This document shows positions 1-58,170 of a stretch of DNA of 58,170 nucleotides, piece after piece; position 1 is the stretch's first letter; each line of letters begins with the position of its first letter. A model generated the notes under the pieces. It searched no databases. It had not been told where the DNA came from and was given only the letters and a program-made list of their open reading frames with translations. The stretch comes from Chloroflexota bacterium (GTDB taxonomy: Bacteria; Chloroflexota; UBA11872; VXOZ01): assembly GCA_028874195.1 (NCBI GenBank), contig JAPPLM010000048.1:1-58170 (forward strand), read 5' to 3'. The position numbers were made by a program, and so were the translations under genes.

Positions 1-322
1 TGCTCCTCTCTACGACAGTATACATCCGTACATGCTATTTTTGAGACAGCCTCCCTTGGTGGGGGAAGGTCGGGATGGGGGTGAAAAGGATTGACGACAA
101 GCCATTTAGAAGTGCAAACGTGCCTCTGGATTCCTCGCCCCCGCGCGGGGGCGCGCCTGCGCCGGAATGACGGAGTTATGCAAACGTCTCCGTGGGAAGA
201 GGCGCAAACAGCGTCCCGCCAGTAGTCACGGATTACGACATTGTGCTATTGTCCCCGTAAAGAAAGACATTGGATTGCGCCGACGGAGATCAGGCGAACC
301 TAGCGGTGTTGAAAGGCGAGCG
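1..322. other. Intergenic region with G/C-rich palindrome and terminal repeat arm
   Basis: No gene is supported here. Positions 42-53 read TGAGACAGCCTC, which recurs inverted at 58122-58133 near the other end. Positions 128-171 form a hairpin-like element with GGATTCC and GGAATGAC ends around an 18-base perfect palindrome at 136-153. An open frame that begins at 167 starts inside this element, so I do not use that start for the next gene. Confidence 0.6.
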
Positions 323-1216
323 ATGCAACGGATTGCGCGCGAGCACTATACGTACAGTTTCGATAAAGACGTACCGGCGATAGTTGAGATCGTTTCGGGA
401 GACCGCCTCACGCTCGAAACACACGACTCTTCCACCGGACGCATCAAGCGCCGTGAAGACCTGGAGTACTACCTCTCCGTGCGCAAGACGCGCGAGTCGA
501 ATCCGGCCTGCGGGCCGGTCACTGTGCGCGGCGCCATGCCGGGCGATGGGCTCGACGTGCGTATTGAAGACATTACGCTCGTGCCGCCCGGCATACTGCG
601 GTTTACACCGGGGTTCGGCATTCTGAACGATGCGGCAGACTTCCCGGCAATTGTGATGGTGGACGTGCAGGGCGATACCCTCGTCTTGGACAACGGCATT
701 CGCCTGCCTGCCCGGCCGATGGTCGGTGTGGTGGGTACTGCCTTGCCGGACCGGGTGGTCTATACCGCCGATCCCGACATCAACGGGAGTAACATGGACT
801 GCAACAGCATCGCCGAGGGCACGGTGGTGCATTTGCCCGTGTGGGTGCCGGGGGCGCAGTTTGGCTTGGGTGACGTGCACGCCTCCATGGGCGATGCGGA
901 GTCCACGGGCGGCGCGATTGAAATCTCCTCCGACGTGACCGTCCAAATTGACGTCGTCAAGGATGCCGGCTGGCAGAAGGTATGGTGGGAGACGGACACG
1001 TCGTGGATCACGTACGGCCACGGGGAAAACCTGGAGATTGCCACCCGTGAAGCCGTGAAAGAAATGGCGGCGCATCTTTCCCGGGAAATGGAGATTCCTT
1101 TCCACGAGGGATTCATGCTTATCAGCGCCTATGGCGACGTGCGCATCGGCCAGGCCGCCAACTGCGGCCTTGACGTGACATCGTGGGTAGAGTTTCCTAA
1201 AGTAGCAAGAGAGTGA
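323..1216 (+). CDS. Acetamidase/formamidase family protein
   Basis: The product (298 residues) belongs to the FmdA/AmdA acetamidase/formamidase family, cytosolic enzymes that hydrolyse formamide or short amides to ammonia and the acid. The family feel comes from the N-terminal segment with SGDRLTLET, the block PGDGLDVRIEDITLVPPG typical of the family, the central NGSNMDCNSIAEGTVVHLPV stretch and GDVHASMGDAE. The frame is open upstream to 167, but those residues are basic low-complexity sequence coming from a repeat. The ATG at 323 follows GGCGAG and fits the family's start. The actual substrate cannot be read from sequence. The next gene begins 39 bases downstream on the same strand. Confidence 0.85.
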   Translation: MQRIAREHYTYSFDKDVPAIVEIVSGDRLTLETHDSSTGRIKRREDLEYYLSVRKTRESNPACGPVTVRGAMPGDGLDVRIEDITLVPPGILRFTPGFGILNDAADFPAIVMVDVQGDTLVLDNGIRLPARPMVGVVGTALPDRVVYTADPDINGSNMDCNSIAEGTVVHLPVWVPGAQFGLGDVHASMGDAESTGGAIEISSDVTVQIDVVKDAGWQKVWWETDTSWITYGHGENLEIATREAVKEMAAHLSREMEIPFHEGFMLISAYGDVRIGQAANCGLDVTSWVEFPKVARE

Positions 1217-1255
1217 CACCGGCGCAGTTCCTGTCACACTGACGTGGAGGGTGCC

Positions 1256-2515
1256 ATGAGCGAGCAAAAACCCCCAGACGAAAACGAAGATGACGTACGA
1301 CCGCCAAGCGGCCGCCAGGATTCCGACTCTGGCGACCTAGAGGCGCAGTGGAAGTCCCAACGCGAGCGCACCATCGGCATTATCGTCGTCGGTGTGGTTG
1401 CGGTGGTCGCGTTGTTTGCCTTCATCATCTATCCCCGCTTCTTGCAGCCGGCCCAGCAGCAAGCCGTTGCCAACATGCGGGGCGGCACAGAAGCGGTCGC
1501 TCAGGAGCACTTCCAACGCTCGATTCAGTACATCAACGAGTACGACTTCAATGGCGCTATGCGGGAATTGGATAGCGCCGTAGAGTTGGACGGCGCGAAT
1601 CCGCAGTACCGCATGCTCCGCGCTATTGTAGCCGTGCAGCTCGATCGCTTTAGCAAGGCGCTGGACGACCTGGACACCGTCATCGCAGCCGACCCCGGTA
1701 TGGTGGACGCGTACGGCATGCGCGCCAACGTCTACCTGTTGCAGGAAGATTATACTAAGGCGCTGGACGACGCCAATTACGCGATTTCACTGGATCCCGA
1801 GACCGCACACCGCTACCTGACCCGGGCGAAGGTGTACCAGGGCATGGGCGAGTATGAAAAGGCCTTGGAGGACGCCGACGACGCGATACTCATCGATCCG
1901 GCAAACCCGGAAGCATATCGCGTACGGGCGTACCTGGGCATCAAGGTAGGCGCCTGTATGAATGCCTTGGCAGACGCCAACGTGGTTACGCAAATGGTGC
2001 CGGATTACTCCGGGGCGTATCTCGCGCGCATCGCCGTCTACCTGGCGCTGGAACAGTACGAAAATGCCATCACCGACGCGACGCGAGAGATCAACATGGC
2101 GCCAGAGGGCAGTTTCGGGTATAACGCCCGCGCGTGGGCCTACGCGAAGGCCGGCGAGTATGAAAAGGCCCTGGAAGACGCGAACAAGTCAATTGAAATC
2201 GATGACGAGTGCGCGGAGTGCTACGACACCCGCTCGCTGGCGCAACTTGGCCTGGGCAACCTCAATGAGGCAGAGTCCGATGCGGATAGAGCCCTGCAAC
2301 TGAGCGACCAAGCAAGCTGGGCCTACGTGGGCCGCGCCAAGGTCTTCCTGGCCAAGAACCGGCTGGACGCGGCGCTGGCCGACGCCAACGCGGCGGCGGA
2401 AGCCGGCCCCAACGAACGCGACGTCTACAACATCCGCGCTCAAATCTACCGCGCCATGGGCCGCACCAGCGAGGCTAACCGCGACGAGGCCCGGAAAGAG
2501 GCGCTTTCCTGTTAG
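1256..2515 (+). CDS. Membrane-anchored TPR-repeat protein
   Basis: A 419-residue protein with an acidic, proline-containing N-terminal tail, one hydrophobic segment (about residues 38-58, IIVVGVVAVVALFAFIIYPR) and then about ten tandem 34-residue tetratricopeptide repeats filling the rest. The repeats show the usual A/G-Y-x-x-A-L-x-D-A-x-x-A-I-x-L-D-P pattern. It is probably anchored in the cytoplasmic membrane with the TPR superhelix outside or facing the cell wall, acting as a protein-binding scaffold. The ATG at 1256 is preceded by GGAGG (1246-1250); an upstream GTG at 1244 lacks such a site. No partner is evident. It converges on the KTSC gene that ends at 2612 on the other strand. Confidence 0.85.
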   Translation: MSEQKPPDENEDDVRPPSGRQDSDSGDLEAQWKSQRERTIGIIVVGVVAVVALFAFIIYPRFLQPAQQQAVANMRGGTEAVAQEHFQRSIQYINEYDFNGAMRELDSAVELDGANPQYRMLRAIVAVQLDRFSKALDDLDTVIAADPGMVDAYGMRANVYLLQEDYTKALDDANYAISLDPETAHRYLTRAKVYQGMGEYEKALEDADDAILIDPANPEAYRVRAYLGIKVGACMNALADANVVTQMVPDYSGAYLARIAVYLALEQYENAITDATREINMAPEGSFGYNARAWAYAKAGEYEKALEDANKSIEIDDECAECYDTRSLAQLGLGNLNEAESDADRALQLSDQASWAYVGRAKVFLAKNRLDAALADANAAAEAGPNERDVYNIRAQIYRAMGRTSEANRDEARKEALSC

Positions 2516-2611
2516 ACTAAGGCGACGACATATAGTTTGCTGTAACAATAGCTTGCGTCACTTTGCATCGCGCCACTGCATCTTTTAGACTACCCAGTCC
2601 AGCGTGATAGG

Positions 2612-2833
2612 TCACCCATCAAACCTGTGATGTGGCTTATGGTCTAGAACTCGGGCAATAAACTGTCCACGCGATTGCCCCGGGGCCGTGAATGCTCTCC
2701 ACACGTCAGGAGGGCAGGCTTCGTAGCACCATTCGACTCCGTTTGGAAAACGCACCAAGATTCGTTCATTGTCTGGGTCATATGCCTCGTGGGTTATCCG
2801 CGTGGACTCCACTGGTTGCCACTGTGGGATCAT
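2612..2833 (-). CDS. KTSC-domain small protein, third gene of SIR2-HerA operon
   Basis: A 73-residue protein that is essentially one KTSC domain (named after the C-terminal domain of some lysyl-tRNA synthetases). It shows the family pattern of VxSTxI near residue 7, then YDPDNERILVRFPNG, a aromatic-Y position, the P-x-x-VW helix, and SRGQFIARVL toward the end. Its ATG overlaps the stop of the HerA-like ATPase gene as ATGA (2830-2833), so translation is probably coupled and the two products are likely made together. The open frame runs upstream inside the ATPase gene, but the ATG at 2833 is the position that matches the domain start. The role is unknown. KTSC domains have been suggested to bind nucleic acid; that it acts as a regulator or sensor for the SIR2-HerA pair is my inference. 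Confidence 0.85.
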   Translation of the reverse strand: MIPQWQPVESTRITHEAYDPDNERILVRFPNGVEWCYEACPPDVWRAFTAPGQSRGQFIARVLDHKPHHRFDG

Positions 2834-4611
2834 TTTGCTTCTTTCTCCTCCTGATAGACTCCCCGCCATTCTAAAAGAGCAACTGTCACATCGGGAAGCT
2901 CCTTCTCTCGCCGCCAAACCTCCGTGCTGGGGTCCTCAGACTGGGGCATCGGATTTGGTCTGTTAACCAAGACGCGAGCCGGAAGTGTAATGGCCTCGCC
3001 ACTTACTAATGCTTCCCCGGTCCTCAAGGAGGGGAGAACGGCAGAGAGGCCCTCAATTGAATCCGGAAGTGCTGATCGAATCCTTCCTTGGTCTGATGAG
3101 TTGGTCAAACGAAGCGCTATTAAGGTTCCACATTGGGACAAAGCCGTGTCCGGCAATTCAGACGGCCGTTGACTGACGAGCATCAATCCTACCCCGTATT
3201 TTCGTCCTTCGCGTGCGATCTTGCTAGTTGCTTCACGGGCGCTTGCGGCTGCCTCTTGTCCAAGATAGCGGTGAGCTTCCTCGAGAACAAGCAGAACTGG
3301 ATGCGGGCGCCCGATCCCTGGTCCTTCAGGACTAGATCTGAGAGCCAATTCAAAGAGCAGGGTCAATATGGCCCCGATGGCTACATCCGACGCTTGGGCC
3401 GGTACTCCGCTAAAGTCAAGGACTGAGATTGCTTTTGTGCATCCGAGCCACTCTTGGGTGGCTCTTACAAGAGGATCCGGACCCTCCGCAGGCGCGGCGG
3501 CCCTGTGGAGAAACCTCAGTCTTGGGTCAAGCAGACCAAGTCGGAGTTGATTCGGGACACTCCCATAGGTGTTGAAATATGGCCCTTGGTTGGGTGGAGT
3601 GCTGCCAGCACCATATGGCTCGAACTGTGGCGGCTTCAAAGAGTCGGCGTCCCCTGCATCTGTGATTCGAACGGACGATTCATCACCCGTTTTCAGATAT
3701 GTTGCGCTGTTTTCGTAGGCGAGTCTGTACCACACCTTATGAAGGTCAAACGGAACAGGTATATCAGATGTAACTTGAGCAGGGTCAAGGTCGAGCCAAT
3801 CAGACTTTTCGACAAATTCGCGCCGCGCTTCCGTAACTAATTCCGAGAATCTCCTCGCCGCAGTTGCTCCTGCTGTCCCGATGAACGCGCGCAGAATATC
3901 TTCAGCAGGAAGGGCCCAGAATGGAACGTCTAGTGCCCGATCCTCACTCTCAAGGACACGGCGTACTGAAGCGGATGTTTCAAGTGCACGGGCATACTCA
4001 CCGTGTGGGTCAATGACAACTATGTTGGCCGCCTTCCACCCTCCACGGACAAGTTCCTGAAGGGTAGAAGCCACAGCACTTGTCTTGCCAGACCCCGTAG
4101 CACCTACCACAGCTGAATGCCGCAAGACAAGTGCATCAAGGTTTAGGCACACTGAGATGCCTTCGGATGCTGAAAGTATTCCAAGCTGAACGTGTTGCTC
4201 ATCTGGGTCCGGAAATACTGCCAGCAAGTCTTCGGTGGTCGTAAAGTGAACTGGGTCGTCGAGCCCAGGGTACGACGCTACCCCTCTACGAAACCGCCCT
4301 GTACTTCGATCGACTTCGCCAAGTAGCTGTACCTGTAACCATCGATCCCCACTTTGGATGGATTGCGTCGGTTCCTGAACGCCGGATAGTTCGGAGATGC
4401 CGAGTAGGCTCACTGCCCCAACTAAGTCGACGAGCCCTTGCGGGATCCGAACCAACGAGCCTATCTGGCCAACCTGCTGCAGGTGCCCCCGGTAGATAGG
4501 TGCCACCCCAGCCAAGCTTCCATCCAGTTCTACGGTGACTGTCGACCCAAGAACGTGTTTGACTTGACCAATGTAAGTGGGGTCCGGTTCAGCTATCAAG
4601 GTTTCTGCCAC
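2830..4611 (-). CDS. HerA-like hexameric ATPase/translocase (SIR2-HerA type defence)
   Basis: A 593-residue FtsK/HerA-class P-loop ATPase. The N-terminus (about residues 12-75) resembles the HAS-barrel found in HerA. Walker A is GATGSGKTS (170-178), followed by the HerA-typical IDPHGEY (200-206). Walker B is LLVLEEAH (440-447), followed by VSQRPSELP (479-487), a sensor/arginine region shared with HerA. No NurA nuclease gene is adjacent; instead the upstream gene, which overlaps it by 23 bases, encodes a SIR2-like protein. This pairing matches the known SIR2-HerA (Nezha) anti-phage arrangement, in which HerA forms a ring that assembles with SIR2 and NAD is depleted after infection. That this copy works the same way is inferred from gene pairing and conserved motifs. 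Confidence 0.9.
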   Translation of the reverse strand: MAETLIAEPDPTYIGQVKHVLGSTVTVELDGSLAGVAPIYRGHLQQVGQIGSLVRIPQGLVDLVGAVSLLGISELSGVQEPTQSIQSGDRWLQVQLLGEVDRSTGRFRRGVASYPGLDDPVHFTTTEDLLAVFPDPDEQHVQLGILSASEGISVCLNLDALVLRHSAVVGATGSGKTSAVASTLQELVRGGWKAANIVVIDPHGEYARALETSASVRRVLESEDRALDVPFWALPAEDILRAFIGTAGATAARRFSELVTEARREFVEKSDWLDLDPAQVTSDIPVPFDLHKVWYRLAYENSATYLKTGDESSVRITDAGDADSLKPPQFEPYGAGSTPPNQGPYFNTYGSVPNQLRLGLLDPRLRFLHRAAAPAEGPDPLVRATQEWLGCTKAISVLDFSGVPAQASDVAIGAILTLLFELALRSSPEGPGIGRPHPVLLVLEEAHRYLGQEAAASAREATSKIAREGRKYGVGLMLVSQRPSELPDTALSQCGTLIALRLTNSSDQGRIRSALPDSIEGLSAVLPSLRTGEALVSGEAITLPARVLVNRPNPMPQSEDPSTEVWRREKELPDVTVALLEWRGVYQEEKEAK

Positions 4612-5731
4612 CAGTCCCCAAAGACTCTTCCAGCGATTGGTACGAACTGAGAGCGAGGTGAGCGGTCAGGCAGCCAAAGTCCCCGAGGGTGAACTCTTCA
4701 TCCTTCCAATAGTCACCGTACGGCAAATCACCCGTTGGAGGCTCCCAGCAGTCGAGCTGTCCACCGAGAATCGCTTCGTTAGCCGAAACTGCCTGGAGAT
4801 TCGGAATCAAGCGAGCTCGATTCTTTACAATCTGCGGGATATTTGGGTAACTGAAGACAATAGTTTCCGATCGAGGATGGCGAGCAGCCGCATCAAAAAG
4901 CATCTCATTGAGGTGATCATCCCCAAATGAGTATCCTGAAACAAGAGTAAGAGTCTCAGGTTGGGCGAGAGCCCGGCGAAGTCGGTCCTGTAATACCATA
5001 AACGGCATTCTTCGGCTTTCGTCGTATTTGGTGTCTGACGGGTAAATTGCAGCTGCCGCACCTGACACAGGCATTCCTAGTCGCACTATCTCTGTCTCAG
5101 TGTCCGTATCCCAGGCCCAGTTAACCGAGCCATGAAGTTTCCATAATCTAACGAATGAACGCAACAGCCAATGTTCGGGTTCTTCCGGTGTACCTTCTAC
5201 TAAGTCGGTGTGGAACTTCCCTTGAAGATTCCCAACGAACCCGTCGAAATAAGGAAGACGAGCTTGTTCAAATGCTGTCTCAACTAGGAGATCGTAGTTT
5301 ACTGTGAATACCTCTAGTGGCCAGAGATAATCAGCACGGGCGGCCCATGTCGCCAATTGAAAAACAGGTTCCAATTCGGCGCTGTCTACCGCGAGTTCGG
5401 AAACTATCGCCTGGCAAATGACCTTGTCTAGACAAACTGCTGCCTCACGAGTTAAGCCTTCCAACTGAGCGTCACCTTCAAGCAACGCCGCAACACGCCT
5501 GATTCGGCTAAGTGCTTGCTCCAGATTGCGACATTTCAGTTGCTTAGACAAGTGGACCTTATCCTCCCCTTGGAGTTGCTCTATTACGAGCTTCTCTAGC
5601 TGCGAAACATCGGGAAGGCCACAGGCTTTGGAGGCTCCAGCCCCCAGGAATACACACACATGGCGTGACCTGCTGGCTAGTTTTGAACTCAGTTCATTCA
5701 CAAATCGCAAGGGATCGTGTCCAGGCATCAT
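4589..5731 (-). CDS. SIR2-like NAD-hydrolase effector (SIR2-HerA type defence)
   Basis: A 380-residue SIR2-fold protein. The NAD-binding motif is FLGAGAS (28-34) followed by GLPD; TVNYD (143-147) corresponds to the conserved T-x-N-Y/F-D segment; KLHGS (198-202) supplies the catalytic His200; and GYSFGDDHLNE (266-276) is the C-terminal motif typical of defence-type SIR2_2 proteins. Lengthwise it is a stand-alone SIR2 with no fused toxin domain. In characterised systems such proteins degrade NAD and arrest the infected cell when activated. The start has two adjacent ATG codons (5731 and 5728) after AAGGG. It is the first gene of the operon and the base composition is visibly more A/T-rich than that of the neighbouring housekeeping genes, which suggests recent acquisition. 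Confidence 0.9.
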   Translation of the reverse strand: MMPGHDPLRFVNELSSKLASRSRHVCVFLGAGASKACGLPDVSQLEKLVIEQLQGEDKVHLSKQLKCRNLEQALSRIRRVAALLEGDAQLEGLTREAAVCLDKVICQAIVSELAVDSAELEPVFQLATWAARADYLWPLEVFTVNYDLLVETAFEQARLPYFDGFVGNLQGKFHTDLVEGTPEEPEHWLLRSFVRLWKLHGSVNWAWDTDTETEIVRLGMPVSGAAAAIYPSDTKYDESRRMPFMVLQDRLRRALAQPETLTLVSGYSFGDDHLNEMLFDAAARHPRSETIVFSYPNIPQIVKNRARLIPNLQAVSANEAILGGQLDCWEPPTGDLPYGDYWKDEEFTLGDFGCLTAHLALSSYQSLEESLGTGGRNLDS

Positions 5732-5815
5732 TGACCCTTATGTGTCGGGCTTTCAAGCCTCTGCTGTTGGGAGATTCTTTGAGGCGCCATAATGAAGCTA
5801 CCGAGTCAGTGGATA

Positions 5816-5829
5816 CTTGCTCGAGCAAG
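5816..5829. promoter_or_regulatory. Perfect 14-base palindrome upstream of the SIR2 gene
   Basis: CTTGCTCGAGCAAG is a perfect dyad about 85 bases upstream of the SIR2 start. A direct repeat TCGACTAT lies further upstream (5855-5862 and 5868-5875). The position suits an operator or a small structured leader for the defence operon, but no regulator gene is adjacent and a chance palindrome cannot be excluded. Confidence 0.35.
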
Positions 5830-6026
5830 GTAACTGTGAAACGGATAATTTGGCTCGACTATCGGGTTCGACTATAAAGCCAAACGTGGGCTTGCTTCAC
5901 ACTCGAGACAGTAGTCAGTAGGCTTCCAATATGTGTACTCGCTTGATGTTCTAGGCCCACTTGTATTCGAGCCGCTTGATTTCACCGTTCCTTAGAAACT
6001 AGTCGTCTACCCATAACAATTAGCAC

Positions 6027-7187
6027 TTAACGCAAGTCGAGAATCTTCTCGACTTCGCGCACGTCGTTGGGAGCGGGGACTACGTCTCTTGCCACGTCCA
6101 AGGCGATTTGGGGGTCCTTGAGGCCGTGGCCGGTGAGGATGCAGACGATGCGGTCGGTGGGTTTGACCGCGCCCGCGGCGGCCTGCTTGAGGACGCCGGC
6201 CACGGAGGCCGCTGAGGCGGGTTCGGCAAAGACACCTTCACCCTCCGCCAAGAGCTTGTAGGCGTCCAGGATTTCGGGGTCGCTCACCGTCGCGATCAAT
6301 CCGCCCGACTCGTCGCGGGCGCGGACGGCGCGCTGCCAGTTGGCGGGGTTGCCGATGCGCAGCGCCGATGCCACGGTATCGGGATTCGCGATAGGACGGT
6401 TTTCCACGATGGCGGCCGCACCAGCCGCTTCAAAGCCCCACATGCGCGGCAGGCGGGTGTTGTGCCCCGCGCGGCGGTATTCGCGGAAGCCCAGCCAGTA
6501 GCTCGTGATGTTGCCGGCGTTGCCGACCGGAATGGCGAGGATGTCCGGCGCGTCGCCCAACACGTCGCTGCACTCGAAAGCAGCCGTCTTCTGGCCCTGT
6601 AGCCGGTAGGGGTTGATGGAGTTGACCACGGTTATGGGGTTACGGGCCGTAATCTCGCGCACGATGCGCAGGGCATCGTCAAAAGTGCCTTCCAGGGCGA
6701 TGACCACCGCGCCGTAGATGAGGGCTTGGGCGAGCTTGCCCAGGGCAATCTTGCCCGCTGAAACCACGACCACCGCCTTGATCTGCGCGGCGGCGGCGTA
6801 GGCCGCGGCGGCCGCGCTCGTATTGCCGGTGGAGGCGCACATGATGGCGCTGGCGCCCTCTTCCAGCGCCTTGGCTACGGCCATTACCATGCCGCGGTCC
6901 TTGAACGAGCCGGTGGGATTGCAGCCTTCCAGCTTGAGCCAGAGTTCGGCGCACCCGACCTGTTTTTCCAGGGTGTGGGCGCGCACAAGCGGCGTGAAGC
7001 CCTCGCCGCGGCCGATGAGCGGCGTCCGGTCGGTTACCGGCAGAAACTCGCGGTAGTGGGCCAGCAAATTGCGACCGGCAGGCGCAGCGCCGCTCACGAT
7101 TGGATCATCCTTTAGACCCGCTTCCGATGCCGCCGGGGCGTTCTCAGCCGCAACGGACGCTGCGGTAGTGTCATGACGAACGTCCAC
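6027..7187 (-). CDS. thrC: Threonine synthase
   Basis: Pyridoxal-phosphate enzyme that converts O-phosphohomoserine to threonine in the cytosol. The PLP lysine lies in [10 protein letters not shown] (Lys96), preceded by the substrate-binding GEGFTPL; the glycine/asparagine-rich phosphate loop appears as IPVGNAGN, and a late LTGHGLKDP segment is typical. At 386 residues it is a normal length apart from an N-terminal alanine-rich extension of about 38 residues. The GTG start at 7187 has GAGGGAG just upstream, which supports keeping the extension; a shorter start inside is possible. It follows the homoserine dehydrogenase gene by 30 bases on the same strand, so the two probably form a threonine-pathway operon. 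No homoserine kinase gene is present here. Confidence 0.93.
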
Positions 7188-7217
7188 AATCTCCCTCTCG
7201 TAACCCTGTCTCTGCGC

Positions 7218-8531
7218 TCACGCAGACTCGCCCACGTCCACAATGCGCAGGAAGCCTGCCACTCTGGTCACCACGTCCAGCGCCGCGATGTCTTGCACGG
7301 CAACCCGCATCGCTCGCTCATACGCGTGGTGCGTAGTAAACACCAGCTCAGCGGTCTTATTGACCGGGTCAGCCTCTTTCTGAATCACGGAAGCGATGCT
7401 GATGCTGTGCGTACCGCAGACGGTCGCAATCTTGGCGAGCACCCCCGGCCGATCGGCGGCCCACAGGCGAAAATAGAAGCGCGTTTCGATCTCGTCCAAC
7501 GGTTTCAGCGACTTGCAGGCATCGATGCTGTAGGGAATGCGGTTGGTCACGCCGCTGATGATGTTGTGCGCCACGTCTATGACGTCAGCGACGATAGCGC
7601 TGGCCGTCGGCTCCGAGCCCGCGCCCCGGCCGTAGAACATCACGTTCCCCACCAAGTCGCCCACAACGTACACTGCATTATACACGCCGTCTACGCTGGC
7701 AAGCGGCGCGGACTGCGGCACTAATGCGGGGTGGACCGCCGCCTCGTACCGGCTGTTGTCCTGGCGTGCCAGCGCCAGCAGCTTGATCACGTAGCCGAGG
7801 TCCTGGGCGTAGCGGAAGTCCGCCGGCTCGAGCTGCATGATTCCTTCGTGATAGATTGTTGTGGGGTCTACCTGGGTGCGAAAAGCCAGCGACGTCAGGA
7901 TGGCCAGCTTGTAGGCGGCGTCGATGCCCTCCACGTCTTTGGTTGGATCAGCCTCGGCGAACCCCAGGCGTTGCGCTTCGGCCAGCACGTCCGCCAGCGC
8001 CGCGCCCTCCCGCGACATCCGTGTCAGGATGTAGTTTGTGGTGCCGTTGATAATGGCGTAGATTTCATGGATTTCATTGGCAACCAGGTCGGAGCGGAAC
8101 GAGCCAATCAGCGGAATGCCGCCGCCGACACTTGCCTCGAAATAGACGTCGACGTTTTGCTCGTTGGCAAGGCGGAGGAGTTCCGGTCCGTGGTTCGCCA
8201 TCACGTCCTTATTGCCGGTGACCAGGTGTTTGCCGGCCAGAATGGCCCGCTTGGCATAGGTGTACGCCGGCTCGACGCCACCGATCAGTTCGATGACAAT
8301 GTGAATCGACGGGTCGTCCAGAATATCGCTGGGATCGCATGTCAGCAACGCCGGCTCGACGTCGACTCCCCGGGTTTTTTCCCTATCTCGCACCAGGATC
8401 TTCTTCACGCGCAGATGGCGGTCCGTCTCCATGGCGAGCACGCGGGCTTTTTCGCGGATGATGCGCAAGACACCGCTGCCGACCACGCCGAGGCCCATCA
8501 GTCCAATGTTGATTGTCTTCTCGTCACTCAC
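7218..8531 (-). CDS. hom: Homoserine dehydrogenase with C-terminal ACT domain
   Basis: Catalyses NAD(P)H-dependent reduction of aspartate semialdehyde to homoserine in the threonine/methionine branch. The Rossmann motif GLMGLGVVGSGV is near residue 9; NGTTNYILTRM in the middle is the homoserine dehydrogenase hallmark, followed by the DPTKDVEGIDAAYKLAIL catalytic region with its conserved lysines. The last 80 or so residues (FYFRLWAADRPGVLAKIATV onward) form an ACT domain, which in this family usually mediates feedback inhibition by threonine. The 437-residue length is normal. It sits between a GNAT gene upstream and thrC downstream on the same strand and is probably co-transcribed with thrC. 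Confidence 0.95.
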   Translation of the reverse strand: MSDEKTINIGLMGLGVVGSGVLRIIREKARVLAMETDRHLRVKKILVRDREKTRGVDVEPALLTCDPSDILDDPSIHIVIELIGGVEPAYTYAKRAILAGKHLVTGNKDVMANHGPELLRLANEQNVDVYFEASVGGGIPLIGSFRSDLVANEIHEIYAIINGTTNYILTRMSREGAALADVLAEAQRLGFAEADPTKDVEGIDAAYKLAILTSLAFRTQVDPTTIYHEGIMQLEPADFRYAQDLGYVIKLLALARQDNSRYEAAVHPALVPQSAPLASVDGVYNAVYVVGDLVGNVMFYGRGAGSEPTASAIVADVIDVAHNIISGVTNRIPYSIDACKSLKPLDEIETRFYFRLWAADRPGVLAKIATVCGTHSISIASVIQKEADPVNKTAELVFTTHHAYERAMRVAVQDIAALDVVTRVAGFLRIVDVGESA

Positions 8532-8645
8532 CTAACTCTTCACTCCTTAGCCGAGGCTGCCATCGAGCAACCGCTTCTCGTCGTCTATTCCTCATCGACG
8601 GGCTGATATGCACGCTGCCCGTTGTGTCCGGTCCTATCCTAATCT

Positions 8646-9182
8646 TTACGTTTGGCCCAGACGATAGACGAAGAACAGGGCCACGTCCTGGGTGGGGTAG
8701 TACCGGTCATTGTATCCGCTGAAGATGAAGCCGTTCTTGTGCAAAAATTGAATAGCGGGATAATTGCGCGATTGCACGTCCATACACAGCCCTTGCAACT
8801 GATTATGCTTTGCCCAATTCAGACTTGTGCGCAGCAGGGCCGAGCCTACACCGCGCCGCCGCAGGTCGGGGCGGACGACGATGCTTTGCACCAGGCCGGT
8901 GCCGAGCCGCCGAGGCGAGAGCATGTCCAGATAGCCAACGATCACGCCTTCTTCCTCCGCTACCAGGAAGAGGTCGCCGTTTCTCCAGTCCGCGTACAGG
9001 TCCTCCAGATCCAACGGTGGCTGCAGGGTCAGAATGCGCGGCAAGCGTCGCACTTGAAAACCGGAAAGCTGACGGTTCCCTTCCCAACGTGTCTCCATTG
9101 CCCAGACAGACTGCGTCTGGTAGGAAGCATCGAGCCGTATGCAGGCGTCGATATCTCTGCGTTCGGCGCGGCGTACACGCAT
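8646..9182 (-). CDS. GNAT-family N-acetyltransferase
   Basis: A 178-residue GNAT acyltransferase. The acetyl-CoA loop is visible as RPDLRRRGVGSALLRTSLNW, preceded by strand IVGYLDMLSPR and followed by LCMDVQSRNYPAIQFLHKNG, the typical motif B (cf. RimI-like proteins). The substrate is unknown; protein N-terminal, small-molecule or antibiotic acetylation are all possible for the fold. The gene starts 7 bases after the stop of the AI-2E family permease gene, so the two are likely translated from one transcript. Confidence 0.85.
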   Translation of the reverse strand: MRVRRAERRDIDACIRLDASYQTQSVWAMETRWEGNRQLSGFQVRRLPRILTLQPPLDLEDLYADWRNGDLFLVAEEEGVIVGYLDMLSPRRLGTGLVQSIVVRPDLRRRGVGSALLRTSLNWAKHNQLQGLCMDVQSRNYPAIQFLHKNGFIFSGYNDRYYPTQDVALFFVYRLGQT

Positions 9183-9189
9183 GCGGGGC

Positions 9190-10335
9190 CTAGGTGGTGA
9201 GCTTTACGTAGAGGTAGCTGAGCACGATGCGGAGGATTGCCGCCGTGGGAATTGCCAGCAGCATCCCGGAGATTCCGAAGAGCGCTCCTCCGGATAGGAT
9301 AGCAAAAAGCGTCAGCACCGGGTTGAGTTGCACATACCGCCCCACGACGTTCGGGATGATGAGATAGTCTTCGATGTGGCGCATCACCGTGTACATGAGC
9401 GCGACGATAACGGCGTAGACCACCGGCGACCAGCCGTACGGGCTGGGATAGACCAATGCCAGCAACACGGCCGGCGTCGCCGCCAGTACGGGCCCGATGA
9501 AGGGAATGAGTTCCAGAAAGCCCGCCGCCGGCGCCAAGACGAGGGCGTAGGGCACGCCCAAGATTCTCAAGCCGATATAGGTCGCCACCGACATTATCAC
9601 TACCAGCATCAACTGCCCGCGGATGAAGCGGCCCACCATGCGGTCGATTTGGCCACCCAACATCGACACCTCCTGGCGGTACGGCGCCGGCACCATGCGG
9701 CGCGCCCAAATGCCAAAACGGTTCGATTCCAGCAGCAAGTAGAAGGTAGCGAAGAGGCAGAGCAGGAATTTAAGCGCCAACTCAACAACGTGCAAAGCGA
9801 TTCCCAGAGCGGCATCGATTACTTGAGACGTCGCGGAATCCAATGTGCCGGCCAGAAGCTCACCCGAGGACCCGATCACCGCCTCCAGACCGAAAAGATC
9901 GACCTGCGCATACGTAGCGATCGTGCTCTCTAGATTCTCCACGATACTCGGCAGGCTGCGCCGCAGACCTTCCAACTCACGGCTGAGCGGCGGGTAACCG
10001 AACGTGAAGAGCAACACGATGCCGCCGAAGAAGAACCCCATGAGAATAAGAGTCACCCAGAAACGATGGAGCCGCGTGTGCTTGCAGAGCCACGTTACCA
10101 ACGGCGCCAAGAGATAGGCCAAAGCTCCAGCCCAAATGAACGGCCAGATGATGGCCCGCACCCCGTACACGAAGAAGACCGCGAGCGCAAGCAGCGCAAT
10201 GGCTACCACAGCCTTGGTGCGGGGCGAAAACCGCACGCCGGGGGGCTGCGGCCCGGGTGGTTGCGGCAGCGTGGAGCCGTCCGGCTCTTCCGCAGGGGCG
10301 TCTTCAATCTCCGAAGGAGTCGTAATGCTGCTCAT
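9190..10335 (-). CDS. AI-2E family transporter (PF01594-type permease)
   Basis: A 381-residue polytopic membrane protein of the AI-2E/YhhQ-like exporter family, with a proline-rich cytoplasmic N-terminus (residues 1-38), then about eight hydrophobic segments. The family signature lies in the second half: GQLMLVVIMSV, the GVPYALVLAPAAGFLELIPF loop with IGP, and the late PIIPNVVGRYVQLNPVLTLF-like region ending in GISGMLLAIPTAA. Members have been linked to autoinducer-2 export, sodium/proton exchange and other roles, so the substrate is not assigned. It is the first gene of the minus-strand run that continues into the acetyltransferase and the threonine genes. Confidence 0.88.
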   Translation of the reverse strand: MSSITTPSEIEDAPAEEPDGSTLPQPPGPQPPGVRFSPRTKAVVAIALLALAVFFVYGVRAIIWPFIWAGALAYLLAPLVTWLCKHTRLHRFWVTLILMGFFFGGIVLLFTFGYPPLSRELEGLRRSLPSIVENLESTIATYAQVDLFGLEAVIGSSGELLAGTLDSATSQVIDAALGIALHVVELALKFLLCLFATFYLLLESNRFGIWARRMVPAPYRQEVSMLGGQIDRMVGRFIRGQLMLVVIMSVATYIGLRILGVPYALVLAPAAGFLELIPFIGPVLAATPAVLLALVYPSPYGWSPVVYAVIVALMYTVMRHIEDYLIIPNVVGRYVQLNPVLTLFAILSGGALFGISGMLLAIPTAAILRIVLSYLYVKLTT

Positions 10336-10472
10336 TGCACCTTTTCACTATTGGCAGTCATAAGAATCACACACCCATTAACTATGACACAGGCCGCACG
10401 GAAACGCACCCCGCTCTTGGAAAAAAGGGCTCGCAGGGGGCAAGTCCAGGGTAAATCGTGGGCGCAACATGG

Positions 10473-10501
10473 TTGACGAATCCTTAGATTTCCCTTAGAA
10501 T
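10473..10501 (+). promoter_or_regulatory. Sigma-70 type promoter
   Basis: TTGACG (10473-10478) and TAGAAT (10496-10501) are separated by exactly 17 bases, close to the housekeeping consensus. The start of transcription would fall near 10508, about 50 bases before the small gene at 10558. Confidence 0.6.
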
Positions 10502-10557
10502 AAGGAGGCGCGCTGTGCAGTAAAACACGTCCAGCAACGAGGGTGAGGAGGGATCAC

Positions 10558-10965
10558 ATGGCAAGTAGTACCGACGTGGACTCTGTCCTTAGTATCTATA
10601 ATTCCTATCTCGCAAATCAAAAGCGTCTTTCACGAACGGAGACTGGTAAGCGAATAAAGTGGCTAAGAGACTTCAGTCGTTGCATGTGCGCACGGAAGAC
10701 CATCTACGACATATCGGTACGCGACGTTGTCATCTATTTTGCAGAATGGGCCGAAAAGTTCGAAGACCCTGACGAATGGTACGACCGCTATAAAGTCCTA
10801 GAACGCTTTTTCGATGATCTTGTAGACATGCAGTATCTTGAAACAAACCAGATCAAAGGCATTTACGACGATACCGATATCGAGCCCGAACTCACTGATG
10901 ATGCCGGACCGTCCGAGTCCCTGGCGCCGGTGAACTGGATGCGGCAAGACCATCCGCTTTACTAA
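10558..10965 (+). CDS. Stand-alone core-binding (SAM-like) domain protein, integrase-like
   Basis: A 135-residue protein whose residues about 10-100 follow the pattern of the N-terminal core-binding domain of XerC/D-type tyrosine recombinases: a helix with IYNSYLANQKRLS, TGKRIKWLRDFSRCMC, a loop ISVRDVVIYFAEW, then YKVLERFFDDLVDMQYLETNQI. No catalytic domain (R-H-x-x-R...Y) follows; the gene ends in an acidic tail and no continuation is seen downstream. It could be a truncated integrase relic or a small DNA-binding protein. The ATG at 10558 has GAGGAGGG ahead of it, and a good promoter lies at 10473-10501, which argues for a live gene. Base composition is more A/T-rich than that of the neighbours. 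Confidence 0.7.
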   Translation: MASSTDVDSVLSIYNSYLANQKRLSRTETGKRIKWLRDFSRCMCARKTIYDISVRDVVIYFAEWAEKFEDPDEWYDRYKVLERFFDDLVDMQYLETNQIKGIYDDTDIEPELTDDAGPSESLAPVNWMRQDHPLY

Positions 10966-11380
10966 GCGTTGCGCTCCAACTCGACGAGATTTCGACCGAA
11001 AACAACAAACGGCTCGCCCTCGGGTTATTTTCAGTTCCTTCCCGCTTGGCGATATGCTAGCCGGAAAGCCCGCGAAACCCCTCCACCGTGTCCTCCTTTG
11101 CGACCTATCGCAGCTAACGCCGATTGGCCGGAGCAAGCAGGCACGAGGATCTGGAACTGACCTCCGTGTAGCTATCCCTCTCCTTATTGGCGGTCAAGGT
11201 GTTGGCTTCTCGTCTACGCGCGCTCTCCGTCCATAGCGCAATGCTTTGCGCCGCCCTGATCCGCAAGTCTAGGGTAACGCAGCCGTAGAACTCTCAGTTC
11301 GATATCTAATTGGTTTTGCCCCGCGGTCTACATGCTTCACGAGAAACGAAACGAGACACAAGAACGAGGAGGGTAGACGG
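10966..11380. other. Intergenic region, nothing recognised
   Basis: About 415 bases without a supported gene, RNA or repeat. Small open frames here lack start sites and recognisable sequence. The ribosome-binding site of the next gene lies at the end (GAGGAGGG near 11367). Confidence 0.5.
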
Positions 11381-12133
11381 ATGCCATCGCTCTGTTTTGG
11401 CGTAGGCGAGAAGATCGTCTTCATTGGCGATAGCATTACCGACTGCGAGAGACGTACGCAGGAACACGGCCCGTATGGCAGGGGGTACGTTAGCTTGGCG
11501 CGTGCCTTCCTCCATGCGCGATACCCGTCCCACGGGCTGACCATTGTCAATCGAGGCATTGGCGGCAACACCATTCGCGACCTGGCGGCGCGCTGGCAGG
11601 AGGACGTACTCGCCGAGGAGCCGGACTGGCTCTCGGTGAAGATCGGCATCAACGACGTGGGGCGTCTCATCTTAGGTTTGATGAGCGACCATGTGCCGCT
11701 TGACGAGTACGAAGCTACCTACCGCTCGCTCTTGCGGCAGACCCCGGCAGTTGCAAACGGCAAGCTGATCCTGATGGAGCCCTATGTAATTGAGCCGCCG
11801 GTCTCGGACGATCCGGCCGCTGTTACCGGCATCAGTCTGTCGGACGTGCAGCAAGAGTTCGGCGCGCTGCGCGGCAGCGGCGTGCGGGACAGTGCGCTGC
11901 TCTCCGCAGGCTGGATGTATTTCCGCTGCTACATCGATGCCTACATCGAAGTGGTGCACCGCCTTGCTGAAGAATTCGACGCCATTCTCGTCCGCACACA
12001 AGCGGCGTTTGATGAAGCCATAGAAGCCCAGCCACCGGCAGTGTGGGCCGCGGATCGCATTCATCCCGACCTGCCCGGCCATGCCGTGATCGCGCGCGCG
12101 TTCCTGGCGGCGGTGGGCTACGGCCACGTGTAG
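11381..12133 (+). CDS. SGNH/GDSL-type hydrolase
   Basis: A 250-residue esterase/lipase-like hydrolase of the SGNH superfamily. The nucleophile block is FIGDSITDC (Ser18), the oxyanion glycine is in NRGIGGNT, the asparagine block is VKIGINDVG, and the catalytic Asp/His pair is ADRIHPDLPGH near the C-terminus. There is no signal peptide, so it is probably cytoplasmic. Family members deacetylate carbohydrates or cleave acyl esters; the substrate here is unknown. The gene starts at an ATG after GAGGAGGG and is followed 125 bases later by an oxidoreductase gene in the same direction, so a joint role in sugar-ester catabolism is plausible but not shown. Confidence 0.88.
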   Translation: MPSLCFGVGEKIVFIGDSITDCERRTQEHGPYGRGYVSLARAFLHARYPSHGLTIVNRGIGGNTIRDLAARWQEDVLAEEPDWLSVKIGINDVGRLILGLMSDHVPLDEYEATYRSLLRQTPAVANGKLILMEPYVIEPPVSDDPAAVTGISLSDVQQEFGALRGSGVRDSALLSAGWMYFRCYIDAYIEVVHRLAEEFDAILVRTQAAFDEAIEAQPPAVWAADRIHPDLPGHAVIARAFLAAVGYGHV

Positions 12134-12258
12134 ATGAGAGTGAGAAACTTCCGTTTGACCTGACAGCCTACAGACGCTTGCGGAGCGAATGACAGCATGA
12201 TTGCAGGATCTGCCGGCGATTGCAGATGTTCTCGAATGTACTTTGAAGGGACGAGCGC

Positions 12259-13257
12259 ATGAGCACGAAGTTACGGGTCGGCATTATCGGCGTGGGCGGC
12301 AATGGCGGTCGTTTTTTGGACGCCTATGCCACCAACCCACGAGTGGAAGTGATAGCGATCTGCGACACGCGTGATGAACACCGTCAAGCCCAGCAGGAGA
12401 AATACCATGTGCCCCATGGCTACGCTGATGTGGACGCGCTGCTAAAGCACGATGAGATTGACTTGGTCTCTATCCACGCGCCGGACTGGCTGCACGCTCC
12501 GTTTACACTAGCTGGGCTCGACGCAGGCAAGCACGTATTCGTAGAGAAGCCCATGGCGACCAGTGTTGAAGACTGCCTGGAGATGGTTGCGCGCGCGGAT
12601 GCCGCGCCCACGCGGGTGGCGGTGGGGCACGTACTGCGCACGCGACCATACTTCCGCATGCTCAAGGCAATGGTGGAGGCGGGCGAGATTGGAGAGATCT
12701 ATGCCATGCGGTCGCACTACCTGACGAACCCGATGCACAGAAGTGCGAGTTTTCAGGAAATTGCGCACAGAAGCTATTCTTTGCCAATGCTCACGATGGG
12801 TGTGCATCCGGTCGACCTGATGCGCTGGTATGCCGGTGACATTGTGGAGGTGCAGGCCATGGAGAGCCGGGACATGGCGCTGCCGGGCAATCCTAGAGAC
12901 GAATCGGTCACGGCGCTGTACCGCTTTGCTGGCGGCGCCACGGGTAGCATCACGGTGTGCTGGGCGTCGAATTACATCTTCGATTCCGACTACGGTCTCG
13001 AGCTTCACGGCAGCGAGGCCAGCGTCGCGCGAGGCGAGGTGCACCGCAGGGGGACGTTTGAGCGGGAACCCCTGCCAGAGCCGCCGCAGGATACGCGAGA
13101 AGGCTATGCGGCGGAGGTGGATAGCGTCGTTGACAGCCTCTTGGACGAAACGCCGCTCTTCTGCGACGTCCACGAAGGCGCCCGCAGCGCCATCGCGTGC
13201 CTGATGGCTATTGAAGCCGCCAAGACCGGCAAGACGCTGGCAGTGCCGAATCCCTAG
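12259..13257 (+). CDS. Gfo/Idh/MocA family oxidoreductase
   Basis: A 332-residue NAD(P)-dependent oxidoreductase of the glucose-fructose oxidoreductase/inositol dehydrogenase family. The dinucleotide motif GVGGNG is at residues 11-16 and the conserved lysine motif EKP at 96-98 (VFVEKPMA). A later H-P-V-D motif (GVHPVDLMRWY) supplies the expected catalytic histidine region. The substrate is probably a sugar, inositol or derivative. Preceding SGNH hydrolase and following minus-strand solute-binding protein hint at carbohydrate use, but they are not an operon with it. The start ATG at 12259 is good; ribosome-binding sequence GAAGGGACGAG lies just upstream. Confidence 0.9.
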   Translation: MSTKLRVGIIGVGGNGGRFLDAYATNPRVEVIAICDTRDEHRQAQQEKYHVPHGYADVDALLKHDEIDLVSIHAPDWLHAPFTLAGLDAGKHVFVEKPMATSVEDCLEMVARADAAPTRVAVGHVLRTRPYFRMLKAMVEAGEIGEIYAMRSHYLTNPMHRSASFQEIAHRSYSLPMLTMGVHPVDLMRWYAGDIVEVQAMESRDMALPGNPRDESVTALYRFAGGATGSITVCWASNYIFDSDYGLELHGSEASVARGEVHRRGTFEREPLPEPPQDTREGYAAEVDSVVDSLLDETPLFCDVHEGARSAIACLMAIEAAKTGKTLAVPNP

Positions 13258-13680
13258 AGACCTCCGAAGGGGTCTGCTGCAAAGGGGTGTTATGGTGCTT
13301 CAAGCGACGTAGCGATTACGATGCCGTTCGCACTGAGGCTGCCTGTCCTGAGCTTGTCGAAGGGTCGAAGTATGGAGGTATCAACTCTGCCGTAGGGCGA
13401 GGGCTTGTCCCCCGCAGTTGAGAGCCATCCCGCCTCTGAGTGCCCTTCGACAGGCTCAGGGCGAACGGAAAGATGTCCGCCGCTGCGTAAGGAATCGAAT
13501 CTGCCGTAGCGCGGGGGCTTGTCCCCCGCTCTTGATTTTGGTCACGTCGTACTCGCCAGCAAGGGGCCGATTGTGCGCAGCTAATTTGAACGTCAAGAAA
13601 GAGCCCGGAGAGGTGAACACTCTCCAGGCTCTTTCAATTATCGACTAATGTCGTGAGGGCCGATATAGGCAGCCGTCAGC
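13258..13680. repeat. Intergenic region with mixed palindromic repeats
   Basis: No gene is supported. It holds two copies of the GCGGGGGCTTGTCCCCCGC family (13392-13415, degenerate, and 13506-13529) and two copies of the CCTGAGCTTGTCGAAGG family in opposite orientation (13342-13364 and 13443-13466). A hairpin at 13598-13634 closes the region. Confidence 0.75.
13598..13634. terminator. Probable bidirectional transcription terminator
   Basis: Arms 13598-13612 and 13620-13634 pair in 14 of 15 positions around a 7-base loop. It lies between the convergent ends of the oxidoreductase (ends 13257) and the solute-binding protein (ends 13681). Short T-rich runs follow on both strands. No other role is indicated. 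Confidence 0.6.
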
Positions 13681-15069
13681 CTACAGGTTGGCGGCGTTCC
13701 ACTCGTCCACGATCACCTGGCAGTCTTCCTCGGCTTTCTCCAAAGCCTGCGCAGCAGTCGTTGCCTCTTCGCTCCACCACGGGCTCATGGCCTCGCCGTA
13801 GGCGCCCCGCAACTCACCGTACTGGGGATGCGGGAAGTACGGCTTGGCGTAGTCCGCCGCGCGGGCGAACGCCAGCAGGTTTGCAGGATCGGGCTTCTCG
13901 TCCGTCGGCACGAACACCTCTTCCGCAATCGAATTGATCGCCGGAATGATGTTGCCCTGACCGCCCGTCCAACTCAGGTGCTCCGGTCCTACGAGGAAGG
14001 AGAGGAATTCGGCGGCGCCTTCCAGTTTCTGGGTGGTGGCCACCGTGAAGATTTCCTCGATGCCGAAGAATGCGCCTTTGCCTTCTTCGCCGCCGCCAAC
14101 CGCCGTCGGCTGCTCGACGATATCGAAGTTCACGCCGGCCTCGTGGCGGCGGATCGGCTCCAAGCCCCACGTGCCGTACACGGCCATGGCAACTTTGCCG
14201 TTGGCAAATGAATTGAAGAACTGCGCGTCCTCCTGGCTGTTGTAGTCCTCAGGGCGCGGGCCCACTTCATACTTGGCCCAGTTGTCCCGCCACCATTGGA
14301 CTGACTCGAGCCCTAGCGGGCCGTTTACTGTCACCTCGGTGCCGGAATCGTCCATGAAGCCCTGATACATGCCCGCGATCCAGTAGGCGACGTAGTGTAC
14401 GGTCGCCACGCCCCAGATCTTCTCATCAGACGTGCTCAGGCTGGCGGACACCTTCTGCGCTGCGTCGAGGCGGTCTTCGAATGTGTCGCTATCCTGGGGA
14501 TAGGGCACGCCGGCTTTGTCGAAGAGGTCCTTGTTGTAGAACCACGCCGTGGTGTTGATGCCGATGGGCGCGGCAATCAACTTGCCCTGCCACGTCAGAC
14601 CGTTGACCAGCGTCTGGTTGAGCTGGCTCATGTCGTAACCCATGCCCTTCAGAAGCACGTTGGCGTCATACAAGATGCCGGCAAAGGGGTGGATACCCAC
14701 ACCGAACCAGCCCAAGTCCGGCGCCGCGCCGCCCGCCACCGTGGCGAGGAGCTTGGTCCTGGGATTGCCGCCAAATGAACCGGCAACGTCCATGGTGTTC
14801 ACATGAACACCGGTTTCTTTGCTGTTGTACGTCTCAATGATCCACTCCAGCCAGCGGCTCTTGCCGGAGGAATAGTGGGGCCACAGGAAGGTAATTTCCG
14901 TGGTCTCCGTCATCGCGGGCTTCTCAGACTCTTTGGCCATCTCGCCCTCGGCCGGGGCCGCCGGGGCCATACCGGCCTGGGCGCAAGCCGCCAGCAGGGC
15001 GGATCCGCCGACTATGGCAGCGCCACCGCGCAGAAACTGGCTGCGTGAAAGACGCTTCTCGCTAAGCAT
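13681..15069 (-). CDS. ABC-type extracellular solute-binding lipoprotein
   Basis: A 462-residue family 1 type solute-binding protein. The start ATG at 15069 follows GAGGAGG at ideal spacing; an ATG at 15084 lies upstream of that site and is less likely. The leader has SRSQFLRGG, a hydrophobic core and the lipobox LAAC with Cys29, so the mature protein is lipid-anchored outside the membrane. The body shows W-x-x-G and PIGINTTAWFYNKDLFDKAG, the characteristic sugar-binding-protein block, then FANGKVAMAVYGTW near the hinge. It most likely delivers a sugar or oligosaccharide to an ABC permease. No permease or ATPase gene is next to it, which is unusual for this class. Confidence 0.92.
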   Translation of the reverse strand: MLSEKRLSRSQFLRGGAAIVGGSALLAACAQAGMAPAAPAEGEMAKESEKPAMTETTEITFLWPHYSSGKSRWLEWIIETYNSKETGVHVNTMDVAGSFGGNPRTKLLATVAGGAAPDLGWFGVGIHPFAGILYDANVLLKGMGYDMSQLNQTLVNGLTWQGKLIAAPIGINTTAWFYNKDLFDKAGVPYPQDSDTFEDRLDAAQKVSASLSTSDEKIWGVATVHYVAYWIAGMYQGFMDDSGTEVTVNGPLGLESVQWWRDNWAKYEVGPRPEDYNSQEDAQFFNSFANGKVAMAVYGTWGLEPIRRHEAGVNFDIVEQPTAVGGGEEGKGAFFGIEEIFTVATTQKLEGAAEFLSFLVGPEHLSWTGGQGNIIPAINSIAEEVFVPTDEKPDPANLLAFARAADYAKPYFPHPQYGELRGAYGEAMSPWWSEEATTAAQALEKAEEDCQVIVDEWNAANL

Positions 15070-15265
15070 GCAAGACCTCCTCATAAGGGTCTAGGGTACA
15101 CTTGCTTTTCCGCTGTCCCGATTGAACAGACTACTCATTCGTAGCATACACAGCATAGCATAGTCCCTGCTGTTCGGCGAGTACACAGCGTGCGCAGGAA
15201 CGGGGCATCGATTGCTTCACGGCATGGCGTTAGGGCTAGAGCGTTACTATGCTCCCGTGTGCGCG

Positions 15266-15568
15266 CTACGCCGGCAGAACGCCCAAGAACAACGCCAGTA
15301 GGAAGCCAAACGCCGCTATCACCAAGCCGGCCGTGGTGAATACTAAACCAACGAGCCAGCGTTGCTGGGCGCTGAAGCGGTCGGTGATCTTGACTTCCAA
15401 GGCGGCAATATCTACTTTCAATTCGGATACTGCCGCATGCAACGCGTCAGTGGTGACAAGGTTGTCATGCCGGTTGCCAATGGCGTCAACCAGCACCGCA
15501 GCGTGACTCTCAGGTATCCCTGCTTTCACAAACGCCGTAAACGTCTTGTGGGTGTCAAAGACCGCCAT
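15266..15568 (-). CDS. Small DUF1640-like coiled-coil membrane protein
   Basis: A 100-residue protein. The N-terminus resembles the DUF1640/coiled-coil (CCDC90-like) family: FDTHKTFTAFVKAGIPESHA followed by a short A-L-x-x-A helix region and a heptad-patterned stretch (ALHAAVSELKVDIAALEVKI). One transmembrane segment follows at the C-terminus (about residues 72-96, WLVGLVFTTAGLVIAAFGFL). Function is unknown; such proteins are often small membrane tethers. A second protein with the same layout is at 23811-24098. It has a ribosome-binding site (GGAAGGGAGTG) upstream of the ATG at 15568. Confidence 0.7.
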   Translation of the reverse strand: MAVFDTHKTFTAFVKAGIPESHAAVLVDAIGNRHDNLVTTDALHAAVSELKVDIAALEVKITDRFSAQQRWLVGLVFTTAGLVIAAFGFLLALFLGVLPA

Positions 15569-15784
15569 CGGTCACTCCCTTCCCCAGCTCGATTTCCAGC
15601 ATGCTACACACCGCACGAGCGTGGCGGAGAAATCTTGTATGCGCAACTCATGCGTTCGAAGGTATCCTGACCGTACAGATCCCCCACAACGGTAGCATTA
15701 TTACTATAGCATAGCTCGTGCCCGTTCTTTGCAGACCTGTGTGCAACCAAACCGGGACGGATTTGTCAAACCCAAGCGATACCG

Positions 15785-16765
15785 CTAGAGCGGCAGCGTG
15801 ATGTCCCCGCCTTGTTCCGAGGACATGAACGTCGCCAAGCACACTTCCAACGCGCGGCGGCCGTCGTGGCCGTCCGGCATGGGCGGCGTGCCGTTGCGCG
15901 CGCTGTCGTAGAACGCCGCGAGCTGGTTGGTCATGCCTACGCTGCTGGCTTCCGTCTCGATTTCCTCGCGCTTGCCGTCGTGAGTTACCAAGGTCGGACC
16001 GGAGTGCCGGTTGATGTGAATGGCGCCCTTAGTACCGGCCAGGCCGAAGTTCGACGCGCCCGCCGGGTAGATCTGGCTGCTGTGCAGCGAACCGATAGCG
16101 CCGTTTTCATAGTTCAATGTCGTAATGAAGGTATCCTCGACATCCGTATTGTCAAACGTGCCGAACGTGGCGTTGCCGTGCACCGAAGCCACCGGGCCGC
16201 CCATCCAGAGGAGCAGGTCGAGCTCGTGCACCGACGACGACCACGTGCCGCCGACCAACTCCCGCTTCAGACGCCATTCGCCTACGCCGAAGGGGGGGCG
16301 TCCGCTCAGGCGCGTCGACCACGCCAACTTGAGGTCGCCGATGTCGCCGTTCTGCAACCGCTTGTGCACCTCGACGTAGATCGGCCAATACCGCATCACA
16401 AAGCCCAGCATCAGGGGCACCCCCGCCTTGTCGGCGGCGGCGAGCATGGCATCGCAATCGTCGAGTTGCAGCGCCATCGGCTTTTCGCAGAAGATGGCGA
16501 TACCGGCTTCAGCCGCGTCAACGCAAATCTGCCGGTGCGTCGACGTGGGAGTTACTACGAGAACCGCATCGAGCCCTTCAGCGAGGAGATCGCGGTGGTC
16601 GGTGAATGCCTTGACGCCCAGTTCATCCGCAACCGCTTGAGCGGATTCCATGTGGACGTCCACTACGCCGACCAGTTCGATATCGTCCATTTCGTGCGAA
16701 ATCTTGGCTTCACTCGGTCCAAGACCTCCGCAGCCGACAACACCAGTTCGCAATGTGCTTGCCAT
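15785..16765 (-). CDS. Gfo/Idh/MocA family oxidoreductase
   Basis: A 326-residue member of the glucose-fructose oxidoreductase/inositol dehydrogenase family. The nucleotide-binding motif is GCGGLG (11-16) and the catalytic-lysine motif EKP at 94-96 (FCEKPMA). HELDLLLWMGGPV near residue 185 gives the usual acidic/histidine region for sugar dehydrogenases. The start ATG at 16765 has AAGGAGTG upstream, while a longer in-frame ATG at 16849 runs through unrelated sequence. It is divergent from the neighbouring paralogue at 16965, with about 200 bases between the two starts that must hold both promoters. Confidence 0.9.
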   Translation of the reverse strand: MASTLRTGVVGCGGLGPSEAKISHEMDDIELVGVVDVHMESAQAVADELGVKAFTDHRDLLAEGLDAVLVVTPTSTHRQICVDAAEAGIAIFCEKPMALQLDDCDAMLAAADKAGVPLMLGFVMRYWPIYVEVHKRLQNGDIGDLKLAWSTRLSGRPPFGVGEWRLKRELVGGTWSSSVHELDLLLWMGGPVASVHGNATFGTFDNTDVEDTFITTLNYENGAIGSLHSSQIYPAGASNFGLAGTKGAIHINRHSGPTLVTHDGKREEIETEASSVGMTNQLAAFYDSARNGTPPMPDGHDGRRALEVCLATFMSSEQGGDITLPL

Positions 16766-16964
16766 GGCAGACACTCCTTGTAGTTCTTGCGCAAAGTCCA
16801 CACTCAATTGCCAATCGCGAATTTGGACACCATGATAGCAGGTAGCCACGCCATTGGGAAAACCCGCGGTACCACGAGCCGCGGGACCAATATTGCTGCC
16901 GCGGGTGGACGATTATCGGTACAATAGAGCCACTATTCTCTCGGTATTTGGGTAGGAGCAAACC

Positions 16965-18008
16965 ATGGCAGAGAAGTATCGCGTTGGCATCATCGGTTGC
17001 GGTTGGATGGGCAAGTCGCATGCGCAGGCGTATGCCGAGCTTGACAATGTACAGATGGTGGCTGCAGCCGACACCCATCCCAAGGCACTGGCGGAGTTGC
17101 AAGCAGAGCACGACATTCCCAACGGCTATGCCGACTATCACGAACTGCTGGACAAAGAAGACTTGGACATCGTCAGCGTGTGCTCGTGGCCGGGACTGCA
17201 CGCCCCAATGACGATCGCAGCCGCTGAAGCCAAGGTGCCCGGCATCATCTGCGAGAAGCCCATGGCGCGCACGTTGGCCGAGGCCGACGCGATGATTGCC
17301 GCCGCCGAGCAGCACGGTTCCAAGCTCGTGATCGGCCACCAAGGCCGCTTCCGCACGCAGACCAACGCGATACGCAGTCTCATCCAGGATGGCGCTATTG
17401 GCCGCGTGGAGTTTCTCTACATCCAGCAGAACGGCGGCCTGTCCAACAGCTCCATACACAACGTTGATTACGCGCGCTACATCCTTGGCGACCCCAAGGT
17501 TGAGTGGGTGATGGGCTCGGTGGAGCGCCGCACCGACCGCTACGAACGCGCCCAGCGCATCGAGGACCGCGCGCAGGCCCTCATCGGCTTCGCGGGCGGC
17601 GTGCGCGGCGTTCTGGAATCCGATATTGGCGACGACCGGCGGGTGCAGCCCTGCCTCGTCTATGGCTCCCATGGCAGCATCTTCCCCGTCAGCAACGGGC
17701 TTCGGCTGCTGACGTCTGATGGCAGCCAGGAGGTCTCCTTCAACGAGCCGAATGCACAGGCCCTCCAGGCGAAAGAGCTGATCGAGTGGATCGAAGGGCG
17801 ACGCGAGCACCGCGGACATGCGCAAAACGGCCGCCAGGCGTTGGAAGTACTATTGGCTATTTCGGCGTCAACCTACACGCGGGGGATTGTCAATTTCCCG
17901 CTGGAAATCACGGATTACCCTCTCGATTTGGCAATCGAAGAAGGCGTGCTGCCGGTGGAGCAGCCCGGCGCGTATGACATCCGCGGCTATCTGGTGCGGA
18001 AAGACTGA
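16965..18008 (+). CDS. Gfo/Idh/MocA family oxidoreductase
   Basis: A 347-residue family member with the Rossmann motif GCGWMG (11-16) and EKP at residues 97-99 (IICEKPMA). The substrate-domain residues include the H-N-V-D-Y-A-R segment (IHNVDYARYILG). It is divergently transcribed from the gene at 15785-16765. The ATG at 16965 is preceded by GTAGGAGC. Substrate unknown, probably a sugar or polyol. A hairpin at 18044-18066 and a repeat at 18094-18119 follow. Sequence similarity to the other two oxidoreductases nearby is only at the family level, so they are not recent duplicates. Confidence 0.9.
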   Translation: MAEKYRVGIIGCGWMGKSHAQAYAELDNVQMVAAADTHPKALAELQAEHDIPNGYADYHELLDKEDLDIVSVCSWPGLHAPMTIAAAEAKVPGIICEKPMARTLAEADAMIAAAEQHGSKLVIGHQGRFRTQTNAIRSLIQDGAIGRVEFLYIQQNGGLSNSSIHNVDYARYILGDPKVEWVMGSVERRTDRYERAQRIEDRAQALIGFAGGVRGVLESDIGDDRRVQPCLVYGSHGSIFPVSNGLRLLTSDGSQEVSFNEPNAQALQAKELIEWIEGRREHRGHAQNGRQALEVLLAISASTYTRGIVNFPLEITDYPLDLAIEEGVLPVEQPGAYDIRGYLVRKD

Positions 18009-18043
18009 CCAAGTTACACTGTGATCAAGAATGCCATCAGGCA

Positions 18044-18066
18044 GCGGCGCAAAGCCATTGCGCCGC
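18044..18066. repeat. Small perfect hairpin downstream of oxidoreductase gene
   Basis: GCGGCGCAA and TTGCGCCGC pair across the loop AGCCA, 35 bases after the stop at 18008. It might act as a terminator, but there is no T-run. Confidence 0.45.
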
Positions 18067-18093
18067 TTGGCGCCAAGCGGGGTCCCGCACTCC

Positions 18094-18119
18094 GGTAGCG
18101 CAGGTTTGTAACCTGCGCC
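18094..18119 (+). repeat. Repeat family B copy (GCAGGTTTGTAACCTGC)
   Basis: Palindromic GCAGGTTTGTAACCTGC core preceded by GGTAGC. Near-identical copies are at 34210-34235 and 54606-54630 and a related one at 43223-43248. Confidence 0.75.
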
Positions 18120-18209
18120 GCGCGGCGGACGACGGTGGTTTTGAGACGGTAACGACGGATACACGAACTCAATCGCTAAAGTCCACAAACACTGCAAGGG
18201 AGGACAACT

Positions 18210-19256
18210 ATGGCTGTACAGAGCGCCCAGATTCTATCGCAGGACGAATTGGCGGCGAAGCTGGCAGAGCAACCCCGCGTCGAGTTAGGCACGTTTCCCA
18301 CGCCATTGGACGCCTGCCCTCGCCTCTCGGATGCCGTAGGTGGGCCGCCGATTTACATCAAGCGCGACGACCTCACCGGGCTTGCCCTTGGTGGCAACAA
18401 GACCCGCAATCTGGAGTTTCAGATTGGTTCGGCGGTGGCCCAGGGCTGCGATACCGTGGTCGCGGGCGCTGATACCCAGTCGAACCAGTGCCGACAGGCC
18501 TCAGCCGCCTGCGCCAAGGTGGGGCTTGACTGTCACCTGGTGCTTTCAGGCGGCCTCCATAACGAGGTGCAGGGCAATCTCCTGCTCGACCACATCTTTG
18601 GCGCAAACGTCACGGTACTGGAAGATACGAACATTGACGATCTGCAAGATCGTATCGACCCCATCGAGGCTGAACTGCAGAGACAAGGCCGCAAGACCTA
18701 CCGCATTTCGAGCAAGTTTCCCGATCCTGCGTTGCGGGCCATGTGCGGCTATTTGAGTTGTGCCCTGGAGTTTTCGACGCAGCTACCGTCACTGCCGCAG
18801 CCGCCGAGCACCATCTTCATCACTTCCGGCTCAGGCACGACCCACGCGGGTTTCGCCGCCGGCATCAAGGTATTGGGGCTGCCGACAAAAGTAGTCGGCA
18901 TCTCGATCAAAGAGCCCGCCGACGAACAACGTGAGACCGTGGCGGCACGCTCCCAAATGCTGGCGGAACAGCTTGAAATACCATGCGGTCTTTCGCCTGA
19001 TGAAGTCTTTGCCTCCGAAGACTATCTCGGTACTGGCTACGGCGAGGTGACTGATGAAGGCATGGAAGCCATCCGGCTCACCGCCCAGCTCGAGGGCATT
19101 CTGCTTGAACCGGTCTACACCGGCAAGACGATGTCCGGCCTCATCGGCATGGCGCGCGCCGGCGAGCTACCAGCCGATCAGCCGGTGATCATGGTCCACA
19201 CCGGCGGCATTCCGGCGCTCTTTGCCTATCACGAGGAGATGATGGCCGCGCTCTGA
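18210..19256 (+). CDS. PLP-dependent D-cysteine desulfhydrase / ACC deaminase family enzyme
   Basis: A 348-residue pyridoxal-phosphate fold II enzyme of the 1-aminocyclopropane-1-carboxylate deaminase / D-cysteine desulfhydrase family. The PLP lysine is in the GGNKTRNLEF block, preceded by YIKRDDLTG; QSNQCRQASAACAK is the carboxylate-binding loop; TSGSGTTHAGF binds the PLP phosphate. Such enzymes deaminate D-cysteine, ACC or related amino acids to a 2-oxo acid, ammonia and (for cysteine) sulfide. The substrate cannot be settled from these residues: the QSNQ form is closer to ACC deaminases and QSNHC to cysteine enzymes. The gene has its own start with GGGAGGAC upstream. Confidence 0.85.
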   Translation: MAVQSAQILSQDELAAKLAEQPRVELGTFPTPLDACPRLSDAVGGPPIYIKRDDLTGLALGGNKTRNLEFQIGSAVAQGCDTVVAGADTQSNQCRQASAACAKVGLDCHLVLSGGLHNEVQGNLLLDHIFGANVTVLEDTNIDDLQDRIDPIEAELQRQGRKTYRISSKFPDPALRAMCGYLSCALEFSTQLPSLPQPPSTIFITSGSGTTHAGFAAGIKVLGLPTKVVGISIKEPADEQRETVAARSQMLAEQLEIPCGLSPDEVFASEDYLGTGYGEVTDEGMEAIRLTAQLEGILLEPVYTGKTMSGLIGMARAGELPADQPVIMVHTGGIPALFAYHEEMMAAL

Positions 19257-19340
19257 GCGCCGCGCGGATTACTTGATACAAGGGCATTCGTTTCTCATGC
19301 GCGGATGTGAGAGATGAGGCGGCTGTTTACGAGTACAGGC

Positions 19341-19721
19341 CTAGCCCGCCGTCCCATCCTTGCGGCTGTGGAGGAGAATCAGGTTGCCGTCCGGGTCGGC
19401 GATCCCGGCTGCGAAACAGGTTGCCTGTTCCCCAGGCTCCAGCACTACAGCCACGTCCTGGGCGCGTAACTCAGCAACGGCTCGCGCCACATCGGCGACT
19501 GCTATGGCGATGGCGCCGCCGCCAACCTCTCCACTTGCGGCCTCGCCTTCGCGACCGGACCGCAGCGCGAGCACCGTTGGCGTGTCGCCGACCACGAATT
19601 CCACCCACCCCGTATCGATCCACGCATCGAGCGTCAGGCCCAGCGTGTTTTCGTAGAAGTCCGCGCTTTTGCTGATGTCACTGACGGTGTAGCAGAAGAA
19701 GTCGACGCCCCTCGGTTTCAT
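19341..19721 (-). CDS. VOC (glyoxalase/bleomycin resistance/dioxygenase) fold protein
   Basis: A 126-residue protein of the vicinal-oxygen-chelate superfamily, starting MKPRGVDFFCYTVSDISKSADFYENTL, the classic first motif of the fold (here cut for length), and ending in a second half-motif FAAGIADPDGNLILLHS with the C-terminal Glu/His region replaced by L-L-H. Members are glyoxalases, ring-cleaving dioxygenases, or resistance proteins. With only one fold unit pair of this size it is likely a dimer. Specific function unknown. It lies alone, convergent with the preceding desulfhydrase gene. Confidence 0.85.
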   Translation of the reverse strand: MKPRGVDFFCYTVSDISKSADFYENTLGLTLDAWIDTGWVEFVVGDTPTVLALRSGREGEAASGEVGGGAIAIAVADVARAVAELRAQDVAVVLEPGEQATCFAAGIADPDGNLILLHSRKDGTAG

Positions 19722-19920
19722 CAGTTTCTCCGGATGGACTTGATCAACGTCACATTGGCTTCGCGCCGGCGCACGCTACACGTACCTTACACCAATCTAA
19801 CGCAAGAAAGCTTGCCCAGTTAGTAGCAGAAGAAGGTAGCGAGTCTAGCCATGCCGAACTCTTACTGCGGCAGTCAAAGCGACCACAGAGCGGAGTACCC
19901 CCCAATCCTGTCGCGTTAAC

Positions 19921-19944
19921 GTAGCGCGGGGGCTTGTCCCCCGC
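19921..19944 (+). repeat. Repeat family A copy
   Basis: Contains GCGGGGGCTTGTCCCCCGC preceded by GTAGC. A conserved CCCCAATCCTGTCGCGTTAA stretch lies immediately before it, as it does at 43150. Confidence 0.8.
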
Positions 19945-20032
19945 CAGGGTAAAGAGCAAGGGGCGCGTTAGCCGACGATTTCAGGTGAGGAGAGCGTGCA
20001 AATAGATTGACCCTGCTGTGCCGCAGAGCCTG

Positions 20033-20071
20033 CCCCGTATCATCCGATACTTTGTATCGGATGATACGGGG
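20033..20071. repeat. Perfect 18-bp hairpin with 3-base loop
   Basis: Arms 20033-20050 and 20054-20071 are exact reverse complements around TTT. A shortened relative, CGATAC-TTC-GTATCG, occurs at 24165-24179. It has no T-run to make it a plain terminator and looks like a dispersed palindromic element. Confidence 0.75.
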
Positions 20072-20078
20072 TTGCAAA

Positions 20079-20125
20079 CCTGTCCTGAGTACTTCGGCAG
20101 GCTCAGCACAGGCTCTGTCGAAGGG
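20079..20125. repeat. Repeat family C element
   Basis: Contains CCTGTCCTGAG, CTTCGGCAGGCTCAG and CTGTCGAAGGG arranged as interleaved inverted parts. Related elements lie at 13342, 13443, 33298 and 34167. Confidence 0.65.
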
Positions 20126-20395
20126 CCTGCGCTACCGGGGATGTGGGCACGGTGTGCGTCGCCATTATGTTTTCGGCGCGTCTTCGCGCCGCTGCGACAA
20201 AATTGGGAGTACCCCCCACTCTCAGTGCCGTTTCTCCCCGCATTTCCTTTAGATAGTCATAGCCCCACTGTCTTGACTAGAAGCATAGTTCTATATCAGT
20301 ATGTGGGTGACACAAAAGCACCGCTACATTGGGGAGACCGCAGCATTTGCATGTCTCCGCAGTCGTAGGCGCAAGACAAATGGAGGTACTTCGCG

Positions 20396-21805
20396 ATGAG
20401 TTTGGTACGCTCAATGAAGGTCACACGACGCGCGGCGCTCGCGGGCGCGGGGGCAAGCGCGCTCGGCGCGGTTCTCGCCGCCGCGTGCGGTCAGGCGACC
20501 GTTATGACGGATGAAGCGCCCAAGGCCGAGATGAAGGAAGAGGCGCCGAAGGCCGAACCCACGGCAGAGCCTCAGGCCGAAACGGTAACGATCTCAATGA
20601 TCTCGGCGGAGAAGCCGACTACACGACCGGTGCTGGAACCGGTGCTCGCCGACTTTAGCGAGGAAATGCCCCACATTGCCATTGACTTAGTGCCGTCCGG
20701 CGGCTGGGGCGAGGTGCGGACGAAGTTCTACGCGGCGCAAGCGGCCGGCGACCCTATCAACATCATGGAGAATGGTTGGAGCGCGGTCCTCACCACGTAT
20801 GAGACCGGCGTGACGATTGACCTCGCGCCGTTCTTCACCCATGACAAGATTGACCCCGCCGCCACGTTCGCCGCCCCGGCCATTGGCATGTGGACGGTGG
20901 AAGGCAAGATTCTCGGCATGCCCATCACCATGTCGGTGGATGCGATGGCCTACAACGTGGAGCTTTTCGAGGCGAACGGTATCAATCCTTTGCCCGTCGA
21001 TCTCAACGATACCGACTGGAATATGGAAGCTTTCCTGGACCTGGCCACGCAGCTCACCAACGAAGACCGCTCGCAGTTCGGCCACGGCGGCGGTGTCACC
21101 TGCTCAAACGGTGGCGGGATCGGTACCGGAACGTACTTTGGCGTAGGCCCGTGGGATTCCGAGGCGGGCCGTGCAACGATAGATTCGCCTGAATTCGTCG
21201 ACGCGCTTAACTGGTGGAAGGACTTTACCGATAAGCACCGCGTTACGCCGAACGCCGAAGAGCGCGAAGCGGCCATGGGCGGCCAGAAGGGCAACGTCTT
21301 CATGTCCGGTAAAGTGGCGATGCAACTCACGTGCACGTCCTTCCGTGATGCGCCCTTCACGTGGGCGTTGGGGACAATGCCCTATTCCGGCGAGGGGCCG
21401 AGCCAGTCGGGCCGCACGTGGACTCATCCCTTGCAGATGGCCGACGACGGCACTGACAGCAACGATCTCGCGTGGGAGCTCTTTAAGTGGCTCCTCAAGC
21501 CGGAGAACGGCGGCCGCTATCCGCCGTCAGCCGGCCACGTGGTCTCACCGCTCCTGAATGACGATGCTTCCTCGCTGGCGCAGGCGGGCTACCAGGATGC
21601 CTTGGGCGTGGATCCGAGAGCATTCCTCTTGCATTCGCGCACCACGAAGCCGGCAGGCTGGGGCCTGTGGACGTTCACAGAGTATGGTGATATCTCCGGT
21701 GACATCAACGGTCAATACCGCGAGTTCCTCGCCGGTAACCTCACCGCCGCGGAATACGCGCGCTGGGCGGCTGACCTCATCAACGCGACGCTCGGCGGCG
21801 AGTAA
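20396..21805 (+). CDS. ABC-type extracellular solute-binding lipoprotein
   Basis: A 469-residue solute-binding protein. The leader has TRRAALAGAGASALGAVLA followed by the lipobox AAAC with Cys31; the twin-arginine pair suggests Tat export. An acidic Glu/Ala/Pro linker follows. The body contains GWSAVLTTYETG, the MTMSVDAMAYNVELFEANGI-type block (shortened), and an SGKVAMQLTCTSF hinge segment, as in sugar or peptide-binding proteins. The ATG at 20396 has GGAGG nine bases upstream. Like the protein at 13681 it has no adjacent permease or ATPase genes; the next gene encodes a hydrolase, which might release its ligand. Confidence 0.92.
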   Translation: MSLVRSMKVTRRAALAGAGASALGAVLAAACGQATVMTDEAPKAEMKEEAPKAEPTAEPQAETVTISMISAEKPTTRPVLEPVLADFSEEMPHIAIDLVPSGGWGEVRTKFYAAQAAGDPINIMENGWSAVLTTYETGVTIDLAPFFTHDKIDPAATFAAPAIGMWTVEGKILGMPITMSVDAMAYNVELFEANGINPLPVDLNDTDWNMEAFLDLATQLTNEDRSQFGHGGGVTCSNGGGIGTGTYFGVGPWDSEAGRATIDSPEFVDALNWWKDFTDKHRVTPNAEEREAAMGGQKGNVFMSGKVAMQLTCTSFRDAPFTWALGTMPYSGEGPSQSGRTWTHPLQMADDGTDSNDLAWELFKWLLKPENGGRYPPSAGHVVSPLLNDDASSLAQAGYQDALGVDPRAFLLHSRTTKPAGWGLWTFTEYGDISGDINGQYREFLAGNLTAAEYARWAADLINATLGGE

Positions 21806-22135
21806 GCGACAGCGGCGGAGTAGGGCGGTGAGGCTCTGCTAAGCTCAAAGCTCTTGCCCAACATCAGACGGCTGAATACCGTCTAAGGGTGATAAGCAAA
21901 CACGTAGGGGCACGGTATATCGTGCCCCTACGCGCTCGCCCTGGCACGGGGCCCGGCTTCCATCTTCGTGGCTTCAGTCTTTGCTAATACGTGAAATGAG
22001 TTTTGACCACCAATGCTCATTGGATCACGTTATTCCAAACTTGCCATAGTGCGGCAACAATTCGATCCACCCTATCCAAGCTCAATTTGATCCCCTCTTA
22101 AATCCTGGACGACGAGTAGCTAGAGGAGCGCTCTA
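21806..22135. other. Intergenic region with family D palindrome
   Basis: No gene supported. A hairpin AGACGG/CCGTCT (21866-21884) and a family D palindrome (21904-21931) are present; the end carries the AGAGGAGC ribosome-binding site of the next gene. Confidence 0.55.
21904..21931. repeat. Repeat family D copy (GTAGGGGCACG palindrome)
   Basis: A 28-base near-perfect palindrome with GTAGGGGCACG and CGTGCCCCTAC ends. A second copy of the same length is at 57030-57057; the two differ only in the 6-base centre. Confidence 0.8.
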
Positions 22136-23587
22136 TTGGCAGTCCAGCAAGAAGCAAGCCTTTCTATCGGTACAGGGGCCGAGCGCATCAATCCGCCAAT
22201 GGGCGTGCCTATGCCCCTGGCTTACAGCGGCGGCCGAGGACCGGTGGCCGTCACGGGCCGGCACGATGATTGCTGGGCACGGGCAATCGTGTTAGAGCAG
22301 GGCGAGACCCGTCTGGCAGTCGTCTCGGTTGACATTTGCACCATGCGCAACGACCAGTACCGGGAGGTCGTCTCTCGCGTCACTGAACGCTGCCAGATTC
22401 CAGCTGAAAACGTCGCCATTGCCTGCACTCACAATCACTCGAATAACTCGCTGCTAAAGCCATTTGGCGCTCCACCTTCGCCCTGGCAGGAGATCCTATA
22501 CGATCTCGTCGTCTCCGCAGTCTATCAAGCGTGCCAGGACCTGGAACCCGTCTCGCGCATTCGTTACGCTACCGCGAGTCATGGGAGTGTCGCCTATAAC
22601 CGCCGGGTCGTACTGCCCGACAGCGTCTGTATGCTTATTGGCGCGGAACCGCGGTGGGCGGGAATTGCCGACCGGTTGTGCGGTTCCCTCGGCGCAACGC
22701 GCGAGCAGTTGGGTATGGCGAGTGGTCCAATTGTCCCCGATCGCATTGTAGACGACCAGTTGCGTCTGCTGGTTTTCGAAGGCGCAGAGAATGCGACGCT
22801 AGCCAGCATTGTGAGCGCCGCGTGCCATCCGGTTACCCACAGCTTTAATGACCGCCAAACGTGCGCCGACTTTCCCGGCCAACTCGTAAACCAGGCAGAA
22901 CGAGAGTTTGGCGGCATGGCACTCTTCTTGCAAGGCTGCAGCGGTGACGTGCGCCCACGCTATCGCGAGCCCACCTATGCCGAAGTACAGCGGGTAGGAG
23001 CGCAATTTGGCAGCGCCTTGCAAGAGGCAGCGAGCAACTTACAAGGACTCGCCGGGCCGCACTTCATCGGTGCGGCAATGCAGCAGGTCGAAATGCCCCT
23101 GAAGCCCTACCAGAGTCGCGAAGTACAGCAGGCGCGGCTAGCGAGCCTTGAACAAGATTTAGGGGAACTGGCAAAATTACCCGCTCGCGGCAGGGAAGAC
23201 ATCCAAGAGCGCTGGGCTATCTATCAGGAGTGCGCGTTCCTGCGCTACCAACTGAAGTGGGGCGACCTGGAGACACCCGAAGCCGACCTCAAACGCGAGC
23301 GCATGGGGATAACGCTGCAGGCCCTGCGGGTGGGCGAAATCCTCGTGCTAACGTCCCCGGCGGAAGTTTTCGCCGCAACAGGGATTGAACTCGCCAACTG
23401 GGCAGAGGGACAAGGCTGGCAGGGTTGCTTCGTTTCTTCCTGCACCAACGGTTATGTGAACTACATCCCTCCGCGTGCAGAAGCGGAGCGTGGAGGATAT
23501 GAACCAAGCGCTGCCATGCTGGCTCCCGGCACATGCGAGCAAATGGTCACTTCTCTTCAAGCACTAGCCGGACAGGTGTCTGCTTGA
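22136..23587 (+). CDS. Neutral ceramidase N-terminal-domain-like hydrolase
   Basis: A 483-residue protein of the neutral/alkaline non-lysosomal ceramidase N-terminal domain family (PF04734-like). Visible signatures are IGTGAERINPP at the N-terminus, the zinc-binding CTHNHSNNS motif (His99, His101), a second histidine in SAACHPVTHSF, and FLQGCSGDVRPRY near residue 265. These enzymes are metal-dependent amidases acting on N-acyl lipids; many bacterial members have unknown substrates. There is no signal peptide, so cytoplasmic or leaderless. The start is TTG at 22136 with AGAGGAGC five or so bases ahead. It lies downstream of the solute-binding protein but separated by 330 bases. Confidence 0.85.
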   Translation: MAVQQEASLSIGTGAERINPPMGVPMPLAYSGGRGPVAVTGRHDDCWARAIVLEQGETRLAVVSVDICTMRNDQYREVVSRVTERCQIPAENVAIACTHNHSNNSLLKPFGAPPSPWQEILYDLVVSAVYQACQDLEPVSRIRYATASHGSVAYNRRVVLPDSVCMLIGAEPRWAGIADRLCGSLGATREQLGMASGPIVPDRIVDDQLRLLVFEGAENATLASIVSAACHPVTHSFNDRQTCADFPGQLVNQAEREFGGMALFLQGCSGDVRPRYREPTYAEVQRVGAQFGSALQEAASNLQGLAGPHFIGAAMQQVEMPLKPYQSREVQQARLASLEQDLGELAKLPARGREDIQERWAIYQECAFLRYQLKWGDLETPEADLKRERMGITLQALRVGEILVLTSPAEVFAATGIELANWAEGQGWQGCFVSSCTNGYVNYIPPRAEAERGGYEPSAAMLAPGTCEQMVTSLQALAGQVSA

Positions 23588-23810
23588 ATCCGTACCGACC
23601 CTTCTCTCTTGAAACACATGCAGGAGTAAAATGACGCCGTTCAGCGGAGTCTCTGCTTAGAAACCTCAATCTATCTCAGCGCCACAGGGACGACTGTTAC
23701 CACGATAGAGAGAGAAGGATAACCTCGCTTATGCCAAGCATCCAGTGGGAGAGTGCGGTAGGCTGGGCGTGAGCCGCAGTGCGGAGAGTAGGTCTACCAT
23801 GTCATACATG

Positions 23811-24098
23811 TTATCCACCTCTCAGCACAAGCAGGATCAGCCCGGTGGCGATTCCCACGGCCAAGGTGAACCAGGCGCCAGCCAAGGCAATCCACAGTTG
23901 ACGGCTCAGGGTGTCAAACCGTTGGTTCATAGTGTCGAACTGCTGGTTTACAATGTCGAACCGATGGTTTACAGCATCAAACCGCTGGTTCATCTCATCT
24001 CTCAAAACATTGACAGAGATCTCAAGGGATTCCAGCCGCCGGTCCACCTGCTCATAGGCGCCTTCGAGCCTGCTGATACGTTCCTCTGCCGTTGCCAT
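23811..24098 (-). CDS. Small coiled-coil protein with C-terminal membrane anchor
   Basis: A 95-residue protein starting MATAEERISRLEGAYEQV. It is a long heptad-patterned coiled coil: a 7-residue unit of the form FDxxNxR (HRFDIVN, QQFDTMN, QRFDTLS) is repeated, reflected as a 21-base tandem DNA repeat at about 23905-23995. A single transmembrane helix closes it (WIALAGAWFTLAVGIATGLI). The ATG at 24098 follows GCAGGAGACGAG. The same layout appears in the protein at 15266-15568. It may be an oligomerising membrane protein of unknown use. An upstream open extension to 24215 lacks such a site. Confidence 0.75.
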   Translation of the reverse strand: MATAEERISRLEGAYEQVDRRLESLEISVNVLRDEMNQRFDAVNHRFDIVNQQFDTMNQRFDTLSRQLWIALAGAWFTLAVGIATGLILLVLRGG

Positions 24099-24149
24099 CT
24101 CTCGTCTCCTGCACCGATGGGCGTGTTCGGTGGACCTGCCTTTGGATTC

Positions 24150-24195
24150 CTGCCTCGAATCAGTCGATACTTCGTATCGGGTACGGGGCAGGCTT
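24150..24195 (-). repeat. Hairpin relative of the 20033 palindrome
   Basis: CGATAC-TTC-GTATCG (24165-24179) is flanked by partly matching GCCTCG and CGGGGC stretches and then TTTTT (24194-24198) on the plus strand. It could end the transcription of a plus-strand message, though no gene there is supported; it may equally be a dispersed palindrome. Confidence 0.5.
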
Positions 24196-24264
24196 TTTGC
24201 TGGAAGGACGGTCACATAACTCAGCGCACGGGTGGTAACGATGCAGCGGTTGTGCCTAGGTAAG

Positions 24265-26223
24265 CTACGTCGCCATGCCGGGATATGGACGGGTACGAGG
24301 CTTTTCCGTGCCCTCGTCGCTGTCGGAGGGTGGTGACGTCGGCTGCTGGTCTTCGTCTTCCACTAACGTGCTTGCCGCCTGGGTATCCACGTCATCGGTG
24401 GGCTCCGGCTTCTCTTCGAAAAACTCGCTGAATGCCTTGCCGTCGAACGTCTCTACTTCCATCAACGTATCGGCAATCTCTACGAGCTTCTCTCTGTGCT
24501 GCGTGAGTAGACCCGAAGCTCTATCGTGAGCCTCTTGGATCAGGCCTTCCACCTCGCCGTCGATGTCCTGGGCCACTGCCTCGCTATAATTCCGCTGCTC
24601 CTGGATGTCGCGGCCCAAGAAGATCAACTCTTCCTTGCGGCCGAATGCGCGCGGGCCGAGCTTTTCGCTCATGCCGTATTCCATCACCATGCGCCGCGCC
24701 AGGGATGTAGCCATCTCGATGTCGTTGGAAGCGCCGGTAGTCATCTCACCAAAGACCAGCACCTCTGCCGCGTAGCCGCCGAGGGCAAAGGCCATCTGCT
24801 GACGGAACTGCGAGCGCGTCCAGAGGTGGCGGTCTTCCGGCGGCAGCACGCGGGTATAGCCGCCAGCGCGGCCCCGCGCCACGATTGATATCTTGTGTAC
24901 CGGATCGACGTCCGGCAGCAATTGGGCTACGAGGGCGTGGCCCACCTCGTGGTAGGCCGTGACCTTCTTCTCGCGTTCGCTGATGATGCGGCTGCGTCGC
25001 TCCGGCCCGGCGAGTACACGCTCAACTGCCTCTTCAACCTCTGCTTGGCTGATGGCCTTCTTGTTGCGCCGCGCGGCCAGCAAGGCCGCTTCATTGAGCA
25101 GATTCTTTAGGTCGGCGCCGGAGAATCCCGGTGTCTGGCGGGCGATGGTTTCCAAGTCCAGGTCCTCCGCCAGCGGCTTATCCTTGCTGTAGAGTTGCAG
25201 AATGTGCTCGCGGCCTTTGACGTCGGGGCTGTCGAGGACCACCTGCCGGTCGAAGCGACCTGGGCGCAGAAGCGCAGGATCGAGCACGTCGGGGCGGTTC
25301 GTGGCCGCCAGCACAATCACGCTCGTGTTGCTCTCAAAGCCGTCCATCTCGACCAGAATCTGATTGAGCGTCTGCTCGCGCTCATCGTGGCTGCCGCCCA
25401 AGCCCGCGCCGCGCTGCCGTCCCACGGCATCGATTTCGTCAACAAAGACGATGCAGGGCGCGTTGCGCTTGGCCTGGTCGAAGAGGTCGCGCACGCGCGA
25501 AGCGCCGACACCCACGAACATCTCGACGAATTCGGAACCGCTGATGCTGAAGAACGGCACGCCGGCCTCACCGGCCACGGCGCGGGAAATATGCGTCTTG
25601 CCGGTGCCGGGCGGGCCGACCAGCAGCACGCCTTTGGGGATTTGCGCGCCCAGCGCCTGGAAGCGTTCCGGATACTTGAGGAAGGCCACAACTTCCTGCA
25701 ACTCTTCTTTGGCTTCCTCCACGCCCGCCACTTCCGCGAACGTGATGGTCGGCTTATTGCTCTTGAAGACTCTCGCCTTGCTCTTGCCGAAGGACAGGGC
25801 CTGGTTATTTGTGCCCTGCGCCTGGCGCATCATGAGCAGCAAGATGCCGCCAAAGATGAGTATGGGGAGGAACGTGCCGAGAATGGGGAGAAGGTTGCTG
25901 AACTGGCTGGGCTCGCGGACCGTGACCTTGATCTTGTCGTAAGGCACGCCGTCGTCACGCAATGCCTCGAGAATGTCCATCTGGTCGGTCTTGCGCGCGG
26001 TGATGCGCCTGTCTTCGATTTCGGCTACCAGATGGTTGTCCGTTACGATAACGCTCGGATACTGTTCATTCAGCGCCGCATCCTGCACGGTGGCCATGAA
26101 TTCAGTCAGGGAGACGGTCGTATTCTCGCGGGCTTCGGGAGCAAACAGCGTAAAGATTATGGCCAGAATCGCAACCGTAATGACCAGATAGACAAAACCG
26201 TTCTTCAGCCACTTACTGTCCAC
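24265..26223 (-). CDS. ftsH: ATP-dependent zinc metalloprotease FtsH
   Basis: Membrane-bound AAA protease for quality control of membrane and regulatory proteins. Two transmembrane segments lie at about residues 9-28 and 111-132, with a small extracytoplasmic domain between. The AAA module has Walker A GPPGTGKT (203-210), Walker [10 protein letters not shown] (257-265) and the second region of homology around [17 protein letters not shown]. The protease has zinc motif HEVGH (425-429) and [10 protein letters not shown] toward the third ligand. The 652-residue length is typical. An acidic Ser/Thr/Pro-rich tail ends it. Start is GTG at 26223 with AGGAAAG upstream, and a promoter is seen at 26294-26321. 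Confidence 0.96.
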
Positions 26224-26623
26224 TATAACTTTCCTGCGTTGGACCCCTTGAGATGGGGGGTGCGCTACGTTTTACTGCCTTTTCGCCACGCTCATTATAT
26301 CATACCGCTTTGTGCGCCCAACTGCTTGCATTCCCCGCTCGCCGTGTTCGATCCGTCAGTCGATGTAGCCAGCAAGATTGTCAATCGTGCTCCTGCGATC
26401 AATCGTCTTCACATCGGGGCGCATTGGCGTAACCATACGCCACGCGGTGTTTCACGCTTCCCCAGACACGCAATGACTAGCTCGTGCACGTTTGAACAGC
26501 TCGCAGGTATCGCCAAACACGACGGTTGGCAAATGCGCTCTGGGAGAAGCGAAGGGCAGGACACCAGTCCTGGTTCGCATCGCCGGCGGGCAATACGTCA
26601 GCGGCCTTGCTACAGGAGCACAC
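26224..26623. other. Intergenic region upstream of ftsH
   Basis: About 400 bases between two minus-strand genes. Apart from the ftsH promoter near 26294-26321 nothing is recognised; the ABC exporter gene ends at 26624. Confidence 0.5.
26294..26321 (-). promoter_or_regulatory. Probable promoter of ftsH
   Basis: On the minus strand TATAAT (26294-26299) is a perfect -10 box; TTGGGC (26316-26321) lies 16 bases upstream as a weak -35. The expected start of transcription is near 26287, about 64 bases before the GTG of ftsH. Confidence 0.5.
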
Positions 26624-28540
26624 CTATGTGGAAGGTACCGCGCTTGGTTCCTCAAGAGACTGCTCGCCGTCCATACCCGCAGATACACCGGTGGTGTAGA
26701 GTTCCGCGTAGAAGCCCTGTGCCGCCAGCAACGCGTCATGCGCGCCGCGCTCCACGATCTTGCCGTCCCGCAGCACGAGAATGTTGTCCGCATTCTTGAT
26801 GGTGGACAGGCGGTGGGCAATGACGAACGCCGTGCGGCCCTCGAGCAGGGTGGCCAGGGCGCGCTGGATGAGTATTTCCGTGTGGGCGTCCACACTGCTC
26901 GTCGCCTCGTCGAGGATGAGGATGTGCGGATCGATGAGCAAGGCTCGGGCAAAGCAGATCAACTGTCGTTGCCCGACGGAGAGCCGTCCGCCGCGTTCCA
27001 TCACCGCGGTGTTGTAGCCGTCCGGCAGGCGGCGGATGAAGCCGTCGATCCCTACCGCGTGAGCGGCCGCCTCGACCTCCTCCATAGTGGCGTCGGGCTT
27101 GCCGTAGCGTATGTTCTCCAGGATTGTGCCGGAAAAGAGAAAGCTATCCTGCAGCACCATGCCGACTTTGCTGCGCAGCGAGCGAATTTGCACGTCTCGC
27201 AAGTCGTGCCCGTCTATCGTAATGCGCCCTTCCTGCACGTCGTAGAAGCGCATGAGGAGATTGACGATGGACGTTTTCCCGGCGCCGGTGGGACCCACGA
27301 GCGCAATCGTCTCGCCCGGCCTGACCTCCAGATTGATATTCGTCAGCACCGGTTGCTTGGGATCGTAGCCGAACGTCACATCCTTAAAGCGCACGTGACC
27401 GTCCACGACGGGCAGCGCCGGCGCGTCAGGCTTGTCGACTATCTCCGGATCGGTGTCGAGCAGTTGGAAGATGCGTTCGCCACCTGCCATGGCTTGCTGG
27501 AGATTCGTGTACCATGCCGAAATTTCGCGAATAGGCATGAAAAATTGCTGAACGTATGAGAGGAAGGCCACAAAAACCCCCAAGCTCATTGCGTCATTCA
27601 ATACGCGGTAGCCGCCGTAGACAATGACGATACCGATAGCGAGCGCCGTGACAAGCTCCACCGCCGGGGGAAATGCGGCCATGACCCGCGCCGCCCGCAT
27701 CGTGGCGTCGAGGTTCTCGCGGTTCGTGCCCTGAAACTGACGATAGTTCAGGTCCTCGCGCGTGAAGGATTGCGCAACCCGCACCCCGCTAATGTTCTCT
27801 TGCAAGTTCGCGTACACTTGGCCCACGCGATGCCGCACCTCCCGGAACCGCTGGCGGGCCTGCCCGCTGAAGATGCGCGTAATCAGGTACATAAGTGGCA
27901 TCACCACGAACGTCGCCAGAGAGAGTGCGGGATCCAACAGCAACATCACGGCAAGGATGAGGACGAGTCCGAGCAGGTCTGCTACCAGAGTCATCGTGCC
28001 TTGTGAAAAGGCATTGTTGAGGGCATTCACGTCACTGGTGACGCGGGCGATGATTACGCCAATTTCGTTGCTATCGAGGTAGCGAAACGAGAGCTTTTGC
28101 AGGTGTGTAACAACCCTCACCCGCAGGGTGTGCAGCATGCGCTGTGATATGGCTGCAATCATCGCGCCGTGGGTATAGGAAGACACACCCATGACTACGA
28201 GGCTAAGAAGATAGAGGGTGGCCGCAAATGCCAGGATGCGCGCGTCCTCTTTCAAAACGCCGTCGTCAATAGCGACTTTGATTAAGTACGGTCCGGCCAT
28301 AGTAGCGCATGACGTCACCAGGACGAGAAAGATCGCCACCACGAGTTGTCCCCGGTGAGGCGCCAGGAAAGGCAGCATGCGGCGGACGACGTCTTGATCG
28401 AAGGCCTTGGCGTCCGGGTCGACTTCTACGCTATCGTCGCTCCCGCGCCAACCGCTGCTGCGGGAACCGAAGCTGCCGCGCGAACTCATGCCGCCGCTGC
28501 TGCGCCAACTGCCGCCCATGTCGAAGCCACCGCTGATCAT
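26624..28540 (-). CDS. ABC exporter subunit (permease-ATPase half-transporter)
   Basis: A 638-residue fused membrane/ATPase half-transporter of the MsbA/BmrD-type exporter family. An unusual serine/glycine/arginine-rich N-terminal tail (residues 1-40) precedes six transmembrane segments. The nucleotide-binding domain has Walker A GPTGAGKTS, the signature LSVGQRQ, Walker B ILILDEATSSVD with catalytic Glu, and an intact H-loop (IAHRLSTI). It overlaps the upstream partner gene by four bases (ATGA, 28537-28540). Probably forms a heterodimer with that partner; its signature motif is altered (LSVGQ instead of LSGGQ). The exported compound is unknown: a lipid, peptide or drug are the usual options. 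Confidence 0.92.
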   Translation of the reverse strand: MISGGFDMGGSWRSSGGMSSRGSFGSRSSGWRGSDDSVEVDPDAKAFDQDVVRRMLPFLAPHRGQLVVAIFLVLVTSCATMAGPYLIKVAIDDGVLKEDARILAFAATLYLLSLVVMGVSSYTHGAMIAAISQRMLHTLRVRVVTHLQKLSFRYLDSNEIGVIIARVTSDVNALNNAFSQGTMTLVADLLGLVLILAVMLLLDPALSLATFVVMPLMYLITRIFSGQARQRFREVRHRVGQVYANLQENISGVRVAQSFTREDLNYRQFQGTNRENLDATMRAARVMAAFPPAVELVTALAIGIVIVYGGYRVLNDAMSLGVFVAFLSYVQQFFMPIREISAWYTNLQQAMAGGERIFQLLDTDPEIVDKPDAPALPVVDGHVRFKDVTFGYDPKQPVLTNINLEVRPGETIALVGPTGAGKTSIVNLLMRFYDVQEGRITIDGHDLRDVQIRSLRSKVGMVLQDSFLFSGTILENIRYGKPDATMEEVEAAAHAVGIDGFIRRLPDGYNTAVMERGGRLSVGQRQLICFARALLIDPHILILDEATSSVDAHTEILIQRALATLLEGRTAFVIAHRLSTIKNADNILVLRDGKIVERGAHDALLAAQGFYAELYTTGVSAGMDGEQSLEEPSAVPST

Positions 28541-30432
28541 CCGCCCGCTCCCCGCGCATCGCTACTGTCTACGGCGACCACCGTGCCCGCAATGCTATTC
28601 CCAGCGGCCTGCGCTTGTGCCTGTCGCTGCCGCTCCATGTGCTCCTCTTGCTCCTGCAATTGATACACGTACATGTCACGGTAGAGGCCTGTTTGGTCTA
28701 CCAGTTCGGTGTGCCCGCCGCGTTGCACGATCCGCCCTTCATCCAAGACGACGATCTCATTCGCCTCGCGCACGCTGGAAACCCGCTGCGCGATGATGAA
28801 GGTCGTGCGCCCGCGCATGAGCTCATTCAGCGCTTCCTGCAAAGCTGCTTCAGTGCGTGTATCTACCGCGGACGTGGATTCATCGAGGATGAGGACACGG
28901 GGGTCTAACAAGAGCGCGCGCGCAATGGCAACGCGCTGCTTCTGACCGCCGGAGAGCGTCACACCGCGCTCGCCGACGTGCGTCTCGTAACCGTCGGGAA
29001 ACTGCTTGATGAAGTCGTGGGCCTGTGCCGCCTTGGCCGCCGCAATGATCTCTTTTTCCGTCGCGTCCGGCCGCCCGTACGAGATGTTCTCCCGAATGGA
29101 TGCGGCAAAGAGGAACGTCTCCTGTGCCACCAAGCCGATGTGCTGCCGTAGGGCCCGGAAGGTGAGATCGCGAATGTCGTACCCATCCAACGTGATGCGC
29201 CCGCCGGTCACGTCATAGAAGCGCGGCAAGAGGTTGATAATCGTGCTCTTGCCGGAACCGGTGCTGCCCACGATGCCGATAACCTGACCGGCTTTCGCTT
29301 CGATGGTGATGTCATCGAGCACCGGCAGTCCGCTGGCGTTGTACGACACCGATTCAAACTTCACATTACCTGCAACCAAGGCCATGTCTATGGCATCGGG
29401 CTTCTCCGCGATGTCCGACTGGGCGTCGAGGATTTCGAAGATGCGTTCGCCCGCGGCAATGGCGCGCGCGTACGTGTTGATGGTCATGCCCAGCATGCGG
29501 ATAGGGCGCTGGAGCAACAACAGGTAGCCGGTGAACGCGACGAGCGTACCCAGACTCATGCCGCCGGCAATCACCTGCAAGCCGCCGTACCAGACCACGG
29601 CTGCGGTACCGATACCGGCGATGAACTGCAAGATCGGGTTGCGCATGGCAAAGAGCTCCATGGTCCGCGACGTGGCAATTGCCAGCCGGTCGGAGCTATG
29701 CAGGAATTTGGTCGTTTCCTGCTCTTCTTGCGCAAAGGCCCGCACCACGCGCATGCCGGAGAGGTCCTCTTGCAGGACCGTACTAAGCTGTGCCGTCTCC
29801 TGCTGTACCCGGCTAAACATCGGCCGCAATTGGCGGGCAAAGAAGAAGGCAATGACGAAGAGCACCGGCATCGTCGCCAAGGAGAGGAGCGCCAGTTTCC
29901 ATTCGGTCAGCAAGAGCACGACCAGCACTGCCACGAAGGTCAGGAACATGTGCGCGCCGTTGATGAGGCCTTGCGAGACGAAGAAGCGGATTTGCTCTAC
30001 GTCGCTCGTGGCCCGCGACATGAGTTGTCCGGTCTGAGAGCGATCGTGGTAGGCGAAGGAGAGACGCTGATACTGGTTGAAAATACGGTTACGGAGATCG
30101 AAGCATACGCGCTGCGAAAGGTATTCGGCTAAAAATACCTGTGAAAACGTGAATATGCCCTTGGCGAGTGTGGCGGCGAGAATGAGACCGGCAAAGACTA
30201 AGAGGATCTGCGTGGGCTCAAGGGAAAACCACGTGTCCGCGCTTGCGGCCGCACTGCCGGCATCGTCCGCGGCCTGGCCCTGCTGGGGCAGCCGCGCTTC
30301 GTCAACGACACCGCCGAGTAAACGTGGTACGACCAGACCGAGAAGGGTGCTGCCGGCGAGGGCGCCGTAGGCAAGGAAAGCGAGCTTCCGGTAGCGCCAG
30401 GTGTAGAGGAAGAGTCGCCGCAGCGTATCCAT
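28537..30432 (-). CDS. ABC exporter subunit (permease-ATPase half-transporter)
   Basis: A 631-residue fused half-transporter that is the partner of the next gene. Six transmembrane segments are followed by a nucleotide-binding domain with Walker A GSTGSGKST, canonical signature LSGGQKQ, Walker B VLILDESTSAVD with catalytic Glu, but the H-loop histidine is replaced by Gln (FIIAQRVSSV). Such asymmetry between two subunits is typical of heterodimeric exporters in which one site is less active. The C-terminus is a Gln/Glu/Ala-rich tail (LQEQEEHMERQRQAQAQAAG). The gene is first in the pair, with an ATG at 30432. Confidence 0.93.
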   Translation of the reverse strand: MDTLRRLFLYTWRYRKLAFLAYGALAGSTLLGLVVPRLLGGVVDEARLPQQGQAADDAGSAAASADTWFSLEPTQILLVFAGLILAATLAKGIFTFSQVFLAEYLSQRVCFDLRNRIFNQYQRLSFAYHDRSQTGQLMSRATSDVEQIRFFVSQGLINGAHMFLTFVAVLVVLLLTEWKLALLSLATMPVLFVIAFFFARQLRPMFSRVQQETAQLSTVLQEDLSGMRVVRAFAQEEQETTKFLHSSDRLAIATSRTMELFAMRNPILQFIAGIGTAAVVWYGGLQVIAGGMSLGTLVAFTGYLLLLQRPIRMLGMTINTYARAIAAGERIFEILDAQSDIAEKPDAIDMALVAGNVKFESVSYNASGLPVLDDITIEAKAGQVIGIVGSTGSGKSTIINLLPRFYDVTGGRITLDGYDIRDLTFRALRQHIGLVAQETFLFAASIRENISYGRPDATEKEIIAAAKAAQAHDFIKQFPDGYETHVGERGVTLSGGQKQRVAIARALLLDPRVLILDESTSAVDTRTEAALQEALNELMRGRTTFIIAQRVSSVREANEIVVLDEGRIVQRGGHTELVDQTGLYRDMYVYQLQEQEEHMERQRQAQAQAAGNSIAGTVVAVDSSDARGAGG

Positions 30433-30647
30433 TGCCGGCTGCTCTGCGCCTCCTCTTCTCTACGGAGCGGACACGAGCGGCGGCGAGCCTCCACTTGAAG
30501 GCGAACTCACGCCCAGTACGCCGTACCCGCACGTTTACGTTAATGTGCATCCTAGCACGAGGCGCTTGGTGGGTCAAACCATCCCAAACTGGAGAAACCA
30601 TCGAGGCCTGCTCCGGCAGTGAGGGCAGGTGAGGGCGGTAGAGGCCT

Positions 30648-31463
30648 TTAGCGTTGACACCGCGGACAGAGGTGCGTGCCCCGTTGCGCGACGACGATGC
30701 GTTCGATGGGCGTGCCGCAATTGAGGCACGGTTCACCCGCGCGGCGGTAGACCGCCAGATATTCCCGGTAGCGGCCGGGCTTGCCTTCAGCATCGCTATA
30801 GACGGCGTCGAAAGTAGTGCCTCCGTTAGCAATTGCGGAACGCAGAATGTCCCGCGTGGTGTTGAGTAGTGCCGCCGCTTCCTTTTCTGTAAGGGAATCG
30901 GCCGACCGACGGGGATGCAGCTTGCAGGCAAACAGCACTTCATCGACGTAGATATTGCCCAGGCCCGCGAGGAAGTGCTGGTTGAGCAAGAGGGATTTTA
31001 ACGAGGTGGTGCGGCGTGCAAGTCGTTCGCTTAAGACATCGACCGTCAATGCCGAATCGAACGGCTCGGGACCAAGCGGAGCAAAGAGTTCTGCCAGGCG
31101 GGCATCGTCTACCAGCCAGATGCGACCGAACCGCCGCACGTCGTAGAAGCAGAGCACGTGACCGGATGCGAGATTCCACTGCGCGCGCAGGTAACGGATA
31201 TCTTCCACCGGTCTCGTGAGCTTGAGCCGGCCGCTCATGCGCAGGTGCACGACCAGATTGAGCGTATCGAGGGCGAACACCAGGAATTTCGCGCGGCGGT
31301 TGATCGCGGTAATGCGCTGGCCCGGCAGCAGCGCGACAATAGCGTCCGGCTCTGGCTCAGCCACGGCGTGGGGATCGAGCAACGGCACCGCGGCAATCAC
31401 GTCCGCATAGAGGTGCGGCACGAGGCTGCGGCGTATGGTTTCGACCTCAGGCAACTCAGGCAT
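30648..31463 (-). CDS. mutM: Formamidopyrimidine-DNA glycosylase
   Basis: Base-excision repair glycosylase/AP lyase that removes oxidised purines such as 8-oxoguanine. The catalytic N-terminus is MPELPEVETI with Pro2 and Glu3. The lysine of the RRAKFLVF block and the helix-two-turn-helix follow. The C-terminal zinc finger is complete (Cys246, Cys249, Cys266, Cys269). 271 residues, normal length. The nearest neighbours encode unrelated functions, so this is a lone repair gene. Confidence 0.96.
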   Translation of the reverse strand: MPELPEVETIRRSLVPHLYADVIAAVPLLDPHAVAEPEPDAIVALLPGQRITAINRRAKFLVFALDTLNLVVHLRMSGRLKLTRPVEDIRYLRAQWNLASGHVLCFYDVRRFGRIWLVDDARLAELFAPLGPEPFDSALTVDVLSERLARRTTSLKSLLLNQHFLAGLGNIYVDEVLFACKLHPRRSADSLTEKEAAALLNTTRDILRSAIANGGTTFDAVYSDAEGKPGRYREYLAVYRRAGEPCLNCGTPIERIVVAQRGTHLCPRCQR

Positions 31464-31672
31464 GACAACCTCGTCAGCTCTTCACTTTCTTTGAAGTTAT
31501 CGCATGAACCGGCTCGACAAGCCGACCTGTGCTTCGACCCTTCGTCAAGGCCTGTACTGAGCGACGTATTTATGAGACAAGCTCTAGTTAACTGCTACAC
31601 TCCCTCAACGACGGGACGCAGGCAGAACGCGGTGTCCAAACAGGCGGCGCAGTTGTACGATGGCAGGTCCTG

Positions 31673-32308
31673 TCAGCGCAGAGATTCGCCGGTAAGGCGT
31701 AGCTCTCCCGGCGCAATCTCGACGGCTGTCACCCGTATCCCGTACTCCGTCCTGAACCATGGATCGAGGATTTCATTCACCTCAGCGGCGGCCTCCGCCA
31801 TATAGCCTGCCGGCACGGGGAAGATGCCCAACTTCCCTTTTACGTTCTCAGCTACTATCCTGCCGTTGCGCACGACGAGGCGTCCGCTCACCTGGATGGT
31901 CGTACGGAGAGGGCGCAGCAACGTGCCCCGGATGACGAAGGCGTCCGGCTGGAACGTCAAGACAACGTCCGTTACTTCCGCATCGCCGTGTCTGGCCACG
32001 ATGTATTCTTGGATCTTTGGGGTCAATTCGCGGTCGGCAATTGTCAACATAAATTGCCCCGGCGCTGGAGAGGGACACAAGAGCGCGGGCGTCGCAAGCG
32101 CTTCCGATTGCGGCGGCAAACAAGAGACCCATGTGACCTGCGCGGTCGGCTCTGCCAACGGCGTTGCGTCGCGGCGCGCTTGCGGTGTTTCTCCGGTCTC
32201 CGGCGCTTGAATCTCACCGCCGCACTGCACGAGGAGTAGCATGTTTGCGAGGACAGCTAGCCTTATGGCTTGTGACCATATCCGCCCCATAGCACAGCAC
32301 CTTGGCAT
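31673..32308 (-). CDS. Putative lipoprotein, LmeA/DUF2993-like
   Basis: A 211-residue protein with a short leader and lipobox-like LLVQC (Cys29) followed by a Pro/Thr/Ala linker. The rest resembles the C-terminal two-thirds of its neighbour at 32442-33137: an LTIADRELTPKI start, strands with TFQPDAFVIRGTL and a closing ELRLTGESL. In the DUF2993 (LmeA-like) group such proteins are lipid-anchored or membrane-bound with a TULIP-like beta fold, linked in actinobacteria to cell-envelope lipid handling. The assignment rests on general pattern and neighbour similarity, not a clear motif. Probably the result of a tandem duplication. Confidence 0.6.
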   Translation of the reverse strand: MPRCCAMGRIWSQAIRLAVLANMLLLVQCGGEIQAPETGETPQARRDATPLAEPTAQVTWVSCLPPQSEALATPALLCPSPAPGQFMLTIADRELTPKIQEYIVARHGDAEVTDVVLTFQPDAFVIRGTLLRPLRTTIQVSGRLVVRNGRIVAENVKGKLGIFPVPAGYMAEAAAEVNEILDPWFRTEYGIRVTAVEIAPGELRLTGESLR

Positions 32309-32441
32309 GCGGCATCATGTCGTCATTAGCCCATGATACAAGACCCACCGGAGTTCGCGTTGGAAGCCAAGCATCATCCTGGACAAGGCGCAGAGCCGCG
32401 CGCGGAGCGCAAAATCCTGCTTGACAGTCAAGACTGCGGTC

Positions 32442-33137
32442 TTATCTCTCGAGGCGCTCGCCGGTAACGATGATTTTCCCCGGAATGATCTCGACACTAT
32501 CTATGCGCAGTCCTTGCGTTTCGCCGACGTTCGCATCCAGGTACTCGTTTGCCTGCGCAGTCAGTTGGTCCCGCAACGCTTCCGGCATCGTCAATGCGCC
32601 CAACTTTGCCTCGGTAAACGCTATCCGCACGGTTTCCTCACTGACGACGAAGTGGCCTTTCGCCTGGATATTGGCACGGAAGGGCGCGATGATCGTGCCG
32701 CTGGCCGCAAACGCGTCCTGTTCGAACGTGACCACCAGATTGGACACGGGCGGATTGTCGAGCGAAGCGATGACCTCACCCAAAAGCGCCGTCAGGTCGC
32801 TATCGGCGACCTCGATGGTGAAGCGGCCGGGTTCGTCGGCCTGCTTGATGGCGTCCTCGGCCCGCTGAATGGCCGCGGTTTGCTCTGAGACTACTTCCGG
32901 AGTTGCCGTTGATCCCGGAATCGGCGTGCCGGACTCACGTGCGCCGCCTTGCGCTGATTCTCTGACGATTGTTGGCGTTGGAGTCGGCGCAACGCTCTGG
33001 CCAAAGAGCGCGCTCAGCCCCGGTACCTCCACAACGCCTGTCCCGGCAAGCAAGATCACGCCCAAGAGGATGAGCAAGAGAAATAGGGTGAAGAAGAGTA
33101 CAGACAGCGCCTTATAGATTTGCCACAGGCATCCCAT
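32442..33137 (-). CDS. Membrane-anchored LmeA/DUF2993-like protein
   Basis: A 231-residue protein with one N-terminal transmembrane helix (about residues 10-32, ALSVLFFTLFLLLILLGVIL), a Thr/Pro linker, then a domain alike the one in the neighbouring 31673-32308 gene. Shared features are FTIEVADSDLTALL near the domain start, TFEQDAFAASGTI mid-way and IIVTGERLE at the C-terminus (neighbour: LRLTGESL). It may bind a lipid or envelope component; no enzyme motif is seen. Gene order and similarity suggest ancestral duplication of the domain with different anchoring. The start at 33137 is an ATG; nothing upstream decides it strongly. Confidence 0.65.
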   Translation of the reverse strand: MGCLWQIYKALSVLFFTLFLLLILLGVILLAGTGVVEVPGLSALFGQSVAPTPTPTIVRESAQGGARESGTPIPGSTATPEVVSEQTAAIQRAEDAIKQADEPGRFTIEVADSDLTALLGEVIASLDNPPVSNLVVTFEQDAFAASGTIIAPFRANIQAKGHFVVSEETVRIAFTEAKLGALTMPEALRDQLTAQANEYLDANVGETQGLRIDSVEIIPGKIIVTGERLER

Positions 33138-33297
33138 ACATTGTCATCCCGTATCGATCGGCTTTCGTAACCTACATGGTACAATACCGGCGGCTTGCGG
33201 CGATTCTGCCCGCCCAGTGAGGCTTTGGCAGAGCGCTTGATCCTTGCAAAAGAACTGAGAGTTCTCTTGCTGCCCCTTGGTGGACGAGACAGGAAGA

Positions 33298-33344
33298 GCA
33301 ATTTCCGTTCGTCCTGAGCTTGTCGAAGGACGAACGGAAATTGC
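33298..33344. repeat. Repeat family C element with perfect 18-bp stem
   Basis: Arms 33298-33315 and 33327-33344 are exact reverse complements around GAGCTTGTCGA. The centre CCTGAGCTTGTCGAAGG is the same as in copies at 13342, 13443 and 34167. It lies between the divergent starts of the genes at 33137 and 33429. Confidence 0.8.
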
Positions 33345-33428
33345 CTGCCGAACAGACGCGAGCCTTCTTGACGGAATCTCATTCCTTCCGAGTTTTATCG
33401 CCGGAGCAATTGCAGGTACGAGCGTTCA

Positions 33429-33983
33429 GTGCGAGAAGATTCCTCATTTGAAGCCGCAGCGGCTCTGCGGAAAGGCTCTCAGACGCTTGCGCGTTTGGAG
33501 CAGGCACGAAATCTGACGCCGCAAAGCGCAGCTTTGACTGCTCCGGAGTGGGAGCTTCTTCGGGCGTTCGGTCTCAACACGCTTCATGACGTGCGGCAGC
33601 GCATGGATGAACACGCCATGCTCGCCGCGTACGACGGCGCGCCGAGTGCGCTCACGGAAATCCTGAACGAACACGTTCCGGTATCGTCGGAGCGGGAACG
33701 TGTGCCAAGCCGCGAGCGCGCGCGCATTGAAACTGGAGTAGAAGCACTGCTGGAAACCAGCCTAGACTACGATCCGGAGAAGCTGCGGGCGACTTTACGT
33801 TACGCGGTCATGAGGCAGCGGTGTGAGCAGGAAGGAGTCGCAGTACCGCGGGAATCCCCCACGGGCCGGTTCTATGCCGTTACCTTCGGGGTGTGTGACG
33901 GTAAGGTCTTGCAGCGGAAATACGGCACGATCCGGCAGGCCTCCGGTCAAGCGCGGCGCAGCATGACGTTGCGGGAGAAATAG
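33429..33983 (+). CDS. Conserved-unlikely hypothetical protein
   Basis: A 184-residue protein starting at GTG 33429. I do not recognise it. It has an Ala/Leu-rich start, a polar middle with ERERVPSRERARIE, and a C-terminal block of PTGRFYAVTFGVCDGKVLQR with Y-G-T-I-R-Q-A-S. No signal peptide or membrane segment. The codon pattern looks protein-like over the whole length, but no start site supports it strongly. It could belong to a family of short regulatory or mobile-element proteins; that is only a guess. Confidence 0.45.
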   Translation: MREDSSFEAAAALRKGSQTLARLEQARNLTPQSAALTAPEWELLRAFGLNTLHDVRQRMDEHAMLAAYDGAPSALTEILNEHVPVSSERERVPSRERARIETGVEALLETSLDYDPEKLRATLRYAVMRQRCEQEGVAVPRESPTGRFYAVTFGVCDGKVLQRKYGTIRQASGQARRSMTLREK

Positions 33984-34209
33984 TACACAGCACATGCCGT
34001 GAGCAACGAGGGTGCGGAAGACTGCTTAGTGCCAACAGTCTCGTTCTGCTCTGCGCCTTGCCCAAGATAGTGTTTATGCCCCCCAAGCCTGCCCCGTGCC
34101 TGAAATGGGGAAGCGGGGGACAAGCCCCAATGCTGTCGCATTAACCACTGTGTCGAGGAACATGGTGCCCTTCGACAAGCTCAGGACAGGCTAACAGGCC
34201 CTACACCCC

Positions 34210-34235
34210 GGTAGCGCAGGTTTGCAACCTGCGCC
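34210..34235 (+). repeat. Repeat family B copy
   Basis: Same as the copy at 18094-18119, differing by one base in the centre (TTTGCAACC here, TTTGTAACC there). Confidence 0.8.
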
Positions 34236-34309
34236 TGGGAGGAACAAGCCGCGTATACTTTTTCTCTCAGGCGGCAACGTTGGAGAGTGCGACCTGCGCT
34301 GCTACTCTG

Positions 34310-34333
34310 GCGGGGGACAAGCCCCCGCGCTAC
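34310..34333 (-). repeat. Repeat family A copy, reverse orientation
   Basis: GCGGGGGACAAGCCCCCGC followed by GCTAC, the reverse complement of the 19921 copy. A partial copy precedes it at 34113-34128. Confidence 0.8.
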
Positions 34334-34477
34334 GGCCGGTTATTGTGGCTCGAGCTTGCATTAACCAGAGCATGTCGATCAAGTCTCGGCGGTTAGCACA
34401 GTTGCATCTACCACGGACGATTCGGCACAGTTAGGTGCAGCCCGTTTCGCAATAATTCCCTACATGGATGGTCGCGA

Positions 34478-35236
34478 GTGTCGCTGCTTGGCCTGACCGA
34501 CTTTCAAATCCTCCTCCTCACCGGCGGCATCATAACGTTCTGCGCGGCCACCGTCGCGGGCACGACGGGATTTGGCTACGGGCTCGTCAGCGTGCCCTTG
34601 CTCATGCTGGTGCTGCCGCCGCGGGTAGTGGTGCCTGCCGTCACAACGCACATCTTCCTTGTCTCTCTGTTCATTCTCTTGGAGGTCATCAGAAATGTTG
34701 ACCTCAGGCGTATCTGGCCGTTAATGGCGACCGGTCTCATCGGTCTCCCGCTTGGCGTCTACGTGCTGCTTGTCCTGAGCGAAGGCGCGCTCAAGACCAT
34801 CGTCGGGGTTGTGATTGTATTCTTTGCACTGGTGCTGCTGCTGGGCATAAACCTTGAGATCAAAAATGAAAAGATCGCGCTAGCGCCGGTGGGAATTGCG
34901 AGCGGGCTCCTTGCCTCCGGCACTGCCATGGCCGGGCCGCCCGTCATCCTCTTCTTCTCCAACCAGGGCATGCTGAAGCAAGTCTTTCGCGCGAATCTGG
35001 CCGCGTATTTCGTCTTTCTCAACGCCATTACTATTCCTGCCCATGCGGCGAGCGGTTTGTTCACGGGAGAGGTCGTGCGGCTTGCCCTGTTGTTCTTGCC
35101 AACGCTTGCTGTTGGCATGGTCCTGGGAATCTTCCTCTCGCGCAAGGTGCCGGAGGAGTACTTCAAACGCCTGGTCCTGGTGGTCGTGCTCTGCTCCGGG
35201 CTGCTCTCGATAACCTCAGGGCTGGGGCTTTTCTAG
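34478..35236 (+). CDS. TauE/SafE family membrane transporter
   Basis: A 252-residue protein with about eight transmembrane segments, the usual organisation of TauE/SafE permeases (sulfite, sulfoacetate or other anion export). Visible family features are the TGFGYGLVSVPLLMLV start after residue 25, the internal repeat region VPAVTTHIF and a mid-protein GTAMAGPPVILFFSNQG motif. Start is GTG 34478; no ATG is in frame nearby. The gene converges on a GNAT gene with a four-base overlap of stop regions (35233-35236). Confidence 0.88.
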   Translation: MSLLGLTDFQILLLTGGIITFCAATVAGTTGFGYGLVSVPLLMLVLPPRVVVPAVTTHIFLVSLFILLEVIRNVDLRRIWPLMATGLIGLPLGVYVLLVLSEGALKTIVGVVIVFFALVLLLGINLEIKNEKIALAPVGIASGLLASGTAMAGPPVILFFSNQGMLKQVFRANLAAYFVFLNAITIPAHAASGLFTGEVVRLALLFLPTLAVGMVLGIFLSRKVPEEYFKRLVLVVVLCSGLLSITSGLGLF

Positions 35237-35775
35237 GCGAAGCCGGTCTCGCGGAGAGTCTCCATGATCGCCTCCCAGCGCTTGGGATAGCTGGGATGAC
35301 TCATGTGCGGCTCGAAGCCGAGCTTCAGGTAGATGTGTATCGCGGGGAGACGCACGTCGTCGGTGAGCAGTTGGGCGGAGTGAAAGTCGCGTTCGCGAAA
35401 GCGGTGCAAGACGGCGAGGGAGAGCCAGTAGCCGAGGCCCTGGCCCCGGTGGTCCGGGTGCACGCAGACCATGTGCACGGTGCCGCGCTCGGGCGGGTTC
35501 TTCTCTTCGTGAAACGCAGTGGCGGTTCCGACCACAGCTTCGCCCTCAACAGCAAAGAACATGCCGTCGGGATCAAATCCCGGGTTCGCAATAATCTTCT
35601 CGCGGCACGCCTCGACCGTCCACGATGGGTTCATTGCCGCTGCCACCAGCTCCGTCCAGAGCACCTCGTCGTTGGGACGATACGAGCGAATGCGGTAGGG
35701 CACCGGCACCTGCAGCGGAGGGAGGTCGTCCAGGTGCGGACGCACCATAGTCAGTTGCGGATTCGACGCGCTCAC
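35233..35775 (-). CDS. GNAT-family N-acetyltransferase
   Basis: A 180-residue GNAT fold protein with a C-terminal domain of normal length: EGEAVVGTATAFHE strand, VHPDHRGQGLGYWLS acetyl-CoA loop and LKLGFEPHM near the end. It starts four bases after the stop of the enolase-superfamily gene at 35780, so it is translated with it in an operon of three. The target is unknown. Being in that operon, a role in modifying an amine or sugar intermediate is possible. Confidence 0.85.
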   Translation of the reverse strand: MSASNPQLTMVRPHLDDLPPLQVPVPYRIRSYRPNDEVLWTELVAAAMNPSWTVEACREKIIANPGFDPDGMFFAVEGEAVVGTATAFHEEKNPPERGTVHMVCVHPDHRGQGLGYWLSLAVLHRFRERDFHSAQLLTDDVRLPAIHIYLKLGFEPHMSHPSYPKRWEAIMETLRETGFA

Positions 35776-35779
35776 GGCG

Positions 35780-36964
35780 CTACTCCTTTGGCTGCGCTAC
35801 AGTTGGATCGTTGAAGATGGTCCCGCCCCACGTGTCCACTGTCGGACGGCTCCAAGGCGTTGGGATGTTGCGATATGGATGCTTGCGCAACTCCGCTTCA
35901 TCAAGTTCGATGCCCAGTCCGGGCGCGTCCGGTATGCGCAGCGTGCCGTCCGGCTGGAGGACTTCCAGCGAGTCTTTGACGATATCCTGCCGCCAGGGGC
36001 AGCCAAAGAGGAACGATTCGAGGATCAGCACGTTGGGAATGCAACCCACCGCCTGCAAGGTCGCTGCCATGGCTACCGGGCCGTACGGGTTATGCGGCGC
36101 CACCGGGATGTCATAAGTCTCTGCCCAGGCCGCAATCTTCTTGGCCTCTAAGATACCCCCCGTGTGGCTGATGTCGGGCTGGATAATGTCGAGTAGCTGT
36201 TGCTCGATGTACTCGCGAAAGCCCCAGCGGGTAAAAAAGCGCTCGCCCGCCGCGATGGGCATGCCGATCTGCGCCTGCGCCAGCTTGGCATACGCGGCGG
36301 GATTGTCCGGTCGCAGCGGCTCTTCGTAGAAGAACGGCCGGTAGGGCCGCAGTGCCTCGGCCGCCTCAATTGCGCTGGTGACATTGAGGCGACCGTGAAC
36401 TTCCACGCAGAGATCCACGTCGTTCCCTACGGCCTCACGCACCGCAGCGACGCTGGCCGCAGCCTCTCTGATCTCCCGGTCTGAGGCTGTAATCCAGGCG
36501 GTGAAAGGGTCCCACTTCAGCGCGGTGTAGCCTTGCGCCACCACCGCTTGCGCTGCCGTGGCAAATTCGTCCGGCGTGCTCGCGCCTTCAAACCAGCCGT
36601 TGGCGTACACGCGGATGCGCTCACGGCACGGGCCGCCGAGAAGAGCGTGCACCGGCAGGCCGGCGTCCTTGCCTTTGATGTCCCAGCTCGCCTGCTCCAG
36701 CGCGCTGATGGCGGTGTTGTAGACCGGCCCTGTGCCGCCGTACTCGCCCCGGTGCAGCAGTTGCAGGTTGGCTTCGATGTGGCGCGGGTCCTCGCTGATG
36801 AGCACGGCGCCTAGCTCTTTGATGGCGGTGGCGGCGGTGTGCTCCTTCCACGCCAGCGGCGCTTCACCCCAACCGTGGAGACCGGTGTCGGTGGTGACTT
36901 TGGCGAAGACCCAATTCCACCACTGGCCGTCGACAATATAGGTCTGGATGTCTTTGATCTTCAT
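35780..36964 (-). CDS. Enolase-superfamily (mandelate racemase type) dehydratase
   Basis: A 394-residue enolase-superfamily enzyme of the galactonate dehydratase-like branch. The N-terminal capping domain begins MKIKDIQTYIVDGQWWN. The barrel has the KWDPF lysine region near residue 155, an EVH metal-ligand motif (CVEVHGRLN), EEPLRPDN, GERFFTRW, and the base segment PHNPYGPV near the end. The EVH form replaces the more usual DFH of characterised galactonate dehydratases. It most likely dehydrates a sugar acid. The true start is the ATG at 36964, four bases after the creatininase stop; an in-frame start at 37012 lies inside that gene. Confidence 0.87.
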   Translation of the reverse strand: MKIKDIQTYIVDGQWWNWVFAKVTTDTGLHGWGEAPLAWKEHTAATAIKELGAVLISEDPRHIEANLQLLHRGEYGGTGPVYNTAISALEQASWDIKGKDAGLPVHALLGGPCRERIRVYANGWFEGASTPDEFATAAQAVVAQGYTALKWDPFTAWITASDREIREAAASVAAVREAVGNDVDLCVEVHGRLNVTSAIEAAEALRPYRPFFYEEPLRPDNPAAYAKLAQAQIGMPIAAGERFFTRWGFREYIEQQLLDIIQPDISHTGGILEAKKIAAWAETYDIPVAPHNPYGPVAMAATLQAVGCIPNVLILESFLFGCPWRQDIVKDSLEVLQPDGTLRIPDAPGLGIELDEAELRKHPYRNIPTPWSRPTVDTWGGTIFNDPTVAQPKE

Positions 36965-36968
36965 GCGC

Positions 36969-37727
36969 TTATGGGATTTGCGCCTTATGATACGTGCGGA
37001 TGAAGTCGGCAAGGTTCTTCGTTATCACGTCCAGAAACGCCTTGCCTTTCTCGGCGGTAGCCAGGGTTGGATCTCCCGACACTCCCGTCGTGCCCGGATC
37101 GAAGACCGGCCAGAAGTACACAGGCCCGCCCGTGGGCATACGCGTGGGCGGGATGCGCAAGTCTTTCACCGCCGTGCTCATGTCCACCAGTTCTTGCCGC
37201 AGGTACAGCATCATGGAGGTCTCGATCTCACAGGCGTGCCCGACCTTCTTGCGCTCGCCCTCGACTAATTCCGCCAGTTCTGCCGCTGCCAGGTCCCAGT
37301 AGGTCGTTGAGGCTACCTCAATGCCTTCTGCGCCGAGCTTAAGCGTTGTCGACTTCATCGTATTGTCGTTCCCGCCGTGGCCGTTGAGCAGCACAATGTG
37401 GCGGAAACCGTGCTGCCACATGCAGGTGACGATTTCGCAAAGAACCTGAGAAAACGTGTCTACCGAGAGCGTGAGCGTGCCCGTAAAGTGCATGTGATGG
37501 GGTGAAACTCCGGTCCACAGCGACGGGGCAACCAGCACGGGGATCTCCGACAAAAGCGCCTGTGCAGCCGACAACGCCACGGTCTCTGCCATGAAGATGT
37601 CTACGTCCACCGGCAAGTGGCGGCCGTGCTGCTCAATTGACCCCACCGGCAGGATTACGACGGCGCCGTGATCGCGCATTTCGGCGATCTCTTCCCGTCG
37701 CATGTGCTGCCACACGTACTTATCCAT
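36969..37727 (-). CDS. Creatininase-family hydrolase
   Basis: A 252-residue member of the creatininase/creatinine amidohydrolase family. The metal site is shown by GSIEQHGRHLPVDVD near residue 32 and LNGHGGND near residue 120, plus a later CEIETSMMLYL. Family members act on cyclic amides or N-formyl/peptidic substrates, and some are involved in riboflavin or deazaflavin-like chemistry, so the substrate is not assigned. It starts at the ATG at 37727 preceded by AAGGGAAG; the longer frame at 37766 is unlikely. It is the first gene of a three-gene operon, with four-base gaps between genes. Confidence 0.88.
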   Translation of the reverse strand: MDKYVWQHMRREEIAEMRDHGAVVILPVGSIEQHGRHLPVDVDIFMAETVALSAAQALLSEIPVLVAPSLWTGVSPHHMHFTGTLTLSVDTFSQVLCEIVTCMWQHGFRHIVLLNGHGGNDNTMKSTTLKLGAEGIEVASTTYWDLAAAELAELVEGERKKVGHACEIETSMMLYLRQELVDMSTAVKDLRIPPTRMPTGGPVYFWPVFDPGTTGVSGDPTLATAEKGKAFLDVITKNLADFIRTYHKAQIP

Positions 37728-38006
37728 GATTCTTCCCTTTCGCATTAAGCCTCTTAGCAGTTTCAATTCCGGATTATCCCTGAATCTATGTGGTTGCTTT
37801 TGCTAGCAAGTAAAGTGCTAATCTGCAGGTGCGGATGACTTGCCCTGCGCCGCCAAAGCACCTTATAAGCCACTTTGGATACTCTCCCGCGAGCGCCTCA
37901 CTTTGCTCAACGGACACCGGTACCCCTTATGGCACCGACCCTGCTCTACCAACGAGCATGTTCACACATATTGACGGGACTGAGCTGCTCGGACGAATGA
38001 CCGGCG
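37728..38006. other. Intergenic region, nothing recognised
   Basis: 280 bases of intergenic sequence between two minus-strand genes, with no repeat or RNA I recognise. The downstream side probably carries the promoter of the creatininase operon. Confidence 0.4.
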
Positions 38007-38834
38007 TCAAGTATCGGATCGCTCTGCCGTGGAATAGGGTTGGACTAACTTCGCGGCACTCAGCGCCGACAGCACGTCGTCACCGCGATACTCGACCGTT
38101 CTCGAGTCAATCTTCCGGCAGGTGTTGCCATCAAAGTAGATGCGGTCGACGAGATCCGTGCTGTTATAGCAAATGCGCACCGTGACCGGCGGTGAGACCA
38201 TGTAGGGCGTAAGACTGCCGGCGCGCTCCACCGCTCTGCGCGCGCGTTCTTGCAGCAGTTCTCGCGCGCGTGCGGGCGAGAGCATACGGGCAGCGTGGCG
38301 ACCGATAGCCTGCTTAACTTCCGCGGTCTCAATGTTACCGAGGAGTTGCCGGGCCTCGCCGCAGGCCTTGTCGTCACCAGTGACCAGACCGACCGGCACG
38401 CCGTGCGACCCGGCGAGGGCGGCGTCGATCATGATTTCACCGGCCGGCAGGCCGTTGATGAGTACATCCTGGTAGTTGGCTGAACTCATGGTGTGGTCGC
38501 GCACGGCGTTCGCCGTGCCGGACATGGCATGGTAGCCCACTAGCATCATCACGTCGGAATCCTCCAAGAAAGGGAAACGCACTTGGTGTGCGCCGCCCAT
38601 GATGTAATCGGCGGCGGGGTGCAACTCCTCGTAGATGAAGTTGAAGCCGGACGCATGCGCGTCGATCACGAGCACGTCGTCGGCGCCTGCCTCCAACGCT
38701 CCGGCGATCACGGCGTTCGTATCGTTCACCAACTGGCGGCGCGCCTCTTGATAGAACAACCTGCCGTGCAAGAGCTGTTCCGAGATGATGACGCCGCTGA
38801 TCCCTTCCATGTCAACGGCAATGTACGCTTTCAT
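38007..38834 (-). CDS. M55-family D-aminopeptidase (DppA-like)
   Basis: A 275-residue peptidase-like protein of the DppA/M55 family, which forms a ring and cleaves D-amino-acid peptides in Bacillus. The metal motif MEGISGV with Asp8 and Glu10 opens the protein; VIDAHASGFN and MLVGYHAMSGT hold the histidines of the site, and VGLVTGDDKACGEA follows. The C-terminus is normal in length. It has no signal peptide. It is a lone gene; the neighbour at 37727 is in the same direction but over 270 bases away. Confidence 0.88.
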   Translation of the reverse strand: MKAYIAVDMEGISGVIISEQLLHGRLFYQEARRQLVNDTNAVIAGALEAGADDVLVIDAHASGFNFIYEELHPAADYIMGGAHQVRFPFLEDSDVMMLVGYHAMSGTANAVRDHTMSSANYQDVLINGLPAGEIMIDAALAGSHGVPVGLVTGDDKACGEARQLLGNIETAEVKQAIGRHAARMLSPARARELLQERARRAVERAGSLTPYMVSPPVTVRICYNSTDLVDRIYFDGNTCRKIDSRTVEYRGDDVLSALSAAKLVQPYSTAERSDT

Positions 38835-39339
38835 CTTTGCACATCCTTATATAGGGGTCAGACCACTCGTTTCGCTCCAAGTAATAGCGACACGGGCGGG
38901 TGCTATTCTTAAAGGAGTCATCTGCTCGGGCACGCGGTTAGGCCGTTCGCTCCAGCAGTTGGCAGTACTCTGTGCGGCTCCTGTTTTTTCCTCGTATTGA
39001 ACGAACCTCGTCTCCACGCAGCGGGTTCGCCTCACCTTGTCAGGCCCCTGGCTACGGCTAGGAATGACCGCGACCGCGCTAGAGTTGGACAAAGATAGGT
39101 TATTATAGTCGCCCCCGCTTCTTTTCGTAAACGCGCGCCTGTCGTTAGCTGACATGCTCCAAAAACTATGGTACTCTCAAGGGGTACGTTTCTCGCGTGC
39201 GTCTCCCGTACGAGCCTCAGTGTTAGGGATAGGGGATTTTCCGTAGCTGTGCTTAGGGTACAGTGTCGGCTCCCGCGAAATGCGATCAGACCATTCTGGC
39301 GGCCACGCCATCACGGTGAATGAGGAGAATTAACCCACG
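38835..39339. other. Intergenic region, no gene recognised
   Basis: About 500 bases upstream of the secreted propeller protein gene. Between 39000 and 39080 it has a stretch resembling decayed dispersed repeats, and the region must carry promoters for both flanking divergent genes. Nothing more is supported. Confidence 0.45.
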
Positions 39340-41202
39340 ATGCGATGTCTGAACAGGGTACGTCTCATAGTCGGGGCGCTTGCCCTCATGGCGCTTCTTT
39401 TCGTGCCGGCGACGGCGCCAAGCCACGCACAGGAAAGCACCACCTTTTCGCTGGCCTTGGTCACGAAGAACTACTACGATACCACGCTGAAGCACAACAT
39501 CCCGAACCTCCAAGTTACACGGAACGGCGTGTCGCACAGCATAAACTTCCTCGACCACTACAACGCTACCGGCGGGCTGACACGGTGGGGATACCCCACG
39601 TCCGAGGTGATCGAGGAAGAGGTCGGCAACCTGGCGCAATACTACCAGCGGGGCGTCGTGGACTGGCACTGGCGCGCCGATCTGGGGCGCTACGTGATGG
39701 AACGCCGCTTGGCGTGGGACTACTTTGGCGGCGGCCTCGGCGGCAGCGTCGACCAGGGCGTCGAGCCGGGCATCCTCAACCCTCACCCCGGCGATCTTGT
39801 CGGGCCCTGGGGCCACAAGGTTTCCGACTTTTCAATTGACGGTCGCTATACCGGATTCAAGAGTTTCTATGAATCCCTCGGCGGGGTGGATGCATTTGGA
39901 TACCCCAAGACCGATGCCCGCGCAGACTTACGTGCAGCCGGCACGCTGCGCATTGGGACCCCTGGCTTCATCCGCCAGTACTTCCAGGCGGCAGTATTTG
40001 AACATCATCTCGGGGACCCGGAGCCGGTCAAACTGCGGCTCCTCGGTGATGACCTCCGCAACTTGAACTACCCGAATAGTAGCTGGCGGACCTACGCGGC
40101 GTTCAGGGCTGCGGCCGCGCTCACGCCCGGGCAACGCTACACGATACCCCGCGTAACGCGCGGGCATACGGCAAGGGGGCAGCCTGTGGCCGCCGCGCCT
40201 ACGGCCACGCCTCGGCCTCGGACGCCGGTTGTGCCTACCGCTACGCCGAGGCCTGTAGCTACGGCGACGCCCACGCCCACGGCGACGCCCGTCGCTGCGG
40301 CCACACCGCTACCGAAAGGCACGAGCGTCTGGTTCGGGACGTCTAACAGAGGTGTGGTTCATTATGACGGCGCCAACTGGCGAACGTATCGCTCCTTAGG
40401 AGGTCCAATCCCGCACGACACCATCAACGACATCTTCATTGCCGCCGACGGAACGAAGTGGTTTGCGACCCAGAATGGTCTGGCGGCGCTGCGCGGCGCT
40501 GCTTGGCCGCTCTATAACACGAGGAATCAGGGCTTTGCCGGCAACAAGGTCACGGCTGTGCACGCTGACGGCAATCTGGTTTGGATCGGCACGGATGGAG
40601 GCGGCGCTTCTTTCGGCCGCATTGACGGTAGCGGTGACATAGATTGGAGTCATTTAGATGCAAGCAACTCCGAGCTCCCGTCCAATGTGGTGCGTGACGT
40701 GCTGGTGGTCAATGAGCAACCTAATCGCGTGTGGCTGGCCACGGACAATGGTGTCGCCTACTACAACAACGGCAACTGGCGGGTCTTCCGGAGTGAACTT
40801 CCTATAGTCGATACCCTGAGTCTGGCGGAAGACGCTTCCGGCAACATATGGGTGGGCACGAACGGCGGCGGTGTCAGTGTATACAATAGCGTGACGTGGC
40901 TGCCTCATAACACCAATAATTCCGCCCTCATCCACGATACGGTGCGCAACATCACGGTGGGGCCGGACGGTCGGGTCTGGCTGGCGACACCGGGTGGAGT
41001 CAATGTCTACGATGGCACCAATTGGACGAGGCATACCATTTTCAACACGGGTATCGCCAGCAACGATGTCTATGACATTGCCATAGACAAGGCCGGTCGG
41101 GTCTGGGTCGCGACCAATGGCGGCGCCAGCCTGCTGGAAAGCGGAGACTGGAAGCCGTTAGCGGTTACCTACCAAACGCTGCGCGCGGTAGCGGTGGAGT
41201 AA
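39340..41202 (+). CDS. Secreted protein with WGYPTS-type modules and beta-propeller
   Basis: A 620-residue exported protein. The N-terminus is a signal peptide (hydrophobic to about residue 30, LMALLFVPATAPSHAQ). Residues about 60-260 contain two modules of a kind frequent in Chloroflexota, with FLDHYNATGGLTRWGYPTSE and YQRGVVDWH in the first, and SFYESLGGVDAFGYPKTDAR with RQYFQAAVFEHH in the second. A Thr/Pro/Ala-rich linker (about residues 280-325, with ATPTPTATP repeats) is followed by a C-terminal propeller of six or so repeats ending in W/F-x-A/G-T-x-x-G-x-x-x-Y-D, as in two-component regulator propellers. It probably binds a ligand or cell-wall polymer outside the cell; no enzyme motif is seen. 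Confidence 0.85.
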   Translation: MRCLNRVRLIVGALALMALLFVPATAPSHAQESTTFSLALVTKNYYDTTLKHNIPNLQVTRNGVSHSINFLDHYNATGGLTRWGYPTSEVIEEEVGNLAQYYQRGVVDWHWRADLGRYVMERRLAWDYFGGGLGGSVDQGVEPGILNPHPGDLVGPWGHKVSDFSIDGRYTGFKSFYESLGGVDAFGYPKTDARADLRAAGTLRIGTPGFIRQYFQAAVFEHHLGDPEPVKLRLLGDDLRNLNYPNSSWRTYAAFRAAAALTPGQRYTIPRVTRGHTARGQPVAAAPTATPRPRTPVVPTATPRPVATATPTPTATPVAAATPLPKGTSVWFGTSNRGVVHYDGANWRTYRSLGGPIPHDTINDIFIAADGTKWFATQNGLAALRGAAWPLYNTRNQGFAGNKVTAVHADGNLVWIGTDGGGASFGRIDGSGDIDWSHLDASNSELPSNVVRDVLVVNEQPNRVWLATDNGVAYYNNGNWRVFRSELPIVDTLSLAEDASGNIWVGTNGGGVSVYNSVTWLPHNTNNSALIHDTVRNITVGPDGRVWLATPGGVNVYDGTNWTRHTIFNTGIASNDVYDIAIDKAGRVWVATNGGASLLESGDWKPLAVTYQTLRAVAVE

Positions 41203-41251
41203 AGGCTCGCGGCCCGGGTTGGCAGCGCAACAGCGCAGCAGAGAAATGAGT

Positions 41252-41290
41252 AATGACCGCACCAGCGACATTTCCGCTGGTGCGGTCATT
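41252..41290. terminator. Perfect 16-bp hairpin, probable terminator
   Basis: Arms 41252-41267 and 41275-41290 pair perfectly around a 7-base loop, 50 bases after the stop at 41202. It sits exactly where a longer reading of the next gene would start, arguing against that start. No T-run follows, so it may also be a dispersed palindrome. Confidence 0.6.
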
Positions 41291-41450
41291 CATTGCTGAG
41301 GGGGTGCAAGAGGCGGCGCGTCACGCGCAAAGACTCTATGCGGCTATAGGAGACCGCTCGGCATCTGCGATCACCGCCGAGCTACCGTTGCGCTCCCGCT
41401 CTGGGAGAGCGCAGCGGTATGCGTATGGCGGATTCTGCTATGCTGAATCC

Positions 41451-42119
41451 ATGCGAGACCCAATACGACACGTCAAAGCGCTTGCGTTCGCGGTTACGGT
41501 TTTTCTGATTACCTCGTTCGCCCTTACGCAAGCAAATCCGCACGTCTTTCCCTTCATGCCGTATATCTGGCCCTATGTGACGGGCGGGTCACTAAGCTAT
41601 ACCGGCACGGAACTCGAAAGCGCGCCCGCGCCTGCGTTTGCGCTCCAGGATCATCGAGGGTCAGCAGTCTCCCTCGCGGACCAGCAAGGGAAGGTGGTGC
41701 TGCTCACCTTTCTCGATCCGCTCTGCACGGACAACTGCCTCATTCTGGCGCAGCATATTACCGCGGCGTATGACGATTTAGGGGAGGATGCGCAAGAGCT
41801 GGTGGTGCTGGCCATAAACATCAATCCCAACGCACAGACCCAGGAAGCGATGCAGACGTTTCTCCAAAGGCAGGGGCTCGACGATAGTCCGGCCTGGCAT
41901 TTTCTCAGTGGAGAATGGGAGGTGGTAACAGAAGTGGTCGCCGCGTACTATGTATCCGCGGGCGAGCCGAAACCCAGCAAGCCGGGCGAGGTATTGCACC
42001 AGGACGTGGTCTTCTTGATCGATAGGAGCGGCGATCTGCGGGTGCTCATAACCTATCCAACGCCGGTAGGCGCCGCGTTAAAAGACATCATCGTGGAACG
42101 CGTGCGGGAACTACGGTAG
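41451..42119 (+). CDS. SCO1/SenC-like thioredoxin-fold protein
   Basis: A 222-residue exported thioredoxin-fold protein. A hydrophobic N-terminal segment (LAFAVTVFLITSFALT) acts as signal or anchor. The copper-binding motif C-x-x-x-C (LCTDNC, Cys92 and Cys96) and the later His183 in LHQDVVFLIDRSGDL are the SCO copper ligands, and the body has the AhpC/TSA fold motifs FALQDHRGSAVSLADQQGK-like. SCO proteins insert copper into cytochrome oxidase and may serve in thiol redox control. The ATG at 41451 is preferred over an in-frame ATG at 41253, which is inside a hairpin. The gene lies upstream of a cytochrome c maturation cluster. It overlaps the end of the convergent gene by nine bases. Confidence 0.85.
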   Translation: MRDPIRHVKALAFAVTVFLITSFALTQANPHVFPFMPYIWPYVTGGSLSYTGTELESAPAPAFALQDHRGSAVSLADQQGKVVLLTFLDPLCTDNCLILAQHITAAYDDLGEDAQELVVLAININPNAQTQEAMQTFLQRQGLDDSPAWHFLSGEWEVVTEVVAAYYVSAGEPKPSKPGEVLHQDVVFLIDRSGDLRVLITYPTPVGAALKDIIVERVRELR

Positions 42120-43091
42120 CTTCTCAATTCCCTCTACCACGAACTGCGGCTGCGGCTCGTCCTCCTTGCCGCAGGAGCTTGGAAACGAGAGCGTCCGCTC
42201 CGGCGCCTCGCGGACCTTTACCTGATAGGTTCCACGAGCGGTAGAGTCAGGTGCGGTGTACGTGAGGGTCACGGTAGACGCGCCGTCGTCTGCATTGGCA
42301 ACCTCGATGGCGCTCTTCACGCCGTAGGTCGTCCACGGCCAGTCTTCCACCAGCAGCACGGCATGCTCGGCGGCTTGTTCCAAAGGCGACAGCTTGCTCC
42401 ACCCCCGGTACTGGCTTTCCAGGGCCGCAAATGAGCCTTCCCGTCCAATCAGATTTGGCAGAGACTCGGTCGTTACGTAGGCATAGTAGCGGCCTTCGGG
42501 GAAGTCGAGCAGCGTCGGCGCCATACGGTGCCCGCCAAGATGGCTGCACCGCCAGACACGCAGCGCATCCGGCTGCGCGCGCGCGTACACTTCGCGGAGT
42601 TCCCGGTAGATTGGAAAGCCAAAGGTGGCGCAGCAGCGGTCGCGGCTGCCGTGGTTGCAGACGAATAGCTCGCGGATGTGTCCGGTCGCTTGCTCATACG
42701 CGTCGAATTCCTGGAGACCCTTGTCATAAAGCAGCGCTTCCACGAGCGCAGACAGGCGCGCCGGCGGCACGAGGTACTCGCGCTTCGCGTAGATTGGCGA
42801 CTGGTCGTCGGTGTGCGCATAGGAGAAGAGGCGGGTGAGTCCCGCTTGCATATACTCGGGGTCGGGCATGAGGCCGGTGATGCGATGCTCGATGCCGTCT
42901 TCTGTGGCATGCGTGATCACATCCCCAACCTCAGTCGGAAATGTGGCGGAATCCGTTACTTCGCGTTCCCACGGCAATGGGCACTCCAGTGCCAGGTGGG
43001 TGTGGAAGGTCGGCGCCGTGCCGATGGGGTGATAGCCTGCTGCCTGTGCCACCTGCGAGCAGAATGCCATGACTGCGGTACTCTCCACCAT
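42111..43091 (-). CDS. Sucrase/ferredoxin-like family protein
   Basis: A 326-residue protein of the sucrase/ferredoxin-like (Suc_Fer-like, PF06999) family, a thioredoxin-like 2Fe-2S fold. Two diagnostic pieces are the cysteine-rich FVCNHGSRDRCC and WRCSHLGGHRMAPTLLDFPEG blocks. Function is undefined; some members carry oxidoreductase-type iron-sulfur centres. The ATG at 43091 follows GAAGGCAG; a longer open frame to 43166 runs through a family A repeat and is rejected. It converges with the SCO-like gene; the two stops overlap. Confidence 0.85.
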   Translation of the reverse strand: MVESTAVMAFCSQVAQAAGYHPIGTAPTFHTHLALECPLPWEREVTDSATFPTEVGDVITHATEDGIEHRITGLMPDPEYMQAGLTRLFSYAHTDDQSPIYAKREYLVPPARLSALVEALLYDKGLQEFDAYEQATGHIRELFVCNHGSRDRCCATFGFPIYRELREVYARAQPDALRVWRCSHLGGHRMAPTLLDFPEGRYYAYVTTESLPNLIGREGSFAALESQYRGWSKLSPLEQAAEHAVLLVEDWPWTTYGVKSAIEVANADDGASTVTLTYTAPDSTARGTYQVKVREAPERTLSFPSSCGKEDEPQPQFVVEGIEKLP

Positions 43092-43133
43092 ACTGCCTTC
43101 TCGACTGCTGCGCAGAGGGACGCAATCCAAAAC

Positions 43134-43194
43134 GTAGCGCGGGGCGTGTCCCCAATAGTGTCGCACTAAAGTAGCGCCGGGGCTTGTCCCCCGC
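43134..43194 (+). repeat. Tandem pair of family A units
   Basis: The first unit GTAGCGCGGGGCGTGTCCCC (43134-43153) is followed by CCAATAGTGTCGCACTAAA and by a second unit GTAGCGCCGGGGCTTGTCCC (43171-43190) plus CCGC. The spacing between unit starts is 37 bases. Confidence 0.75.
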
Positions 43195-43222
43195 CTCTTC
43201 GCAAAGAAGATGCCTGGGATAC

Positions 43223-43248
43223 GGTACAGGTTGCAAACCTGTGCTACC
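43223..43248. repeat. Repeat family B type palindrome
   Basis: GGTACAGGTTGCAAACCTGT followed by GCTACC, a dyad around TTGCAA. Similar to the copies at 18094 and 34210 in the ends but in the arrangement of the reverse strand. Confidence 0.6.
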
Positions 43249-43441
43249 GTTGCCCCTACTCATGCGCTTGCGCAAAGTCATCAATGCAAACGTGTTGCGC
43301 TACGAGCGCATGCGTCTGCATACGACCGCGGTCTACTCCCCGCCGAGATTGTCGGCTCGCGGACACATCCCGCCGCTGCACCATGCTACACTAGCAAGGA
43401 ATTCACCGTAGGGCAACGCGGCAGCGAGGAATGCGCCGAGT

Positions 43442-43948
43442 GTGATCACGCTAGACCTGCTCCGTGTCGCGCTGCGTTGGGTGCATTTGACCGCGGCGGT
43501 GGTGTGGATTGGCGGTACGTTCTTCTATCTCTTAGCACTACGACCGTCGGTGGATGCTGCCGAGAAGACCGCCGGCTGGAGCAAGCTGCGCCAAGGGGTT
43601 GAGCAACGTTTTCATGAGATCGTGCAGGTATGCATCTGGACGTTCTTCATTTCCGGCGGCATCCTAACGTACGATCGGCTGACCTCCGTGAATCCGGGGT
43701 TGGATTACATAGTAGTCCTCGTGCTTAAGGTACTATTGGTAATATGGATGGTCTACATATCCAGCGGGCTGCGCCGGTCGAGCGCCCGCAAACCAATCGG
43801 CGGACCACGACAGGATGTACCTGCGGCGCAGAGCGTCTTGCGTCGGCTGCGTTCGCCGGTAGTGCAGGTCGCCATCATCGGCAGCGTTGTCTTGTTACTG
43901 GCTGACGTGCTTAAGGTAATTGCAGAGAACGCCTTGCGTTCTCCCTGA
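43442..43948 (+). CDS. CopD-like four-helix membrane protein
   Basis: A 168-residue protein with four predicted transmembrane segments: residues about 9-29 (RWVHLTAAVVWIGGTFFYLL), 61-78, 88-106 and 143-161. The first contains a HLTAAVVWIGG sequence, the CopD-like hallmark with a likely heme/copper-binding histidine (H15); a second histidine occurs in RFHEIVQVCIWTF. Similar proteins occur beside cytochrome c maturation genes and may move heme or electrons. Start GTG 43442. It is the first gene of the ccm cluster, 19 bases before ccmE. Confidence 0.75.
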   Translation: MITLDLLRVALRWVHLTAAVVWIGGTFFYLLALRPSVDAAEKTAGWSKLRQGVEQRFHEIVQVCIWTFFISGGILTYDRLTSVNPGLDYIVVLVLKVLLVIWMVYISSGLRRSSARKPIGGPRQDVPAAQSVLRRLRSPVVQVAIIGSVVLLLADVLKVIAENALRSP

Positions 43949-43967
43949 ATTCTGGAAAGCTGGCATT

Positions 43968-44432
43968 ATGGCAAATGAGGTCGCGCTGGCATGTGCCGGT
44001 GGGAGAGGCCGCCGCTCCTTCGACATCAAGATTATTGTTGGCGGCGTCATCATCTTGCTGGCGGTGGCGTATCTGGTTGTGGCCGCATTGCCCTCGGGTA
44101 CGGCGTACTACATCACGGTGAGCGAATTGGCGGATATGGGTGAGCGCGCGCAAACGCAGCAGACGCGCGTCTCCGGCAACGTCGTGCCCGGCACAATCGT
44201 GCGCAGCGCTGAATCCCAGGACGTGCGCTTCCAGGTCGAGGATGAGAGCGGCAGGCTGACGGTTGTTTATGCTGGCGTCCTCTCCGACATCTTTGGCGAC
44301 CACGTTCAGGTGGTCGTAGAAGGAAAGCAGGGGCAAGACGGCGTCTATTACGCCGATCAGGTCTTTGCGAAGTGTCCGTCGCGGTTTGAGGAAGCCACCC
44401 CGACCGGCGGTGACTACGCGCAGTCTGGATAG
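43968..44432 (+). CDS. ccmE: Cytochrome c maturation heme chaperone CcmE (Cys-type)
   Basis: A 154-residue CcmE, which receives heme from CcmC and hands it to CcmF on the outer face of the membrane. One N-terminal transmembrane helix (about residues 20-40) is followed by a small beta-barrel. The heme site of most proteobacterial proteins is His-x-x-x-Tyr; here it is Cys136-x-x-x-Phe140 (KCPSRF), a Cys-type site known from some other bacteria and archaea but with the tyrosine replaced. TVVYAGVLSDIF and the EGKQGQDG stretch mark the family. Start at ATG 43968, inside a longer open frame beginning at 43920. A hairpin follows at 44494-44521. Confidence 0.92.
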   Translation: MANEVALACAGGRGRRSFDIKIIVGGVIILLAVAYLVVAALPSGTAYYITVSELADMGERAQTQQTRVSGNVVPGTIVRSAESQDVRFQVEDESGRLTVVYAGVLSDIFGDHVQVVVEGKQGQDGVYYADQVFAKCPSRFEEATPTGGDYAQSG

Positions 44433-44493
44433 CGGGTAGGTGTGCATGGGCTCCGCGGGCCGCTGGGCCAGGCAACCAGGTGTGAACATGAGG

Positions 44494-44521
44494 CCGCTCA
44501 TCCGCTTCCGTGGATGAGCGG
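44494..44521 (+). terminator. Hairpin downstream of ccmE
   Basis: CCGCTCATCC (44494-44503) and GGATGAGCGG (44512-44521) are perfectly paired around GCTTCCGT, followed by a T-rich stretch (TAACTTTGTTGTT). Probably ends or attenuates the ccmE transcript; it lies 60 bases after the stop. Confidence 0.55.
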
Positions 44522-44577
44522 TAACTTTGTTGTTAGGCGGCAATGTCATTGCCATGAGAATAGGCGCTACCCAGTCC

Positions 44578-44603
44578 GTCATTCTCGCGTATGCGGGAAT
44601 CCA
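44578..44603. repeat. Repeat family E copy (GTCATTCTCGCGTATGCGGG)
   Basis: Similar to the family E copies at 48812 and 48938 with a changed centre. The element ends in GGAATCCA. Confidence 0.7.
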
Positions 44604-44622
44604 TCCGCTCCGCGCCTACCAT

Positions 44623-44646
44623 GCGGGGGACAAGCCCCCGCGCTAC
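44623..44646 (-). repeat. Repeat family A copy, reverse orientation
   Basis: GCGGGGGACAAGCCCCCGC followed by GCTAC, identical to the copy at 34310-34333. Confidence 0.8.
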
Positions 44647-44746
44647 TCTAATAGGGAGTGTACGTACTAAATGTCATTCCAAGCGCAAGCGAGTTTCTCA
44701 CACGTTCTGTGTGGCATTCTCGTGCGCTTTGCTGCGCAAAGTGAGC

Positions 44747-46765
44747 ATGCCATATGATTACAATCCTATGACCGCAAGCATTGGTACAGCACTGCTCTTC
44801 ATCGCGTTCTTGGCGGCACTCTACAGCGCTGTTGCGGCTGTGCTCGGCGCGCGGCTGCGCGTACCGGAACTGGTTGTCAGCGCGCGTAATGCGGCCATTG
44901 CCGTCGCCGTGCTGGTAGGCCTTGCTGCGCTGACGCTCATGTACGCGTTCGTCACGCATGACTTCAGCCTGAAGTACGTTGTCGCTCAATCCACGCGTTC
45001 CCAGCCGTGGCCGTACATTTTCAGCGGCTTCTACGGCGGTCAGGCCGGCTCGCTGCTCTATTGGTCGCTGACGTTGGCGTTGCTCTCGTCCGCCGTCATA
45101 TTGATCCACTTCCGGGCCGACCGCCTGCTCATCCCGTATGTCATCACCGTGCTCATGGCTATCGAGTCGTTCATACTCGCCGTGCTCAACTTCATCTCGT
45201 CACCTTTCGAAACAGTGTCGCCGGTGCCGCCCGACGGCCGGGGTCTCAATCCGCTGCTCCAGGACCCGGGCATGCTGGTGCATCCGCCCATGTTGCTGGC
45301 GGGATACGTGAGTGTTTCGATTCCCTTTGCCTTTGCGTTGGCCGCGCTGATTACGGGCCAGGTGGACAGCCGCTGGCTCAAGGCGACCCGCCATTGGGCA
45401 CTGCTCGCCTGGCTCTTTCTTTCGCTTGGCAACCTGCTTGGCGCGTGGTGGGCCTACCACGTGCTTGGTTGGGGCGGCTACTGGGGGTGGGATCCCGTGG
45501 AAAACGCCGCAATTATGCCCTGGTTTGCCATGACGGCCTACGTGCACTCGGTACTCGTGCAAGAACGGCGCGGTATGCTGAAAGTCTGGAACATGGTGCT
45601 CATCATCGTGGCATTCAATCTCGCCATCTTTGGGACGTTCGTGGTGCGCAGCGGCATACTCTCTTCAGTCCACTCGTTTGCGGTTTCCGAGATCGGCCCC
45701 TACTTCTTTGGATTCCTCGCGGTTAGTCTCATCGTGTCGCTCACGTTGTTGCTGCTGCGCCTCCCTCAACTGAAAGACGAGCACAATTTCGATTCCATGC
45801 TGTCGCGCGAAGCCTCATTTCTCTTCAATAATCTTCTCTTTGTCTCCGTTATTCTCGTGACGTTTCTCGGTGTTATTTTCCCCCTGCTTTCCGAAGCGAT
45901 CCAGGGGCAAAAAATCAACGTCGGCGCGCCGTTCTATCAGCAAGTCAACGGACCGCTGCTCTTGGCGATTGTTGCGCTTATGGGTTTGGGTATGCTCGTG
46001 CCGTGGCGGCGCGGCGCTATGCGCGCGCTCTTGCGCGGTTTGCGGACCACACTCGTTGCCACTGCCATAGTGACCATTGCGGCCATTGTGCTTGGCGCGC
46101 GTTCGCCTTGGACAATTCTCAGCGTCGCCGCTTGCGCGTTTGCGTTCGCTGTCGCCGCGCGGGAGTTTCATCGCACCGCCCTTGCCCTGATGCGCGCCCG
46201 GCAAACGCACTATCCCGCCGCCCTGCTCGCGGTCTTCCGGTACAACCGCCGCCGCTACGGCGGCTACCTTGTCCACGTGGGAGTGGCGATCATGGGCATC
46301 GCCATCATAGGGTCATCATTCTTCCAGACCGAGCGTTCCGTGAGTATGCGCCCCGGCCAGAGCGTGGAGGTCGGCCAATACACGGTGGCCTATCAGGGAC
46401 TCACCACGTGGAGTGAACCCGGCAAGCTACGCACCATCGCGTCGCTGCTCGTGCGCAACAACAACCAGTCTTTTGAGGTAGCGCCGCAAAAAGTGGTCTA
46501 TGAGAATTGGGAAGAACAGCCGATTAGCGAGGTTGTGATCAAAACGGTGTATCCGCAGCTTGATGACGTGTACATCGTGATGGCGGCGTTTGGCGAAGAC
46601 AGTACGGCGAGCTTCCACATTTTCGTGAACCCGCTGGTGGCTTTCCTTTGGATTGGCGGCGCGCTGCTCGTCATCGGGGGGCTCATTTCCTGGTGGCCGG
46701 AAGCGGCACCTGCGACTGTTGACGTGCGCGCCGGCCGCTTGGCGCCGGGCACGGTATCGTCCTAG
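44747..46765 (+). CDS. ccmF: Cytochrome c heme lyase subunit CcmF
   Basis: A 672-residue multi-pass membrane protein that ligates heme to apocytochrome c with CcmH. The WWD heme-handling motif is GWGGYWGWDPVEN (241-253). Conserved membrane histidines occur in LVHPPMLLAGY before it. The C-terminus keeps the soluble domain with SMRPGQSVEVGQYT and ends in a hydrophobic helix (VAFLWIGGALLVIGGLISWW). The ATG at 44747 has AAAGTGAGC upstream; an ATG at 44768 is also possible. A longer frame starting at 44591 is inside a repeat. Confidence 0.95.
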   Translation: MPYDYNPMTASIGTALLFIAFLAALYSAVAAVLGARLRVPELVVSARNAAIAVAVLVGLAALTLMYAFVTHDFSLKYVVAQSTRSQPWPYIFSGFYGGQAGSLLYWSLTLALLSSAVILIHFRADRLLIPYVITVLMAIESFILAVLNFISSPFETVSPVPPDGRGLNPLLQDPGMLVHPPMLLAGYVSVSIPFAFALAALITGQVDSRWLKATRHWALLAWLFLSLGNLLGAWWAYHVLGWGGYWGWDPVENAAIMPWFAMTAYVHSVLVQERRGMLKVWNMVLIIVAFNLAIFGTFVVRSGILSSVHSFAVSEIGPYFFGFLAVSLIVSLTLLLLRLPQLKDEHNFDSMLSREASFLFNNLLFVSVILVTFLGVIFPLLSEAIQGQKINVGAPFYQQVNGPLLLAIVALMGLGMLVPWRRGAMRALLRGLRTTLVATAIVTIAAIVLGARSPWTILSVAACAFAFAVAAREFHRTALALMRARQTHYPAALLAVFRYNRRRYGGYLVHVGVAIMGIAIIGSSFFQTERSVSMRPGQSVEVGQYTVAYQGLTTWSEPGKLRTIASLLVRNNNQSFEVAPQKVVYENWEEQPISEVVIKTVYPQLDDVYIVMAAFGEDSTASFHIFVNPLVAFLWIGGALLVIGGLISWWPEAAPATVDVRAGRLAPGTVSS

Positions 46766-46777
46766 GGGGCGACTGGG

Positions 46778-47380
46778 ATGAAGTTCTATGACACATACGG
46801 AGAGCGTGTGCGTGGGCCAAGGTTTGCATTAGGAACCGGACCGCGTCTCATTTCTCCAATGCCGGCAGTGGCGAAAGCACGCTCACTGGCGGCCCTTGCA
46901 GCATTCGCGCTCGCCGTGTTGCTGCTCCAATTCGGCGCCCACCGCATCGGCGCTCAATCCATCGACGAGCAGACCGCTGCCATCGCCAAGCAGCTCAAGT
47001 GCCCGGTCTGCCAGAACATCCCGGTGGCGTACTCCCAGTCCCAATTGGCGGAAGAGATGCGCGAGGTAATCCGCGAGAAGGTGGCGCAGGGCGAGCGCGA
47101 GGAAGCGATCATCCAGTATTTCGTCGACCGCTACGGCGAGGACGTTTTGCTCGAGCCACGCCGAGAGGGCTTCAGTCTCTTGTTGTGGGTAACCTCCATT
47201 AGCGTGCTACTCTTCGGCGCGGCCGTCGTTGGCATCGTCCTCTGGAATTGGCAGCAAAGCCGTCCGGCATCGGCTTCCGCCACGTCGTCAGCGCCGGATT
47301 CGCCAACCTCAGCAGCAGGTAGGCTGGAGGAAATCTTCGAGGAAGAGTTCGCGCGCTACAAGCAGGACAAGCGTTCATGA
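46778..47380 (+). CDS. ccmH: Cytochrome c maturation thiol-disulfide protein CcmH
   Basis: A 200-residue CcmH/CycL-type protein with a hydrophobic segment (about residues 37-57), the apocytochrome thiol-reducing motif LKCPVCQ (Cys75, Cys78) and a following helical bundle with EEMREVIREKVAQGE, then a C-terminal transmembrane helix (LLLWVTSISVLLFGAAVVGI). It works with CcmF and CcmI in reducing and presenting the CxxCH motif. The start at 46778 has AGGGGGCG ahead; a second ATG at 46859 is weaker. The stop overlaps the next start by four bases (ATGA at 47377-47380). Confidence 0.93.
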   Translation: MKFYDTYGERVRGPRFALGTGPRLISPMPAVAKARSLAALAAFALAVLLLQFGAHRIGAQSIDEQTAAIAKQLKCPVCQNIPVAYSQSQLAEEMREVIREKVAQGEREEAIIQYFVDRYGEDVLLEPRREGFSLLLWVTSISVLLFGAAVVGIVLWNWQQSRPASASATSSAPDSPTSAAGRLEEIFEEEFARYKQDKRS

Positions 47381-48684
47381 GCATTGTGATGTTTGGCGGT
47401 GTGTTTGGCGCAGCCGTGTTGCTCTGGATTCTGTGGCCGCTCATCGGGCGCAGCGGTGTAACAGAGTCGCAGCGGCCGGAGGGCGCACCCGATGACATCG
47501 CGGAACGCACCCTGCTGCTCTATCAAGAGCTCGAGGAAATCGACTTAGAGCACGAACAGGGCGATCTCACTGCGGCAGAGTACGCCTCTTTGCGCGAGGC
47601 ACAAAAGCAGCGTGTTATCTCGCTCCTTCAGGCCAGGCAGCGTGAAGCGGGCGCTTTGAGTGCAGCCAGGGAACGCGGTGACGCAGACGAGTTGAGCGAC
47701 GCCATTGAGGCCGAAGTCCTGCGGATTCGCGCCCGGCGTCGCGGACAACTGGACGAATCGGCTGGGCAAAGCGCCGCCGCAGAAGCCCCGGCATCTGCCA
47801 TGGCGCGGGGCGTTCACTGGCTGTGGATTGGCGTACCCGCTCTCCTTGTTCTCATCGCTTTCGGCGGCATTTTTCAACTCTACCGTGCCTCCTCCCGCAC
47901 CCTCACGGAACAGACGCCGGTAGCGCAAATCAACGCGGCAGCGCTCGTAGGGTTTGCCTTTGTCGCTCCCGATCAGGTGCTCCTGGCAAACGCGAACGGC
48001 TTGTTGGAAAGCCGTGACGGAGGTTGGGCGTGGACGCAAAGTTCACTAGATGCGGTACCTGTAGCAATGGCAGTGTCGCCGGCCGGAGCAGGCGTTGCAT
48101 ACGTGTTTTCAGAAGACGGCGTGCACGTATCAGCCGACGCCGGCCGCACGTGGCAGGCTGTCACTGGCACGTTGCCGGGCGCTGAGATTCTGGCAGCGGC
48201 GGTCAATCCATACGTGCCCACGGAAGTCTATGCCAGTTTCGCCGACGCCGGTTTGCAGCGCTCGCGCGACGGAGGAAGGACCTGGGAAGCGGTCGCGACA
48301 CCGGACAACGAAGCAATCGTGGCAATCTATGTGGGCGGTATTCCACCGCTCCTCTTCATCGCCGTAGAATCGGGGAGAGTGCAGGCGAGCAGCGACGAGG
48401 GTGAGACGTGGGCCGCTGCCAGCGGCGCGGTTACCATGGCTTTGCGAGGGCCGGTGCGCGCCCTCGCAGGAGTGCCTGACGGCAGCGTGCTCTACGCGGC
48501 GGCGCATACCGGGTTGTTCATGTCGACGGCTGACGGACAGACCTGGGTGGATCTGCCCCTGCGCAAGCCGCTTGTCGCCGTAGCCGCTGACCCGGCGAAC
48601 GACCGCACCGTGCTCGCCGTAACCGAGACGGGAGAAGTCTTCCGCAGCACGGATGGCGGCATCGCGTGGAGAAACGAGCAGTGA
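47377..48684 (+). CDS. CcmI-like protein fused to BNR/Ycf48-like propeller
   Basis: A 435-residue protein of two parts. Residues 1-168 have the CcmI-type layout: a membrane helix at about 6-23, the helical ELEEIDLEHEQGDLTAAEY segment with LREAQKQRV, then a second membrane helix at 148-168. The rest (about 180-435) is a beta-propeller with BNR/sortilin-type repeats of the form DGGxTW (DGGWAWTQSS, DAGRTWQAVTG, DGGRTWEAVATP, DEGETWAAASG, DGQTWVDL, DGGIAWRN). The usual CcmI C-terminal TPR domain is replaced by the propeller. CcmI recruits apocytochrome c; the propeller may do the same or bind another partner. Translationally coupled with ccmH. Confidence 0.85.
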   Translation: MSIVMFGGVFGAAVLLWILWPLIGRSGVTESQRPEGAPDDIAERTLLLYQELEEIDLEHEQGDLTAAEYASLREAQKQRVISLLQARQREAGALSAARERGDADELSDAIEAEVLRIRARRRGQLDESAGQSAAAEAPASAMARGVHWLWIGVPALLVLIAFGGIFQLYRASSRTLTEQTPVAQINAAALVGFAFVAPDQVLLANANGLLESRDGGWAWTQSSLDAVPVAMAVSPAGAGVAYVFSEDGVHVSADAGRTWQAVTGTLPGAEILAAAVNPYVPTEVYASFADAGLQRSRDGGRTWEAVATPDNEAIVAIYVGGIPPLLFIAVESGRVQASSDEGETWAAASGAVTMALRGPVRALAGVPDGSVLYAAAHTGLFMSTADGQTWVDLPLRKPLVAVAADPANDRTVLAVTETGEVFRSTDGGIAWRNEQ

Positions 48685-48811
48685 TATCTCCTGTGCATGC
48701 AACGCCTGATAGGGGTACGGATGGTTTGCCGCCGTCGCTAGAGCAGGAAACCACCCCATTGGGCCTTGGGTCAATCCCGCCAAAACGGAAGCCTAATACG
48801 GCATCTCATCC

Positions 48812-48837
48812 GTCATTCCCGCGAAAGCGGGAATCCA
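48812..48837. repeat. Repeat family E copy
   Basis: GTCATTCCCGCGAAAGCGGG followed by AATCCA. A second identical copy starts at 48938, and a decayed one is visible near 48895. Confidence 0.8.
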
Positions 48838-48937
48838 TCCTGGCACCTGGTCAATCATCGCCGTCTAATTGGGAAACGACGACAGCGCATGACCGGTCAT
48901 ACCCGCGATGTCCAGAATCCAAAGCGGAACAGGATTC

Positions 48938-48963
48938 GTCATTCCCGCGAAAGCGGGAATCCA
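48938..48963. repeat. Repeat family E copy
   Basis: Same sequence as the copy at 48812-48837. The two copies lie between ccmI-like and the unknown membrane protein and are read through as open frame. Confidence 0.8.
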
Positions 48964-48986
48964 TCTTTTCTTTCACTGCAAGAAGC

Positions 48987-50255
48987 TTGGCTATTCAGAT
49001 TCCTAAGGCTTACCTCAACTCCCTGTCGCCAAGACACATTGCCCTTTCGTTGTGCTTCGGCATTCTTCTGACTCTCCTCACTACCGCTAGTCTTGCGGCG
49101 GCAGACGGCGTCATCACCGGCACCGTCGTCAACGGCACCGAGGGCGGCAGCGTGCCGGCGGACGTAGCCGTCACCCTCTATTTCCTGCGCGACGGGAACA
49201 TCGTGGAGCAGCGCACGCAGGTCACCGACGCTGCGGGCGCATACCGATTTGTCGAGGTTCCCACGGATGCGGAATTAGGCTTCGTGGTGGTTGCCGCCTA
49301 TGTGGAAGTGCCGTACAACACGCCGGAGTTGCGCTTTGCGGAGAGCGCTGTGATTGAAGCGCCGCCGCTCATGGTGTATGAAGCGAGCCAGGACGTGAGT
49401 GTGGTGCGGGTCATCACTGACGTGCTGATCATTGCGCCGGGTGAGGAGCAGAGCGGCATGCTCGCCGTCATCGAGGTTGTGCGGCTCGCCAACCGGAGCG
49501 ACCGCACGTTTCTCGCCACCGGCGTCGCAGGCGGTGGTGCGATGATGGATAGAGTATTGCGCTTTGCGCTGCCCGCCGGTGCCCAGGACCTCACCATGCT
49601 CAGCGGGATGAATGCGGAGAACGTCGTGCAGATAGATCGAGGCTTTGGCGTCTTCATGCCGCTGCTGCCGGGCGAGCGTGAAGTAGCCTTTGGCTACCAG
49701 GTGCCCTATTCCGGCAGTTCCCTGGATTTGATCAAACGCACGGTCTACCCTACGGACAACTTCGCTATCCTTGCGCTGGAAGAACACAACCTACGGTTGC
49801 AATCGGATCAACTGAAAGTGCAAGCCACGCCGATTGGCGACCGACGTTACGTCGTCGGCTCCACGGACTCGCTGGCGGCGCGGGCGGAAGTGCGGGTAAG
49901 GGTCGAAGGCTTGCCGGCGCCATCTTTGCGGGTGCGCCTGGAGCGGCTGTTTGAACGCGTGCGCGGCGCCCAGGCAAGCGTCTTTGTTCTGCTTGCCGTG
50001 GTGCTAATCTTGCCCCTACTCTATGCCGCCTACCGTATGCGCGGCGGTCTGCGCCGAAAAGCTGTGGCTGCGCCTGCGCTCGCTCCCGAAGCGCCGGATG
50101 CCAAAGAAGACTTGCTCCTCGAAATGGCTCAACTCGATGATGACTATGCGGCAGGAAGCTTGGTTGAAGACGACTACCGGCGCTTACGCGCGGAGAAGAA
50201 ACAACGTTTGATGGGACTCCATCGAGCGCCGGAGGAAGATCCCGACAATGGCTGA
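48987..50255 (+). CDS. Carboxypeptidase-regulatory-like membrane protein in ccm cluster
   Basis: A 422-residue protein with a signal segment (residues 18-38), a domain starting GVITGTVVNGTEGGSVP similar to carboxypeptidase-regulatory/transthyretin-like repeats, a beta-rich middle and a transmembrane helix at 331-349. The C-terminal cytoplasmic tail holds LDDDYAAGSLVEDDYRRLR, like a segment in the CcmI-like gene upstream. Start is uncertain: open frame extends to 48666 but that part is translation of repeats, while TTG 48987 gives a plausible signal peptide. The role is unknown; the position between ccmI-like and ccmA suggests a part in cytochrome c maturation. It overlaps ccmA by eight bases. 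Confidence 0.7.
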   Translation: MAIQIPKAYLNSLSPRHIALSLCFGILLTLLTTASLAAADGVITGTVVNGTEGGSVPADVAVTLYFLRDGNIVEQRTQVTDAAGAYRFVEVPTDAELGFVVVAAYVEVPYNTPELRFAESAVIEAPPLMVYEASQDVSVVRVITDVLIIAPGEEQSGMLAVIEVVRLANRSDRTFLATGVAGGGAMMDRVLRFALPAGAQDLTMLSGMNAENVVQIDRGFGVFMPLLPGEREVAFGYQVPYSGSSLDLIKRTVYPTDNFAILALEEHNLRLQSDQLKVQATPIGDRRYVVGSTDSLAARAEVRVRVEGLPAPSLRVRLERLFERVRGAQASVFVLLAVVLILPLLYAAYRMRGGLRRKAVAAPALAPEAPDAKEDLLLEMAQLDDDYAAGSLVEDDYRRLRAEKKQRLMGLHRAPEEDPDNG

Positions 50256-50985
50256 TCCTGGGACCGATGATGTGGATACTGCCGTTGAAGTGCAAGGGAT
50301 CACCAAACGTTACGGCGCCCAGGCCGCCTTGGACCAGGTAGACCTCTGTCTGGGCTGCAACGAGCGTTTGGCGGTGCTCGGACCCAACGGCGCCGGCAAG
50401 ACGACGCTCATCGCCGTGTTGGCAACGCTTGTGCGCCCATCGGCCGGTACGCTGCGGGTCATGGGCTTCGACAGTGCCGACGCGCCGAATGAAGTACGGC
50501 GGCGGATCGGTGTCGTCGCGCACCAAACCTACCTCTACGAGGAGCTCTCGGCGCGAGAGAATCTGCTGTTCTACGGCCGTCTCTATGGGATGCCGGACCT
50601 CGAGGCTCGCGTGGAGATGCTGCTGAAGCTCGTGGACATCTATCCGCGCCGCCATGAACAGATCGCGAACTTATCACGCGGCATGCAGCAGCGGGTGGCT
50701 CTGGCGCGCGCCCTTGTCCACGATCCCGACGTGCTGCTGCTCGACGAGCCCGACACCGGCTTGGACCAAGCGCATCTCGATCTGCTTGCCTCTCTCGTCC
50801 AAGGCCGCGCTATCCCGGCCCGGACGGTGATTCTCACCACCCACAATCTGGATCGCGCGCTGGAGCTGTGCGGTCGAGTCGCCGTGCTCGCTCAGGGTCG
50901 CCTCGTCTACCAGGCCGCAAGCGCTGCCCTCGATCGCGCCGCGCTGCGCGACGCGTATCACCGCCTGGCGGGAGCGGCGCCGTGA
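50248..50985 (+). CDS. ccmA: Heme exporter ATPase CcmA
   Basis: A 245-residue ABC ATPase of the CcmA type that with CcmB and CcmC/D releases heme-loaded CcmE. Walker A is GPNGAGKTTL, the signature is LSRGMQQRVALARA, Walker B LLLDEPDTGLD, H-loop THNLDR. The position directly before ccmB and in a ccm cluster supports the assignment, since the sequence alone is a generic ABC ATPase. Start ATG 50248 overlaps the previous stop by eight bases; the stop overlaps the GTG of ccmB (50982-50985). Confidence 0.92.
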   Translation: MADPGTDDVDTAVEVQGITKRYGAQAALDQVDLCLGCNERLAVLGPNGAGKTTLIAVLATLVRPSAGTLRVMGFDSADAPNEVRRRIGVVAHQTYLYEELSARENLLFYGRLYGMPDLEARVEMLLKLVDIYPRRHEQIANLSRGMQQRVALARALVHDPDVLLLDEPDTGLDQAHLDLLASLVQGRAIPARTVILTTHNLDRALELCGRVAVLAQGRLVYQAASAALDRAALRDAYHRLAGAAP

Positions 50986-51650
50986 AGCTGACGCTACAGC
51001 AAGTGCTGGCGATAGTGCAAAAGGACCTCATGGTGGAGATGCGCGCGCGCGACCTGCTCGTCCTCATGCTTACCTTTGCCGTGCTGTCGCTGGTTATCTT
51101 CTATCTCGCCTTAGACCTGTGGGGGCCGGTGGTGCAACGGGTTGGGCCCGGATTATTGTGGATGACGATTACCTTTGCCGCCATGCTGGGCATGGGCCGC
51201 ACTTTCGTGCGCGAGTATGAGCGCGGCACGCTTGCCGGATTGCTGCTTGCGCCCATCGACCGGGGCGCGCTCTTCATCAGCAAGTTGCTGGCAAATCTCA
51301 TCTTCCTCTTCATCATGGAAGCGGTCACCCTGCCGATGTTCGCCTTGCTCTTCGACTTGCCGGTACTCAATCCTGCCGTCATGCTGGCAACACTATTGGG
51401 AACACTGGGCTTAGCCATTCTCGGCACCATGTTTTCCGCCATGGCCGCCCACAGCCGGGCGCGCGAAGCGTTGCTGCCGCTTCTGCTCTTGCCCACGACG
51501 GTGCCCATTATCATTGGCGCAGTACAGGCGACGAGCAATGCAATCAGCGGCGTTGCGGACGGCCCACCATGGATCGGCTTGCTGATCGCTTTCGATGTGA
51601 TTTTCCTGACTCTTTCGTATTTGTTGTTTGAACACGCCATTGAAGGATGA
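50982..51650 (+). CDS. ccmB: Heme exporter permease CcmB
   Basis: A 222-residue six-helix membrane protein that pairs with CcmA. Family features are the QVLAIVQKDLMVEMRARDLL start, an EYERGTLAGLLLAPIDRGAL cytosolic loop and PLLLLPTTVPIIIGAVQAT near the C-terminus. Start is GTG 50982, which overlaps the ccmA stop as GTGA, so the two are coupled. Confidence 0.93.
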   Translation: MKLTLQQVLAIVQKDLMVEMRARDLLVLMLTFAVLSLVIFYLALDLWGPVVQRVGPGLLWMTITFAAMLGMGRTFVREYERGTLAGLLLAPIDRGALFISKLLANLIFLFIMEAVTLPMFALLFDLPVLNPAVMLATLLGTLGLAILGTMFSAMAAHSRAREALLPLLLLPTTVPIIIGAVQATSNAISGVADGPPWIGLLIAFDVIFLTLSYLLFEHAIEG

Positions 51651-51918
51651 ATGCTGTCCGATCGGCCAAGAGAAACTGGAAATTGCACGAAAAGCGAACC
51701 AACGGGGGTGCATTAAGCTTGCTTAATAGGATAGGTTATACCTTAATAGGAAAATGGTGGATGAGGAGCAGGCGGCGCTACTATTGGCTTCTTGGTTTCA
51801 CATTGGACGTGTTTCACACCAAATAGGGCACATTGGCGGGAGGGTTACGCGAGGAGTAAGAACTACCACATCGAACGCAACACAAGACAACGCTATTGCG
51901 TAGCCAGAAAGGATCCAA
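51651..51918. other. Intergenic region between ccmB and ccmC
   Basis: About 270 bases without a gene or recognised repeat. An AT-rich block at 51710-51770 (TTAATAGG occurs twice) could include a promoter for ccmC. Confidence 0.4.
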
Positions 51919-52620
51919 ATGGCACTAAGCAAGAACGAAGGCGGCGCGCGGAGATGGATAGACGACGTTCTCGGCGTTGCCACGTTGATCGGCATGGTCG
52001 TGGCGCTGTGGCTCATCTTCATCTATACGCCGATGGAGCTAGTGCAAGGCGCTGTGCAGAAAGTCTTCTATATCCACTTGGCGTCGATCTGGAATGCCTA
52101 CTTGGGCTTCTTAATTGTATTCGTGGTGAGCATTCTCTATCTCTGGCGGCCAAGTGCGCGTAAAGACCGCATTGCGCGGGCGTGGGCGGAAGTTGGGGTC
52201 GTATTTACCACGATCACCCTTGTGAGCGGCTCGATTTGGGCCAAACCGATCTGGGGCACGTATTGGACATGGGACGCGCGACTTACCTCTACGCTCATTC
52301 TCTGGATAATCTACGTGGTCTATCTGATGCTGCGGGGCTTTGTTGGCGACCCCGAGCGCGGCCGGCGCTACGCGGCAATCGTCGGCATCATCGGCTTCAT
52401 CGACGTGCCCATCGTGCACATGTCGGTGCGCTGGTGGCGGACGCTGCACCCCGACCCCATCGTCGCCACGTCGGAAGCCGCCTTGCCTGCGAGCATGTGG
52501 TATACCGTGCTCTACTGCATTGTGGTCTTTACGGTATTGGCGCTGTTTCTGGTGCGCCAGCGCGTGCACATCGACGAGTTGCGGGAAACGCTTGTTGATC
52601 TACGCACAACCTCAAGTTGA
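51919..52620 (+). CDS. ccmC: Heme exporter protein CcmC
   Basis: A 233-residue six-helix protein that attaches heme to CcmE. The WWD motif is WGTYWTWDARLTS (112-124) and the two heme-binding membrane histidines are His53 in FYIHLASIW and His167 in PIVHMSVRWW. The gene starts at ATG 51919 with AGAAAGGATCC upstream, and is followed by a short ccmD-like frame 19 bases later. Confidence 0.95.
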   Translation: MALSKNEGGARRWIDDVLGVATLIGMVVALWLIFIYTPMELVQGAVQKVFYIHLASIWNAYLGFLIVFVVSILYLWRPSARKDRIARAWAEVGVVFTTITLVSGSIWAKPIWGTYWTWDARLTSTLILWIIYVVYLMLRGFVGDPERGRRYAAIVGIIGFIDVPIVHMSVRWWRTLHPDPIVATSEAALPASMWYTVLYCIVVFTVLALFLVRQRVHIDELRETLVDLRTTSS

Positions 52621-52639
52621 ATGAAAGGGAATCACTTGA

Positions 52640-52819
52640 ATGGACACAATACAGAATTTCGACTTCCTCTTTGCCGCCTACACCATCTTGTGGGTAATAG
52701 TCTTCGGGTACTTCTTCTTCCTCACCCGGCAGCTTGCCGATCTGCGACGCGAGGTCAACGCTTTGCGCGAGGAACGTGGGAATGACGACGGCGCGTCTCC
52801 AACAGGCCCGAACTCGTAG
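52640..52819 (+). CDS. ccmD: CcmD-like small membrane protein
   Basis: A 59-residue frame: an N-terminal MDTIQNFDFLFAAYTILW with a hydrophobic helix (about residues 10-30), then charged LTRQLADLRREVNALREER and a polar tail. Size, topology (one membrane helix plus basic cytosolic helix) and position after ccmC match CcmD, which keeps CcmE release from CcmABC going. It has GAAAGGGAA upstream of the ATG. It is shorter than the cut-off of many gene finders. Confidence 0.8.
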   Translation: MDTIQNFDFLFAAYTILWVIVFGYFFFLTRQLADLRREVNALREERGNDDGASPTGPNS

Positions 52820-52902
52820 TGGCGTTACCGCGCAGAATGCGCCGAATGGATCTTCACTTGCGGAGTATTCTCGGCTTCGATTGACCGGCGATCAATTGGC
52901 AG

Positions 52903-52929
52903 TTGCCAGGGTGCATGTTATCCTATAAT
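52903..52929 (+). promoter_or_regulatory. Possible promoter of the ATP-grasp-like gene
   Basis: TATAAT (52924-52929) is a perfect -10 box; TTGCCA (52903-52908) at a 15-base spacing is a weak -35. The start of transcription would be near 52936, just before the ATG at 52972. Confidence 0.4.
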
Positions 52930-52971
52930 TACTGAAGTAATGGAGCACTCCGAGGATCCGAGCAGGTTTCA

Positions 52972-54543
52972 ATGACGCAAGACGGGCGATGTACTACGGT
53001 TGAGACCGGAAGCCAAACGGCTGAAGCCGGCAGCCCAACTGCTGAAGCAGCATGCCAGACTACAGAGGCGGAGAGCCAAGAGGATATCCCTCCTGCACGC
53101 TCTGCCGCTCTGAACACGGTTGCTGAAACTGATGCCCGCGCGCGCAGCCTGGCCCTCAATGACAGCGTTCCCGCCAGCGGTCTTTTTGGCGAAGCGGACC
53201 GGCCGCTCGTGGAAGGGTCGCGCGCCTCGTGGCGCATCGCGCCGGAACCGTTCCTCATTACTCCCCAAAGCCACCAGCGGCTGCAGCAATTGGGAGACCA
53301 ATTGCTCGCCTTCTACGGCGCGGCGAACCGCCTCTACAAGCGCAGCGCGCGGGGCACAATCCCCGCGTTTTTCCACGAGTATCTCGATATCGGCAAGAGC
53401 GAGACCGTGGTTGACTATGGGAGAATGAACCGCTTTCGCCACGACCTGCCCGGCGTGATCCGGCCGGACCTCCTTCTAACCGCGGACGGCGTAAAGGCCG
53501 CCGAGCTTGATTCCATCCCCGGCGGCATCGGCTTGACCGGCAGCATGCAGCAGCATTACAGCAATCTGGGCTTCACGATGGTCGGCGGAGCGAACGGCAT
53601 GGTGGAAGGCTTTGCCGCCATGATACAAGGGCGTGCCGCCAACGACGACCCGCAGCTTGCCATTGCCGTTTCTGATGAATCTAATGACTATCGTCCCGAA
53701 ATGCAGTGGGTGTCCGATCAGTTATGCCGGCTGGGTATGAGCAGCGCGTGCGCCAAGCCTGAGGAGATCGAATTGCACGGCGGCAACCTCATGCTTCAAG
53801 ACCGGAAGATAGATACGCTTTATCGCTTTCTTGAACTCTTCGACCTGAAGAACATCCCGAACTACGACGTTCTTCTCTACGCCGCCCGGAAACAACTCGT
53901 CACCATGACGCCGCCGGTAAAGGCATATCTGGAGGAAAAACTGCTCTTTGCGCTTTTCCATCATCCCGTGTTAGCCGAATTCTGGGCGCAGGAGATGGGG
54001 GCGAAGACGGTTGCCGCCTTGAAGCAAGTAGTACCGGAAACCTGGATCCTGGACCCGCGCCCCTTGCCGCCGCAAGCGGTCGTGCCGGGACTGGAAATCG
54101 CCAAGCGGCCGGTGACGAATTGGGAGCAACTCAAGGGACTGGGTCAAGCCGACCGGCGGCTTGTCATAAAGCCTTCCGGCTTCGCTCCCACCGCCTGGGG
54201 CAGCCGCGGCGTGACCATCGGGCACGACCGGCCCGAGTCGGAGTGGGATGACGCCGTGCAGACTGCCTTGGAAGCCTTTGAGACTACACCTCACGTCTTG
54301 CAAAAATTCCATCACGGCAACCGGTACGGCACGCGCTACTATGACTTTGCACAAGATTCAGTGCGGAAGATGCACGGCCGGGTGCGCCTGAGTCCGTACT
54401 ACTTTGTAGCGGATGACAAGACGACGCTCGCAGGCATTCTGGTAACAATCGTGCCTGCGGACAAGAAGCTCATTCATGGTATGGTGGACGCCGTAATGAT
54501 GCCCGCGGCCATTAGCGACAGCGGCGTAGACCTTGACCTATGA
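52972..54543 (+). CDS. ATP-grasp-like protein next to lysine 2,3-aminomutase
   Basis: A 523-residue protein I do not recognise fully. The N-terminal 60 residues are low complexity with TAEAGSPTAEAACQTTEAES-type repeats. Then comes a region with a possible pre-ATP-grasp fold (GVIRPDLLLTADGVKAAELD), which resembles the substrate end of ATP-grasp ligases, and later segments such as RLVIKPSGFAPTAWGSRGVT resembling a glycine-rich nucleotide loop. It ends with LSPYYFVADDKTTLAGILVT. No transmembrane segment. The gene directly precedes kamA by 123 bases, so it may use beta-lysine or a related amino acid in an amide bond or act as a ligase. A promoter candidate is at 52903. Confidence 0.55.
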   Translation: MTQDGRCTTVETGSQTAEAGSPTAEAACQTTEAESQEDIPPARSAALNTVAETDARARSLALNDSVPASGLFGEADRPLVEGSRASWRIAPEPFLITPQSHQRLQQLGDQLLAFYGAANRLYKRSARGTIPAFFHEYLDIGKSETVVDYGRMNRFRHDLPGVIRPDLLLTADGVKAAELDSIPGGIGLTGSMQQHYSNLGFTMVGGANGMVEGFAAMIQGRAANDDPQLAIAVSDESNDYRPEMQWVSDQLCRLGMSSACAKPEEIELHGGNLMLQDRKIDTLYRFLELFDLKNIPNYDVLLYAARKQLVTMTPPVKAYLEEKLLFALFHHPVLAEFWAQEMGAKTVAALKQVVPETWILDPRPLPPQAVVPGLEIAKRPVTNWEQLKGLGQADRRLVIKPSGFAPTAWGSRGVTIGHDRPESEWDDAVQTALEAFETTPHVLQKFHHGNRYGTRYYDFAQDSVRKMHGRVRLSPYYFVADDKTTLAGILVTIVPADKKLIHGMVDAVMMPAAISDSGVDLDL

Positions 54544-54605
54544 TGCGCCGGTAGCGTGGGTTCGCACGGCTCGCGCGCGTAACCGGACTGAGCCTTTGAA
54601 ACGCG

Positions 54606-54630
54606 GGTAGCGTAGGTTTGCAACCTGCGC
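54606..54630 (+). repeat. Repeat family B copy
   Basis: GGTAGCGTAGGTTTGCAACC followed by TGCGC; a diverged copy precedes at 54550. These lie in the 123-base gap before kamA. Confidence 0.75.
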
Positions 54631-54666
54631 GCAGCCTACGGGGGATTCGGAGAAGAAGGAGCCGCA

Positions 54667-55845
54667 ATGGCAATTTCGCAAACCCAGGTGAAAAGAGAAA
54701 AAGAAGAGTGGCAGGAACTGCTCGCGGCCGGCATCAACCGGCCGGAGAAGCTCGTCGATGAACTTGGCGCGCGGCTCGGCTTGGATGACGAGACGGCGGC
54801 CAGCCTGCACAAGAACTTCCCGGTACGCATTAACCCCTATTACCTCGGCCTGATCGAAGAGGTAAACGACCCCATCTGGCGTCAGGCCATTCCCGACGAG
54901 ATGGAACTCGACCACAGCGATACCATGACCACCATGGACCCGCTGGCGGAGGATATGGACTCGCCCGTACCCTATCTGACGCACCGCTACCCCGACCGCG
55001 TGCTCATGGTGGTGCAATTGCAGTGCGCCATGTACTGCCGCTTCTGCACCCGGCGCCGCGAAGTCGGTAGCCGCAATGCCGTGAAGAAGGAAGACTGGGA
55101 TCGCCAGATCGAATACATTGCCACGCATCCTGAAGTGCGCGACGTCATCATCTCGGGCGGCGATCCCTTCATGCTGCTGGACCACCAGATCGACTACATT
55201 CTCAAGGGACTGCGGGCGATCCCGCACATGGAAATCATCCGCCTCGACTCGCGGATGCCGGTCACGTTACCCCAAAGAGTGACAGACAATCTCTGCAAGA
55301 TCATCCAACGCTACCATCCGGTCTATCTGAACACGCACTTCAACCACCCACGCGAGATTACGCCGGAATCCAGCCGCGCGTGCGAACTCATGAACGACCA
55401 TGGCGTTCCGGTCGGCAACCAGAGCGTATTGCTGCGGGGCGTGAATGACGACCCGGAGGTGATGAAGGAGCTTGTCCAGGGCCTCTTGAAGATCCGCGTT
55501 AAGCCCTATTACCTCTACCAAGCCGACCTGGTCACCGGCACCAGCCATTTCCGTACGGCTGTGGAGAAGGGTCTGGAAATCATTAGCGCGATCCAAGGCC
55601 ACACCAGCGGCATGGCCGTGCCGCACTTCGTGATTGACGCGCCGCAAGGCGGCGGCAAGATTCCCGTGACGCCGGACTTCATTCAAGAAATCACCGACGA
55701 CGAGATCGTGCTCAAGAACTACGAGGGCAAGGTCTACCGCTACCCCATTGACTCAGAAGTGCCGAACGCGCGGGAGGCCACGATGTCCCAAGCCCAAACG
55801 AACGGCAAGGGCAACGGTAAGGTCTCCGCTGCCGACACCAATTGA
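54667..55845 (+). CDS. kamA: Lysine 2,3-aminomutase (radical SAM, PLP)
   Basis: A 392-residue radical SAM enzyme that converts L-lysine to beta-lysine. The iron-sulfur motif CAMYCRFC (Cys120, Cys124, Cys127) is followed by TRRREVG. The PLP lysine is Lys331 in QGGGKIP. The two acidic residues that bind the lysine side chain in the clostridial enzyme are retained as Asp287 (YQADLV) and Asp324 (VIDAPQ); glutamate aminomutases have other residues there, so lysine is the likely substrate. The ATG at 54667 has GAAGGAGCCGC before it. The C-terminal 20 residues are polar and low complexity. Confidence 0.93.
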   Translation: MAISQTQVKREKEEWQELLAAGINRPEKLVDELGARLGLDDETAASLHKNFPVRINPYYLGLIEEVNDPIWRQAIPDEMELDHSDTMTTMDPLAEDMDSPVPYLTHRYPDRVLMVVQLQCAMYCRFCTRRREVGSRNAVKKEDWDRQIEYIATHPEVRDVIISGGDPFMLLDHQIDYILKGLRAIPHMEIIRLDSRMPVTLPQRVTDNLCKIIQRYHPVYLNTHFNHPREITPESSRACELMNDHGVPVGNQSVLLRGVNDDPEVMKELVQGLLKIRVKPYYLYQADLVTGTSHFRTAVEKGLEIISAIQGHTSGMAVPHFVIDAPQGGGKIPVTPDFIQEITDDEIVLKNYEGKVYRYPIDSEVPNAREATMSQAQTNGKGNGKVSAADTN

Positions 55846-55912
55846 CGCCATTAGGGTTTTGCGGTAGGGCAATACTCAAGCGTGTCGTGGCCCCGATAGA
55901 GAAGCACCTCTT

Positions 55913-56959
55913 GTGAACGTCCCGCTACGCATCGCTGCCGTCGGACTGGAACACGACGAGATCTATCGCGTGCTTGACCGGGTGCGCCGCCACGATGCGG
56001 CGGAATTGGTGGCAATTGCCGAACGGAGCGGACGTCTCCGCATGGCCGCCGCCGGTCGGTACCGCGTTCCGGTCTTTCCCCGCCTTTCCCCACTCCTTGA
56101 GGACACTGCCGTAGATGCCGTGCTCGTAGCCACGGCGAACGGCAATAAAGCAGCAGCTATAGAGGAATCCTTGCGGGCGGGCAAGCACGTGATCGCCCAT
56201 GCGCCGCTGGCGGTCTCCCTCGAGCAGTTAGACACCGTGGCGCAAGCCCAACCAGCTTCCGGCGCGGCGTTGCTTTCACTACATCCGCTGCGCTTCACGC
56301 CGGCTTACGTACGACTGCGAGAGTTGATTGCCGCAGGGCAGCTCGGCGCCATCAGCCAGATCGTGATAATCACTTCGCAGAAGGTGGCGGCTACGCCACG
56401 TACTCAGGCCTTCTATGATTCACCCACACACGGCGGGATACTGACCAGTCTTGCCGTTCACGACATAGACGTGTTGCGGTGGCTTGGCGGCGACCTAACC
56501 GTGACCGGGGCCTTGACCCAGTGCTATGGCGTCACAGAGCACGCGGAATTCGAGGACGCGGGTATTGTGCGCTGCACGTTAGCTCATGGCGGTGAGGGCG
56601 TGGTCGCGTGCAACTGGCTTGCCCCGGAGGCAGGCGAGTCATTCCAGGAACTTACTGTCGTTGGCACCGAGGGCACGGCGTGGATCAGCGGCGGCAAGTT
56701 ACGCGCAATGTCGGCGGACCGGGGTTCCTTCCCGTCTAACGAGATAGAGAACCACGTAAACCTTGTCACTCAGACTGAACCCGGTGGCGCCGTTCCTGTT
56801 GAAGCAACGGGTCAGGCCGAACGGGATGTTGTCACCTCCATGCTCGATGCTGCGCTCGCCGCTCTTCGTTACGCCGATTCGAGAGAGGCAGCCACCGCAG
56901 ACGCGCTCCAAACGGCGCGTGCCGCCGTGCAGGCGCAAGCCTCAGCTTGGCAGAGTTAG
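55913..56959 (+). CDS. Gfo/Idh/MocA-like protein lacking standard motifs
   Basis: A 348-residue protein of the Gfo/Idh/MocA fold (AGKHVIAHAPLAVSLEQLD and HDIDVLRWLGG are typical). However, the dinucleotide-binding GxGxxG is replaced by GLEHDE (11-16) and the EKP motif by HAP (96-98). It may use another cofactor or be a non-catalytic relative. GTG start at 55913 after GAGAAG. The kinase gene at 57078 is on the same strand after a repeat. Confidence 0.82.
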   Translation: MNVPLRIAAVGLEHDEIYRVLDRVRRHDAAELVAIAERSGRLRMAAAGRYRVPVFPRLSPLLEDTAVDAVLVATANGNKAAAIEESLRAGKHVIAHAPLAVSLEQLDTVAQAQPASGAALLSLHPLRFTPAYVRLRELIAAGQLGAISQIVIITSQKVAATPRTQAFYDSPTHGGILTSLAVHDIDVLRWLGGDLTVTGALTQCYGVTEHAEFEDAGIVRCTLAHGGEGVVACNWLAPEAGESFQELTVVGTEGTAWISGGKLRAMSADRGSFPSNEIENHVNLVTQTEPGGAVPVEATGQAERDVVTSMLDAALAALRYADSREAATADALQTARAAVQAQASAWQS

Positions 56960-57029
56960 CATTTGAGATGCGATTTGCCTAAATCCTCAAGAGTGAGCGA
57001 TTGAACAATTGGCAAATGCGTGAATCTTT

Positions 57030-57057
57030 GTAGGGGCACGACATGTCGTGCCCCTAC
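57030..57057. repeat. Repeat family D copy (GTAGGGGCACG palindrome)
   Basis: A perfect 28-base dyad with GTAGGGGCACG ends around ACATGT. It matches the copy at 21904-21931 except for the centre, and is immediately upstream of the start of the kinase gene. Confidence 0.85.
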
Positions 57058-57077
57058 CGGGCGAGGAGACGGTCGTC

Positions 57078-57938
57078 ATGGATGGGACCGAGCAAGACAC
57101 GCCGTCGTTTCTCACTATCGGCCATGCCGCGCGGGACATTACGCCGGACGGCTGGCGGTGGGGCGGCACAGTGACCTATGCGGCACTGCTTGCGCGCGCG
57201 TGGGGCGTGCGCACCGCCGTGGTTACGTCATTGGCGCAGGAGGACGTGCCGGGCTATCAAGCGCTTCTCGGCGATGACGTGCTCCTCCACGCCATCCCGT
57301 CTCCCGCGACGACGACGATGGAGAACATCTACACGGATGAGGGGCGGCAGCAGCTCGTTCATGCCAAGGCCGCGCGGATCGAGCCGCGCCACGTTCCGGC
57401 GGCGTGGCGCGACGCCCCTGTCGTGCTCGTGGGGCCGATCCTGCATGACGTCTCGACGAAATTTAGCGGATTCTTTCCCAAGAAGTCGCTGGTCGGCATG
57501 ACGATTCAAGGCCGCCTGCGCAGCCACCGCGGCGGTCGCGTATACAGGCAACTTTGGCACCGCGCAGAGCATGAGTTTCCGGCGTACGATGCGCTCTTCT
57601 TTTCTATCGAAGACGTGCGGTACAATATGCCGCTTGCTGAATTCTACGCGGCACTCGCTCCCATGGCAGTGATGACGCGAGGCAGCGATGGCGCAACGCG
57701 CATCCACGATGGTGAGTTCTATGAACTTGACGCCCTACCCGCACAGCCCGTCGACCTCACCGGGGCGGGCGACATTTTTGCTGCCGCGTTCATGCTGTGC
57801 TATGCGGAATGGGGCGATCAAGTCGTCGCGCACTATTACGCCAATGCCGCCGCCGCGTGCAGCATCGAACACGTCGGCGTCAGCGGTATTCCAACGTTCC
57901 AGCAGGCTAAGGCACGTCTACGTCTCGCTCTGGGCTAG
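57078..57938 (+). CDS. PfkB-family carbohydrate/nucleoside kinase
   Basis: A 286-residue ribokinase-like kinase. GGTVTYAALLARAWG (29-43) is the substrate-binding region, and DLTGAGDIFAAAF (226-238) is the phosphate-binding/catalytic-base motif with GAGD at 229-232. Substrate unknown: a sugar, nucleoside or vitamin-type alcohol. Start ATG 57078 follows GGCGAGGAGACGG; a GTG at 57048 is inside the family D repeat. Confidence 0.88.
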   Translation: MDGTEQDTPSFLTIGHAARDITPDGWRWGGTVTYAALLARAWGVRTAVVTSLAQEDVPGYQALLGDDVLLHAIPSPATTTMENIYTDEGRQQLVHAKAARIEPRHVPAAWRDAPVVLVGPILHDVSTKFSGFFPKKSLVGMTIQGRLRSHRGGRVYRQLWHRAEHEFPAYDALFFSIEDVRYNMPLAEFYAALAPMAVMTRGSDGATRIHDGEFYELDALPAQPVDLTGAGDIFAAAFMLCYAEWGDQVVAHYYANAAAACSIEHVGVSGIPTFQQAKARLRLALG

Positions 57939-58170
57939 CTTTCGATTCGCCCGGCAGTTGCCTACCTCTCGCCGTGAAGAGAACGCCAGTTCTGCCATCG
58001 CGAGTTCTTTCCACAATGGCGCCATTTGTATTGCCGCATATAGCTCTGGATGGCGGGCAATCCCTAAAGACGCGGCCCTTCTCATGCCCAAAGTGCGGCC
58101 CTTCTTGTCCCCTCTCCCCTTGAGGCTGTCTCATTAATTATGCATGGCACACGACTGGTTGGGTGAGGGA
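57939..58170. other. Terminal intergenic region with repeat arm
   Basis: No gene is supported. GAGGCTGTCTCA (58122-58133) is the inverted copy of the 12 bases at 42-53. Confidence 0.55.

Follow-up and report, generated by a model that had tools for sequence, protein, structure and literature searches.

In the EpmAB and AblAB systems a KamA-family enzyme supplies beta-lysine, and the kamA partner is EpmA or AblB. A KamA-family enzyme is proposed to supply beta-lysine in the same way at the locus described here, but its partner is a predicted ATP-grasp ligase. The acceptors known for the fold of that ligase are spermidine (Gss, YgiC and YjfC), glycine, beta-alanine and amino acids. Its closest described counterparts by structure are E. 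coli YgiC and YjfC, annotated as peptide-spermidine ligases (7uk6, 7uk8, 7uka); the synthetase domain of E. coli Gss (2io7 and others); the eukaryotic-type glutathione and homoglutathione synthetases (8fbz, 3kal); and Cp1B, the ligase of the fungal E-64 pathway (9cjn). Homoglutathione synthetase has beta-alanine, a beta-amino acid, as its acceptor (PMC12568646). In Cp1B, residues R139, D141, E163 and N165 surround bound adenosine, and alanine substitution at these positions abolishes or strongly reduces activity (PMC12568646). No description of a ligase-kamA pair was found in the open-access papers searched.

Gene organization

The window, that is, the whole stretch of 58,170 nucleotides that was analysed, belongs to a 3.5 Mb Chloroflexota genome (G000). 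Both ORFs of the pair lie on the plus strand where the earlier note had placed them: an unannotated gene for a predicted ATP-grasp amide ligase of 523 aa at 52972-54543 and, after a gap of 123 bp, a gene for a KamA-family radical-SAM/PLP aminomutase of 392 aa at 54667-55845. Genes for cytochrome c maturation, CcmB- and CcmC-like by Pfam, precede the ligase gene; an ORF of about 60 aa that follows the ccmC-like gene, at 52640-52820, looks CcmD-like by eye. The ORF at 48666-50255 carries SFPRKRES twice near its start (48666-48960), which resembles a REP-type repeat translated as protein, and the true start of this ORF is probably further downstream.

A consensus scan picked out a candidate plus-strand promoter at 52896-52945, TTGGCA-N17-TATCCT with TG before the -10, followed by the block TATAAWTAMTGAAGTAATGG. 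Promoter and block are near-completely conserved in six genomes of the genus, and the intergenic region around them has diverged. The gap 5' of kamA is variable and holds only an RBS-like stretch. Because this gap is variable and no conserved promoter was found in it among the relatives compared, a single transcript fits the arrangement. A 24-bp element, GTAGCGTAGGTTTGCAACCTGCGC, occurs three times in the window with at most 2 mismatches (54607-54630, 34211-34234 and 18095-18118), a triple occurrence seen in 0 of 100 shuffles. The copy at 54607-54630 falls between the ligase gene and kamA and is absent in two relatives; the element looks like a small dispersed repeat.

On the 3' side of the pair, Pfam identifies a Gfo/Idh/MocA oxidoreductase gene (55913-56959, plus strand) and, further on, a PfkB-family kinase gene (57048-57938, plus strand). 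The oxidoreductase gene follows kamA in those relatives of the genus whose locus reaches that far, and a PfkB kinase gene is beside the pair in another locus of the same genus (L031). In the linked loci of other groups Gfo/Idh is not directly 3' of the pair, and both genes were rejected as pathway partners because beyond the genus neither comes after the pair. About ten Nitrospirota loci have a glutaredoxin- or GST-N-like gene of ~84 aa between the ligase gene and kamA (e.g., L097:9505-9756), and many of these loci have a divergent LPG_synthase_C (PF09924) gene upstream. The glutaredoxin-like gene, a dCTP deaminase gene and the divergent LPG_synthase_C gene of Nitrospirota were dismissed as partners, being limited to that lineage. 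The search for a conserved third gene at the ligase loci found none, and the neighbours differ between phyla. An antiphage role was likewise rejected: all that PADLOC gave was a viperin match, at chance level, to the radical-SAM core.

Predicted fold and active site of the ligase

Pfam and NCBIfam, searched up to E 1, gave no match for the 523-aa protein, nor did the PDB sequences give a meaningful one; phmmer and hmmsearch against the PDB returned nothing significant, and a profile search gave no match to Gss. An AlphaFold2 model built from a 69-sequence alignment had a pLDDT of 88.6 and a pTM of 0.88, with residues 1-50 predicted to be disordered. The best Foldseek hit of the model was human glutathione synthetase (E = 9.7e-18). 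In VIA comparisons the glutathione/glutathionylspermidine synthetase group scored Z 22-27 over 320-410 residues, and model residues ~50-518 align with that group over the full-length three-domain fold. YjfC gave Z 26.6 (358 residues aligned, 3.7 Å), YgiC 26.2, Cp1B 24.9 and Gss about 24.5-24.8; RimK, Ddl and LysX reached only 8-9 over ~220 residues. The earlier note had seen ATP-grasp-like stretches in this protein and had proposed comparing a predicted structure with ATP-grasp folds; the model is indeed that of an ATP-grasp ligase. As modelled, the protein is a member of the glutathione synthetase / glutathionylspermidine synthetase / YgiC-YjfC branch. It was structure prediction alone that settled this assignment; the sequence searches gave nothing significant.

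Weak family resemblances appear among the 69 homologues. GSP_synth (PF03738) weakly matches 6 of them (best E 0.0044), short of its gathering threshold, and the window protein itself has no match up to E 1. CP_ATPgrasp_2 weakly matches 10 of the 69 (best E 0.02), and CP_ATPgrasp_1 is also seen among members. An hhalign comparison of the family with Gss, YgiC and YjfC gave E 8e-4 at a probability of only 25%.

The predicted catalytic signature, R164-x-D166 ... E178-x-D180, is encoded at 53461-53511 (plus strand), and its four residues are invariant in the 69 homologues. Their spacing is that of E. coli Gss R316-D318-E330-N332, residues that are themselves invariant in Gss, YgiC and YjfC. The R-x-D ... 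E-x-N tetrad is thus present with one consistent departure: the fourth residue is Asp throughout the ligase family, so that the superfamily's E-x-N becomes E-x-D, and as read from the alignment this constant Asp sets the family apart. A putative nucleotide-binding segment, IKPSG...GSRGV, is encoded at 54166-54213 (plus strand), with K400, S402, G403 and G413 invariant in the 69 homologues. In the hhalign alignment (probability 25%) it faces the KPI-x-x-R-x-G of Gss, YgiC and YjfC, with K400 opposite Gss K533; K323 was set opposite Gss K498 by eye only. K498 and K533 are the ATP-binding lysines of Gss.

Set beside its counterparts, the ligase shares with YgiC and YjfC the full-length fold and the R-x-D ... 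E-x-[ND] pattern, but identity is ~13-14%, the motif is E-x-D and not E-x-N, the linker before the KP motif is longer, and the partner gene is kamA where theirs are ygiB/yjfM. With Gss it has in common the fold and the signature spacing, but it has no amidase domain and falls far under the Pfam family thresholds. The eukaryotic-type synthetases gave the best Foldseek E-values and match over the full length, at 10-14% identity. Cp1B is similar in fold and catalytic residues, but it is a fungal natural-product enzyme working on epoxysuccinate, and its partner genes are different. Cp1B, too, could not be related by sequence to the ATP-grasp enzymes characterised before (PMC12568646).

The aminomutase

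KamA scores 331 bits against TIGR00238, above the cut-off of 199.2. Against TIGR03820 (AblA) it scores 468.1 bits, below the equivalog cut-off of 525.4, and so was not filed as AblA. Lysine 2,3-aminomutase (KamA/AblA, 2a5h) aligns with residues 30-360 (E 5e-118), and the active-site residues are kept: the cluster cysteines C120/C124/C127 (CxxxCxxC), R129 (Arg134 of 2a5h), the PLP lysine K331, and D287 and D324, which correspond to the lysine-binding Asp293 and Asp330 and bear out the earlier note's statement that both aspartates are present. KamA has Asp in place of Cys268 of the 2a5h zinc site, and a short C-terminal tail; it has therefore probably lost the structural zinc site. R129, D287, D324, K331 and the CxxxCxxC motif are kept at the covered positions of every linked KamA examined, one row (L076) being partial.

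Linked KamAs, except those of Bacillota, read QADL around Asp293. In the KamAs sampled from ligase-free Chloroflexota and Nitrospirota genomes this motif is QCD, QID, QLD, HGD or HPD in the stretches covered. In the KamA tree most QADL proteins form one clade (support 96/93), with the QADL proteins of families f3 and f4 just outside it; the linked KamAs of Bacillota form another (100/97), and unlinked KamAs fall between and outside these two. Linked KamAs therefore span at least two supported clades. The active site of KamA is of the lysine type, and beta-lysine is very likely its product.

Distribution and linkage of the pair

A scan of GTDB genomes with the ligase alone gave at least 542 confirmed relatives; the labels among those listed include Nitrospirota, Bacillota, Latescibacterota, Gemmatimonadota, Poribacteria, Eremiobacterota and Chloroflexota. 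No plasmid of the collection searched carries the ligase. Linkage was counted on the contigs of the best 80 of these at least 542 relatives: kamA lies within 1 kb of the ligase gene in 50 of the 80, always on the same strand and downstream in all but one locus (L101). The loci of the best 80 without an adjoining kamA are mostly those of Latescibacterota, Gemmatimonadota, Poribacteria, Eremiobacterota and family f3 of Chloroflexota, or contig ends. The survey of kamA neighbours that the earlier note had called for thus found the pair conserved well beyond genus and phylum.

Among 118 Nitrospirota genomes the ligase was found in 59, KamA in 62 and both in 58. KamA accompanies the ligase in 58 of 59 genomes and is present in 4 of the 59 without it (Fisher p 2.6e-27, uncorrected for phylogeny). 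In 55 of the 58 the two genes are neighbours, ordered as in the window and separated by 24-798 bp; the three others have a KamA of a different type, encoded elsewhere in the genome. Among the carriers of the pair is Ca. Nitrospira defluvii, which oxidises nitrite. There are Bacillota with the pair as well, and five families of the Chloroflexota class to which the window belongs have it. In the Chloroflexota sample the strong ligase matches came from 37 genomes of that class, and KamA was found in 36 of them; the assembly of the one genome with no KamA match (G039) is fragmented. The kamA of family f3 of this class lies ~10-30 kb from the ligase gene (mostly 10-16 kb) in the opposite orientation, or on another contig. 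Near the f3 kamA are genes whose protein starts, read by eye, resemble a SUF iron-sulphur assembly set (L147:1523-8023).

Fourteen ligase genomes, groups without linkage included, were searched with the family models, and all 14 contain a KamA-family protein over the cut-off, as do 8 of 14 control genomes, the family being common in bacteria. Both aspartates are kept in the KamAs read from these ligase genomes. The KamA of the Latescibacterota, Gemmatimonadota and Eremiobacterota genomes is a longer protein of a distinct type, and its gene is not linked to that of the ligase. The distances between ligases correlate with those between KamAs (r = 0.78 for 44 pairs; permutation maximum 0.27), which is as expected for co-inheritance and by itself no proof of interaction.

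Discussion

We somewhat favor the view that the two genes are a functional unit, in which beta-lysine from KamA becomes the amine acceptor of the ligase and is bound through an amide to a carboxylate partner. KamA would move the alpha-amino group of L-lysine to C3, giving beta-lysine. The ligase would use ATP to convert a carboxylate into an acyl-phosphate, and attack by an amine would yield the amide, ADP and phosphate; given the modelled fold, that an amide is formed is very likely. Beta-lysine, a diamine and a beta-amino acid, would be that amine; it is preferred as acceptor because it resembles both spermidine, a polyamine, and beta-alanine, a beta-amino acid, among the acceptors of the fold. 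The ligase's fold and signature, the lysine-type residues of KamA and the linkage across phyla support this proposal. Against it stand the departure from E-x-N, the distant or unlinked KamA of family f3, of Latescibacterota, Gemmatimonadota and Eremiobacterota and of three Nitrospirota genomes, and the failure of the loci to show a third conserved gene that would point to the carboxylate partner. We infer that beta-lysine is what KamA makes in these organisms, that the ligase is active, that beta-lysine is its substrate (this from linkage) and at which end beta-lysine would be joined.

The roles could be reversed, with the ligase activating the carboxylate of beta-lysine and joining it to another amine, such as a protein lysine, a polyamine, an aminolipid or a sugar. 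EpmA is a precedent for activating that carboxylate, and the superfamily varies in its electrophile, Cp1B not requiring an alpha-amino acid in that role (PMC12568646). In the closest bacterial relatives, however, the small amine is the acceptor, as Gss, YgiC and YjfC are annotated, and we think beta-lysine unlikely to be the electrophile. A different explanation, which we judge quite improbable, is that the genes share no pathway and that co-transcription or inheritance has kept them side by side; nearly every genome of the class has both, and in f3 they have drifted apart and both persist. Against this, order and strand are the same in Chloroflexota, Nitrospirota and Bacillota, with at least two KamA lineages involved, and Nitrospirota nearly always have both genes or neither. 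Linkage could also arise if both enzymes act separately on lysine metabolism.

The known outlets for beta-lysine fit poorly and are disfavoured. The earlier note had seen no EpmA or acetyltransferase gene near kamA, and the absence extends genome-wide: no AblB and no EpmA over the cut-off was found in the window's genome. AblB (TIGR03827) was found in none of the 14 ligase genomes, five control genomes being positive, and 12 of the 14, Chloroflexota, Nitrospirota and Bacillota included, have no EpmA (TIGR00462) above the cut-off. Only one Latescibacterota and one Gemmatimonadota genome, both with the ligase, exceed it; the other long TIGR00462 matches are of ~500 aa and resemble ordinary lysyl-tRNA synthetases. 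Lysine 5,6-aminomutase (PF09043), the marker sought for lysine fermentation, gave no match in the 14 genomes, but the control genomes gave none either. EF-P is present in all genomes searched. Its tip carries Arg (KMGRGG/KIGRGG) in all four own-class genomes read, of three families (G000, G001, G016 and G021, with EF-P genes L120, L122, L117 and L121), so that EF-P of this class has no lysine for beta-lysylation; neither the EpmA-plus-lysine-tip combination of EpmAB nor the AblB of AblAB is found in G000. Among the ligase genomes read from Nitrospirota and Bacillota the tip carries Lys (KPGKG) and EpmA is below the cut-off, which would suit a ligase that replaces EpmA and puts beta-lysine on EF-P. 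We give this replacement very little chance: the own-class tip is Arg although the pair is kept, so beta-lysylation of EF-P cannot be the shared function, and the Latescibacterota and Gemmatimonadota genomes hold an EpmA-like protein together with the ligase. Only slightly less remote is the idea that the pair leads to a compatible solute of the N-epsilon-acetyl-beta-lysine type through an unrecognised acetyltransferase, with a separate role for the ligase. The lysine-type active site of KamA agrees with it, as does a GNAT gene near the ligase gene in Latescibacterota loci, but that gene is not general, those loci have no kamA, AblB is missing from all 14 ligase genomes searched, and kamA has the ligase as its conserved partner.

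To return to beta-lysine as the acceptor of the ligase, the product is plausibly a beta-lysine conjugate other than acetyl-beta-lysine or modified EF-P. More tentatively, at a little under even chances, KamA and a new family of ATP-grasp ligases may make a widespread new beta-lysine conjugate that belongs to core metabolism in Nitrospirota, the Chloroflexota class and other phyla, either as a polyamine-like or thiol-like metabolite or as a modification of a cell component. Few fates of beta-lysine are known, and the pair, if this is true, would add a new one; a large unnamed family of at least 542 members, so far without an entry in Pfam or NCBIfam, would gain a function as well.
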